In this document: one piece after another, positions 1 through 40,328 of the stretch
Position numbering within the stretch: the first letter of the stretch is position 1
Layout of the letters: the number at the start of each line of letters is the position of its first letter
Notes under the pieces: generated by a model
The model's database searches: none
Seen by the model: only the letters and a program-made list of their open reading frames with translations
Told to the model about the DNA's origin: nothing
Program-made: the position numbers and the translations under genes
Assembly (NCBI GenBank): GCA_005881155.1
Contig: VBHN01000049.1
Location: 1 to 40,328, forward strand
Length of the DNA stretch: 40,328 bases
Direction of reading: 5' to 3'
From: Chloroflexota bacterium
Lineage (GTDB): Bacteria > Chloroflexota > Dormibacteria > Dormibacterales > Dormibacteraceae

Positions 1-467
1 GGCCGGTCCTCGAACGGCGAGTAGAAGTTCTCCAGGTGCGGTTGCTCCGGCCAGGCGGCCAGCATGGACAAGCGCATCCGCCGGCTCTCCTCGATCCGGC
101 GCCTGGCGAAGCCGGCGCTGGTCGCCCGCTCCCAGGGCACCTCGTAGCGCGAACGCCCGTCGATGGCCAACCCGCGGGCCAGCGTGAGAGCCAGGGCGGC
201 CGATTCCTCGGACGAGGCCGTGGTGTGGACCACGACGTGGCCGAGCGTCCAGCTGAGCCCGACGTCCTCGCTTCGCGCCGCGAAGGTGTCATTGGCGTCC
301 GGGTCGTCGGGGACGAAGCTGAAGTCCTCATCGATCGCGCCCTGGATGGCATCCAGCTGCAGGGTGCACATCTCCTCGGTCAGGCCGGCGAGCTCGCTGG
401 GGCCGAGCCCGGCCGCCAGCTCCTGGATTGCCTTCTCACGCCGTAGGACGGGGCCGAAGTCGAGCAA
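1..467 (-). CDS. DinB-like superfamily protein, 3' end cut by window edge
   Basis: About 155 residues are visible and the C-terminus lies beyond the left edge. The reading begins at a TTG directly after the rlmN stop codon; no earlier start exists in frame because that stop is in frame. The sequence is mainly helical and contains LGHVVVHTTASSEESAALA, which resembles the His-containing helix of the DinB/YfiT metal-binding four-helix bundle. DinB-like proteins are often thiol-dependent transferases or stress proteins of unknown substrate. An AGAAGG stretch inside the end of rlmN could be its ribosome site, so the two genes are probably co-transcribed and translationally coupled. Family assignment is from general resemblance only; the substrate is unknown. 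Confidence 0.6.
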   Translation of the reverse strand, partial: MLDFGPVLRREKAIQELAAGLGPSELAGLTEEMCTLQLDAIQGAIDEDFSFVPDDPDANDTFAARSEDVGLSWTLGHVVVHTTASSEESAALALTLARGLAIDGRSRYEVPWERATSAGFARRRIEESRRMRLSMLAAWPEQPHLENFYSPFEDR

Positions 468-1529
468 CTAGGCCGTCGCCTTCTGCACGCGCGCCCGAAG
501 CTGCCCGCAGGCGGCGTCGGCTTCCCGCCCCCGCGTGTCGCGCACAGTCACGTTCAGGCCCCGCTCCTGGATCCGCTTGGCGAAGCGGGCCAGGGAGTCT
601 GGCGTCGGTCCCTGGAACGGCGAGTCCTCGACGGGGTTCCAGGGGATCAGGTTCACGTGCGAGAGGTAGGGGTCGAGGAGCCGGCCCAGCTCATCGGCGT
701 CGCGGTCGCTGTCGTTGACGCCGGCCAGCACCACCCACTCGTACGACACCCGGCGGCGGGTCTGGCGGGCGAAGTCGCCCGAGGCCGCGATCAGCTCCGC
801 GAGAGGGTAGCGGCGGTTGATCGGGACCAGCTCGTCGCGCAGTTCGTCACGGGCCGCGTGCAGGGAGATCGCCAGGGTCACCGACAGCTTCTCGGTGGCG
901 AGCTGGGCGATCCGCGGGACCAGCCCGGCCGTGGAGACGACGATCCGGCGCGGGCTGATGCCGAGCAGCTCCTCCTCGGCGATGAGGCGGACGGACTCGA
1001 CCACCGCCGAGTAATTGGCCATCGGCTCTCCCATTCCCATGAAGACGACGTGCGAGAGACGGCGGCCTTCCGCGCTCAGCCGGCGGGCGGCGTCCAGCGC
1101 CTGGTCGAGGATCTCGTGGGCGCGCAGGCCGCGGCCGAAGGGGCCCTGGCCGGTGGCGCAGAAGGGGCAGCCGATGGGGCAGCCGACCTGGGAGGAGATG
1201 CAGAGCGTGGTCCGGCGGGGGTAGCGCATGGTCACGGCCTCGACCGTGTAGCCACCGTCCAGCCCGTAGAGCAGCTTGGTCGTCAGGCCGCGGTCGGCCA
1301 CCGACTCCAGGACCGGCTCCAGCGAGCTGAGCCGGAAAGCGCCCGCCAGCTCCGAGCGCAGGCCCGCCGGCAGGTCGTGCATCTCCTCGAAGGAGCCGGC
1401 GCCGCGTGCCAGCCAGGCCCGGAGCTGGCGGGCGCGGAAGGCCGGCTGGCCGCGCCTGGAGAGCCATTCCTGAAGCTGCTCGGCGGCCAGGGAGGTGATC
1501 GGCGGCAGGAGCTGGACGGTGGAGACCAC
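468..1529 (-). CDS. rlmN: 23S rRNA (adenine2503-C2)/tRNA A37 methyltransferase RlmN
   Basis: A radical SAM enzyme that methylates C2 of A2503 in 23S rRNA and A37 of some tRNAs. The 353-residue product has the family length. It shows the cluster motif CPIGCPFC (Cys117, Cys121, Cys124), the GMGEPMANY loop, the ISLHA strand, and the C-terminal ACGQL whose Cys341 is the methyl-carrying cysteine. The N-terminal accessory domain (about residues 10-80) is present. GTG at 1529 is chosen because the open frame further upstream has no family similarity and because a TATGGT hexamer lies 6 bases before it. The gene is divergent from the M23 peptidase with only 18 bases between start codons, and continues into the DinB-like gene without a gap. 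Confidence 0.93.
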   Translation of the reverse strand: MVSTVQLLPPITSLAAEQLQEWLSRRGQPAFRARQLRAWLARGAGSFEEMHDLPAGLRSELAGAFRLSSLEPVLESVADRGLTTKLLYGLDGGYTVEAVTMRYPRRTTLCISSQVGCPIGCPFCATGQGPFGRGLRAHEILDQALDAARRLSAEGRRLSHVVFMGMGEPMANYSAVVESVRLIAEEELLGISPRRIVVSTAGLVPRIAQLATEKLSVTLAISLHAARDELRDELVPINRRYPLAELIAASGDFARQTRRRVSYEWVVLAGVNDSDRDADELGRLLDPYLSHVNLIPWNPVEDSPFQGPTPDSLARFAKRIQERGLNVTVRDTRGREADAACGQLRARVQKATA

Positions 1530-1534
1530 CTGGC

Positions 1535-1541
1535 TACCATA
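1535..1541. promoter_or_regulatory. Shared bidirectional -10 element TACCATA (rlmN / M23 peptidase)
   Basis: TACCAT reads as a TAnnnT -10 box on the plus strand, 7 bases before the GTG at 1548. The reverse complement TATGGT reads as a -10 box on the minus strand, 6 bases before the GTG at 1529. Only 18 bases separate the two start codons, so no normal leader with a ribosome site fits. Both transcripts would be leaderless or nearly so. Known from bacterial promoter studies: symmetric -10 sequences can drive divergent transcription. The assignment here is from sequence alone. Confidence 0.6.
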
Positions 1542-1547
1542 CCCAGC

Positions 1548-2243
1548 GTGCACCGGCCCGGAACCGCCGCCCTGGTCGTGCTGCTGGCGGCGCCGCTGCT
1601 GCTGGCCGCCGGCCGCTCCCAGGTCGACACCACCCAGCCCGCCCCGCCGGCGGCCGCCTCGGACGGCCCCTCGGCCGACCCCGCGCACCATGACAGCATC
1701 GCGCCCGGCTACTGGCTGTCCCTGCTGGAGGCGCCACCGACCCCGGCCGACTTTGTGCCGGGTCAGACCGTCCGCATCGGCTACCCCACCCGCGGGATCC
1801 AGACCCAGCCCTTCGGCTGCACCAACTTCGGGCTCGAGCCCTCGGCCAGCGGCTGCCAGGGCGGCTTCCACTCCGGCATCGACCTCGCCGATCCCCAGGG
1901 AACGCCGATCTGGGCCGCAGCCGACGGCATCGCCTATCCCCTGCCGGACTACGAGTTCTACGGCAACCACGTCCTGATCCAGCACCAGGGCGGGCTCTCC
2001 ACCGTCTACGGACACATGGTCCGAATGAATGTGGCCTGGGGCCAGGCGGTCAAGGCGGGCGAGGTGATCGGCTGGGTGGGCTCGACAGGCAATTCGACCG
2101 GGCCTCACCTGCACTTCGAGGTGCGCTTCGCGGGTGTGCCCGTCGACCCCCTGCCCTATCTCGACGGCAGCCCGCTGGAACCGTTCCCGCTTCCTGCCGG
2201 CTGGCCCGGGATGCCCCCCGACGACGTCCCCGGGCTTAACTGA
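1548..2243 (+). CDS. M23 family (LytM-type) metallopeptidase, exported
   Basis: A cell-wall zinc endopeptidase of the lysostaphin/LytM type, 231 residues. The N-terminus is a short signal or anchor (RPGTAALVVLLAAPLLLAAG) followed by a Pro/Ala-rich linker. The catalytic domain shows HSGIDL (HxxxD zinc ligands), YGHM, and GPHLHFEVR (HxH), so all zinc ligands are present. It probably cuts peptidoglycan cross-links at the cell surface, although the exact bond cannot be read from sequence. GTG at 1548 is preferred to upstream codons because it starts the hydrophobic segment and sits 7 bases after the TACCAT hexamer; earlier codons would overlap rlmN. It stands alone, with the DUF2254 gene 57 bases downstream. 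Confidence 0.85.
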   Translation: MHRPGTAALVVLLAAPLLLAAGRSQVDTTQPAPPAAASDGPSADPAHHDSIAPGYWLSLLEAPPTPADFVPGQTVRIGYPTRGIQTQPFGCTNFGLEPSASGCQGGFHSGIDLADPQGTPIWAAADGIAYPLPDYEFYGNHVLIQHQGGLSTVYGHMVRMNVAWGQAVKAGEVIGWVGSTGNSTGPHLHFEVRFAGVPVDPLPYLDGSPLEPFPLPAGWPGMPPDDVPGLN

Positions 2244-2283
2244 AACTTCACCGAAGACACTGGTCGTTTACCGCGGGGACGTT

Positions 2284-2289
2284 TAGAGT
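2284..2289 (+). promoter_or_regulatory. -10 box TAGAGT before DUF2254 gene
   Basis: TAGAGT lies 11 bases before the ATG at 2301, with no purine-rich ribosome site between. This spacing would give a leader of only a few bases. No convincing -35 box is seen at the expected distance. Confidence 0.4.
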
Positions 2290-2300
2290 GGCGCTTCCCG

Positions 2301-3929
2301 ATGAGCACCAGCCGCGAGCGGCGACGCGCCCTCCAGCAGCTCTTCGCGCCCGGTCTCGGCCTCGCCGCGGCGGCGCTGGCGCTGGTCGTGGTCGTCGCCG
2401 CGATTGACGCGCTGAGGTCGGATCGCCACCGCTCCTTTGCCTCGCTGCTGACGCCGGACCCGACGGCCGCAGGCTTGACGATGGGCCTCCTCGGCACCGC
2501 CGAGGGCGTGGCCATCGCGATTGTGATCGTGGTCGTGGTGCTGGGCGTGCAGCTGACCGCCGACCGCTACTCACCGCGCGTCATCGACATCTTCATCCGC
2601 GACCGCCTGAACGGAGCCGTGCTGGCCCTCTTCCTGGGCTCGATCATCTTCACCATCGGGGCGAGCGCGGAGATCAAGCCGGACTACGTGCCCTACGCGA
2701 CGGTCTACACCGCGATGGGGCTGGCGATCCTCGACTTCACGATCCTGCTGCCCTACGTCCGCTACCTGTTCCAGGTCATGCGTGGCGAGACGATCATCGT
2801 CGGCATCCGCCGGCACGCGGCGCGCGCCATCGCCCGCGCCATCGCGTCACCGGCGACCCAGGCTCAGCAGCGGGCGGCGGTGCGGGAGTCGCTGAACCAG
2901 GTCGCCGACATCGCGCTCGGCTCCATCCAGGAGGGCGACACCGAGGTCGCGCTGGCGGCGATCCACACCCTGCGCGGGCTCGTCTGCGACGACTACGTGC
3001 CGGTCAAGGACGAGCTCCCGGAGCGCTGGTTCACGATCTCGCACGACGACATGCCCGGGGCCTCCGAGCAGACCATCGTCCAGGTCGACCGAACCCGGAC
3101 CTGGCTCGAGCACCTGGTGCTGGCAACCTTCGTCGACCTGATGGGCGAGACTCCGGCCTTCCGCAAGGAGATCATCCACGCCATCGCCAGCACGACCAGG
3201 GACTTCGGCCGCCGCGCCGTGCACCACGGTGACCGCGAGCTCGAGGAGCTGGTCGTGCGCTTCTTCAACACCTACTTCCGAGCCGCGCTCAACCAGCGCG
3301 CGCCCACCTTCGCCTACTCGGTGATGAACGAGTACCGCCGGCTGGCGGTCGACGTCTCGGCCGGCCGCCCGGACCTGCCGATCCGTGTCGCCGAGCACCT
3401 GCTCCGCTACGGCCGCGCGTTCGACGCGGCCGGCATGCCCTTCATCATCGGAACCGCTGCCGAGGACGTCTCCGACCTCATCGTGGAGATGGCGAAGCAC
3501 GATCTCGATCGCGCCCTGCTGCTCGCGCGCCAGCTCTCGGACACGCTGACCGAGATGGCGTCGATGGCGCAGGCGGTGAGCCTCAACGGCATCCTCAAGG
3601 CAAACGTCAAGCTCGCGCTCTGGGCGATCGCCGAAGAGCAGCACCAGATCTTGAGCCGGATCGCGCAGGGCCTGAACGCGGTCCAGCCGAAGGTGCTCGA
3701 GAACGCGCTCAAGCGCATGGAGGTCACCACCGAGCGCGTCTTCTACGAGGTCAGCGACCGGGTCGTCGCCTACGACTGGGTCGAGGACCACATGCGGGAG
3801 CTGATCCCGATCCTGCGCACCCACCTCCGGCCGCAGGAGCCGGCACGGCCGCTCCGCCCGCGGCGCAGCGGCGAGCCGAAGCCGGCGTCACCGGTCACGG
3901 AAGCGAGTACAGCGACCCCTCGCTCCTGA
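2301..3929 (+). CDS. DUF2254 family predicted membrane protein
   Basis: 542 residues with hydrophobic segments near residues 16-36 (LGLAAAALALVVVVAAIDAL), 60-86, 112-128 and 140-158, then a long soluble helical C-terminal part. The conserved-looking block LTADRYSPRVIDIFIRDRLN followed by GAVLALFLGSIIF matches the signature of DUF2254 (QFSPR...RDR..Q..LG.F.G.F). The function of the family is not established. A Lys/Arg/Pro-rich tail ends the protein. Its 3' end overlaps the convergent MBL-fold gene by 35 bases, so the two transcripts may run into each other. ATG at 2301 fits the hydrophobic N-terminus and the TAGAGT box. Confidence 0.75.
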   Translation: MSTSRERRRALQQLFAPGLGLAAAALALVVVVAAIDALRSDRHRSFASLLTPDPTAAGLTMGLLGTAEGVAIAIVIVVVVLGVQLTADRYSPRVIDIFIRDRLNGAVLALFLGSIIFTIGASAEIKPDYVPYATVYTAMGLAILDFTILLPYVRYLFQVMRGETIIVGIRRHAARAIARAIASPATQAQQRAAVRESLNQVADIALGSIQEGDTEVALAAIHTLRGLVCDDYVPVKDELPERWFTISHDDMPGASEQTIVQVDRTRTWLEHLVLATFVDLMGETPAFRKEIIHAIASTTRDFGRRAVHHGDRELEELVVRFFNTYFRAALNQRAPTFAYSVMNEYRRLAVDVSAGRPDLPIRVAEHLLRYGRAFDAAGMPFIIGTAAEDVSDLIVEMAKHDLDRALLLARQLSDTLTEMASMAQAVSLNGILKANVKLALWAIAEEQHQILSRIAQGLNAVQPKVLENALKRMEVTTERVFYEVSDRVVAYDWVEDHMRELIPILRTHLRPQEPARPLRPRRSGEPKPASPVTEASTATPRS

Positions 3930-4650
3930 CCCGGCCCTCCTCCACCAGCTTCCGGAGGTGAGCCTGGAGCGTCATCTCGGCGGCTCTCAGCAGCTGCTCG
4001 CCGCTGATCTCCGAGGCGTAGACCCGCCGCGTCAGCTCGGCGCTGTCGCTCGGGCCTTCTGCCAATGCCCGGAGTACCTGCTCCTCGCGGTCCAGGCGGT
4101 GACGCTTGTACTCCTCGAGCTTCGGGAGCGGGTCTTCGACCGGGTCCCAGTGACCCGGGAAGAGGATCGACGGGCGGACCTCGAGGAGGCGGTCGAGCGA
4201 GTGGAGGTAGGCCGCCATGTCCCCGTCGGGGTAGGTGATCATGGTGCTGCCCTTGCCGAGCACGAGATCGCCGGTGAAGACCGCGCGGTCCTCCTCCTGA
4301 AGGAAGCAGAGGTGATCGCTGGCGTGCCCGGGCGTGTGCAGGGCACGTAGGCGAACCTTGCCCAGCTGCACAAGGTCGCCCTCGCCCAGCTCCGGGTAGC
4401 GGAGGACGTTGGCGTGGTGGCGGTCGCCCAGTCGCGCCGCCAGGGGCAGGTGGTCGGGATGCGAATGCGTGACCAGGATCGCCCCCACCGCGGCCCCGGC
4501 CAGCCGCTCCTCGATCGCGGCCAGGTGCCGGTCGTCGTCGGGGCCGGGATCGATCACGACCGCCACCGGGTCGCCCTCCACGATCCAGGTGTTGGTGCCC
4601 GGCCCCGTGTAGGGGCTCGGGTTGTCCGCGACCACGCGCCGAACTCGCAT
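3895..4650 (-). CDS. MBL-fold metallohydrolase (LACTB2/glyoxalase II-like)
   Basis: 251 residues. The metallo-beta-lactamase motif THSHPDHLPL (HxHxDH), then TPGHASDH, FTGDLVLG and FPGHWDPV supply the usual His/Asp ligands of a two-metal site. The C-terminal part from about residue 175 (EEYKRHRLDREEQVLRAL) is a winged-helix-like tail typical of the LACTB2 and CPSF-related hydrolases of this group. Substrates in the group include thioesters, glutathione or coenzyme thiol adducts and RNA, so the true substrate is open. The N-terminus has the RVVADNPSPYTGPGTNTWIV strand typical of the family. It is divergent from the M20 amidohydrolase, sharing an AT-rich heptamer, and overlaps the end of the DUF2254 gene. 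Confidence 0.85.
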   Translation of the reverse strand: MRVRRVVADNPSPYTGPGTNTWIVEGDPVAVVIDPGPDDDRHLAAIEERLAGAAVGAILVTHSHPDHLPLAARLGDRHHANVLRYPELGEGDLVQLGKVRLRALHTPGHASDHLCFLQEEDRAVFTGDLVLGKGSTMITYPDGDMAAYLHSLDRLLEVRPSILFPGHWDPVEDPLPKLEEYKRHRLDREEQVLRALAEGPSDSAELTRRVYASEISGEQLLRAAEMTLQAHLRKLVEEGRVRSEGSLYSLP

Positions 4651-4661
4651 CTCTGACTGGA

Positions 4662-4668
4662 TACGCTA
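4662..4668. promoter_or_regulatory. Shared bidirectional -10 element TACGCTA (MBL hydrolase / M20 amidohydrolase)
   Basis: TACGCT is 7 bases before the plus-strand GTG at 4675. The reverse complement TAGCGT is 12 bases before the minus-strand ATG at 4650. The whole gap between start codons is 24 bases and holds no ribosome site. This has the same design as the element at 1535. Confidence 0.58.
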
Positions 4669-4674
4669 ATTGGC

Positions 4675-5826
4675 GTGATCCCGCTCCCCGAGCCCCCGGC
4701 TGCGGTGCTGGACGAGGTGGTCGACCTCCGCCGCCACCTGCACCGCCACCCGGAGGTGAGCTTCGAGGAGCGTGAGACCTCCCGGCTGATCGAGGGCCGG
4801 CTGCGCGAGTACGGCCTGACCGTTCATCCCTGCCCGACCGAGACGGGCGCCCTGCCCATCCTGGAGGAGTCGGGCGTCGACTTTCCCTCCACTGCCGAGG
4901 GCAGCATGCACGCCTGCGGCCACGACGGCCACACGGCGATCCTGCTCGGCGTCGCCCGGACCCTGGCCCGGATGGCTGAAAGCTTGCCCGGCCGCTACCT
5001 GTTCGTCTTCCAGCCTGCCGAAGAGATCGTCAGCGGCGCGCGCCTGATGATCGCCAACGGCCTCCTCGAGCAGCACCACGCCGACTTCGCCATCGGGCTC
5101 CACCTGGCCGCCTGGGCCGAGAGCGGCACCGTCATCACCAAACCGGGCCTGCTCTGGGGCGGCTCGGACGCATTCGAGATCACCTTCAGGGGCCCGGGCG
5201 GCCATGGCGGGATGATGGGCAGGACCGGGAACGTCATCAACGCCCAGGCCTTCCTGGTCGAGCGCCTGCTGACCATCGTCGAGGGCCTGGAGTGGGAGGA
5301 CGGGACCCCCTGCCACACCACCATCGGGGACGTACGAACGGATGGGGCCTGGAACATCGTGCCGCGCCACGCACTCGTCAAGGGCAGCCTGCGCACCTTC
5401 AACGCCGCCCTCCGGACCCAGGCCCTGCAGCGCCTGGAGGACCTGCTCCTCGAAACCAGGACCGAGTTCAGCGTCGAGTCCGAACTGAGGCTGGTCCACG
5501 GCACCATCCCCATCCTCAACCACCCGACGCCGACCGAGATCGTGCTGGAGACGGCGCGGGAGCTGATCGGCGACAAGGCGTCGATCCTGGGCCGGCCGCT
5601 GACCGTCAGCGACGACGTCGCCGAGTTCCTGACCCAGATCCCGGGCTGCTACTTCCAGCTCGGCGCCAGGCCGGCGGAGCTGGAGCAGCCGACAGCTCAT
5701 CACTCGCCCTTCTTCCGCATCGACGAAGCCGCCTTCGCCACCGGCGTGCGGGTGCTGGCGGGCTCGGCGGTGCGGCTGGCAGAACGCGACTTCCTGCCTT
5801 CGGCCGCGGTTCCCAGCCAACCTTAA
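4675..5826 (+). CDS. M20 (M20D) amidohydrolase/carboxypeptidase with a probable internal deletion
   Basis: 383 residues of a zinc or manganese amidohydrolase of the IAA-amino acid/hippurate hydrolase group, which cleaves N-acyl amino acids. Metal ligands are visible: HACGHDGH (Cys81, His83), the PAEE pair, GLHL, and a late TAHHSPFF histidine. The dimerisation domain begins near GGSDAFEITFRGPGGHGG. Around residues 55-62 the sequence reads TETGALPI. Homologues have some 20 residues here (a strand ending in RADxDALPI), so about 60 bases seem to be missing in frame near position 4846. No metal ligand is lost, but a core strand would be. GTG at 4675 sits 7 bases after the TACGCT box. The gene is followed by a 112-base gap. 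Confidence 0.85.
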   Translation: MIPLPEPPAAVLDEVVDLRRHLHRHPEVSFEERETSRLIEGRLREYGLTVHPCPTETGALPILEESGVDFPSTAEGSMHACGHDGHTAILLGVARTLARMAESLPGRYLFVFQPAEEIVSGARLMIANGLLEQHHADFAIGLHLAAWAESGTVITKPGLLWGGSDAFEITFRGPGGHGGMMGRTGNVINAQAFLVERLLTIVEGLEWEDGTPCHTTIGDVRTDGAWNIVPRHALVKGSLRTFNAALRTQALQRLEDLLLETRTEFSVESELRLVHGTIPILNHPTPTEIVLETARELIGDKASILGRPLTVSDDVAEFLTQIPGCYFQLGARPAELEQPTAHHSPFFRIDEAAFATGVRVLAGSAVRLAERDFLPSAAVPSQP

Positions 5827-5911
5827 TCAAGCCTTAAGGCTGGCTCTTTAACGTCCCTGCGTATTCAGAACCAAACGCGTTCAGAGGCGCCGCCACCCGG
5901 CGGGCCACGCG

Positions 5912-5917
5912 TATAGT
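5912..5917 (+). promoter_or_regulatory. -10 box TATAGT before FtsH-like gene
   Basis: TATAGT lies 21 bases before the TTG at 5939. In the same 112-base gap the palindrome ACGCGT occurs twice, near 5875-5880 and at 5906-5911, the second abutting the -10 box. A 12-base palindrome AGCCTTAAGGCT follows the M20 stop. These could be an operator and a weak terminator, but nothing in the sequence proves it. Confidence 0.45.
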
Positions 5918-5938
5918 GGTCGCCGGGGCAAACCTCAG

Positions 5939-8053
5939 TTGCTAGCTTTCTGGATCCTCTTCGTCCTCTGCGGGTTGTCCGTGTTTGCCTGGTCGATGGT
6001 CATCTGGAACCTGGGCGTGGTTCCCTCCTTCCTCATCGGCGTGGCCACCGTGCTGGTACTGCGCGGTGCGGCCAGCTACATCAAGCGAGCCCTGGTCCTG
6101 CGCGACTCGATGGCGGACGAGGCCGACGCCGAGACCCGGACCCTGGAGACCAACCGCTACATCTTCTGGCGGCGGGCTTTCGGCCTCTTGATCCTGATCA
6201 CCCTCTACCTGGGCGTCATGGGCATGGTCTTCGGCCTCGGGCCCCTGGCGGCCATGCTCGCGCTGCCCGCGCTGCTCGGGCAGCTGCTCTTCACGGTCGC
6301 CCAGCTCGGCGCCCTCATGCTGGCCAACTTCGCCCTCTTCTTCGGGCCCTTCCTGCTCTTCGGCAAGATGGGCCGGCAGACGATTTCCCCGGACGACGCC
6401 AATTACGACGTGAAGATGGAGGATGTCCGCGGCCAGGCTTCGGCGGTCAGCGAGATGCGGCGGATCCTGAGACTGATCGAACAGGGCCGCAACTACGTCA
6501 AGGCAGGCGGCAAGCGCGAGCGCGGCGTGCTCCTGGTCGGGCCTCCGGGCACCGGCAAGACGATGCTCGCCAAGGCGATCGCATCCTCGCTGCGGATGCC
6601 GATCATCATCACCTCCGGCTCCGCCTTCAGCGGCATGTTCATGGGGATGGACATGGTCTCCGTCTTCATGATGGTGCGGGCCGCCCGCAAGAAGGCGAAG
6701 CGCTGGGGTGGCTGCGCGATCTTCATCGACGAGTTCGACGCCCTCGGCAATCGCCGTTCCGGGATGGGCGGTGCGATGCCGGGAATGGGTGGCATGATGG
6801 GGCAGTCTCAGCTCGGCCTCAACACCCTCCTGGTGCTGATGGACGGCGTCGACAACCCCAGCGCCATCGCCCGCACGCTGCGGCGGTTTGTCAACATCAC
6901 GCTCGACGGGCTCTTCATGCCACGCCAGATCGGCATGAACGGCAGCAGCATCAAGCTCCGGATGCCGCACCTGCGGGCCCCCCGCTACAACCTCTTCTTC
7001 ATGGGCGCCACCAACCGCCCCTCCGTCCTCGACGAGGCGGTGACCCGGCCGGGCCGTTTCGGCCGCCAGATCACCTTCCGGATGCCGACCCGCGAGGACC
7101 GCAAAGACATCGCCGCCCTCTACTTCAACAAGCAGAAGCACGACTCCTCGCTGGACACGCCGCAGCGCCGCGATGAGTTCGCCCGCATCTCCGAGGGCTA
7201 CTCGCCGGCGATGATCGAGCAAGCGCTCTCGCTGGCGCTCATGTACGCCTTCGAGGACGGTCGCGCCGAGTTCACCTGGCACGACCTGCGGGAGGCGATG
7301 GGCAACATCGAGTCCGGCCTCGTCCAGCCGGTCCAGTACACAGAGCGCGAGAAGGTCGCCGTCGCCCGGCACGAGGTCGGCCACGCGGTCGCCATGCGCC
7401 ATTTCCAGCCCGACCACGCCCCGGTTCGGCTCTCGATCAAGATGCGCGCCGACGGATCGCTCGGACGCCTCAGCTCGCAGGCGATGGAGGAGGAGTTCAG
7501 CGTCTTCCGCAGCCAGATGGCCGGCCGGCTTCGGACCATCCTGGGCGCGATCGCGTCCGAACGGGTCTTCTACGGCGAGAACTCCGACGGCGTCTACGGC
7601 GACCTGATGCAGGCCACCAACATCACCACCCACATGGTCGGCCTGGTCGGCATGGGCCCCGAAAACCTGACCGAAGACGAGAGCCGGCGCGCCATGCGCT
7701 ATGGCGAGTACCTGATCTCCGTCGCCGAGATGCGGGCCGGCAACGAGATGACGCCCGGCCACGTGGCGCCGACGCTCGCCAACCCCAAGGCCCGGGCGAC
7801 CGTCGCCCAGGTCATCGGCTGTGCCTACATCGACTGCTGGCGCCTGATGAAGGCCAACCAGGAGGCGATCGACCAGGCGGCGGAGGCGTTGATCGCCCAG
7901 GGCGAGCTGGTCGGCGACGAGATCACGGGCCTGCTCGACTCGGTGGGCCTGCGGGCTTACTCGGCGGCCGACGCCTACCCGCCCGAGCTGCCGAAGCTGC
8001 CTCGCCGGGACGAGGAAGAGCCCGAGGCTCCGCGCCGGGCCCAAACCGCCTAA
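5939..8053 (+). CDS. FtsH-like membrane AAA+ zinc protease (M41-type) with unusual insert
   Basis: 704 residues, an ATP-driven membrane protease related to FtsH. The N-terminus has about four hydrophobic segments (residues 3-22, 24-42, 82-104, 110-142) where FtsH has two. Walker A GPPGTGKT is at 201-208, Walker B IFIDEFDAL at 261-269, and the second region of homology NRPSVLDEAVTRPGRFGRQI near 359-378 carries the Arg finger. The zinc site HEVGH is at 478-482, with a third ligand candidate Asp555 in YGDLMQAT. Between Walker B and the second region lies a Met/Gly-rich insert of roughly 80 residues (274-353) absent from ordinary FtsH. It is a divergent paralogue rather than the housekeeping copy. 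Start TTG 5939 follows a TATAGT box. The C-terminal tail is acidic and Pro-rich. Confidence 0.83.
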   Translation: MLAFWILFVLCGLSVFAWSMVIWNLGVVPSFLIGVATVLVLRGAASYIKRALVLRDSMADEADAETRTLETNRYIFWRRAFGLLILITLYLGVMGMVFGLGPLAAMLALPALLGQLLFTVAQLGALMLANFALFFGPFLLFGKMGRQTISPDDANYDVKMEDVRGQASAVSEMRRILRLIEQGRNYVKAGGKRERGVLLVGPPGTGKTMLAKAIASSLRMPIIITSGSAFSGMFMGMDMVSVFMMVRAARKKAKRWGGCAIFIDEFDALGNRRSGMGGAMPGMGGMMGQSQLGLNTLLVLMDGVDNPSAIARTLRRFVNITLDGLFMPRQIGMNGSSIKLRMPHLRAPRYNLFFMGATNRPSVLDEAVTRPGRFGRQITFRMPTREDRKDIAALYFNKQKHDSSLDTPQRRDEFARISEGYSPAMIEQALSLALMYAFEDGRAEFTWHDLREAMGNIESGLVQPVQYTEREKVAVARHEVGHAVAMRHFQPDHAPVRLSIKMRADGSLGRLSSQAMEEEFSVFRSQMAGRLRTILGAIASERVFYGENSDGVYGDLMQATNITTHMVGLVGMGPENLTEDESRRAMRYGEYLISVAEMRAGNEMTPGHVAPTLANPKARATVAQVIGCAYIDCWRLMKANQEAIDQAAEALIAQGELVGDEITGLLDSVGLRAYSAADAYPPELPKLPRRDEEEPEAPRRAQTA

Positions 8054-8125
8054 GCCAGCGCAGAGAATCGTCGGCGCAGCGCCAAGTCTTCCCTAGCGCG
8101 TCGTCGAATCGTTCGCACCGGGACC

Positions 8126-8131
8126 TACCTT
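8126..8131 (+). promoter_or_regulatory. -10 box TACCTT before lytic transglycosylase
   Basis: TACCTT ends 9 bases before the GTG at 8141, in an 87-base gap after the FtsH-like gene. No Shine-Dalgarno sequence precedes the start. Confidence 0.4.
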
Positions 8132-8140
8132 TCGTGCGGC

Positions 8141-9013
8141 GTGAACAGGTCCTGGAAGGTGCGGATGGCTGCTCTGCTGGCAACCGCGGCCGCGCTGGCG
8201 GCCCTGCTCCCCGCGGCCAGCGCCTCGGCGGCCAGGCTCGATCAGGCGGGAGACAAGGCGCCGGCAACCTACCGCTACCTCCTCCGGCTGGAGAAGGACG
8301 AGGCCCTGATCGCCTCCGCCCGAGCCGACCGGGCCACCGTTTCCGCCCAGCTTCCCGCTGACGCGTTCCTGGCCCGGATGGTGCAGAGGCTGGAGTTGGA
8401 AAACGCGAACTACCGGTATCGGGAGGCCGTCCGGACCGAGCAGTACGACATGCTCCAGATCGCGGTTGTGCCCGACCTGGCCCGGCAGGTGATCGCCGTC
8501 TCGCCGCCCGGCCTGGCGGCCGCCGAGCGCGACACCTTCGACGCCTGGTATTCGATCTGGCGCCTGGCGGGCATCGACGAGTACAACCTGGTCCGGATCC
8601 ACCCCCACGGGCTGGACGGCGCCCAGCCCAGCGGCCAGCTCCAGAGCTACTACCAGGCGGCCGCCTCGCACTACCAGCTGGACTGGACCTACCTGGCCTC
8701 GATCAACTTCATCGAGTCCGACTTCGGCCGCGTGAACGGGCCCAGCAGCGCCGGGGCTCTGGGGCCGATGCAATTCATGCCGGCGACCTGGGACGCCTAC
8801 GGGCAGGGCGGCGACGTCAACAACCCCAAGGACGCCATCGACGCCGCCGCACGCTACCTCTTCCTGCACGGAGCGCTCCGCAACATCGACGCGGCGCTCT
8901 TCGCCTACAACCATGACAACGATTACGTGCAGGCCGTCAAGGACTACGCCGACGCGATCCGCCAGGACCCGACCTGGCTGGATCGGCTCTATTACTGGAA
9001 CACGACCGGATAG
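8141..9013 (+). CDS. Lytic transglycosylase, SLT-domain, exported
   Basis: 290 residues. Residues 1-31 form a signal peptide (NRSWKVRMAALLATAAALAALL, then an ASA-type cleavage site). The C-terminal domain from about residue 165 is a soluble lytic transglycosylase fold: Glu192 in NFIESDFG is the likely catalytic acid, followed by SSAGALGPMQFMPATW and later AARYLFLHG and FAYNHDNDYV. Such enzymes cut the MurNAc-GlcNAc bond of peptidoglycan, forming 1,6-anhydroMurNAc. The middle (residues 40-160) is a helical region without a recognised domain, perhaps coiled-coil. GTG at 8141 is supported by a TACCTT box; an in-frame ATG at 8165 would shorten the signal peptide. With the M23 peptidase it is one of two wall enzymes in this part of the window. 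Confidence 0.85.
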   Translation: MNRSWKVRMAALLATAAALAALLPAASASAARLDQAGDKAPATYRYLLRLEKDEALIASARADRATVSAQLPADAFLARMVQRLELENANYRYREAVRTEQYDMLQIAVVPDLARQVIAVSPPGLAAAERDTFDAWYSIWRLAGIDEYNLVRIHPHGLDGAQPSGQLQSYYQAAASHYQLDWTYLASINFIESDFGRVNGPSSAGALGPMQFMPATWDAYGQGGDVNNPKDAIDAAARYLFLHGALRNIDAALFAYNHDNDYVQAVKDYADAIRQDPTWLDRLYYWNTTG

Positions 9014-9044
9014 CAGGTCCCCGTTCCCAGCCGTAGCTGGAACA

Positions 9045-9443
9045 ATGGACCCCGTGTTCGGGGCCAACGGCAGTGGCGACGCGGTCGGAACCTGGCTCCT
9101 GCTGATGCTTCTCGGCGCGGCCGTCTGTGCCGGTGGCGGCCTCCTGGCCTTCAGCGGGCGCTGGCGGCGCTGGTACCGGGCCGCCGAGTCGCCGATCCGC
9201 TACGCACCCCTGGCGGCGATCCCGTTCGGAATCGGCTGCCTGATCGAGCTGGTGGCGACGATCGCGCCCCTGGGCACGGTGGCCCGCCAGGCGGTGGCGA
9301 TGGCTCTCTTTACCTGCCTGGCTCTAACGCTGCTGCTCTTCCTGTCCTTCCCGGCCTGGTTGAGGCCGGGCTGGATCAAGGAGCTCGACGCGGCGGCAAC
9401 GAAAGGACGGGCGACCGGTGAGGGGGGACCGGCCGCCCGTTGA
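9045..9443 (+). CDS. Small integral membrane protein of unknown function
   Basis: 132 residues with three hydrophobic segments: about 15-38 (GTWLLLMLLGAAVCAGGGLL), 53-74 (APLAAIPFGIGCLIELVA) and 85-106 (AVAMALFTCLALTLLLFL). A charged tail ends the protein. I do not recognise a family. ATG at 9045 is 31 bases after the transglycosylase stop, so co-transcription is possible. An ACGGGCG/CGCCCGT inverted repeat (9407-9413 and 9434-9440) overlaps the stop codon and could act as a weak terminator. Confidence 0.6.
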   Translation: MDPVFGANGSGDAVGTWLLLMLLGAAVCAGGGLLAFSGRWRRWYRAAESPIRYAPLAAIPFGIGCLIELVATIAPLGTVARQAVAMALFTCLALTLLLFLSFPAWLRPGWIKELDAAATKGRATGEGGPAAR

Positions 9444-9514
9444 CCGGACAAACGCGCGTTGATGTCTAGAACGCCCTGAGCAATCGAACCTTGCGCGCCC
9501 GCGGCGCTCAAGAA

Positions 9515-9519
9515 AGGAG
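9515..9519 (+). promoter_or_regulatory. Clear Shine-Dalgarno site of the OsmC-like gene
   Basis: GAAAGGAG ends 7 bases before the ATG at 9527. It stands out because most genes here lack any ribosome site. It fixes the start against an in-frame upstream codon. Confidence 0.6.
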
Positions 9520-9526
9520 CAATCCG

Positions 9527-10069
9527 ATGCCTGCCAGCACCGTCAACCTTCGCGAGCTCCAGGCGCCCCTCAAGGCGCGCTACCTGGAGCACCCCGAGCA
9601 GGCCCAGATCACCTGTACGGCGCGGAGCGCTCGCTCCGACCTCACCGACCCGCTCCACTGCGAGGTGGCCCTGGACGCGGCGCCGGGGGTGACCATTCGT
9701 TCAGGCGCGCACGCCGGCGTGGGCGGAGCGGGCGACGTGCCCTGCAGCGGCGACCTGCTGATGGCCGCCTTGCTCGCCTGCCAGGAGACGACCATCCGGA
9801 TGGTGGCCGCGGCGATGGGAATCGAGCTCGAGTCGGTCGAGATCGAGGCGGTGGCGGCGGCGGACCTGCGCGGGACGCTGGCGATGGACCGGGAGGTCGC
9901 CATCGGCATGACCGCCGTCGACTGCCGGGTCAGGCTGCAGGTCAAGGACGACGGCCGCGGGGAGCGGGCGCGGCGGTTGCTCGAGAACGCGGAGAAGTAC
10001 TGCATCGTTCTCAACACCCTTCGCAACGGCGTCGAGGTGAGGACGGACTTCAAGGTCGAATCCATCTAG
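9527..10069 (+). CDS. OsmC/Ohr family protein
   Basis: 180 residues, OsmC-like fold. The two conserved redox cysteines are visible: Cys85 in ALLACQETTIRM and Cys159 in EKYCIVLNTL. OsmC and Ohr proteins reduce organic hydroperoxides with these cysteines, using lipoyl or other thiol donors, and act in the cytoplasm. The acidic C-terminal strand VEVRTDFKVESI is also typical. The start is chosen for its strong ribosome site. The next two genes follow at 12 bases and by overlap, so the three probably form one operon. Confidence 0.82.
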   Translation: MPASTVNLRELQAPLKARYLEHPEQAQITCTARSARSDLTDPLHCEVALDAAPGVTIRSGAHAGVGGAGDVPCSGDLLMAALLACQETTIRMVAAAMGIELESVEIEAVAAADLRGTLAMDREVAIGMTAVDCRVRLQVKDDGRGERARRLLENAEKYCIVLNTLRNGVEVRTDFKVESI

Positions 10070-10081
10070 GGGACCCGGTCC

Positions 10082-10322
10082 ATGGCCGCCAGGACGAGGT
10101 CGAGCAGGGTCCGAGGAGCTGATCGAGCGCTTCCTGGAGGGCACGCCCCTGGCCGGGCTGCTCAACGCCCGCGCCGCCGCCGGCGCTGCCATGGCCATGT
10201 ACATCGGGATGGACCTGCTGCTCCACCTGGACGGCGACCGCTCCCGGGCGGACGCCGTCTTCGACTCGGGAGACCGCCTGGCGGCGACGGTCGCGCCACT
10301 TTTCGGAGGTGATTCGCGATGA
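10082..10322 (+). CDS. Small protein of unknown function, probably frameshifted
   Basis: An ATG at 10082 opens a frame that loses sense after about ten residues. From 10113 a different frame reads SEELIERFLEGTPLAGLLNA onward and ends in a TGA overlapping the ATG of the epimerase (ATGA at 10319). The good frame has no start codon of its own before the ATG at about 10190. Removing one G from the GGG at 10107-10109 would join the two into a protein of about 79 residues. I do not recognise a family. The tight overlap with the next gene supports a real gene and translational coupling. Either a base error or a true frameshift is possible. Confidence 0.45.
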
Positions 10323-11209
10323 TCCTGGTCACCGGCGCCACCGGCTTCATCGGCAGCCGGCTGCTCAAGCGCCTGGCGGGAGGGAGCGAGCCGCTCCGTG
10401 GCAGCTCCCGGAGCGTTCGCGCCGAGGACCTCCCGGCCGGAGTCGAGGCGGTACCGGCCGACGTGACCAAGCCCGAGACCTTGGGCAAGTGCCTCGCGGG
10501 CGTGGGCACGGTGGTTCACGCGGCGGCCATCACCGCCAACTTGAAGGAACCCTACCGGGGTGGCTACGACCGGATCAACCGGGCCGGCACCGAGAACCTC
10601 GTCAAGGCGGCGCAAGAGGCCGGCGTCAAGAGGCTGGTGCTCCTGTCCGGACTCGTCCAGCCGCCGGTGAAGGAAGGCAGCTACATGGCCACGCGGGTGG
10701 CCATGGAGGACGCCGTGAGGGGCAGCGGCATCCCGCACCTGATCCTCCAGCCTTCGGTCCTCTTCGGCGACGGCGCCGAGTTCGTCTCCGCCCTCGCCGG
10801 GGTCGCGCGCTGGAGCCCGGCGCTGCCCCTGCTGGGGCCGCCCCGGATGCTGTTTCAGCCGCTTTGGGTCGAGGACCTGCTGCGCTGCCTCGAAGCCTCG
10901 GTGCGCGAGGACCGGCACCTGGGCGAGACCCTACCCCTCGGTGGTGGCGAGTACGTGACCTTCCGGCAGGTCCTGGAAACGATCTGCAAGGCGGCCGGCC
11001 GCCGGCGCCTGTTGCTGCCACTGCCGATGCCGATCGCGCGCCTGCAGGCGGCCCTGATGAGCGCCCTCCTCAGCCGCCCGCCGCTGACGCCGGCGACGCT
11101 CGAGCTCTTCGCCTTCGACAACACGACCGAGCTCGACTCGGTGGAGCGCAGCTTCGGTTTCAAGCCGCGAGGGTTCCGCGAGCACCTGCTCGCGAATGGA
11201 CTCAGTTGA
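10319..11209 (+). CDS. NAD(P)-binding atypical SDR epimerase (NDUFA9-like)
   Basis: 296 residues. The N-terminal Rossmann motif VTGATGFIGSRLLKRL (TGxxGxxG) is followed by ADVTKPETL, HAAAITANL and LLSGLVQP. There is no clear YxxxK pair (SYMATRVAMED replaces it), which marks the atypical SDR branch close to NDUFA9 and sugar-nucleotide epimerase-like proteins. These bind NAD(P) and may be chaperones or poorly defined oxidoreductases. Ribosome site GGAGGTGA precedes the ATG by 7 bases. The start overlaps the stop of the small gene before it. Its end overlaps the convergent acyl-CoA synthetase by 8 bases. Confidence 0.82.
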   Translation: MILVTGATGFIGSRLLKRLAGGSEPLRGSSRSVRAEDLPAGVEAVPADVTKPETLGKCLAGVGTVVHAAAITANLKEPYRGGYDRINRAGTENLVKAAQEAGVKRLVLLSGLVQPPVKEGSYMATRVAMEDAVRGSGIPHLILQPSVLFGDGAEFVSALAGVARWSPALPLLGPPRMLFQPLWVEDLLRCLEASVREDRHLGETLPLGGGEYVTFRQVLETICKAAGRRRLLLPLPMPIARLQAALMSALLSRPPLTPATLELFAFDNTTELDSVERSFGFKPRGFREHLLANGLS

Positions 11210-12772
11210 TTCGTTTGTCCTTCCCCGCCCACTCCCGGTCGCGGAGGACGAACTTCTGGATCTTGCCGGTCGAGGTCTTGGGCAGCTCGCCGAACTCGAT
11301 CGACTTGGGCGCTTTGAAGTGCGCGATCCGCCCGCGGACGTGCTCGATGATCTCCTCGGCGGTGGCGGTCTGACCCGGCTTCAGCACCACGAACGCCTTC
11401 GGCACCTCTCCCCACTTCTCGTCCGGACCGCGATCACCGCGCACTCCATCACGGCGGCGTGAGAGGCGATCGCCTGCTCGACCTCAATCGTCGAGATGTT
11501 CTCGCCGCCCGAGATGATGATGTCCTTCTTTCGGTCGCGCAGCTCGATGACCCCGTCGGGGTGCATCACGCCGACGTCGCCGGAGTGGAACCAGCCGCCG
11601 CGGAAGGCCTGCTCGGTCGCCTCCGGGTTCTCGAAGTAGCCTTTCATGACCACGTTGCCGCGCATCACGACCTCGCCCATCGTCTCGCCGTCCGCAGGCA
11701 CGTTCTTCAGCTCCTCGTCGACGACGCGGACCTCGCCGGCCAGCGAGTTGGGGTAGCCCTGGCGGGCCCGGAGGCGCGCCTGCTGCTCTGGCGGCAGCTC
11801 CTTGAACCCGGCCGCCGCCACGTTGATCGTGAAGGGTCCGTAGGTCTCGGTCAGGCCGTAGACGTGCTCGAGCTGGAAGCCGAGCTCGGACATCTGGGAG
11901 ATGATCGTCGGCGAAGGCGGCGCCCCGGCGGTGAAGAGCCGGACGGGCCGCTCGAGCTTTTTCGCGTGCGGGTCGTTGACCAGCATGATCAGGACCGTCG
12001 GGGCGGCGCAGAAGCCGCTCGCCTCGCCCCGGGCGAACAACCCCCAGACCTCGGCGGGGTCGATCTTCGGGATGCAGATGCTGCGACAGCCGACGGCGGC
12101 CATCCCCCAGGTGAAGGTCCAGCCGTTGCAGTGGAACATGGGCAGCGTCCACAGGTAGCTGGAGTCCTTGTCGAGCTTCAGGTCGTTGACCATCGCCATC
12201 GCGTTCAGGTAGGCGCCGCGGTGGTGGTACATGACCCCCTTGGGGCGCCCGGTGGTGCCGGAGGTGTAGTCGATCGCGATCGTCTCGTACTCGTCCTCGA
12301 GCCATGTCTCGACCGGCTCCTCGGAGCCGGAGGCTAAAAGGGCCTCGAACTCGGGGCCCAGCCGGATGCGGCGGACGTCCCCGGGCACGGCCGCCAGCTG
12401 TGGCTCGAGGTCGGGCGAGACGAAGATGAAGCTCGAGCCGGAGTGCTCGACGATGTAGGCGATCTCGTCCGGCGAGAGTCGGGTGTTGATCGCGACCAGG
12501 ATCCCACCGGCCTGCGGGACGCCGAAGTGAGCTAGCAGGAGCGGTTCGGAGTTCCAGGCCAGAAAGGCGACCCGGTCGCCCTTCTCTAGGCCCGACGCGC
12601 GGAGCGCCGAGGCGAGGCGGCGGGAGCGGCCGCGGAACTCCCTCCAGTTGTAGCTGACGCTCCCGTCGACCACCGCCTCGCGGTCCGCGTAGACCTCGCC
12701 GGCGCGCTCGATCCAATTGATTGGCGTGAGCTCCTCTCGGAAGACGCTGGTGGCGCTCTTCTCAGTGATCAT
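11202..12772 (-). CDS. Acyl-CoA synthetase (AMP-forming), broken by one-base frameshift
   Basis: Reads as one gene of about 523 residues in two frames: the N-terminal 450 residues from ATG 12772, and the C-terminal 75 residues ending at 11202. The ATP loop YTSGTTGRPKGV, the core YGLTETYG, GEVVMRGNVVMKGYFENPEAT, GGWFHSGDVG and RDRKKDIIISGGENIS are in the first frame. PKSIEFGELPKTSTGKIQK, with the catalytic Lys, is in the second. One lost base near 11425 (a GG that should be GGG on the plus strand) explains the shift: restoring it joins AVMECAVIAV to PDEKWGEVPKAFVV. The enzyme activates a medium- or long-chain fatty acid to its CoA ester. A GAGG site precedes the ATG, and it is last in a three-gene operon. 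Confidence 0.85.
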
Positions 12773-12785
12773 GGCTGCCTCGAAA

Positions 12786-14012
12786 TTATCCCTCCACGCG
12801 GCGGAGCCGCTTCGACTTCAACTCCGAGCGCGGGAGGGTGCCGGCGGGGACCTCGCGCGAATCGACCCGCGCGCTCAGCGCCTGACGCAGCTCGGCGGAC
12901 AGGCGCTCCGAGAGGCCCGGCGACGGGGCCGTGACCTCGAACAGCAGGGTCACCTCGTCCATCCGCCTCACCGTCCGCTGCTCGATCAGGAACTCGTCGA
13001 CCTCGGGATGGCGGCGGACGATCTCCTCGACCTGGCTCGGGTAGAGGTTGACACCACGGACGGTGAACATGTCGTCGACGCGGCCGAGAATGCCGCCCTC
13101 GAGCTTGGCGAACTGGCTTCCGCAGGCGCAGGGCGCCTCGCTCAACCGGACTCGGTCGCCGGTCCGGTAGCGGATCAGGGGCGAGCCCCAGCGGCCCAGG
13201 TTGGTGGCGATCAGCTCGCCATCGGGGGACACCTCGAAGATGAACTCGGTCTGGACCAGGTGGAGGCCGCCGCCGGCCGCGCAGCCGAAGCCGGTGGGAC
13301 CTAGCTCGGTCATGCCCGAGTGGTCGTAGACGCGCGCGCCGAAGGACCGTTCGATCAGCTCCCGGGTGGCGCTGATGCTGCCTCCCGGCTCGCCCGCGCA
13401 GATCACGGCCCGGACCGCGGAATCCGCCAGCGGCAGTCCCAGCTCCCCGGCCACCTCCGCCAACCGCAGCGCGTAGGTGGGCGTGCAGCAGATGGCGGTG
13501 GCGCCCAGCTCGAGGATCGCCCGAGCCCGTTGCTCCGACGTCATCGCCCCGCCCGAGATCGCCATGGCGCCCAGCCGCTCAGCACCGCAGAAAGCGGACC
13601 AGAAGCCGATGAAAGGGCCGAAGGAGAAGGCGCAGAAGACCCGGTCCCGAGGACCGACGCCGGCGGCCGGGAAGACGTGCTCCGCCCACACCCGCTCCCA
13701 CCACTCCCAGGACTCGGCCGTGTCCAGCCAGCGCAGCGGCCGGGTGCCACTGGAGCCCGAGGTTTGGTGGAGTCGGACGTAGTGGTCGATCGGGTAGGTC
13801 AGGTTGCTGCCGAAGGGTGGCTCGGCCTCCTGGTCGGCGACGATCTCCGCCTTGCTCAGCAGCGGCAGGCGCTGGAAGTCCTCCCAGCTTTCGACCAGGT
13901 GCAGGCGATCCCGATAGAAGGGGTTGCGGGCCAGCACCTCCGGCAGCCGCTCGCGCAGGCGCCGGAGCTGGTCAGCTCGGATCGCGTCGGGGGAGACGGA
14001 GGATGCGCGCAT
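12786..14012 (-). CDS. Phenylacetate-CoA ligase-like (PaaK family) AMP-forming ligase
   Basis: 408 residues of the ANL superfamily, PaaK branch. Motifs: HQTSGSSGTRPLRW (ATP loop), YDHSGMTELGPTG (aromatic core), RYRTGDRVRL, CACGSQFAKLEGGILGR and GVNLYPSQVEEIV. The family converts an aryl or alkyl carboxylate, ATP and CoA to acyl-CoA. Cys-x-Cys-Gly-Ser is usual here and may bind a metal. A second, different PaaK-like gene lies at 35842, so substrates probably differ. The start ATG 14012 lies inside the end of the nucleotidyltransferase gene (41-base overlap) and is preceded by CGAGGAC, suggesting coupled translation. Thirteen bases separate its stop from the acyl-CoA synthetase start. Confidence 0.82.
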   Translation of the reverse strand: MRASSVSPDAIRADQLRRLRERLPEVLARNPFYRDRLHLVESWEDFQRLPLLSKAEIVADQEAEPPFGSNLTYPIDHYVRLHQTSGSSGTRPLRWLDTAESWEWWERVWAEHVFPAAGVGPRDRVFCAFSFGPFIGFWSAFCGAERLGAMAISGGAMTSEQRARAILELGATAICCTPTYALRLAEVAGELGLPLADSAVRAVICAGEPGGSISATRELIERSFGARVYDHSGMTELGPTGFGCAAGGGLHLVQTEFIFEVSPDGELIATNLGRWGSPLIRYRTGDRVRLSEAPCACGSQFAKLEGGILGRVDDMFTVRGVNLYPSQVEEIVRRHPEVDEFLIEQRTVRRMDEVTLLFEVTAPSPGLSERLSAELRQALSARVDSREVPAGTLPRSELKSKRLRRVEG

Positions 14013-14904
14013 AGTCCTCGGGGGTGTCGATGTCGTCGGGCAGGCCCTGGGCCGGAACAGTATCCAGCAGCTCAGGGCGGGAGCCGAGCAGCTGGCGGGC
14101 GCCGGCATCCCCGTCGAGCTTCATCAGCTCCGGCCAGAGGGAGCGTTCGAGCACCACCGGCGGGCGCCAGTCGCCGCCGTAGGAGGCGGCCACGGCGGGG
14201 CGGGACTCGTCGCCGCGCCAGGCCCGGAGCAGCATCTCGACCGTGCGGCCGCCGACCAGCGGCTGGTCGCCGAGGAGGATGCAGGCGCCGGCCGCGGTCG
14301 CGGGCAGGTTCTCGAGCCCGATCTTCAGCGACGAAGCTTGGCCGGCCGCCGCCCCCGGGTTGTGGATCAAGGTGGCGAGCCCATCCAGGGCGGCGGCCAC
14401 CTCGGGCCGCGAGTAGACGGCCCAGATGCCCTGGCAGCCGCCCTCGGCGGCCGCGCTGACCGCGTAGCGGACCAGGGGCACGCCCTCGTAGTCGAGCAGC
14501 AGCTTGTCGCTGCCGGCCTCCTTCATCCGGGTACCGGCGCCCGCCGCCAGGACCAGGCCTGCAACCGGCAGCGCCCAGGCCGCCAGCCGGTCGGCGGGCG
14601 GGCGGCTGCTGTTCAGCCATTCGGCCTCGGCCCCCGCCTGCCACGCTCGCGCGACGAAGTCCCGCATCCGGGAGCCGTCCGACTCGCAGACCAGGACCCG
14701 GCGGTCCTTGAGGGCGCCCAGCTCGGGCAGCTCGTCGGGCACCCCCAGCAGCCCCAGGCCGGAGCAGTCGGCGCGGTTGCGCAGGTGCGTGAGGGCCGCG
14801 CCGAGGTCTGCCGCGGCGGCGACCACCACGTGGGGATCGTCGGGCTCTCGAAAGACGCGACCCCGCATCGGGTAGTCGAGGGGGCTCAGGAAGAGGACGC
14901 TCAC
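13972..14904 (-). CDS. MobA/MocA-like molybdenum cofactor nucleotidyltransferase with extra N-terminal domain
   Basis: 310 residues. The C-terminal 195 residues form a MobA-like NTP transferase: LAAGAGTRM at 119-127, the Lys134 of SDKLLLDYEG, LLGDQPLV (metal-binding Asp) and the late DIDTPEDYARIL. Enzymes of the MocA type add CMP to molybdopterin to make MCD, the cofactor of CO dehydrogenase-type enzymes. The cox cluster begins less than 1 kb away, which supports this role. Residues 1-110 form a separate domain I do not recognise, with VVVAAAADLGAALTHLR and VLVCESDGSRMRDFVARAW. GTG at 14904 is 9 bases after a TACTTT box; the longer open frame upstream is the shadow of endonuclease IV. Confidence 0.75.
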   Translation of the reverse strand: MSVLFLSPLDYPMRGRVFREPDDPHVVVAAAADLGAALTHLRNRADCSGLGLLGVPDELPELGALKDRRVLVCESDGSRMRDFVARAWQAGAEAEWLNSSRPPADRLAAWALPVAGLVLAAGAGTRMKEAGSDKLLLDYEGVPLVRYAVSAAAEGGCQGIWAVYSRPEVAAALDGLATLIHNPGAAAGQASSLKIGLENLPATAAGACILLGDQPLVGGRTVEMLLRAWRGDESRPAVAASYGGDWRPPVVLERSLWPELMKLDGDAGARQLLGSRPELLDTVPAQGLPDDIDTPEDYARILRLPRRDPS

Positions 14905-14912
14905 GTCGCACG

Positions 14913-14919
14913 TAAAGTA
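14913..14919. promoter_or_regulatory. Shared bidirectional -10 element TAAAGTA (nucleotidyltransferase / endonuclease IV)
   Basis: TAAAGT is 7 bases before the plus-strand GTG at 14925. The reverse complement TACTTT is 9 bases before the minus-strand GTG at 14904. The gap between start codons is 20 bases. This is the third perfect TAnnnTA heptamer between divergent starts in the window. Confidence 0.58.
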
Positions 14920-14924
14920 GTCGA

Positions 14925-15738
14925 GTGCCGGTGATCGGAGCGCACGTGGAGGCGCGCAAGGGGCTGTACAACGCTTTTCCCAACGCCGTCCTGCTGGGAG
15001 CCGACGCCATCCAGATCCACCCCACCCCGCCTGGCTTCTGGGGCTCGCCCAAGCCCAGTGACCGCCGGCCGGCCGCCCTTCTACTTCCACGCCGTCTACC
15101 TGATCAACCTGGCCAGCGACGACGGCAAGGTCAACCCACGCTCCGAGTCGACGCTGGCCGGCTACCTCGCCGCCGCGGACCGGCTGGGCATCGACGGCGT
15201 CATCTTCCACGTCGGCTCCCACCGCGGCACCGGCTTCGAGGCCGCCCTGCCCGGCATCACGGGGCGGATGCAGCGCGCCCTGGAGCGGGCGGACCCGAAG
15301 CGTTCCCGCCTCCTGATCGAGAACAACGCCGGAGCCGGTGACTCGGTGGGCAGGCGCTTCGAGGAGATCCGGGCGATGCTGGACGCCCTCGGCGGCGACC
15401 AGCGCGTGCGAGCCTGCTTCGACACCTGCCACGCCTTCGCCTCCGGGTACGACCTGCGGACCGAGGAGACGGCACGGCAGACCATCGACGAATGGGAAAG
15501 GGTCGTCGGCGTGGACACCCTGGAGGTGGTGCACACCAACGACTCCCTGACCGGGCTCGGCTCCAACCGCGACCGCCACGCCAACATCGGCCAGGGCGAG
15601 ATCGGCGAGGAGGGCTTCCGGGCGCTGCTCCACGACCCCAGGCTGGCGAAGGTGCCCTTCATCCTCGAGGTGCCCGGCTTCGAGGGCCTGGGCCCGGATG
15701 CGGAGAACGTGGCGATCCTGCGTCGCCTGGCGGCGTAG
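14925..15738 (+). CDS. nfo: Endonuclease IV (AP endonuclease), broken by a short deletion
   Basis: A three-zinc AP endonuclease of base excision repair, here in two frames. The first, from GTG 14925, gives VPVIGAHVEARKGLYNAF, then LGADAIQIHPTPPGFWG, ending near SPKPS. The second resumes at about 15061 with AGRPPFYFHAVYLINLAS and continues to the end with the family signatures FHVGSHRGTG, LLIENNAGAG, FDTCHAFASGYD, VHTNDS and DRHANIGQGEIG. Homologues have some 15 more residues between the halves, including the FR helix before the HapYLINLAS strand. About 45 bases plus a frame change therefore seem lost near 15055-15062. If real, the gene is inactive or makes a truncated enzyme from an inner start at 15058 (GTG). 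Confidence 0.85.
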
Positions 15739-15758
15739 ACAGGAAAGGCCGCGTTTAA

Positions 15759-15810
15759 GCGCGGAAACCTGCGCGGAAACGCACTTTGGGGCTGTTTCCG
15801 CGCGGAAAAC
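15759..15810. terminator. Hairpin and repeated GCGCGGAAAC motif between convergent genes
   Basis: GCGCGGAAAC occurs at 15759-15768 and again at 15771-15780. Its perfect inverse GTTTCCGCGC is at 15794-15803, and a near copy GCGCGGAAAAC is at 15800-15810. The 10-base stem 15771-15780/15794-15803 has a 13-base loop. It lies between the stops of endonuclease IV (plus) and XdhC (minus), so a two-way terminator is the simplest reading. The repeated unit could also be a protein-binding site. Confidence 0.5.
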
Positions 15811-15814
15811 GGCC

Positions 15815-16777
15815 CTAGCGGCCCGCCCGCACCTCTTTCATCGTCTTGCCGGAGGCCTGGTACTTGACCGCCGTCATCTCCGCCAGGATCGCCAGGGCGG
15901 TCTCCTCGGCGCCCCGGCCGCCCAGGTCGAGGCCGATCGGGCCGTGCACCTTCTCCAGCTGCTCGTCCGTGAAGCCCTCCGACCGGAGCTCGTCGAGGCG
16001 GTTCTGGTTGGTTTTGCGGCTGCCGATGGCGCCGATGTAGCGCACGTCCTTGCCGACCACCGAGCGCAGCGCGGGCAGGTCGAACTTGGGGTCGTGGGTG
16101 AGGATGACGACGTAGGTCGAGCGGTCCAGGGTGATCCCAGCCAGCGTCTCGTCCGGCCAGCCGACCAGGATCTCGTCGGCCTCGGGGAAGCGCTCGGCGG
16201 TGGCGAACTTGGCCCGGGCGTCGATGACGGTGACCCGGTAGCCGAGCAGCTTGGCCAGCCGGTGGAGCGGGATGGCGATGTGGATCGCGCCGATGATCAC
16301 CAGCTGCGGGGCGCGGCGGTGGGGCTCGATGAACCAGTCCCCGTCTCGGGTTGGAGCGTCCGCCGCCGGGACGCGCTCGAGCAGCTGCACCTCCCCGGTC
16401 TCCAGGTTGGTGCGCAGCTCCGCCGGGCGTTCGGACTCGATCAGCTCGATCAGCCTCAGGTGCTCCGGACCGACCGGCTGGATCATCACCTCGACGTGGC
16501 CGCCGCAGGCCAGCCCGACCTCGAAGGCGACGTCGTCCGCGACACCGTAGGGCACCAGGCGGGCCTGGCCGGCTTTGAGGACGCGCTGCGCCTCTTCGAA
16601 GACGTCGCCCTCGATGCAGCCGTTGGAGACCGACCCGGCCATCCGGCCCGAGCTCGAGACGACCATCTTCGAACCCAGCGGCCGCGGGCTCGAGCCCCAG
16701 GTCTCCACCACCGTGGCCAGCGCCACCCGATCGCCTGCCGCGGTCCAGCTCTTGACCTCTTCCAGCACCTCTCTCAC
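15815..16777 (-). CDS. XdhC/CoxF family molybdenum-enzyme maturation factor
   Basis: 320 residues. The N-terminal XdhC domain has ETWGSSPRPLGSKM, GSVSNGCIEGDV and GLACGGHVEVMI; the Rossmann-like C-terminal domain has LVIIGAIHIAIPLHRLAKLLGY, VGWPDE, LTHDPKFDLPAL, YIGAIGSRKT and GPIGLDLGGR. XdhC proteins bind the molybdopterin cofactor, help sulfuration and insert it into apo-enzymes of the xanthine dehydrogenase/CO dehydrogenase family. Its ATG overlaps the CoxE stop (ATGA at 16774-16777). Position at the end of coxD-coxE-xdhC indicates service to the CoxSLM enzyme. GAIH in place of the GAGH of many XdhC copies is a natural variant of this branch as I remember it. Confidence 0.87.
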   Translation of the reverse strand: MREVLEEVKSWTAAGDRVALATVVETWGSSPRPLGSKMVVSSSGRMAGSVSNGCIEGDVFEEAQRVLKAGQARLVPYGVADDVAFEVGLACGGHVEVMIQPVGPEHLRLIELIESERPAELRTNLETGEVQLLERVPAADAPTRDGDWFIEPHRRAPQLVIIGAIHIAIPLHRLAKLLGYRVTVIDARAKFATAERFPEADEILVGWPDETLAGITLDRSTYVVILTHDPKFDLPALRSVVGKDVRYIGAIGSRKTNQNRLDELRSEGFTDEQLEKVHGPIGLDLGGRGAEETALAILAEMTAVKYQASGKTMKEVRAGR

Positions 16778-17940
16778 CCGCGGTTGACCCTCCTATCCAG
16801 CGAAGCCAGCTTGCGGCCGAGCTCGTCCAGCGCCTGCAGGTTGTGGGCTGCCATGAACTCGTCGGTGTGGGGCAGCGCTGCCGCCATCCCGCGGGTCAGT
16901 GGCTCGTAGCCCTCCGAGCCCAGCAACGGGTTCAGCCAGATCAGGCGGTGCGCCTGCCTGCGCAGCCGGGCGAGCTCGTGGGCGAGCACCGACGGGTCGC
17001 CCCGGTCCCAGCCGTCGCTGATCAGGATCACCACCGCGCCATGCCCGAGGACCCGCCTTGCCCACTTCCGGTTGAACTCGTGCAGGGCCTCCCCTATTCG
17101 AGTGCCGCCGCTGAAGTCGTGGACGGAATGGCCCACTCCCTCCAGCGCCCGGTCCACGTCCCGGCGCCGCAGCTGGCGGGTGATCCGGGTGAGGCGGGTC
17201 GAGAAGACGAAGGTCTCGACCTCCTCCCGGCGGGCAACGGCATGAGCGAAGATCAGCAGCTGTCGCGAGTAGCGCTCCATGGAGCCGCTGACGTCGCAGA
17301 GCAGGACCAGGGGGCGCCGCCGGATCCGCGGCTGCCGGTGGAGCAGGCGCACCAGCTCGCCGCTGGAGCGGACCGCCTGCCGCGAGGTTCGGCGGAGGTC
17401 GATGGCGCCGCTCCGCGCCGGTGTGAGGCGTCGGGTGCGCTTCTCGGCCATCCGCCAGGGCGCCTGGGCGAGCAGGCGGCGAACCTGCTCGGACTCCTGC
17501 CAGGTCAGCTGGTCGAAGCTCTTCTGGCGCAGCAGCTCCTCGGCGCTGTACCCGGAGCTGCTGGCCGTGACGCTGCGCTCGTCCTGGCGGGCCAGCTCCG
17601 ACTGTGGCAGCCCGAGCTCCTTCAGCCAGGCCTTGGCGCGCTCGGGGTCCATGGGCAGCGAGCGGCTGCGGCCGGGGATGGCACCGGCCAGGATCCGGGG
17701 GTCGGGGGGCGCCCAATAGATGTCGAAGGCGGCGTCGAAGAGCTGCAGCTCGTCCTTCCGGGTCACGAAGACGGTGCGCAGCGTCTCCCGGAAGTCGGTC
17801 TCAGACGCGAGGTCGATGAGGTTGAGCGCCACCGTGGCGTCCTTCAGGCGGCCGGGACCCGCGTCAAGACCAGCGTCATGGAGGAGTCGCGCGAAGCCGG
17901 CCAGGCGCGAGAGGAGCTCTGGTCGGCCGGTCTCAGGCAC
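16774..17940 (-). CDS. coxE: VWA-domain protein, CoxE family
   Basis: 388 residues. A helical N-terminal part is followed by an Arg-rich linker and a von Willebrand A domain with the metal-ion site DVSGSM (in VLLCDVSGSMERYS), a conserved Thr in SGGTRIGEAL, and LISDGWDRGDPSVL. CoxE works with the AAA+ ATPase CoxD; in the best-studied CO dehydrogenase this pair is needed to build the copper-sulfur-molybdenum active site. It overlaps coxD by 8 bases and xdhC by 4, so the three are one transcript with coupled translation. Confidence 0.87.
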   Translation of the reverse strand: MPETGRPELLSRLAGFARLLHDAGLDAGPGRLKDATVALNLIDLASETDFRETLRTVFVTRKDELQLFDAAFDIYWAPPDPRILAGAIPGRSRSLPMDPERAKAWLKELGLPQSELARQDERSVTASSSGYSAEELLRQKSFDQLTWQESEQVRRLLAQAPWRMAEKRTRRLTPARSGAIDLRRTSRQAVRSSGELVRLLHRQPRIRRRPLVLLCDVSGSMERYSRQLLIFAHAVARREEVETFVFSTRLTRITRQLRRRDVDRALEGVGHSVHDFSGGTRIGEALHEFNRKWARRVLGHGAVVILISDGWDRGDPSVLAHELARLRRQAHRLIWLNPLLGSEGYEPLTRGMAAALPHTDEFMAAHNLQALDELGRKLASLDRRVNRG

Positions 17941-18820
17941 CCTGCGCGCGCTGGACCAGGGCGGGGATCGCCTCCCGCGCCCGCTCCAGGTCCTCCTGGT
18001 ACTTGAGCGCCGCGCCCAGCGTCGCCTCGACCAGGCTCGCGTCGACGCTGCGCGCTCCCAGCGCGCTGAGCGAGCGTGCCCAGTCCAGCGTCTCGGCCAC
18101 GCCGGGCAGCTTGTAGAGGTCCATCTCGCGCAGGCCGCTCACCAGCAGGGCGACCTGGCGGGCGAGACCGGCGGCGGCCTCGGGGACCCGTGCCTCCACG
18201 ATCGAGACCTCCTTCTCCAGGTCCGGGTAATCGATCCAGTGGTAGAGGCAGCGGCGCTTGAGCGCGTCGTGAACCTCACGGGTCCGGTTGGAGGTGACGA
18301 CCACGAAGGGCGGACGCTTGGCGGTGACGGTCCCCAGCTCGGGGATGGAGATCTGGAAGTCGCTGAGCAGCTCCAGCAGGAAGGCCTCGAACTCCTCGTC
18401 CGAGCGATCGATCTCGTCGATCAACAACACCGGCGGCACCGGGTCTTCGTTGTCGATCGCGTCCAGCAGGGGGCGGCGGAGCAGGAACTCGGGGCTGAAG
18501 ATCTCCCTCTCCGCCTGGGCGCGGTCGGCTCCTTCGCCGAGCAGGCGGATGTGGAGCAGCTGGCGCGGATAGTTCCACTCGTAGGCCGCATGGGCGAGGT
18601 CGATGCCCTCGTAGCACTGGAGCCGGATCAGGCGCGCGCCGAGGACCTCTGCCATGACCTTGGCCGCCTCGGTCTTCCCCACGCCGGCCTCGCCTTCGAT
18701 GAAGAGGGGCTTGCCCAGTTTCAAGGCGAGGTAGATCGACGTCGCCAGGGGCCGGTCGCCGATGTACCGGTGCGACGCCAGCCGCGCCAGGACGTCGTCG
18801 ATGGAGTCGATTTCAGGCAT
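17933..18820 (-). CDS. coxD: MoxR-type AAA+ ATPase, CoxD family
   Basis: 295 residues, single AAA+ domain. Walker A is GEAGVGKTEAAK, Walker B VLLIDEIDRSDEEFEAFLLE, sensor 1 TSNRTREVHDALKRRC (with the Arg finger region). In CO dehydrogenase systems CoxD is an ATP-dependent chaperone that unfolds or remodels the apo-enzyme for cluster assembly with CoxE. ATG 18820 has a TACGGT hexamer 10 bases upstream. A 13-bp hairpin separates it from coxM, so it may be expressed at its own level. MoxR relatives also act on VWA proteins in other pathways, but the neighbours make the Cox role most likely. Confidence 0.88.
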   Translation of the reverse strand: MPEIDSIDDVLARLASHRYIGDRPLATSIYLALKLGKPLFIEGEAGVGKTEAAKVMAEVLGARLIRLQCYEGIDLAHAAYEWNYPRQLLHIRLLGEGADRAQAEREIFSPEFLLRRPLLDAIDNEDPVPPVLLIDEIDRSDEEFEAFLLELLSDFQISIPELGTVTAKRPPFVVVTSNRTREVHDALKRRCLYHWIDYPDLEKEVSIVEARVPEAAAGLARQVALLVSGLREMDLYKLPGVAETLDWARSLSALGARSVDASLVEATLGAALKYQEDLERAREAIPALVQRAQGA

Positions 18821-18830
18821 GCAGATTCAC

Positions 18831-18841
18831 ACCGTAGCGTA
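18831..18841 (-). promoter_or_regulatory. Candidate -10 boxes for coxD
   Basis: On the minus strand TACGCT and TACGGT overlap in series; the second ends 10 bases before the coxD ATG. This would give the coxD-coxE-xdhC group its own start after the hairpin. Confidence 0.4.
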
Positions 18842-18886
18842 CCCAGGGAGCCGCCAATTCCCGGCGGCCCACTCGGCGGAAGCAAA

Positions 18887-18917
18887 GGGACGGTGCCGGC
18901 GGGCCCGGCACCGTCCC
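18887..18917 (-). terminator. 13-bp perfect hairpin between coxM and coxD
   Basis: GGGACGGTGCCGG at 18887-18899 pairs perfectly with 18905-18917 around a 5-base loop. In the direction of transcription it is followed by TTTGCTT, a weak T-run. It lies just downstream of the coxM stop. It could be a partial terminator, or a 3' stabiliser that lets coxSLM be made in excess over the maturation genes. Confidence 0.6.
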
Positions 18918-18936
18918 CAGGAAAGGTTCCCCCCTC

Positions 18937-19746
18937 TTACGCTGAGGCTTGCTCGATGGCGCGGCGCGTCAGCACCCGCGCCAGGTGCTTCTTGTAATCG
19001 GCGCTGGCCCGCAGGTCGGCCGAGGGGTTGAGGCCGTCCGAGGCGTGCTCGGCCGCATCGGCCGGCGAGGCGCCGGAGGCGAGCGCCTGCTCGACGGCGG
19101 TCGAACGCACCGGCGTGGGTCCGACGTTGGTGAGCCCGATCCGCCAGCCGCCGTCGACCTTCTGGGCCGCAGCTCCCACGATCGCCCAGTCGAAGAGCCG
19201 GCGGCGGAACTTGATGTACTTGTGCGGGCCGTTGGCAATCGGGAAGACCACCTCGCAGACCAGCTCGTCGTGCTCGAGCGGGGTGGTGAAGATGTCCTTG
19301 AAGAAGTCTTTGGCCGCGTGGCGCCGCTTGTTGGTGACGATCTCGGCGTCGAGAATCAGCGCCAGGGTCGGGTAGTCGCCGGCCGCGTCGGCGTGGGCCA
19401 TGACGCCACCGATGCTGCCCAGGTTGCGGACCTGGTTGTCGCCGACCTCGTCGGCGACCTCGGCCAGGATGGGCAGGTTCTGCTTGACGGTGTCGCTGTT
19501 CTGGAGCTGGACGTGGCGCACCAGCGCGCCCACGCGGAGCTTGCCGCCCTCGACGGTGATGTAGTCGAGCTCCTTGATCGGATTGATGTCGACCAGGGCG
19601 CTGGGCTGGGAGAGCCGGAGGCGCATGAGCGGGATCAAGCTGTGGCCGCCGGCCAGCACCTTGGCATCCTCGCCGAAGCGCTGCAGCAGCTCTGAGGCCT
19701 GTTGGACGGAGGTCGCCCTCTCGTACTCGAAAGCGGCTGGGATCAT
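18937..19746 (-). CDS. coxM: CO dehydrogenase-type medium (FAD) subunit
   Basis: 269 residues. FAD-binding motifs AGGHSLIPLM and NLGSIGGVMAHAD (the TIGG-type motif), then the C-terminal domain with IGLTNVGPTPVRSTAVEQAL. In CoxSML enzymes this subunit passes electrons from the iron-sulfur clusters of CoxS to its FAD and on to the acceptor, often quinone through CoxG-linked membrane contact. The start ATG overlaps the coxL stop by 4 bases. The length is slightly under the usual 280-290 residues, without an obvious missing block. Confidence 0.9.
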   Translation of the reverse strand: MIPAAFEYERATSVQQASELLQRFGEDAKVLAGGHSLIPLMRLRLSQPSALVDINPIKELDYITVEGGKLRVGALVRHVQLQNSDTVKQNLPILAEVADEVGDNQVRNLGSIGGVMAHADAAGDYPTLALILDAEIVTNKRRHAAKDFFKDIFTTPLEHDELVCEVVFPIANGPHKYIKFRRRLFDWAIVGAAAQKVDGGWRIGLTNVGPTPVRSTAVEQALASGASPADAAEHASDGLNPSADLRASADYKKHLARVLTRRAIEQASA

Positions 19747-22136
19747 GCCTGCGCTCCTCCCCCTCCATTGGCGGAGGTCGCGCTTACTCCGCGCGCCTCC
19801 TTGATCTGCTTCCAGAGCCGGTCCGGGCTGGCCGGCATGTCGACGTGGGTGATCCCGAAGGGCGAGACGGCGTCGGTGATGGCGTTGATCACCGCCACGC
19901 TGGCGGCAATCGTTCCCGCCTCGCCGATGCCTTTCACGCCGAGGTCGTTGACAGGTGTCGGCGTCACCGTGCTGTCGAGCTGGATGTCGGGGATCTCGAC
20001 CGCCGTCGGCACCATGTAGTCGAGCATCGTGCCCGTCCGCAGCTGACCTGACGCCTCGTCGTAGGCGACGTCCTCGAAGAGCGCCTGGGAAAAGCCCTGG
20101 ACGATCCCCCCGTGCAGCTGGCCTTCGACGACCATCGGGTTGATGACGTTGCCGCAGTCGTCGACGGCCACGTACTTCTCGAACTTGACCGAGCCCGTCT
20201 CGGGGTCCACCTCGACGACCGCGATGTGGGCGCCGAACGGCCAGACCAGGTTGGGCGGGTCGAAGTAGGCCACGGCCTCCAGGCCGTGCTCCATGCCTTC
20301 CGGGAGGCCGGCCCCATAGGCCGCGAAGGCTACCTCACCCATCGCCTTGGCCTTCTCCGGGCTGCCCTTGACGTGGAACTTGCCCTGGTCGAAGACGATG
20401 TCCTCCTCGGCCGCTTCCAGCATGTGCGCCGCAAGCTTCTTGGCCTTGTCCACGACCCGCTGGGAGGCGCGGTGGATGGCCATGCCGCCCACCGCCAGGC
20501 TGCGGCTCCCGTAGGTCCCGTAACCGAAGCTGGGTCCCTCGTTGGTGTCGCCGTGGCGAATCTCCACCTGCTCGTAGGGCACACCCAGGGTGTCCGCGAC
20601 GATCTGGGCGAAGGTGGTCTCGTGCCCCTGTCCGTGGGAGTGGGTGCCGGTGTAGACCGCTACCGAGCCGGTCGGGTGGACCCTGACCTGCGCGGATTCG
20701 ACCAGCGCCACGCCGGCCGTGGCGCCGGCGAGCGCGCTGGGACCGAACCCGCAGAGCTCGATCCAGGTCGAAACGCCGATGCCCAGGTAGCGGCCCTTGC
20801 CGCGAAGGTCGGCCTGGCGCTTGCGGAGCTCGTCGTAACCGGCGATCGACATCGCCTTGGCCAGTGACTTCTCGTAGTCGCCGGAGTCGATGACGAGGCC
20901 GAAGTTCTGTGTGTAGGGGAACTCCGAGGCCTGGATGAAATTCTTCCTGCGCAGCTCGATGGGATCCATCCCGATCTCCTGCGCGAGCCGGTCGAGCATC
21001 CGCTCGACCAGGTGAGTGGCCTCGGGCCGGCCGGCCCCGCGGTAGGGGTCGGTCGGCACCTTGTTGGTCAGCACGCCGACCGTGCGGGCGGAGATGCCCT
21101 GCCAGTGGTAGGCGCCACCGGCCATGACGCAGGCGCAGGCCTGGAAGGCGCCGAAGGTGCCGTGGTAGGCGCCGAGGTCGAGGTACTGAGTCAGGCGCAT
21201 CCCGAGCAGCGTGCCGTCCTTCTTGGCGGCCACTTCCACGTCGAAGATCTGGCCTCGCCCGTGCGTCGTGTTCTGGATGCTCTCGGTGCGCGTCTCGATC
21301 CACTTGACCGGCCGCCCGCCCATCCGGGCCATCGCCGGCACCAGGTAGTCCTCCGGGTAGGGGCTGATCTTGCTGCCGAAGCCGCCGCCGACGTCCTGGG
21401 AGATCACCCGCACGGAGCTCTCGGGAAGACTCAGGGCGCCGCCCACGAAGAGCCGGATGAAGTGCGGGTTCTGGTTCGACATCCAGATCGTCAGCCGCTT
21501 GTCGAAGGTGTCGTACTCGGCCAGTACCCCGCGCGTCTCCATCGGCGTGGGAGCCAGGCGCTGCTGGAGGATCCTCTCCTTGACCACCACCTCGGCGCTG
21601 CCGAAGGCGGAGTCGGTGGCCTCCCAGGGCACCAGGGTCATGTCCCAGCCCAGGTTGTCGGCGAGGTCCGTGTGGGCCTTCGGGCTGTTCGGTTCCAGGG
21701 CCTTCTCGAGGTCGCCCACCGCGGGGAGGACGTCGTAGTCGACCTGGACCAGGTTGGCCGCGTCATCCGCCGCGGACTTGGTGTCCGCCAGCACCACGGC
21801 GACGATCTCGCCCTGGTAGGCCGCCTCGCCGGAGGCGATCGGGAAGCGGTCGGGGACTGTCTTCTTCTCGGGCGCGAAGGCCGCCACGGTCGGGTGCGTC
21901 CCTGCCACCTGGCCCTGGAAGTCCTTGGCGGTGTAAACGGCTCGCACGCCCGCTGCGGCCTTGGCCTCGGTGAGGTCGATCTTCTGGATCTTGGCGTGCG
22001 CGTACGGACTGCGGACGAAGGTCGCGTAGACCTGCCCCGGCCGGTTCAGGTCGTCGATGTAGCGGCCGTGCCCGGAGACCAGCCGGGGGTCTTCGCGGCG
22101 ATGGATCTTGGCGCCGATCAGCTGGGTGACGGCCAT
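19743..22136 (-). CDS. coxL: Form II-type CO dehydrogenase large (molybdenum) subunit
   Basis: 797 residues, the molybdopterin-binding catalytic subunit. Family marks: IGAKIHRREDPRLVSGHGRY at the N-terminus, QDVGGGFGSK, GQGHETTFAQI and GVKGIGEAGTI with the catalytic Glu. The active-site loop reads PYRGAGR at residues 364-370. Form I enzymes, which oxidise CO, carry AYRCSFR with the copper-binding Cys. AYRGAGR marks form II, whose physiological substrate is disputed. So this is form II-like with Pro for Ala, and CO oxidation should not be assumed. It sits 2 bases after coxS and overlaps coxM. Substrates of relatives include aldehydes, purines and nicotinate-type rings. Confidence 0.9.
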   Translation of the reverse strand: MAVTQLIGAKIHRREDPRLVSGHGRYIDDLNRPGQVYATFVRSPYAHAKIQKIDLTEAKAAAGVRAVYTAKDFQGQVAGTHPTVAAFAPEKKTVPDRFPIASGEAAYQGEIVAVVLADTKSAADDAANLVQVDYDVLPAVGDLEKALEPNSPKAHTDLADNLGWDMTLVPWEATDSAFGSAEVVVKERILQQRLAPTPMETRGVLAEYDTFDKRLTIWMSNQNPHFIRLFVGGALSLPESSVRVISQDVGGGFGSKISPYPEDYLVPAMARMGGRPVKWIETRTESIQNTTHGRGQIFDVEVAAKKDGTLLGMRLTQYLDLGAYHGTFGAFQACACVMAGGAYHWQGISARTVGVLTNKVPTDPYRGAGRPEATHLVERMLDRLAQEIGMDPIELRRKNFIQASEFPYTQNFGLVIDSGDYEKSLAKAMSIAGYDELRKRQADLRGKGRYLGIGVSTWIELCGFGPSALAGATAGVALVESAQVRVHPTGSVAVYTGTHSHGQGHETTFAQIVADTLGVPYEQVEIRHGDTNEGPSFGYGTYGSRSLAVGGMAIHRASQRVVDKAKKLAAHMLEAAEEDIVFDQGKFHVKGSPEKAKAMGEVAFAAYGAGLPEGMEHGLEAVAYFDPPNLVWPFGAHIAVVEVDPETGSVKFEKYVAVDDCGNVINPMVVEGQLHGGIVQGFSQALFEDVAYDEASGQLRTGTMLDYMVPTAVEIPDIQLDSTVTPTPVNDLGVKGIGEAGTIAASVAVINAITDAVSPFGITHVDMPASPDRLWKQIKEARGVSATSANGGGGAQA

Positions 22137-22138
22137 CG

Positions 22139-22648
22139 CTACTCCCCTCCCGCGGCGACCGGTGTCCCGGCGCCCTTGGCGGCTCCCATCTTCTGAGCGG
22201 CGTCCTTGACGGACTTGATGATGTTGACGTAGCCCGTGCAGCGGCAGAGGTTGCCCTCGAGGCCCTTGCGGATCTCATCGTCGGTCGGGTTCGGGTTCTG
22301 CGAGAGCAGGTAGACGCCGGCCATGATGAAGCCGGGCGTGCAATAGCCGCACTGCAGCCCGTGGTTGTCCCAGAAGGCCTGCTGCAGCGGGTGCAGCTGG
22401 TCGCCGGTGGCGAGGCCTTCGATGGTCTCAACCTCGGCATCCTGGGCCTGGACCGCGAAGAGCGTGCAGGACTTCACGGCCTTGCCGTCGACCAGCACCG
22501 TGCAGGCGCCGCATTGCGACGTGTCACACCCGATGTGAGTGCCGGTCAGGCCCGCCACGTCTCGGAGGTAGTGGACGAGAAGGAGCCTGGGCTCGACCTC
22601 ATCCTCACGGCGTGAGCCGTTAACCGTCAACGCGACCTTTCGTTTCAT
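22139..22648 (-). CDS. coxS: CO dehydrogenase-type small (2Fe-2S) subunit
   Basis: 169 residues. The plant-type 2Fe-2S motif (Cys in [10 protein letters not shown], then AVKSC) is followed by the second helical cluster domain ([10 protein letters not shown], then [11 protein letters not shown]), all cysteines in place. It carries electrons from the molybdenum centre to the FAD of CoxM. ATG 22648 is chosen because a strong GGAGGA ribosome site precedes it; a codon 11 residues further upstream has no such support. It is first in coxS-coxL-coxM, and the gap to the divergent coxG is 149 bases. Confidence 0.92.
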
Positions 22649-22797
22649 AGGCTCCTCCGAGGTGGCGGTTGGAGATCGCAAAAATCGAACTTGGTCCGCT
22701 AACGACGCGCCCTGGCCCGAAGCCCCCCAAACCCCTGTTGATGCGGCCCGGCCCGGACGCGGGTTTGATTATAGTCAGGCCCTAGGAGCCCTTCCCT
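22649..22797. promoter_or_regulatory. Divergent control region between coxS and coxG
   Basis: 149 bases without a gene. On the plus strand TATAGT at 22770-22775 and AGGAG at 22784-22788 precede coxG, giving a normal short leader with a ribosome site. On the minus strand the coxS ribosome site is clear but I cannot pick a -10 box with confidence. No convincing operator palindrome was seen. Confidence 0.5.
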
Positions 22798-23421
22798 TTG
22801 CTGATCGAGAACTCCTTCCAGGTCGACGCGCCGCCGGACCGCGTCTACGCCTTTTTGCTGGACGTCAACCGCGTCGTCGGCTGCGTCCCCGGCGCGGAGC
22901 TGTCCGAGGTCGTCGACCCCACCACCTTCAAGGGCAAGGTGAAGATCAAGGTCGGTCCGGTGACGGTCGCCTACGCGGGGACGGCGCGGATCGTCGACCG
23001 CGACGAGGCCAATCGCACGGCGACGCTCTCGGGGGAGGGTCGCGAGACCACCGGCCCGGGCAATGCACGGGCGACGGCGAAAATGAAGGTGACCGAGGAG
23101 GGTGGCGCATCGCGCGTCGACGTGAGCACCGACTTCACGGTCGCCGGTCGCGTGGCACAGTTCGGGCGCGGCCTGATGGAGGACGTCTCCAAGTCGCTGG
23201 TCGCGCAGATGGCGGCCTGCATCAAGGCCAAGCTGGAAACGCCCGAGATCCCTGCCGCGGAGCAGCCTGCGGCGCCGCCGGCAGAAGCCCCGAGCAGCAC
23301 TCCGGCTCCGCCCGCGCCGGCCCTGCAGTCCAAGCCGGTCAACGCGCTGGCGCTGTTCTGGTCAGTGCTGGTCGCCCGGCTGCGCCGGCTTTTCAGCCGG
23401 CAGCCCGCTCAGCCCAGGTAG
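22798..23421 (+). CDS. coxG: CoxG-like SRPBCC protein (CO dehydrogenase subunit G)
   Basis: 207 residues. Residues 1-145 are a START/SRPBCC-type fold: FQVDAPPDRVYAFLLDVNRV, then VGCVPGAELSEV, FKGKVKIKVGPVTVAYAG and GRVAQFGRGLMEDVSKSLV, as in the CoxG family. A Pro/Ala-rich linker leads to a C-terminal amphipathic stretch VNALALFWSVLVARLRRLF that looks like a membrane anchor. CoxG is known to recruit CO dehydrogenase to the membrane and to ferry quinone. TTG at 22798 is preceded by AGGAG. Its 3' end overlaps the convergent unknown gene by 13 bases. Confidence 0.85.
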   Translation: MLIENSFQVDAPPDRVYAFLLDVNRVVGCVPGAELSEVVDPTTFKGKVKIKVGPVTVAYAGTARIVDRDEANRTATLSGEGRETTGPGNARATAKMKVTEEGGASRVDVSTDFTVAGRVAQFGRGLMEDVSKSLVAQMAACIKAKLETPEIPAAEQPAAPPAEAPSSTPAPPAPALQSKPVNALALFWSVLVARLRRLFSRQPAQPR

Positions 23422-23903
23422 AGGCCGACCACCAGGTCGCGGTTGACGTAGGCCAGCGGCCACAGCAGTGGTGGTGCGTCAACGCCGACCACGGTCAGGC
23501 TGGCGTCGAGCACCGGGAAGAACTTGGCCTTGAAGAGCATGTCGCGATGCATCCTGGGGTCGGCGGCGGCGGGGAACTCGACCGCGCCCTTGATGCTGAA
23601 CTGCGTCCCCTGGAAGAAGACGAAGCGGCGGCTCATCTCCATCGTCTGGTCGGGCGGGGGCGGCTCCACGTCGTGGGTGCGCAAAGCGCCGACCTGGAGC
23701 TTGGAGAGGACGCCCTCACCGATGGCCTGCAGGCGCGGCGCGCCCGGCAGCATCGGCGTCGTCGAGAGGTTGCGGATGGTCACATAGGGCTCAGGGTCGT
23801 TGAGCACCGCTTGGACCCGGCCGCGCACCGCCATCTCGCCCGCCACGACCTGGTAGTGAGTGAAAGCTTCGATCCTCCACCAGACGGCCTCGACATTGAT
23901 CAA
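23409..23903 (-). CDS. Hypothetical protein, no family recognised
   Basis: 164 residues beginning LINVEAVWWRIEAFTHYQVV from TTG 23903. It is rich in beta-strand-like segments (VTIRNLSTTPML, SRRFVFFQGTQFSIKGAVEF) and ends hydrophobic, WPLAYVNRDLVVGLYLG. No signal peptide or transmembrane helix is evident. A TATCCT hexamer lies 9 bases before the TTG, and the start faces the amidase GTG 24 bases away. A longer reading frame upstream would run across the amidase and is rejected. Codon use and context support a real gene; the function is unknown. Confidence 0.6.
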   Translation of the reverse strand: MINVEAVWWRIEAFTHYQVVAGEMAVRGRVQAVLNDPEPYVTIRNLSTTPMLPGAPRLQAIGEGVLSKLQVGALRTHDVEPPPPDQTMEMSRRFVFFQGTQFSIKGAVEFPAAADPRMHRDMLFKAKFFPVLDASLTVVGVDAPPLLWPLAYVNRDLVVGLYLG

Positions 23904-23912
23904 AGCGCGTAG

Positions 23913-23920
23913 AGGATACT
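23913..23920. promoter_or_regulatory. Overlapping divergent -10 boxes (hypothetical protein / amidase)
   Basis: AGGATACT holds TATCCT on the minus strand, 9 bases before the TTG at 23903. On the plus strand GATACT at 23915-23920 ends 7 bases before the GTG at 23928. It is another compact shared promoter without ribosome sites, though less symmetric than those at 1535, 4662 and 14913. Confidence 0.45.
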
Positions 23921-23927
23921 CCGGGCG

Positions 23928-25094
23928 GTGAAGGTCGAAGAAGCACGGCGGAAGATCGAGGAAGGAAGGTCGCTGAACGCTTTCATATCCCTCACCGACG
24001 AGACCGGGGACGGCCCGGTGGTGGCGGTCAAAGACCTGGTCGACGTGCGCGGGACGGTGACCACGGCGGGCAGTGTCCTGCTCCCCTCCGAGCCGGCGTC
24101 GACCGACGCGGTCCTGATCGGCGAGCTGCGCCGGCATGGCTGCGTGATGGTCGGCAAGACGAACCTGCACGAGTGGGCCTTCGGCATCACCAGCAACAAC
24201 CCCCACCACGGGCCGGTTCGCAACCCGGCCGACCCGGACCGGATCCCCGGTGGCTCCTCGGGCGGTTCCGCGGCGGCCGTCGTCGCCGGGATGTGCGATT
24301 GGGCGGTCGGATCCGACACCGGCGGCTCGATCCGGATCCCGGCCGGACTCTGCGGCTGCGTGGGCATCAAACCGACCCTGGGCATGGTCAGCACCGAGGG
24401 CGTCTTCCCGCTCAGCCGCTCGCTGGACACGATGGGTCCGCTCGCCCCGGACGTCCGGACGGCCGCCCGCGCGCTGGAGATGATGTCCGGGCTCGGCGGC
24501 CTGGTGCCGGGCGAGCTGCGGGGCAGCTACAGCGTGGCCATGCCCGCGGGCTGGTTCGACGACCTCGACGAGGAGACCTCACGGGCCTGGGGGCAGGTGG
24601 CGCACAACCTCCGGCCGATCGACTTCCCGGGCTGGAAGGAGCTCGGCGAGCCGGGCAGCGTGATCCTCTACGCCGAAGCCGCGCAGCTTCACCGAGAGCG
24701 GGTCGGGAGCCACCCCGAGAAGTTCGGCAAGGACGTCCTGGCCAACCTCCAGCGCGGGCTGGAAGTGACCGCAGCGGACTACCTGCAGGCGCTGGAGGAC
24801 CGGGAGCGCCTCTCGGACCAGGTCGAGGAAGCGCTGGCCGGAGTCGACGCGATCTTGGTCCCCGCCACGCCGCGGGTGGCGCCCCGCATCGACGACTCGG
24901 AAGGCGTGCGGCCGGTGGTGACACGGTTCACGCGTCCCTTCAACGTGACCGGGCAGCCGGTCGTCACCATCCCGGCGCCGGTGGCGGGCCTGCCGGTGGG
25001 GATCCAGGTGGTGGGGCGCTTCGGCGAGGATGCGCTGGTGGCCGAGGTCGCGGCCTGGCTGGAGGAGACCTGGAAGGCTAGGCGGTCGGGCTGA
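23928..25094 (+). CDS. Amidase signature family enzyme
   Basis: 388 residues. The Ser-cisSer-Lys triad is readable: Lys35 in VAVKDLVDV, Ser110 in PGGSSGGSAA and Ser134 in SDTGGSIRIPA. The family hydrolyses amides, including aryl and short aliphatic amides, nitrile-derived amides and Gln in GatA. The short length and solitary position argue against GatA, since no gatB or gatC is nearby. The N-terminus is compact (GPVVAVKD after only 30 residues). GTG 23928 is supported by GATACT. It ends in a 17-base tail-to-tail overlap with the binding lipoprotein gene. Confidence 0.87.
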   Translation: MKVEEARRKIEEGRSLNAFISLTDETGDGPVVAVKDLVDVRGTVTTAGSVLLPSEPASTDAVLIGELRRHGCVMVGKTNLHEWAFGITSNNPHHGPVRNPADPDRIPGGSSGGSAAAVVAGMCDWAVGSDTGGSIRIPAGLCGCVGIKPTLGMVSTEGVFPLSRSLDTMGPLAPDVRTAARALEMMSGLGGLVPGELRGSYSVAMPAGWFDDLDEETSRAWGQVAHNLRPIDFPGWKELGEPGSVILYAEAAQLHRERVGSHPEKFGKDVLANLQRGLEVTAADYLQALEDRERLSDQVEEALAGVDAILVPATPRVAPRIDDSEGVRPVVTRFTRPFNVTGQPVVTIPAPVAGLPVGIQVVGRFGEDALVAEVAAWLEETWKARRSG

Positions 25095-26232
25095 GGCGGC
25101 CGTCCTTGATGGTCGCCACCTGCAGCCAGCTGGCCGGGAGGCCGAGGTGGTCCCTGGCGGAGAAGCTGAAGGTCCCCGCGGCGGTCGGCAGCGACAGCTT
25201 CTCCAGGGCCGCGTCGATCGCTGCCGGATCCGCCGAGCCGGCCTTCGCGATCGCGGCCAGCAGCAGGCGAGCGCCCGCGTAGCCGTCGAACGCCGCCTGG
25301 GAGGGGTAGTAGTGCTGAGCCCGTTGGAAGGCGCTCGCCATGCCCGCGACCTGCTTCTGGACCGCGGGCGGGACGGGAGGCGACCCGGCCAAGACTGAGG
25401 CCGTGACCTCCATCAGCGCGCCCTGGCCCAGCTCGCCGGTCGATTTGAGGAAGTCGGTGCTGGAGCGCGCGCCGGAGAGGAGCAACGGGGCCTCCAGCCC
25501 GGAGTCCTTCCAGGCCCGGGTCAGCAGTGGCGCAGCCGAACCGCCGCCCCAAGCAACCAGGAGCTTCGCCGAGGAGGCTCGGACCCGGTTCAGGAGCGGA
25601 CCGAAGTCGGTCGTCGCGGGGTCGAACTGCTCGTCGTCGACGACTGCGGTCCCAAACCGCGAGGCGTCGGCCTTGAGTGTCGCCAGGGCCTGGTCGGAGA
25701 AGGGGTCGCCGGCCGGGTGGGCAACGGCCAGGCCGCTCCGCTTCGAGGCCTGCGCGTAGACCAGCATCCGCTCCGCACTCCGGCTGGCGGAAGGGACGCC
25801 CAGGAACACGTTCGAGCGCATGCCGCGCCCGCTCATGACTACGGTGTCAAAGCCGGAGAGCGACACCACCGGCAACCGGGTGGCCGGCGCCAGCGCCAGC
25901 TCGCCGGAGGCGAACAAGGGACCGATGATCCCTGCCGGTCGGCGGACGGCCAGCCGGCTGAGCGCCGCCGGCACCAGCGCGGCGTTCCCGGAGTCGTCCT
26001 CCACGCTCAGTTGAACGCGATGGCCTGAGAGCCCGCCCCCGGCGTTGGCCTCGTCGACGGCCTGCTGGGCGCCCAGCGAGGCGTCGATGGCGAGGGAATG
26101 GTCGATGCCGGTCAAGGAGGTCAGCATCCCGATCGTGATCGTCCCGGAGGGCAGGCCGGGCGCCGGCGCGGGGTTGCTGCAGGCGACGGTGAGCGCGGCC
26201 GCGAGCAGGACGTGGATCATCCTCAGCTTCAC
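25078..26232 (-). CDS. Branched-chain amino acid-type ABC transporter substrate-binding lipoprotein
   Basis: 384 residues from GTG 26232 (ATG 26220 is an alternative). A signal with lipobox LTVACS is followed by Pro/Ala spacer and a type I periplasmic binding fold: TITIGMLTSLTGIDHSLAID, LGAQQAVDEANAGGGLSGH, VQLSVEDDSGNAALVPAALS. This is the LivJ/LivK-like group, which captures branched-chain amino acids, amides or related small molecules. No permease or ATPase gene is in the window, so it may serve a transporter elsewhere. The neighbouring amidase could release or use its ligand, but that is a guess. Confidence 0.82.
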   Translation of the reverse strand: MKLRMIHVLLAAALTVACSNPAPAPGLPSGTITIGMLTSLTGIDHSLAIDASLGAQQAVDEANAGGGLSGHRVQLSVEDDSGNAALVPAALSRLAVRRPAGIIGPLFASGELALAPATRLPVVSLSGFDTVVMSGRGMRSNVFLGVPSASRSAERMLVYAQASKRSGLAVAHPAGDPFSDQALATLKADASRFGTAVVDDEQFDPATTDFGPLLNRVRASSAKLLVAWGGGSAAPLLTRAWKDSGLEAPLLLSGARSSTDFLKSTGELGQGALMEVTASVLAGSPPVPPAVQKQVAGMASAFQRAQHYYPSQAAFDGYAGARLLLAAIAKAGSADPAAIDAALEKLSLPTAAGTFSFSARDHLGLPASWLQVATIKDGRLSPTA

Positions 26233-26272
26233 TGTCGGCTGCCAATTAAAACACCGACCCCGCCTGCCTAAG

Positions 26273-27121
26273 ATGGGATTCGCCTTGCAGTCGAAGGAAG
26301 AGCTGGTCGGAGTCTTCAGCCGCAACGCCGACGCCTACCGCAAGCGCCTCGACGAGGCGATGCGGAAAGGCCAGGCGGCAGGACGGGATCAGATCCTGGA
26401 CCACCTCAAGCCCCGGCCGGGGATGCGCATCCTCGACCTCGCCTGCGGCCCTGGAACTCTCACCATCCCCATGGCCCTGGAGCTCGGCGGCGACGGCGAG
26501 GTGGTCGGCGTCGACCTGGCCGATGGCATGCTCGCCGCCGCCCGGCAGTCGATCGCCGGCCGCAGCCTGCCGGTCCGCTTCCTGCGCATGGACGCCGAGA
26601 ACCTGCAGTTCCAACCCGCCACCTTTGACGCCGTCGGCTGTGGACACGGTCTCCACTTCCTGCCCAACCTCGGCCGAGCGCTGCGCGAGGTGCGCCGCGT
26701 CCTCAAGCCGCGGGGGCGGTTCGCGGCCAGCATCCCGCCCCCCGAGAGCGCGCCCAGCCCCGCGGCCGAGGCCTACCGGGCGGTCTTCGACCACGAGCTC
26801 GGTGAGCTTCCCGCGCAGCCTGCGCTGGAGGCGACCCGGAGGACGGTGAACGACCTGGACCGCTTCCAGGCGGCCGCCGTGCAGGCCGGCTTTCGCCTCG
26901 TCGAGACCGAGCTGGTCGAGGTGGAGACGACCTGGGACGGACCCGCCCACTACGCCGAGATCAACTCCAACTGGTGGAGCTACGCCTCGCGGCTCGAGGA
27001 CGTCGAGCCCGACCGCCGCCGCCGCATTCTGGATAAGGCGGAGAAGGCCGTGCGCGACGTCACCGGCGAGCAGCCCTTCTCGGTGACCTCCGCCGCCCAC
27101 GTCCTTCGCGCCGAGGCCTAG
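26273..27121 (+). CDS. Class I SAM-dependent methyltransferase
   Basis: 282 residues. Motif I ILDLACGPGTLTIPMALELG, the acidic VVGVDLADGM at the end of strand 2, DAENLQFQPATFDAV, then HFLPNLGRALREVRRVLKPRGRF are typical of Methyltransf_11/25 (UbiE-like) proteins. The substrate cannot be read. ATG at 26273 starts the family-like segment; the open frame further upstream is the shadow of the lipoprotein gene. The TAG stop lies inside the left inverted repeat of the MITE-like element, so the element inserted directly at its end. Confidence 0.85.
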   Translation: MGFALQSKEELVGVFSRNADAYRKRLDEAMRKGQAAGRDQILDHLKPRPGMRILDLACGPGTLTIPMALELGGDGEVVGVDLADGMLAAARQSIAGRSLPVRFLRMDAENLQFQPATFDAVGCGHGLHFLPNLGRALREVRRVLKPRGRFAASIPPPESAPSPAAEAYRAVFDHELGELPAQPALEATRRTVNDLDRFQAAAVQAGFRLVETELVEVETTWDGPAHYAEINSNWWSYASRLEDVEPDRRRRILDKAEKAVRDVTGEQPFSVTSAAHVLRAEA

Positions 27122-27364
27122 CAGGATGCTGAAAAAGGCCGTCGGCGCTTTGGCGCCCATGCGCCCGATGCGTGCGTCACCTTCTGCGGTGCTCGCTTAC
27201 GCAGCTGTGCTGCGCTCGCTGTGTCCGCATTCCCCACCCTTCGGGCGGGGACCCCTATCCAAGTCGACGCTTCCTTCGCCTCGAACGCCTGAGCACCAAA
27301 CGGCTGCGTCGCTCGGCGACGGGCTTGCCTCCGGTCGCTGGCCGCCCCTTTTCAGCACCCTGCT
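27120..27364. mobile_element. MITE-like non-coding element with terminal inverted repeats
   Basis: About 245 bases bounded by imperfect inverted repeats. The left end AGCAGGATGCTGAAAAAGGC matches the reverse complement of the right end (GCCCCTTTTCAGCACCCTGCT, read as AGCAGGGTGCTGAAAAGGGG). No protein of note is encoded. Elements with ends of the form CAGGATGCTGAAAAA are known as short intergenic repeats in many high-GC bacteria and are thought to be moved by a transposase in trans. No clear target duplication was seen. The right end is 9 bases before the E1beta start codon, so the gene's original upstream region has been displaced. Confidence 0.68.
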
Positions 27365-27373
27365 GGGCCCGCG

Positions 27374-28798
27374 GTGCGCGAGCTGACCCTCCTGGAGGCC
27401 GTCCGGGAGGCACTCCGGGAGGAGCTGGAACGAGATCCCCGGGTGCTCGTCTTCGGCGAGGACGTGGGCCGGCTGGGTGGCGTCTTCCGCGCCACCGAAG
27501 GCCTGCAGTCGCGCTTCGGCACGGATCGGGTGGTCGATACCCCGATGGCCGAACTCTCCATCGCCGGACTGGCGGTGGGCCTGGCCATGCGCGGCCTGCG
27601 GCCGGTCGCGGAGATCCAGTTCGCCGACTTCATCCACGCGGCGGCAGACCACCTGGTCGGGGAAGCTGCCAAGATCCGCTACCGGACCGCCGGTGACTGG
27701 ACCTGCCCGCTGGTGCTGCGCACCGCCTACGGTGGCGGCTTTCGGGGCGGTCCCTACCACTCGCAGTCGGTCGAGGCCTTCTACGCCCATGTCCCCGGTC
27801 TCAAAGTGGTCGCGCCGGCCTTCCCGGCCGACGCGAAAGGCCTGCTGACCGCCTCCATCCGGGATCCGGACCCGGTCCTCTTCCTCGAGCACAAGCTGAC
27901 CTACCGGCGCGTCCGCGGGCCGGTGCCGGAAGGTGAGCACCTGGAGGAGATCGGACGGGCTCGGGTGGTCCGTACCGGGGACCAGGTGACGATCTGCGCC
28001 TACGGGATGATGCTGCACGAGTCGCTGGCGGCGGCCGAGGCGCTGGCCGCCGAGGGAGTCGAGGCGGAGGTCCTCGACCTGCGGACTCTGCTCCCGCTGG
28101 ACCGGGACGCGATCCTCGCCTCTGTTCGCCGAACTGGCCGCCTCTGCGTCGTGCACGAGGACACCCTGACCATGGGGCTCGGCGCCGAGGTGGCGGCGCT
28201 GGTCTGCGAGGCAGCCTTCGAGGAGCTGAAGGCGCCTCCGGTGCGGGTGGCCATGGCCGACATCGGCGGCATCCCCGTCTCCGACCCCCAGGAGGACGCC
28301 GCGATCCCAGACCGGCACCGGATCGCGGCGGCTGTGCGCGGCTTGGCCGGCCGCAGCTCCAGGCGCGGTCGATCCGCGGCGCCGGCGGCTTACGACGCGG
28401 TAATCCCGGCCGCGGCGTCGGTGCTGGAGGTGGCTCTGCCAGCCGAGCACCTGGAGCGCGTGCTGGCCGCGGTGGTCGAGGCCTGCGGCCGCTTCCCCGC
28501 CTGCAATGCCGAGTTCACCTGGGACGGAATCCGCCTGCACCCGGAGGTCCGGCTCGACCTCGACCTGGGGCCCCACGCCCCCGCCCGGGGCGGCGGCACC
28601 TTCACGGTCGTCGACTACGGGGCCGGGTCCTCGCTCCTCGGCCTGCCTGCGGTCCGGCCGGGGCAGACCGCCGCGCTCCGGGTGGGCTCCGTCCGCCAGG
28701 GCCGCGCCTGGCTGGCGCTGAGCGTCGACCACCGGGCGGTCGACGGCGGCGAGGCCGGCCGCTTTCTCGGCTGCGTCAAGGAGCTGCTCGAGGCATGA
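27374..28798 (+). CDS. 2-oxoacid dehydrogenase E1 beta fused to a short E2-type acyltransferase catalytic domain
   Basis: 474 residues. Residues 1-325 are a normal E1beta (transketolase-type pyrimidine domain and C-terminal domain): VLVFGEDVGRLGGVFRATEG, RVVDTPMAELSIAGLAVGLA, IQFADFIHAAADHL, LRTAYGGGFRGGPYHSQSVE. After a linker, residues 345-474 match pieces of the E2 catalytic fold: VLEVALPAEHL, FPACNAEFTWDGIRLHPEVR, GGGTFTVVDYGAG, then LALSVDHRAVDGGEAGRFLG with the catalytic His453 and Asp457. The central helices and the GLxVPV strand of a full E2 domain are absent. E1beta normally stops at about 325 residues. Start GTG 27374; the end overlaps E1alpha by ATGA. The separate E2 gene lies at 31864. 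Confidence 0.85.
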   Translation: MRELTLLEAVREALREELERDPRVLVFGEDVGRLGGVFRATEGLQSRFGTDRVVDTPMAELSIAGLAVGLAMRGLRPVAEIQFADFIHAAADHLVGEAAKIRYRTAGDWTCPLVLRTAYGGGFRGGPYHSQSVEAFYAHVPGLKVVAPAFPADAKGLLTASIRDPDPVLFLEHKLTYRRVRGPVPEGEHLEEIGRARVVRTGDQVTICAYGMMLHESLAAAEALAAEGVEAEVLDLRTLLPLDRDAILASVRRTGRLCVVHEDTLTMGLGAEVAALVCEAAFEELKAPPVRVAMADIGGIPVSDPQEDAAIPDRHRIAAAVRGLAGRSSRRGRSAAPAAYDAVIPAAASVLEVALPAEHLERVLAAVVEACGRFPACNAEFTWDGIRLHPEVRLDLDLGPHAPARGGGTFTVVDYGAGSSLLGLPAVRPGQTAALRVGSVRQGRAWLALSVDHRAVDGGEAGRFLGCVKELLEA

Positions 28799-29659
28799 AC
28801 CTGGTCGAGGCCTACCGGGTGATGGCGCTGGCCCGGCGGCTGGACGAGCGGATGTGGCGGCTGGCGCGGGCGGGCCGGGCCCACTTCGCGGTGCCCTGCG
28901 CCGGCCACGAGGCGATCGGCGCCGGCTATGCGCTGGCGCTCCGGCCGGGCTTCGACTTCATTGCGCCCCATTACCGCGACCTCTCCGCCATGCTCGCGCT
29001 GGGCATGGCGCCCGAGGAGGCTTTGCTGAGCTTCTTCGGGAAGGCCGACGACCCCAACTCCGCCGGTCGCCAGCCGTACGCGCACTGGAGCTCGAGCCGG
29101 CTCCGGGTGCTGCCCCAGCAGGGCCCGCAGCCGAACCACGTCAGTCACGCTGTCGGCGCCGCCTGGGGCAGCCGGCTGCTGGGCGAAGGCTCCGTCACCT
29201 GGGTCGCCTTCGGCGACGGTGGTGCGCAGAAGGGCGAGGTCCACGAGGCCATGAACTTCGCCGCCATCCACCGGCTGCCGGTCGTGTTCTGCATCGAGGA
29301 CAACCGCTAAGATGCCCGGGGTCGCGGTCGACGGGATGGACGTCGAGTCCGTCCACGAGGCCGCCGTGAAGGCAATCGAGCGCGCTCGAGCGGGGGACGG
29401 GCCGACGCTGGTCGTGGCGAGCTGCTACCGGTTCCTGGGCAACACCTCCAACGACGACGACAGCCGTTACCGCGACCCGGCCGAGGTCCAGGAGGCGCAG
29501 CGCCGGGACCCTCTGCTCCTCCTCCGAGAGCGCATCGACCCGGCCCGGGCGGAGGCCCTCGACGAGGAGGCCTTGACAGCGGCCGAGGAGGCTGCCGAGT
29601 GGGCCGAGGCGCAGCCCTACGGCGATCCCGAGACGATCGCGCGACATACCTACGCATAG
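28795..29659 (+). CDS. 2-oxoacid dehydrogenase E1 alpha, broken by a short deletion
   Basis: Two frames of one gene. From ATG 28795: MNLVEAYRVMALARRLDER to VVFCIEDNR, with the thiamine diphosphate motif GDGGAQKGEVHEAMNF up to Asn in EDN. A TAA at 29308 then ends the frame. The rest resumes at 29312 as MPGVAVDGMDVESVHEAAVK, through GPTLVVASCYRF to the stop at 29657-29659. Homologues have about 25-30 residues between these parts, including the YAIS/ P-loop region that orders the active site. A deletion with a change of frame is the likely cause. If genuine, E1 would be inactive or made of two chains. It is co-transcribed with the E1beta fusion. Confidence 0.8.
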
Positions 29660-29673
29660 CGGGGGTGGTGGGG

Positions 29674-29679
29674 CATAAT
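29674..29679 (+). promoter_or_regulatory. -10 box CATAAT before glycosidase-like lipoprotein
   Basis: CATAAT, one base from TATAAT, ends 8 bases before the ATG at 29688, with only C bases in between and no ribosome site. Confidence 0.45.
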
Positions 29680-29687
29680 TGCCCCCC

Positions 29688-31053
29688 ATGTTTCGGAGCC
29701 GGCGGCTCCTGGTGCCCCTCGTCCTGCTCGTCCTGACCGCCTGCAGCGGCAGCACGCCGGCCCAGGTTGCCAAGAAAGTCCCCGTCATCTCCGAGATCAT
29801 CCCCGTGCCCACGCCGACGCCGGAGACGCCGGTCATCCCTAGCGGGCCGGCGCAGTACCGGGCGCCAGGTGGACACGCTGATCGCACGAGCCCACCGCGG
29901 CAACTTGAACGCGCTCTTCGTGCAGGTCCGCAAGCGCGGTGACGCCTACTTCCGCAAGGGCGTGGAGCCACCCGCCAGCGACCTGCTCGACGTGCCCGGA
30001 CACCCCAACTTCGACCCCCTCTCCTATCTGATCCAGCGGGCCCATACGGCCAACCCGCCGCTGGAGGTGCACGCCTGGCTGAACACCTTCTTCGTGGGCC
30101 AGTCGAGCGAGGTCTTCCAGCTCTATGGAGACACCTGGGGAAACCTGAAATTCGACGGCGGGAACGATGGCTACGGCTACCTGGACCCGGGCGTGCCCGA
30201 GGTCCGCGCCTATACCAAAGAGGTCTTCATGGAGGTCGTCCGCCGCTACAGCGTGGACGGGGTCCACATGGACTTCGTCCGCTACCCCGACGGCGGCGAC
30301 TGGGGCTACACGCAGATCTCCGTGGATCGCTTCAACCGTGAATACCAGCGGACCGGCCGGCCCCAACCCGACGACTGGCAGTGGTCGCAGTGGCGGCGGG
30401 ACCAGGTCACCGCCTTCGTCCAGTCGCTGCACGACGCGATCGTCAAGACACGGCCTTCGGTCAAGCTCAGCGGCGCCCTGATCGCTTACGGCAGCGGGCC
30501 CCAGAGCGACGCCGACTGGGTGAGCTCGCGGACCTTCACCGACGTCTACCAGGACTGGGCGACCTGGTTCCGGCTCGGCTACCTCGACCTGGGCGTCCCG
30601 ATGAATTACGACCGCGACTCCAGCCCCAAACAGCAGACCTGGTTCCGGAACTGGACCAACTGGGAGAAGGACCACCAGGGAAAGGGCCACCTGCTGGTCG
30701 GGGTGGGCGCCTTCCTCAACTACCCCGAGTACACCATCGCCCAGATCCGGGCGGCGCTGGCGCCGACCCCGGCCGGGAACAGGCCCCTGGGAGTGGCGAT
30801 CTACTCCTACGCGTCGACCAGCCTCTACGGAACCGACGATTTCTACCTGGCCCCGCTGGACCAGGGCTATCTGCCCCGCCAGCCGTACGCGCCGGACACC
30901 AACCCGAAGGCCCTGGCGGACCGGGCGGCACAGTTCAACGAGTGGTTCTACACGGCACTCTCCACCCCCTCCACGTACCAGGACCCGGCCCTGGGCAAGG
31001 TGCCCACGACGCCGGTCTTCCTGAAGCCGGCGCCCGTGCCGCAGTCCGGCTAG
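29688..31053 (+). CDS. GHL10/DUF187-like glycosidase-like lipoprotein, broken by a short deletion
   Basis: N-terminal lipoprotein signal (LLVPLVLLVLTACSGS, lipobox LTAC) and a Pro/Thr-rich spacer read in the first frame to QYRA near 29864. The second frame resumes with QVDTLIARAHRGNLNALFVQ and continues to the end: RKRGDAYF, HAWLNTFFVG, YLDPGVPEVRAYTKEVFMEV, DGVHMDFVRYP, LDLGVPMNYD. This is the glycosyl-hydrolase-like 10 TIM barrel (UPF0748/YddW-like). The strand ALWVDAFH of homologues is missing at the junction, so about 15 codons plus a frame change are lost at 29862-29868. The family is thought to act on cell-wall or capsule sugars. It ends overlapping the minus-strand lipoprotein gene. 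Confidence 0.8.
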
Positions 31054-31830
31054 AGCCGGTTCAGGTCGGTCTTGATCCGGCCGCTGAAGGAGACCTGCTG
31101 GGGGCCCGGAAGCTTTCAGGCCGCTGCTCGAGCCGATGTCCAGCCAGTAGCGGTTCTTCGAGTTGACGCTGCCGACGTAATGCACGGCGCCGGTCGCCGA
31201 GCCCGGCGGTAGGCTGGGGATCTTCGAGAAATCGATCGTGAAGTCGAGCGGCCCGGTCAGCGTGGAGTCGATGACCGCGGCCTGGCGACCGGCTACGGCC
31301 TCGTCCCGGACGTACTTGTTGTGGGCGGTGAGGCTGAAAGCGCCGGTGCCGTAGGGGTTCGGGCGCTGGTAGGTCTTGTCCCAGCTGTCGCCCGGCTTCA
31401 CCGGGTGGCCGGGCAGGATCGGCGTCAGCTGATCGGGGCCGGGCAGGCTGGGCAGGCGCCCGCCCAGCTGGGCTCCGGACCCGGCCAGGATGCGCCCGTC
31501 GGCCCCGATCTTGAGCTTGACCGGGCCGGGCTTGGTGGTCAGCGCCGCGCCGCTCGAGTCGGTGATGGTGTCTGTTGTCAGGGTCACTCCGGCCGTGCCG
31601 GCCCTGTCGACCGCGTCTACCCTGAGGGTCTCGGAGACCCGCTGGTCGGAGTTCACGGGCAGCTGCGAGGAGCCCGCGGTGAGGGTGCCGGAGACGACCG
31701 TGTGGACCTGGTAGTGGATGCTCTGGCCGGCCTGCAAACCAGTCGTGAAAGCCCTCGCCTTCACCGTGCCGGGGAACTCGCAACCGACGACTAACAGGGC
31801 CGAGGCGAGAGCCGCGATCCAGCGGCTCAT
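31050..31830 (-). CDS. Hypothetical lipoprotein, frameshifted near its end
   Basis: About 259 residues. The signal MSRWIAALASALLVVGCEFP has a VVGC lipobox. The body is beta-rich (SIHYQVHTVVSGTLTAG, GVTLTTDTITDSSG, VKPGDSWDKTYQ, YWLDIGSSSGLKASG) and resembles no family I can name with confidence; proteins of this look often bind lipids or act in the cell envelope. Near the end the frame changes: reading GGGGG at 31100-31104 as four G restores QQVSFSGRIKTDLNRL and a stop at 31050. Without the correction the frame runs on without sense. A TTGACA sequence at 31858-31863 on the minus strand may be its -35 box. It overlaps the glycosidase-like gene tail to tail. Confidence 0.65.
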
Positions 31831-31863
31831 CAATTTCGATGCTGCCACAATTGCTTCTGTCAA

Positions 31864-32718
31864 GTGGATTTCCTGCTCCCCAGGCTGGCCGACACGCTGG
31901 TCGAAGCCACCGTCTCCCGCTGGCTGAAGCGGACAGGGGAAAAGGTCTCGAAGGGGGAACCGCTGGTCGAGGTCGAGACCGACAAGGTCAACTCCGAGCT
32001 CGAGGCCCCCGTCGAGGGCGTGCTCAACGAGATCCTGGTGCCCGAGGGCGAGACCGCGCCGGTCGGGGCGGTGCTGGCGCGGATAACTGAAGCCGGCGAG
32101 GCAGCTGATACGTCGCGCGAGGCCAAGGCCCCCGCAACCGCGGCGGCCGCCAGGGGGGTAGGCCGCGCGCAGTCCGAGCCGAGCACGGCCGACAGGGGGG
32201 ACGTCCCCCCTTCCGAGGGCGGGCTCTCGACGATGCGGCGGCGGATCGCGGAGCGCATGCAGGAGGCGCGCGCCACCATCCCCCAGGGCGCCTGCCGCAA
32301 GGGGGGCTGGACGGCGTACTTCGTGAAGGCCCTGGCCATGGCTGCCGGCGCCGACTCGATCGGCGTCGCCGTCGAGGTCCCGGAGGGCCTGCTGGTCCCG
32401 GTTGTCAAGGGCGCGACCACCAGCTCGACGCAGGAGATCTCGGCGCGCGTCGGCGACCTCGCCGAGCGAGCCCGTCAGAACCGCCTTCAGCCGGCCGAGG
32501 TGAGCGGCGGCGCCTTCACCGTGACCAACGTCGGCGGCGGCGGCGCGCTGCTGGCCTTCCCGCTCGTCAACCCCGGCCAGCCCGGCATCCTGGCGCCGGG
32601 CGCGGTCGGCTCCGACGGCCATTGCTTCGTCACCTTCTGCTACGACCGCCGCGCCTACGACGACTACGCCGCCGACCGGCTGCTGGCGCGCGTGGAAGAG
32701 GAGCTGGCCCGGCTTTGA
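31864..32718 (+). CDS. Lipoyl-domain E2-like component with degenerate catalytic domain
   Basis: 284 residues. Residues 1-75 are a lipoyl domain with Lys41 in EVETDKVNSELEAP as the lipoylation site. A linker of about 40 residues follows; no peripheral-subunit-binding domain is seen. From residue 121 an E2 catalytic-type domain begins (LSTMRRRIAERMQEAR) with AYFVKALAMA, GVAVEVPEGLLVPVVKGA, SARVGDLAERARQNRL and GGAFTVTNVGGGG. Missing are the first strand, the PxxN...WDG segment and the catalytic motif: DHRxxDG is replaced by DRRAYDD (residues 261-267), so the His is Arg262. It cannot work alone as a normal acyltransferase. The stop overlaps the next start as TTGA. GTG 31864 is 33 bases from the divergent lipoprotein start. 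Confidence 0.8.
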   Translation: MDFLLPRLADTLVEATVSRWLKRTGEKVSKGEPLVEVETDKVNSELEAPVEGVLNEILVPEGETAPVGAVLARITEAGEAADTSREAKAPATAAAARGVGRAQSEPSTADRGDVPPSEGGLSTMRRRIAERMQEARATIPQGACRKGGWTAYFVKALAMAAGADSIGVAVEVPEGLLVPVVKGATTSSTQEISARVGDLAERARQNRLQPAEVSGGAFTVTNVGGGGALLAFPLVNPGQPGILAPGAVGSDGHCFVTFCYDRRAYDDYAADRLLARVEEELARL

Positions 32719-34154
32719 CCGACCTCCTGGACCGCATCCGGGCGGTGGTCGGGGAGGCCAACGTCATCGTCGACACGCGGCTCGAGGATTACGAGCACGA
32801 CGGGACCTTTCTCCAGCACGAGCTGACCGCGGCCGTCCTTCCCGCCGGCACGGAGGAGGTGGCCCAGGTTGTGAAGCTCTGCGCCGAAACGCGCACGCCG
32901 CTCACCACCCGAGGCGCCGGCAGCGGCCTGGTCGGGGGCCCGGTGCCGCTGTCGGGCGGCCTCGTGCTGAGCCTGGAGCGGCTGACCCAGCTCGAGATCG
33001 ACGCGCCCAACCTGATGGCGGTGGCGGGTGCAGGCGTGGTCAACGGCAATCTGGACGCGGCCGCCGCCGAGGCTGGCCTGATGTACCCGCCGGACCCGGC
33101 CAGCAAGGAGATCTCGACGATCGGCGGCAACGTCGCCTGCAACTCCGGCGGGCCCCACTGCCTGAAATACGGGCTGACCGCCGACTACGTCGTGGGCATG
33201 ACCGTGGTCCTGGCGGACGGCAGCGTGCTCAAGCTTGGCGGCCGGATCCGCAAGCGCTCCTCCGGCTACCGGCTGCTGCACCTCTTCATCGGCTCCGAGG
33301 GCACCCTCGGGATCGTCACCGAGGTGATCGTCAAGCTGGTGCCGCGCCCGCGCCACCAGGCGACGGCGATGGTCGGCTTCGCCAGCATCGAGGACGCCGC
33401 GGCGGCCGTGCGCCGGGTGCTCCACTCCGGCCACCTGCCGGCAGCGCTGGAGATGATGAACCAGGAGGCCCTGGAGTACGTCGGGCACTTCCTGCCGGCC
33501 GGCTTCAAGCCCGGCCACGAAGCGGTCCTGATCATCGAGCAGGACGGAAACGATCGCGAGCAGGTGCTCCTGCAGCTGGCCGAGATGGTCGAGATCCTGG
33601 ACGGCATAGACAACCGGGTGGCCCAGTCGGAGGCCGAACGGGAAGGGATCTGGAACGCGCGTCGCCAGTTCGGCCAGGTGCTGGTGCAGCTCCGCAAGAA
33701 CGTCTTCAGCGAGGATGTCGCGGTGCCGATCTCGATGATCCCGGAGATGGTCCACCGCTTCCACGCTTTGGGCTTGAAGCACGGCGTCGCGATGCCGACC
33801 GTGGCCCACGCCGGTGACGGGAACCTCCACCCGGCACTGGTTTTCGACGAGGAGCAGCGGCAGCTGGTCGGGCCGATCGCCGCTCAGATCTTCCGGGACG
33901 CGGTCGAGCTGGGGGGCACGATCTCGGCAGAGCACGGGCTGGGAGCTCTCAAGCGCGACTTCGCCGCTCTCGAGCACAGCGCCGAGGAGATCGCCTGGTG
34001 GCGCCGCCTGAAGGATCTCTACGACCCCTTGGGCATCCTGAACCCGCACAAGATCTTCCCGGAGCAGCCGGCGGACGATCACTTCCTCGACCAGCAGCCG
34101 GGCTGGGGCCGCAAGCTCGCGAGCGGGCGGGACCGTTCGGAGGTCGCCACCTGA
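32715..34154 (+). CDS. FAD-linked 2-hydroxyacid oxidase/dehydrogenase (GlcD family)
   Basis: 479 residues. FAD-binding PCMH-type domain with TTRGAGSGLVGGPVPLSGG, PPDPASKEISTIGGNVACNS and HLFIGSEGTLGIVTEV; C-terminal substrate domain with VAHAGDGNLHPALVFD and ISAEHGLGALKRDF. The family oxidises D-lactate, glycolate or other 2-hydroxyacids to 2-oxoacids, often passing electrons to the membrane. The length is that of GlcD. TTG 32715 overlaps the E2 stop (TTGA), so translation is probably coupled. This places production of a 2-oxoacid beside the 2-oxoacid dehydrogenase genes. Confidence 0.88.
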   Translation: MTDLLDRIRAVVGEANVIVDTRLEDYEHDGTFLQHELTAAVLPAGTEEVAQVVKLCAETRTPLTTRGAGSGLVGGPVPLSGGLVLSLERLTQLEIDAPNLMAVAGAGVVNGNLDAAAAEAGLMYPPDPASKEISTIGGNVACNSGGPHCLKYGLTADYVVGMTVVLADGSVLKLGGRIRKRSSGYRLLHLFIGSEGTLGIVTEVIVKLVPRPRHQATAMVGFASIEDAAAAVRRVLHSGHLPAALEMMNQEALEYVGHFLPAGFKPGHEAVLIIEQDGNDREQVLLQLAEMVEILDGIDNRVAQSEAEREGIWNARRQFGQVLVQLRKNVFSEDVAVPISMIPEMVHRFHALGLKHGVAMPTVAHAGDGNLHPALVFDEEQRQLVGPIAAQIFRDAVELGGTISAEHGLGALKRDFAALEHSAEEIAWWRRLKDLYDPLGILNPHKIFPEQPADDHFLDQQPGWGRKLASGRDRSEVAT

Positions 34155-34198
34155 CCATCCCCCTCGGGCCGAGCGGCCTGATCGAAGCCCCCGACCAC

Positions 34199-34678
34199 AT
34201 GGAGACCGAGCGGCTCCTGCTGCGGCAGTTCCTGGAGGCGGACGTCGACCACTACTCCCGGATCACCTCGGACCCCGAGGTGATGCGCTACATCGGCGAC
34301 GGCCGGACGCTGACCAGGGAGGAGACCTGGCGGGCGATGGCCACGGCGCTCGGGCACTGGGTGCTGCGCGGCTACGGGCTTTACGCGGCCGAGGAGAAGC
34401 AGACCGGGCGCTTCGTCGGCCGGGTCGGGCTGATCAACCCGGAAGGCTGGCCCGGTCTCGAGGCGGGCTGGATGATCGGCCGCGAGCACTGGGGACGCGG
34501 CTTCGCCACCGAGGCCGGCGCGGCCGTGGTCCGCATGGCCTACCAGGTCCTCGGCGCCACGCACGTGATCAGCCTGATCCGGCCCGAGAACGTCGCCTCG
34601 ATCCGGGTGGCGGAGAAGCTGGGGCACATCTACTCGTACGTCTCGCCGCTCCCACTCGAGCAGACGCTGAAGCTCTAA
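34199..34678 (+). CDS. GNAT family N-acetyltransferase (RimJ/RimL-like)
   Basis: 159 residues. METERLLLRQFLEADVDHYS is the classic start of the RimJ/RimL-like branch. The acetyl-CoA loop is REHWGRGFATEAGAAVVRMA, then ISLIRPENVASIRVAEKLG. After EKLG the protein ends in HIYSYVSPLPLEQTLKL, which is shorter and unlike the usual final strands, so the C-terminus may be altered. ATG 34199 is preferred for family fit; CTG or other codons nearer the GlcD stop (45 bases upstream) are possible. Acceptor unknown: ribosomal protein, small amine or antibiotic. Confidence 0.8.
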   Translation: METERLLLRQFLEADVDHYSRITSDPEVMRYIGDGRTLTREETWRAMATALGHWVLRGYGLYAAEEKQTGRFVGRVGLINPEGWPGLEAGWMIGREHWGRGFATEAGAAVVRMAYQVLGATHVISLIRPENVASIRVAEKLGHIYSYVSPLPLEQTLKL

Positions 34679-34688
34679 CCGGGTCTGC

Positions 34689-34694
34689 TAAGCT
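34689..34694 (+). promoter_or_regulatory. -10 box TAAGCT before XRE regulator
   Basis: TAAGCT ends 7 bases before the ATG at 34702 and just after the GNAT stop. It is a clean leaderless layout, and likely the promoter of the regulator-clpP pair. Confidence 0.5.
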
Positions 34695-34701
34695 CTCAGC
34701 G

Positions 34702-35121
34702 ATGTCCTTCGCTAAGAGCGAAACGCCGGAGCTGATCGCGGCGATGCTGGGCGCGATCCTCCGCCGGGAGCGCGAGGCTGCGGGGTCGACGCTGGCCGAG
34801 ACCGCAGCGGCCGCCGGCCTCTCCCCCGCCTACCTGTCGGAGGTCGAGCGCGGACGCAAGGAGATCTCGGTCGAGCGCCTGCTGACCCTGGCCAGGACGC
34901 TCCGGACCTCGGTCGCCACCATCTACCGGGAGCTCGCCGCCGGACTCGACGGATCGGAGGCGATCGCCGTCCCGGCCGACCCCCAGCAGCGGCTCCGGAT
35001 GGCTGCCACCGTGCTCAGCCCGCAGTCGCTGCAAACCGTCGCCGACTTCAGCCACTACCTGCTCCTGCGCGAGGCCACCCCGGCCCGCCGCCGGATCGGG
35101 TTTCAGCCACCCGGAGGTTAG
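34702..35121 (+). CDS. XRE-family transcriptional regulator, ClgR-like
   Basis: 139 residues. Residues 12-70 are a Cro/C1-type helix-turn-helix: [20 protein letters not shown], then [20 protein letters not shown] with the recognition helix, then [11 protein letters not shown]. The C-terminal half is helical without a known sensor domain. In Actinobacteria a regulator of this shape, ClgR, activates clpP and other protease genes. Here clpP starts 7 bases after the stop, so a like role is probable. Whether it activates or represses cannot be told. Confidence 0.8.
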
Positions 35122-35128
35122 TTCGCGA

Positions 35129-35749
35129 ATGTTCGTCCCCATGGTCGTCGAGCAAAACGGGCGCGGAGACCGCGCCTTCGACATCTACTCGCGCCTGCTG
35201 CGCGACCGGATCGTCTTCCTGGGCACCGAGATCGACGACCAGGTCGCCAACGTCGTCGTCAGCCAGCTGCTCCTGCTGGCGGCCGAGGACCCGGAGAAGG
35301 ACGTCCAGCTCTACATCAACTCGCCGGGTGGTCTCAGCTACGCCGGCATGGCGATCTACGACGCCATCCAGTACATCGAGCCCGAGGTCTCGACGATCTG
35401 CGTCGGGATGGGGATGTCGGCGGCCGCGATGGTGCTGGCCGGCGGCGCCAAGGGCAAGCGGCTGGCGCTGCCGAGCGCACGGGTGATGATCCACCAGGGC
35501 TCCGCGGGCATGCGCGGGGCGCCCAGCGACATGGAGATCCAGCTCCGGGAGACGCTCGCCATCACCGACCGGATGACGCGGATCCTGGCCCATCACACCG
35601 GGCAGACCTACGAGCGCGTCAAGAAGGACATCGACCGGGACTATTTCATGACCGCCGAAGAAGCCAGGGAGTACGGGCTGATCGACGCGGTGATCGAGCC
35701 GCGGAGGGGCTTGCCGCTGCTCCAGGAGCTGGCCGGCAAAGCCGGCTAG
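35129..35749 (+). CDS. clpP: ATP-dependent Clp protease proteolytic subunit
   Basis: 206 residues, a complete ClpP. The catalytic triad is Ser97 (GMGMSAAAM), His122 (VMIHQGSAG) and Asp171 ([11 protein letters not shown]). The N-terminus [20 protein letters not shown] is typical, with LYINSPGG near residue 61. It forms a double-heptamer chamber that degrades proteins fed by ClpX or ClpC; no ATPase gene is in the window. GGAGG lies within the end of the upstream regulator. An internal ATG at 35141 is an alternative start. The 92 bases after the stop hold no gene and no clear terminator. Confidence 0.93.
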
Positions 35750-35841
35750 CGCTCACCCGTATCCGCACGTCTGGCGCCAGGCGCGCTCTAAACAGGCGCT
35801 GCTTCGGCTCCATCGGCGCCAAAAGTGCGAATTGAGGGGAA

Positions 35842-37080
35842 CTAGCCCGTAGTCTCCCGGCGGTCGACCACGCGCTTCGCCTTCCCCTCGCTGCGCGGGA
35901 GGACGCCCTTTGACAGGACCGTGACCTCCGCCGTCAGCCCGATCATCTCCTTGATCCGCTCCTGCGCGGCCAGGGCCAGGTGCTCGCGGTTGGCGCCCGG
36001 CTCCGACTCGACCAGCACCTGCATCGTGTCGTGGCGTTTCTCCGACCTGTCGACCACCAGCTGGTAGTTGCCGGTCAGCCCGGGGATGGCGAGCAGGATC
36101 TCCTCGACCATGCTGGGAAAGACATTGACGCCCCGCACGATCAGCATGTCGTCGGTCCGCCCGCGCAGCTTCGAGATCCGCCGGAAGGGGCTGCCGCAGG
36201 CGCAGGGCTCGTCGATCAGCATGACCAGGTCGCGCGTCCGGTAGCGGACGATCGGGGAGGCGCGCCGGGTCAGGCTGGTCAGGACCAGCTCGCCCTCCTC
36301 GCCAGGGCGTGAGGGCCGGCCCGTCTCGGGGTCGACCGACTCGGCCAGGAAATGATCCTCGAAGACGTGCAGGCCTTCGTGCTCGTGGCATTCCACCGCC
36401 ACGCCCGGGCCGCCCAGCTCGGTCAGGCCGAAGATGTCGAACGCCTCCAGGCCGAGGCCGCTCTCGATCTGACGGCGCATGCCCTCCGTCCAGGGCTCGG
36501 CGCCGAAGAACCCGACCCGCAGCTTGAGCGGCTGCCGGACCTTCTCGGCGGCCAGCGCCTCGGCCAGGACGAGGGCGTAAGAGGGGGTGCAGGCGAGGAC
36601 GGTGGCGCCCAGGTCCTGGAGCAGCATCACCTGCCTGGCGGTCACGCCGGAGGAAGTCGGCACCACTGTGCAGCCGATCCGCTCGGCACCGAGGTGGAAC
36701 CCCAGCCCGCCCGTGAAGAGCCCGTAGCCGTACGCGTTCTGGACCACGTCGTCGGCCGTGACGTCGCCCATCCGGAGGACCCGCTCCATGCATTCCGCCC
36801 AGATCTCCAAATCGCCGCGCGTGTAGCCGGTCACCACGGGCTTCCCGGTCGTACCGCTCGACATGTGGAGCCGCACCAGCTCCTGGTTGGGGACCGCGAG
36901 CAGGCCCGCGGGGTAGTTGTCGCGGAAGTCGTCCTTGACCGTGAAGGGCACCTCGGCCAGCTGGTCGAGGGAGGTCAGCGGCTGGGCCGGGAGCCGCTTC
37001 CCGTAGAACTCGACCCGCGGCCGGAGGTAAGAGAACAGCTCGTTGAGCTTGTCCAGCGTCGTCCGCTCGGCGACGGCCAC
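35842..37080 (-). CDS. Phenylacetate-CoA ligase (PaaK-type)
   Basis: 412 residues of the PaaK branch of AMP-forming ligases: FTVKDDFRDNYPAGL, LHMSSGTTGKPVVTGYT (ATP loop), QNAYGYGLFTGGLGFHLGAE, DIFGLTELGGPGVA, RYRTRDLVML, CACGSPFRRISKLRGRTDDM and GVNVFPSMVEEIL. It activates phenylacetate or a related aryl acid with CoA. It is closer to classic PaaK than the gene at 12786. No paaABC genes are in the window. GTG 37080 is 7 bases after CATAAT, and the start codons of this gene and the divergent aminotransferase are 21 bases apart. Confidence 0.87.
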   Translation of the reverse strand: MAVAERTTLDKLNELFSYLRPRVEFYGKRLPAQPLTSLDQLAEVPFTVKDDFRDNYPAGLLAVPNQELVRLHMSSGTTGKPVVTGYTRGDLEIWAECMERVLRMGDVTADDVVQNAYGYGLFTGGLGFHLGAERIGCTVVPTSSGVTARQVMLLQDLGATVLACTPSYALVLAEALAAEKVRQPLKLRVGFFGAEPWTEGMRRQIESGLGLEAFDIFGLTELGGPGVAVECHEHEGLHVFEDHFLAESVDPETGRPSRPGEEGELVLTSLTRRASPIVRYRTRDLVMLIDEPCACGSPFRRISKLRGRTDDMLIVRGVNVFPSMVEEILLAIPGLTGNYQLVVDRSEKRHDTMQVLVESEPGANREHLALAAQERIKEMIGLTAEVTVLSKGVLPRSEGKAKRVVDRRETTG

Positions 37081-37087
37081 GGGCAAG

Positions 37088-37095
37088 ATTATGAT
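37088..37095. promoter_or_regulatory. Overlapping divergent -10 boxes (PaaK / aminotransferase)
   Basis: ATTATGAT carries CATAAT on the minus strand (37093 to 37088), 7 bases before the GTG at 37080. On the plus strand TATGAT (37090-37095) ends 6 bases before the ATG at 37102. Both are close to TATAAT. No ribosome site is present for either gene. Confidence 0.6.
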
Positions 37096-37101
37096 CGCGG
37101 C

Positions 37102-38421
37102 ATGGCACGCTCCGACCGCCGCCTCTACCCCTGGGCCGTGCAGGGAAGGGTCACCCCCCTGACGGTCACCCACGCCAAGGGCAGCTACTTCTGGGACGCC
37201 GACGGGAACCGCTGGCTCGACATGTGCGCCCAGCTCGCCTACGTCAACATCGGCCACGGCCATCCGCGGGTGGTGGAGGCGATCCAGCGCCAGGCGGAGA
37301 CGCTGCCGGTCATCGCGCCCGACCACACCAGCCCGCCCGCCAGCCGGCTCGCCGAGATGCTGGCAGAGGTAACCCCCGGCCGCCTCTCCCAGACCTTCTT
37401 CACCAACGGCGGCGCGGAGGCCAACGAGCACGCCATCCGGATGGCGCGCGCGGCGACCGGCCGGCAGAAGATCGTGACCCGCTACCAGAGCTACCACGGC
37501 GCCACCGCCGCGGCGATGGCCGCCACCGGCGACAACCGGCGGATCTTCTCCGAGCCGCACCTGCCGGGCGGGTTCGTGAAGACCCTCGACCCCTACCGGT
37601 ACCGCTGCCCCTTCTGCGCCAAGGAGTCGAAGTGCACGCTCGCCTGCGCGGACGCCGTCGAGCAGACGGTGGAGGGCGAGGGGCCGGAGACGGTGGCCGC
37701 CATCCTCCTCGAGCCGGTGACCGGTTACAGCGGCATCGTCCCGGCGCCCGACGGTTACCTGAAGCGCCTGCGCGAGCTCTGCGACCGCCATGGGATCCTG
37801 CTCATCTTCGACGAGGTCATCGACGGCTTCTGCCGGACCGGCAAGTGGTTCGCCTCCGAGCACTGGGGCGTGGAGCCTGACATCATGACCGTCGCCAAGG
37901 GAATCACCTCCGGCTACGTCCCGCTCGGTGCGGCCATCGTGTCAGACCGCGTCGCCGCCTTCTTCGAGGACCACTACCTGGGCTCCGGCCTCACCTACGC
38001 TGCCCACCCGCTGGCCTGTGCGGCCGGGGTGGCGACGCTCGAGGTGTACCTCGAGGAAGAGCTCGCCGACCGGGCCGAGCGCCTGGGAAAACGACTGCTG
38101 ACCCGGCTTCACCAGATCTACGTCAAGCATCCGAGCGTAGGCGACGTCCGCGGCCTCGGGCTGCTGGCGGCCATCGAGCTGGTGAAGGACCGCGACACTC
38201 GGGAACCCTTCACCCCCCAGCGCAGCGAGGTCCGGAACGACCAGATGACGGAGGTCGTCAAGGCCGTCTGGGCCAAGGGGGTGCGGCCCGCCTTCCGCTG
38301 GAACCTGGTCATCATCGCGCCGCCGCTGACGATCTCCGAGGAGGAGCTGGACGAGGGCCTCGACGCGATCGAGGCCGGCCTGGAGGTGGCGGACCGCCTG
38401 GTCGCGAAGGCGGCCGTTTAA
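37102..38421 (+). CDS. Class III pyridoxal-phosphate aminotransferase
   Basis: 439 residues. Lys266 in TVAKGITSGYVPLGAA is the Schiff-base lysine and Asp237 in LLIFDEVIDGF binds the pyridine nitrogen; TNGGAEANEHAIRMARAATG binds phosphate. The group covers omega-amino acid:pyruvate, taurine:pyruvate and beta-alanine aminotransferases. A cysteine cluster YRCPFCAKESKCTLAC near residues 166-181 could bind a metal or form disulfides; similar clusters occur in some relatives. The divergent PaaK gene and later dehydrogenases suggest use in amine or amino acid breakdown. It ends with a 4-base overlap with the convergent chimeric gene. Confidence 0.88.
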   Translation: MARSDRRLYPWAVQGRVTPLTVTHAKGSYFWDADGNRWLDMCAQLAYVNIGHGHPRVVEAIQRQAETLPVIAPDHTSPPASRLAEMLAEVTPGRLSQTFFTNGGAEANEHAIRMARAATGRQKIVTRYQSYHGATAAAMAATGDNRRIFSEPHLPGGFVKTLDPYRYRCPFCAKESKCTLACADAVEQTVEGEGPETVAAILLEPVTGYSGIVPAPDGYLKRLRELCDRHGILLIFDEVIDGFCRTGKWFASEHWGVEPDIMTVAKGITSGYVPLGAAIVSDRVAAFFEDHYLGSGLTYAAHPLACAAGVATLEVYLEEELADRAERLGKRLLTRLHQIYVKHPSVGDVRGLGLLAAIELVKDRDTREPFTPQRSEVRNDQMTEVVKAVWAKGVRPAFRWNLVIIAPPLTISEEELDEGLDAIEAGLEVADRLVAKAAV

Positions 38422-39281
38422 CCGTTCGCGGGAGGCTCCGACTCCACCCTCTCGGCCACCTGCTTGAGGATCTCAAACGGGTGGGCGCCCATCACCAGGA
38501 AGCGCATGCCGAACACGTGGGCCGGGATGGCGTTGATCCCGACCTGGACCGCCTCCCGGCGGTTGGCGTCGAGCAACTCTTCGTAGCGGCCCTCCTCCAG
38601 GGCTGCGCCCAGCTCGTCCGCGTCCAGGCCCTGCTCAGCCCCGATCCTCTTCAGGTGGTCGAGACTGGCCAGGTCGGCGGTCCGCTCCCAGTAAGCCTTG
38701 AAGAGCGCCTTGTGCATCGCCTCGAAGCGGTCGTGGTCGCGAGCGAATTCGGCCGCCGCCAGCGCCAGCCGGCTGTTGATCAGGCGCCCGCCGCGCTTCA
38801 TCACCAGTCCCTCTTGCTCGGCCATGGCCACGTACGGAGCCGCCGCGATTCGCGTCAGGTAGGAGGGCGGGAAGTACTCCTCGAAGGACATCCCCTGCGC
38901 CGGGACGTCGGGGTGCAGCTCGTAGGGGTGCGCCCCCATCACCAGGTAGCGAAGGCCGAAGACGTGCGCCGGGATGGCGTTGATCCCGACCTGGGTCGCC
39001 TCCCGGCGATTGGCGTCGAGCAGGTCTTCGTAGCGCCCGTCGCTGAGCGCCCTGCCCATCTGCTCGGGGTCAAGACCGTGCTCAGCGCCGATCCGCTTCA
39101 GGTCCTCGACATTGGCACTGGCCTCGACCTCGAAGGTGACGGCCTCGCCACCGTTGAGCGAGTCGAAGTTGAGCGAGCTGTCAAGGCCGCTGCGATGGAA
39201 GAAGTACTCCTTGCCATCCTCCGCGGCGATGAATCCGAAGCCCCGGTCGTTGACGACCTTCTTGACGGTTCCGTTCGGCAT
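38418..39281 (-). CDS. Chimera of cold-shock domain and FrnE/DsbA-like segments with internal repeat
   Basis: 287 residues in one frame. Residues 1-55 are a cold-shock domain (MPNGTVKKVVNDRGFGFIAA, EYFFHRSGL), missing its last strand. Residues 56-121 match the C-terminal end of a FrnE-type DsbA protein (LKRIGAEHGLD to GINAIPAHVFGLRYLVMGAH). Residues 122-287 match most of a second FrnE (ELHPDVPAQGMSFEEYF to the end), whose own tail at 205-270 repeats residues 56-121 with 49 of 66 identical. The CxxC redox site is absent because the FrnE N-terminal part is gone. A csp gene and two tandem frnE copies joined by deletions would give this. A GGGGA site precedes the ATG. Activity is doubtful. Confidence 0.75.
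   Translation of the reverse strand: MPNGTVKKVVNDRGFGFIAAEDGKEYFFHRSGLDSSLNFDSLNGGEAVTFEVEASANVEDLKRIGAEHGLDPEQMGRALSDGRYEDLLDANRREATQVGINAIPAHVFGLRYLVMGAHPYELHPDVPAQGMSFEEYFPPSYLTRIAAAPYVAMAEQEGLVMKRGGRLINSRLALAAAEFARDHDRFEAMHKALFKAYWERTADLASLDHLKRIGAEQGLDADELGAALEEGRYEELLDANRREAVQVGINAIPAHVFGMRFLVMGAHPFEILKQVAERVESEPPANG
38472..38669 (-). repeat. Direct repeat copy 2 within the csp-frnE chimera
   Basis: 198 bases encoding residues 205-270, in direct orientation to copy 1, offset by 447 bases. The encoded segments share 49 of 66 residues. Confidence 0.75.
38919..39116 (-). repeat. Direct repeat copy 1 within the csp-frnE chimera
   Basis: 198 bases encoding residues 56-121, fused directly to the cold-shock domain. 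Divergence from copy 2 indicates an old duplication, not an assembly echo of the same copy. Confidence 0.75.
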
Positions 39282-39397
39282 CTGTCCGATTCCCCTGTTC
39301 CCTTCTCTGAATTCCTGAGCTAACGAACCGCGCGGGTCTGGAGAGAAGGACACGGACCACGGCGACCGCCACCCCACATCCGGGGGGAATTGATCTC

Positions 39398-39403
39398 ACT
39401 CTA
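39398..39403 (-). promoter_or_regulatory. Candidate -10 box TAGAGT and long leader of the csp-frnE gene
   Basis: On the minus strand TAGAGT lies about 116 bases before the ATG at 39281. A leader of some 110 bases would fit cold-shock mRNAs, which often have long structured 5' regions. No -35 box is clear. Confidence 0.3.
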
Positions 39404-39445
39404 GCAAAGACCCAGGTGGCTTCCGACTCCACCCTCCAATTCCGG

Positions 39446-39451
39446 TAGCCT
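39446..39451 (+). promoter_or_regulatory. -10 box TAGCCT before hydroxyacid dehydrogenase
   Basis: TAGCCT ends 8 bases before the ATG at 39460 with no ribosome site between. It has the same leaderless spacing as other genes here. Confidence 0.45.
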
Positions 39452-39459
39452 CAGCTTTC

Positions 39460-40328
39460 ATGACTGCCCGGGTCGCCTGCCTGAGCCCCTACAGCCAGGA
39501 AACCGTGCGGGAGCTTTTCAAGGGACGCCACCAGGTCGAGGTCGTCCTGGTGCCCGACCCGCCCGCCCAGCAGGCCGTGCTGGAGGCCACCCAGGAGGCG
39601 CACCTGGTCATCGCCGACAAGCGCCACAAGCACCGCATCGACCGGCGGGTGCTGGAGAACATGCGCAACTGCCTGCTCATCCAGCAGGCCGCGGTCGGCT
39701 TCGACGCGATCGACCACCGGGCCGCCGCGGAGTACGGGATCCCGGTCGCCAACGCGGCCGGCTACAACCGCGACGCGGTCGCCGACTGGACGGTGATGGC
39801 GATCCTCAACATCCTCCGCAAAGGCGCCTACGGCGACCGCCTCGTACGGGACGGCGCCTGGTTGCGGGAGGAGCTGCTCGGCCATGAGCTGGGCGCGCTG
39901 ACCGTGGGCATCGTCGGGCTCGGTAATGTCGGCGGCACGGTGGCGCGGCGCCTCGACGGTTTCGGCTCGAGCCTGCTCTTCACCGATCCCGATCCGACCC
40001 GAGACCATCCCGGCGCGAAGCGCGTGGGCCTTGACGAACTGCTCCGGACGGCGGACGTGGTCTGCCTGCACGTCCCGCTGGACGTCGAGACCCGGGGCCT
40101 GATCGGCGCGGAGGCGCTGGCGGCCCTGAAGCCGGGAGCGATCCTGGTCAACGCCGCCAGGGGCCCTCTGGTGGACGAGGCCGCGCTCGTCGAGGCGCTC
40201 GGCTCGGGCCGCCTGGCGGGCGCCGCCCTGGACGTCTACGAGGTCGAGCCCCTGCCCGCCGGGTCGCCATTGCGCGACTTCGACAACGTGTTCCTCTCGC
40301 CGCACATCGGTGGCGGCACGCTGGAAGC
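39460..40328 (+). CDS. D-2-hydroxyacid dehydrogenase (NAD), 3' end cut by window edge
   Basis: About 289 residues are visible and the frame is still open at the right edge, close to the end of the usual 310-330. The NAD Rossmann motif is VGIVGLGNVGGTVARRL. Active-site residues are Arg in VNAARGPLVDE, Glu in YEVEPLP and His in SPHIGGGT. NAAGYNRDAVADWTVMAIL is the typical hinge segment. The family interconverts D-2-hydroxyacids and 2-oxoacids, for example lactate, glycerate or phosphoglycerate; the exact substrate is not readable. Start ATG 39460 is supported by TAGCCT. With the GlcD-type oxidase it is the second hydroxyacid-oxidising gene here. Confidence 0.87.
   Translation, partial: MTARVACLSPYSQETVRELFKGRHQVEVVLVPDPPAQQAVLEATQEAHLVIADKRHKHRIDRRVLENMRNCLLIQQAAVGFDAIDHRAAAEYGIPVANAAGYNRDAVADWTVMAILNILRKGAYGDRLVRDGAWLREELLGHELGALTVGIVGLGNVGGTVARRLDGFGSSLLFTDPDPTRDHPGAKRVGLDELLRTADVVCLHVPLDVETRGLIGAEALAALKPGAILVNAARGPLVDEAALVEALGSGRLAGAALDVYEVEPLPAGSPLRDFDNVFLSPHIGGGTLE

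Follow-up and report, generated by a model that had tools for sequence, protein, structure and literature searches.

We analysed a window of 40,328 nucleotides (the whole stretch of DNA under study) that encodes two proteins with partial E2 acyltransferase domains: an E1beta with a C-terminal E2 half-core, referred to below as the fusion, and a lipoyl-bearing E2, referred to as the paired E2. It is quite likely that the two combine into a single heteromeric acyltransferase core, with the His side on E1beta and the lipoyl/oxyanion side on the E2. We consider it fairly likely that this core is an obligate two-protein E2 without a peripheral subunit-binding domain (PSBD), in which complementary half-domains from two genes, one joined covalently to E1beta, make up one site. 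The sequences show the general base side (D-H-R..D-G) on the fusion and the lipoyl domain on the E2, which also has the side that borders the lipoyl entrance and holds the tetrahedral intermediate (Thr at the position of Ser551 in E. coli E2p, the adjoining Asn, and GLxVPV). It seems that neither protein should work alone and that together they should rebuild one active site.

The paired E2 (31864-32718, plus strand) comprises a lipoyl domain, a PSBD-less linker and a half-core with Arg at the position of the catalytic His. The lipoyl domain (31864-32094, plus strand) matches PF00364 over residues 4-74 (8e-19) and contains the lipoylation motif ETDKV, the Lys of which (Lys41) is invariant in 9 of 9 aligned sequences. 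The half-core (32221-32715, plus strand) contains an RRRIAERM helix, a GLLVPVV-to-RAR segment, TVTNVG and CYDR, and it matches PF00198 with 101 bits (9e-29; cut-off 23) over profile positions 97-222 only. These matches bear out the preliminary description, which had assigned to this protein a lipoyl domain, the RRxIAexM helix and the GLLVPVV strand, and which had correctly noted that the catalytic HxxxDG is missing: the protein reads CYDRRAYDD in place of the usual E2 DHRxxDG, such that Arg262 (in CYDR) occupies the position of His603, and Thr221 (in TVTNVG) occupies that of Ser551. Loss of the first strand had been described as well, which holds for the window copy, where approximately 11 residues are absent, but not for the other 13 paired E2s, which retain CxxEVDLSxI. 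A profile search for the PSBD (PF02817) yielded no match in the E2s of the window, L085 and L080. Within the window, a GHL10 gene and a minus-strand gene lie between the fusion and the E2, and the TGA stop codon of the E2 overlaps a TTG in frame with a GlcD-type gene (32713-32718), a possible coupled start.

The fusion (27374-28798, plus strand) carries Transket_pyr and Transketolase_C domains of PDH E1 beta (NF006667, 334.8 bits; cut-off 321), and its half-core (28382-28795, plus strand) contains an FPACN..WDGI segment, GTFTVVD and VDHRAVDG. PF00198 matches this half-core over profile positions 147-225 (6e-10, 39.5 bits; cut-off 23), with Val413 (in GTFTVVD) at the position of Ser551 and His453 in VDHRAVDG. 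Of the two proteins, only the paired E2 has a lipoyl domain. Structure prediction of the fusion as encoded, together with 13 homologues, returned a low-confidence model (mean pLDDT 60.4).

We compared active-site residues among 30 canonical E2 cores, 14 fusions and 14 paired E2s. The catalytic His is present in 30/30 canonical cores and 14/14 fusions, and Arg replaces it in 14/14 paired E2s; the motif reads D-H-R..D-G in all 14 fusions and D-R..D in all 14 paired E2s. The Asp before the His position and the later Asp are retained in every sequence compared, and the Arg that follows the His is kept by the fusions and not by the paired E2s. Ser551 of E. coli E2p marks the oxyanion position; by count in the E. 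coli sequence we take it to be the first Ser of TISS, where the family alignment places it as well. This position is Ser or Thr in 28 of 30 canonical cores and Thr in all 14 paired E2s, and 13 of the 14 fusions have Val or Ile there. It is followed by Asn in every paired E2 and by Asp in every fusion (14/14 for both). Beyond the active-site residues, the segment losses are complementary in two places: the RRxIAexM helix and the GLxVPV-to-RAR stretch occur only in the E2, and the FPxxN..W..GI stretch occurs only in the fusion. Both proteins retain the H3 helix, the TFT..G strand and the strand that runs up to DHR, and they share three losses: the H2 helix, a hairpin of 12 residues and the greater part of the C-terminal tail, which most rows lack. 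The earlier claim that the fusion keeps "exactly" the three parts missing from the E2 is therefore too strong. Nevertheless, the complementarity goes far beyond chance and recurs in 14/14 pairs. In the solved core of E. coli E2p, one domain contributes H603' and D607', and its neighbour contributes S551 and the lipoyl entrance (PMC8421416). Because the His/Asp side and the Ser551/lipoyl-entrance side divide as they do in that trimer, the split between the two genes corresponds to the split between neighbouring subunits.

Thirteen pairs besides that of the window were found, in MAGs of Dormibacteraeota/Chloroflexi and Eremiobacterota. In the samples searched, both genes occurred in 14 of 549 genomes, and one gene alone occurred in none of the 549. 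Within the phylum of the window, 4 of 400 genomes encode the fusion, and exactly these 4 also encode the E2 at E<1e-130; within Eremiobacterota, 10 of 149 genomes encode the fusion, and again it is these 10 that encode the E2 at E<1e-130. The only other E2 matches that passed the threshold of the search were in G055 and G483, which at 147-157 bits fall within the range of ordinary E2s, as compared with at least 440 bits for paired E2s. Among 60 relatives of the window genome, the fusion and paired E2 were found only in G013 and G006, and an E1alpha of the matching type was confined to the same three genomes, beyond which identity reaches no more than 49-50%. Scanning genome contigs recovered eight true fusion loci (G013, G006, the Chloroflexi MAG L080 and five Eremiobacterota/WPS-2 MAGs, L082-L086). 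The paired E2 accompanies the fusion at all eight, within the same locus except in G006, where it lies approximately 13 kb away. The pair genes adjoin or overlap at most loci, and the Eremiobacterota loci for which the upstream side is covered share the gene order substrate-binding protein (SBP), E1alpha, fusion, E2. At one Eremiobacterota locus (L085), a macro-domain gene and two LDH2-type dehydrogenases lie downstream of the paired E2 (11594-14362). The viral contigs searched contained no relatives of the pair, and the plasmids searched contained ordinary E1beta only. The hosts of the pair are a few uncultured soil bacteria.

The preliminary description had read the two proteins as a mixed core and had named two observations that would count against it, an intact HxxxDG in close homologues of the E2 and a failure of the two genes to co-occur. 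Neither was observed: Arg replaces the His in 14/14 paired E2s, and the genes were always found in the same genomes. With residues that divide just as they do between subunits of the solved trimer (PMC8421416), the mixed-core reading is partly supported. Genes that sit side by side in an operon would co-occur under any common function, of which a shared active site is only one.

Purifying selection acts on both half-cores: between close pairs, dN/dS spans 0.12-0.43 in that of the E2 and 0.10-0.32 in that of the fusion. Co-evolution had also been put forward as a check on the pairing, and there we detected no specific signal: the mirror-tree correlation of distance matrices is 0.89 between the half-cores, which is no higher than the 0.95 and 0.92 of either half-core with E1beta and thus reflects shared ancestry. 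In a tree of 115 shared columns, the two half-cores do not come out as sisters, and those of the fusions lie on a long branch outside the E2s and canonical cores, where long-branch joins are possible; a common origin of the halves by duplication may or may not hold. We also predicted the structure of an artificial joined chain from L085 (9998-11584), in which TGA and TAG were read as glycine, such that the fusion half-core, approximately 70 intergenic residues and the E2 form one polypeptide. This code was chosen only to combine both halves, and nothing suggests readthrough in the organism. Random subsets of rows were tried for its alignment and kept where MAFFT positioned them correctly, and we used only the per-residue confidence and the fold match, setting aside the pTM of 0.42. 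Each half has blocks of pLDDT ~76-97 and matches E2 catalytic domains, a result that says nothing on docking.

In the window, E1alpha (28795-29659, plus strand) overlaps the fusion stop and is present as two ORFs (28795-29310 and 29312-29659); compared with L067, L076 and L080, approximately 68 nt are missing around 29305-29311, and the frame is broken as a result. This break may represent a dead gene or an assembly error, so that the complex is perhaps dead in the window genome, or the assembly is wrong. The window genome additionally encodes three ordinary E2 cores, and ordinary full-length E2s coexist with the pair in 6/6 genomes checked. In G013 (contig C35; L076 2539-3159), a second lipoyl-E2 relative adjoins E1alpha; it is shrunken further and lacks the GLxVPV segment, with CYDR retained. 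Lone lipoyl-domain proteins were observed in G019 (L069 12439-12669), G009 and G012 (L070, L071), and in G016 and G004 (L072, L073), where the protein adjoins an amidase. In G019, G009 and G012, which have no fusion, the lone lipoyl domain is 76-87 residues long and lies between GHL10 and GlcD, the position of the window E2. This arrangement fits half-core loss where the partner is absent, with the caveat that the direction of change could differ.

In the heteromeric core that we propose, an E2 subunit would lie beside a fusion subunit, packed as neighbouring subunits are in ordinary E2 trimers. A single hybrid channel would admit both CoA and the acylated lipoyl arm, and there His453 of the fusion would deprotonate CoA and Thr221 of the E2 would steady the intermediate. 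In a cyclic trimer, an interface would be active solely where the fusion supplies the His side and the E2 the Thr side. Each 2:1 or 1:2 trimer would then have one active site; the other possible form would be a heterodimer that resembles the two-lobed members of the CAT superfamily. Strict 3+3 alternation is impossible within a single trimer. Because E1beta would be covalently part of the core, a PSBD would be unnecessary for holding E1, and its absence fits this arrangement. Likewise, because the C-terminal tails are lost from both proteins, we would expect no large cubic or dodecahedral core. Such a core is dispensable for an E2, as illustrated by actinobacterial AceF, which is a trimer through a change at its C-terminal end (PMC10415282). 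The LDH2-type dehydrogenases at one Eremiobacterota locus and the GlcD-type oxidase in the window suggest that the substrate is a 2-oxoacid made from a hydroxyacid.

Other explanations for the pair place catalysis differently. The fusion half-core could act alone as a homotrimer, with the E2 half-core structural and non-catalytic and the E2 merely supplying lipoate. The complete His motif of the fusion and the precedent of OdhA/KGD, an E1-E2 fusion that receives lipoyl groups in trans from AceF (PMC10415282), speak for this arrangement. We nonetheless regard it as unlikely, as the GLxVPV-to-RAR segment is missing from the fusion and Val or Ile stands in for the oxyanion Ser/Thr in 13 of the 14 cases, and the E2 retains precisely that segment and the oxyanion Thr under purifying selection. 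It is somewhat harder still to accept that both half-cores are dead scaffolds linking E1 to the lipoyl domain, with acyl transfer left to an ordinary E2 or directed to another acyl acceptor: the invariant D-H-R..DG of the fusion and T-V-T-N of the E2 would be unexpected in dead scaffolds, even though full-length E2s are encoded in the same genomes and E3BP is known as an E2 paralogue that serves structurally and is catalytically inactive (PMC10156792). Finally, the disrupted E1alpha of the window and the further shrunken lipoyl-E2 copy in G013 might point to decaying duplicates or a sequencing artefact, which is very improbable given that 14 genomes from two phyla carry this pair, with dN/dS clearly below 1.

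We found no description of such a split E2 among the open-licence papers searched. The proposed heteromeric core shares with homotrimeric PF00198 cores such as E. coli E2p its fold, a lipoyl domain, an inter-subunit site and, for the pair combined, the same catalytic residues; it differs in that two non-identical subunits each lack half the site, the PSBD is absent and the C-terminal tails are lost. Two-lobed CAT-superfamily enzymes (condensation domains, carnitine acyltransferases) contain two CAT-like lobes with the His on one only, but both lobes are on one chain, whereas here there are two chains, one of them fused to E1beta. OdhA/KGD of Actinobacteria similarly combine E1 and E2 activities on one chain and take lipoate from another protein. 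However, they are defined by a single-chain E1o joined to an entire E2 domain, and the fusion falls outside that class, being an E1beta of the alpha2beta2 type that bears half a core. In eukaryotic PDH, E3BP (protein X) likewise is an E2 paralogue without catalytic function in a mixed core, but the E2 beside it is complete and does not need it for activity, whereas here neither part is complete. If the heteromeric reading is true, the pair would be a natural case of an active site divided between duplicated genes through complementary loss, within a 2-oxoacid dehydrogenase that has E1 covalently attached to its core, and it offers a simple way to test how a heteromeric E2 trimer can arise.
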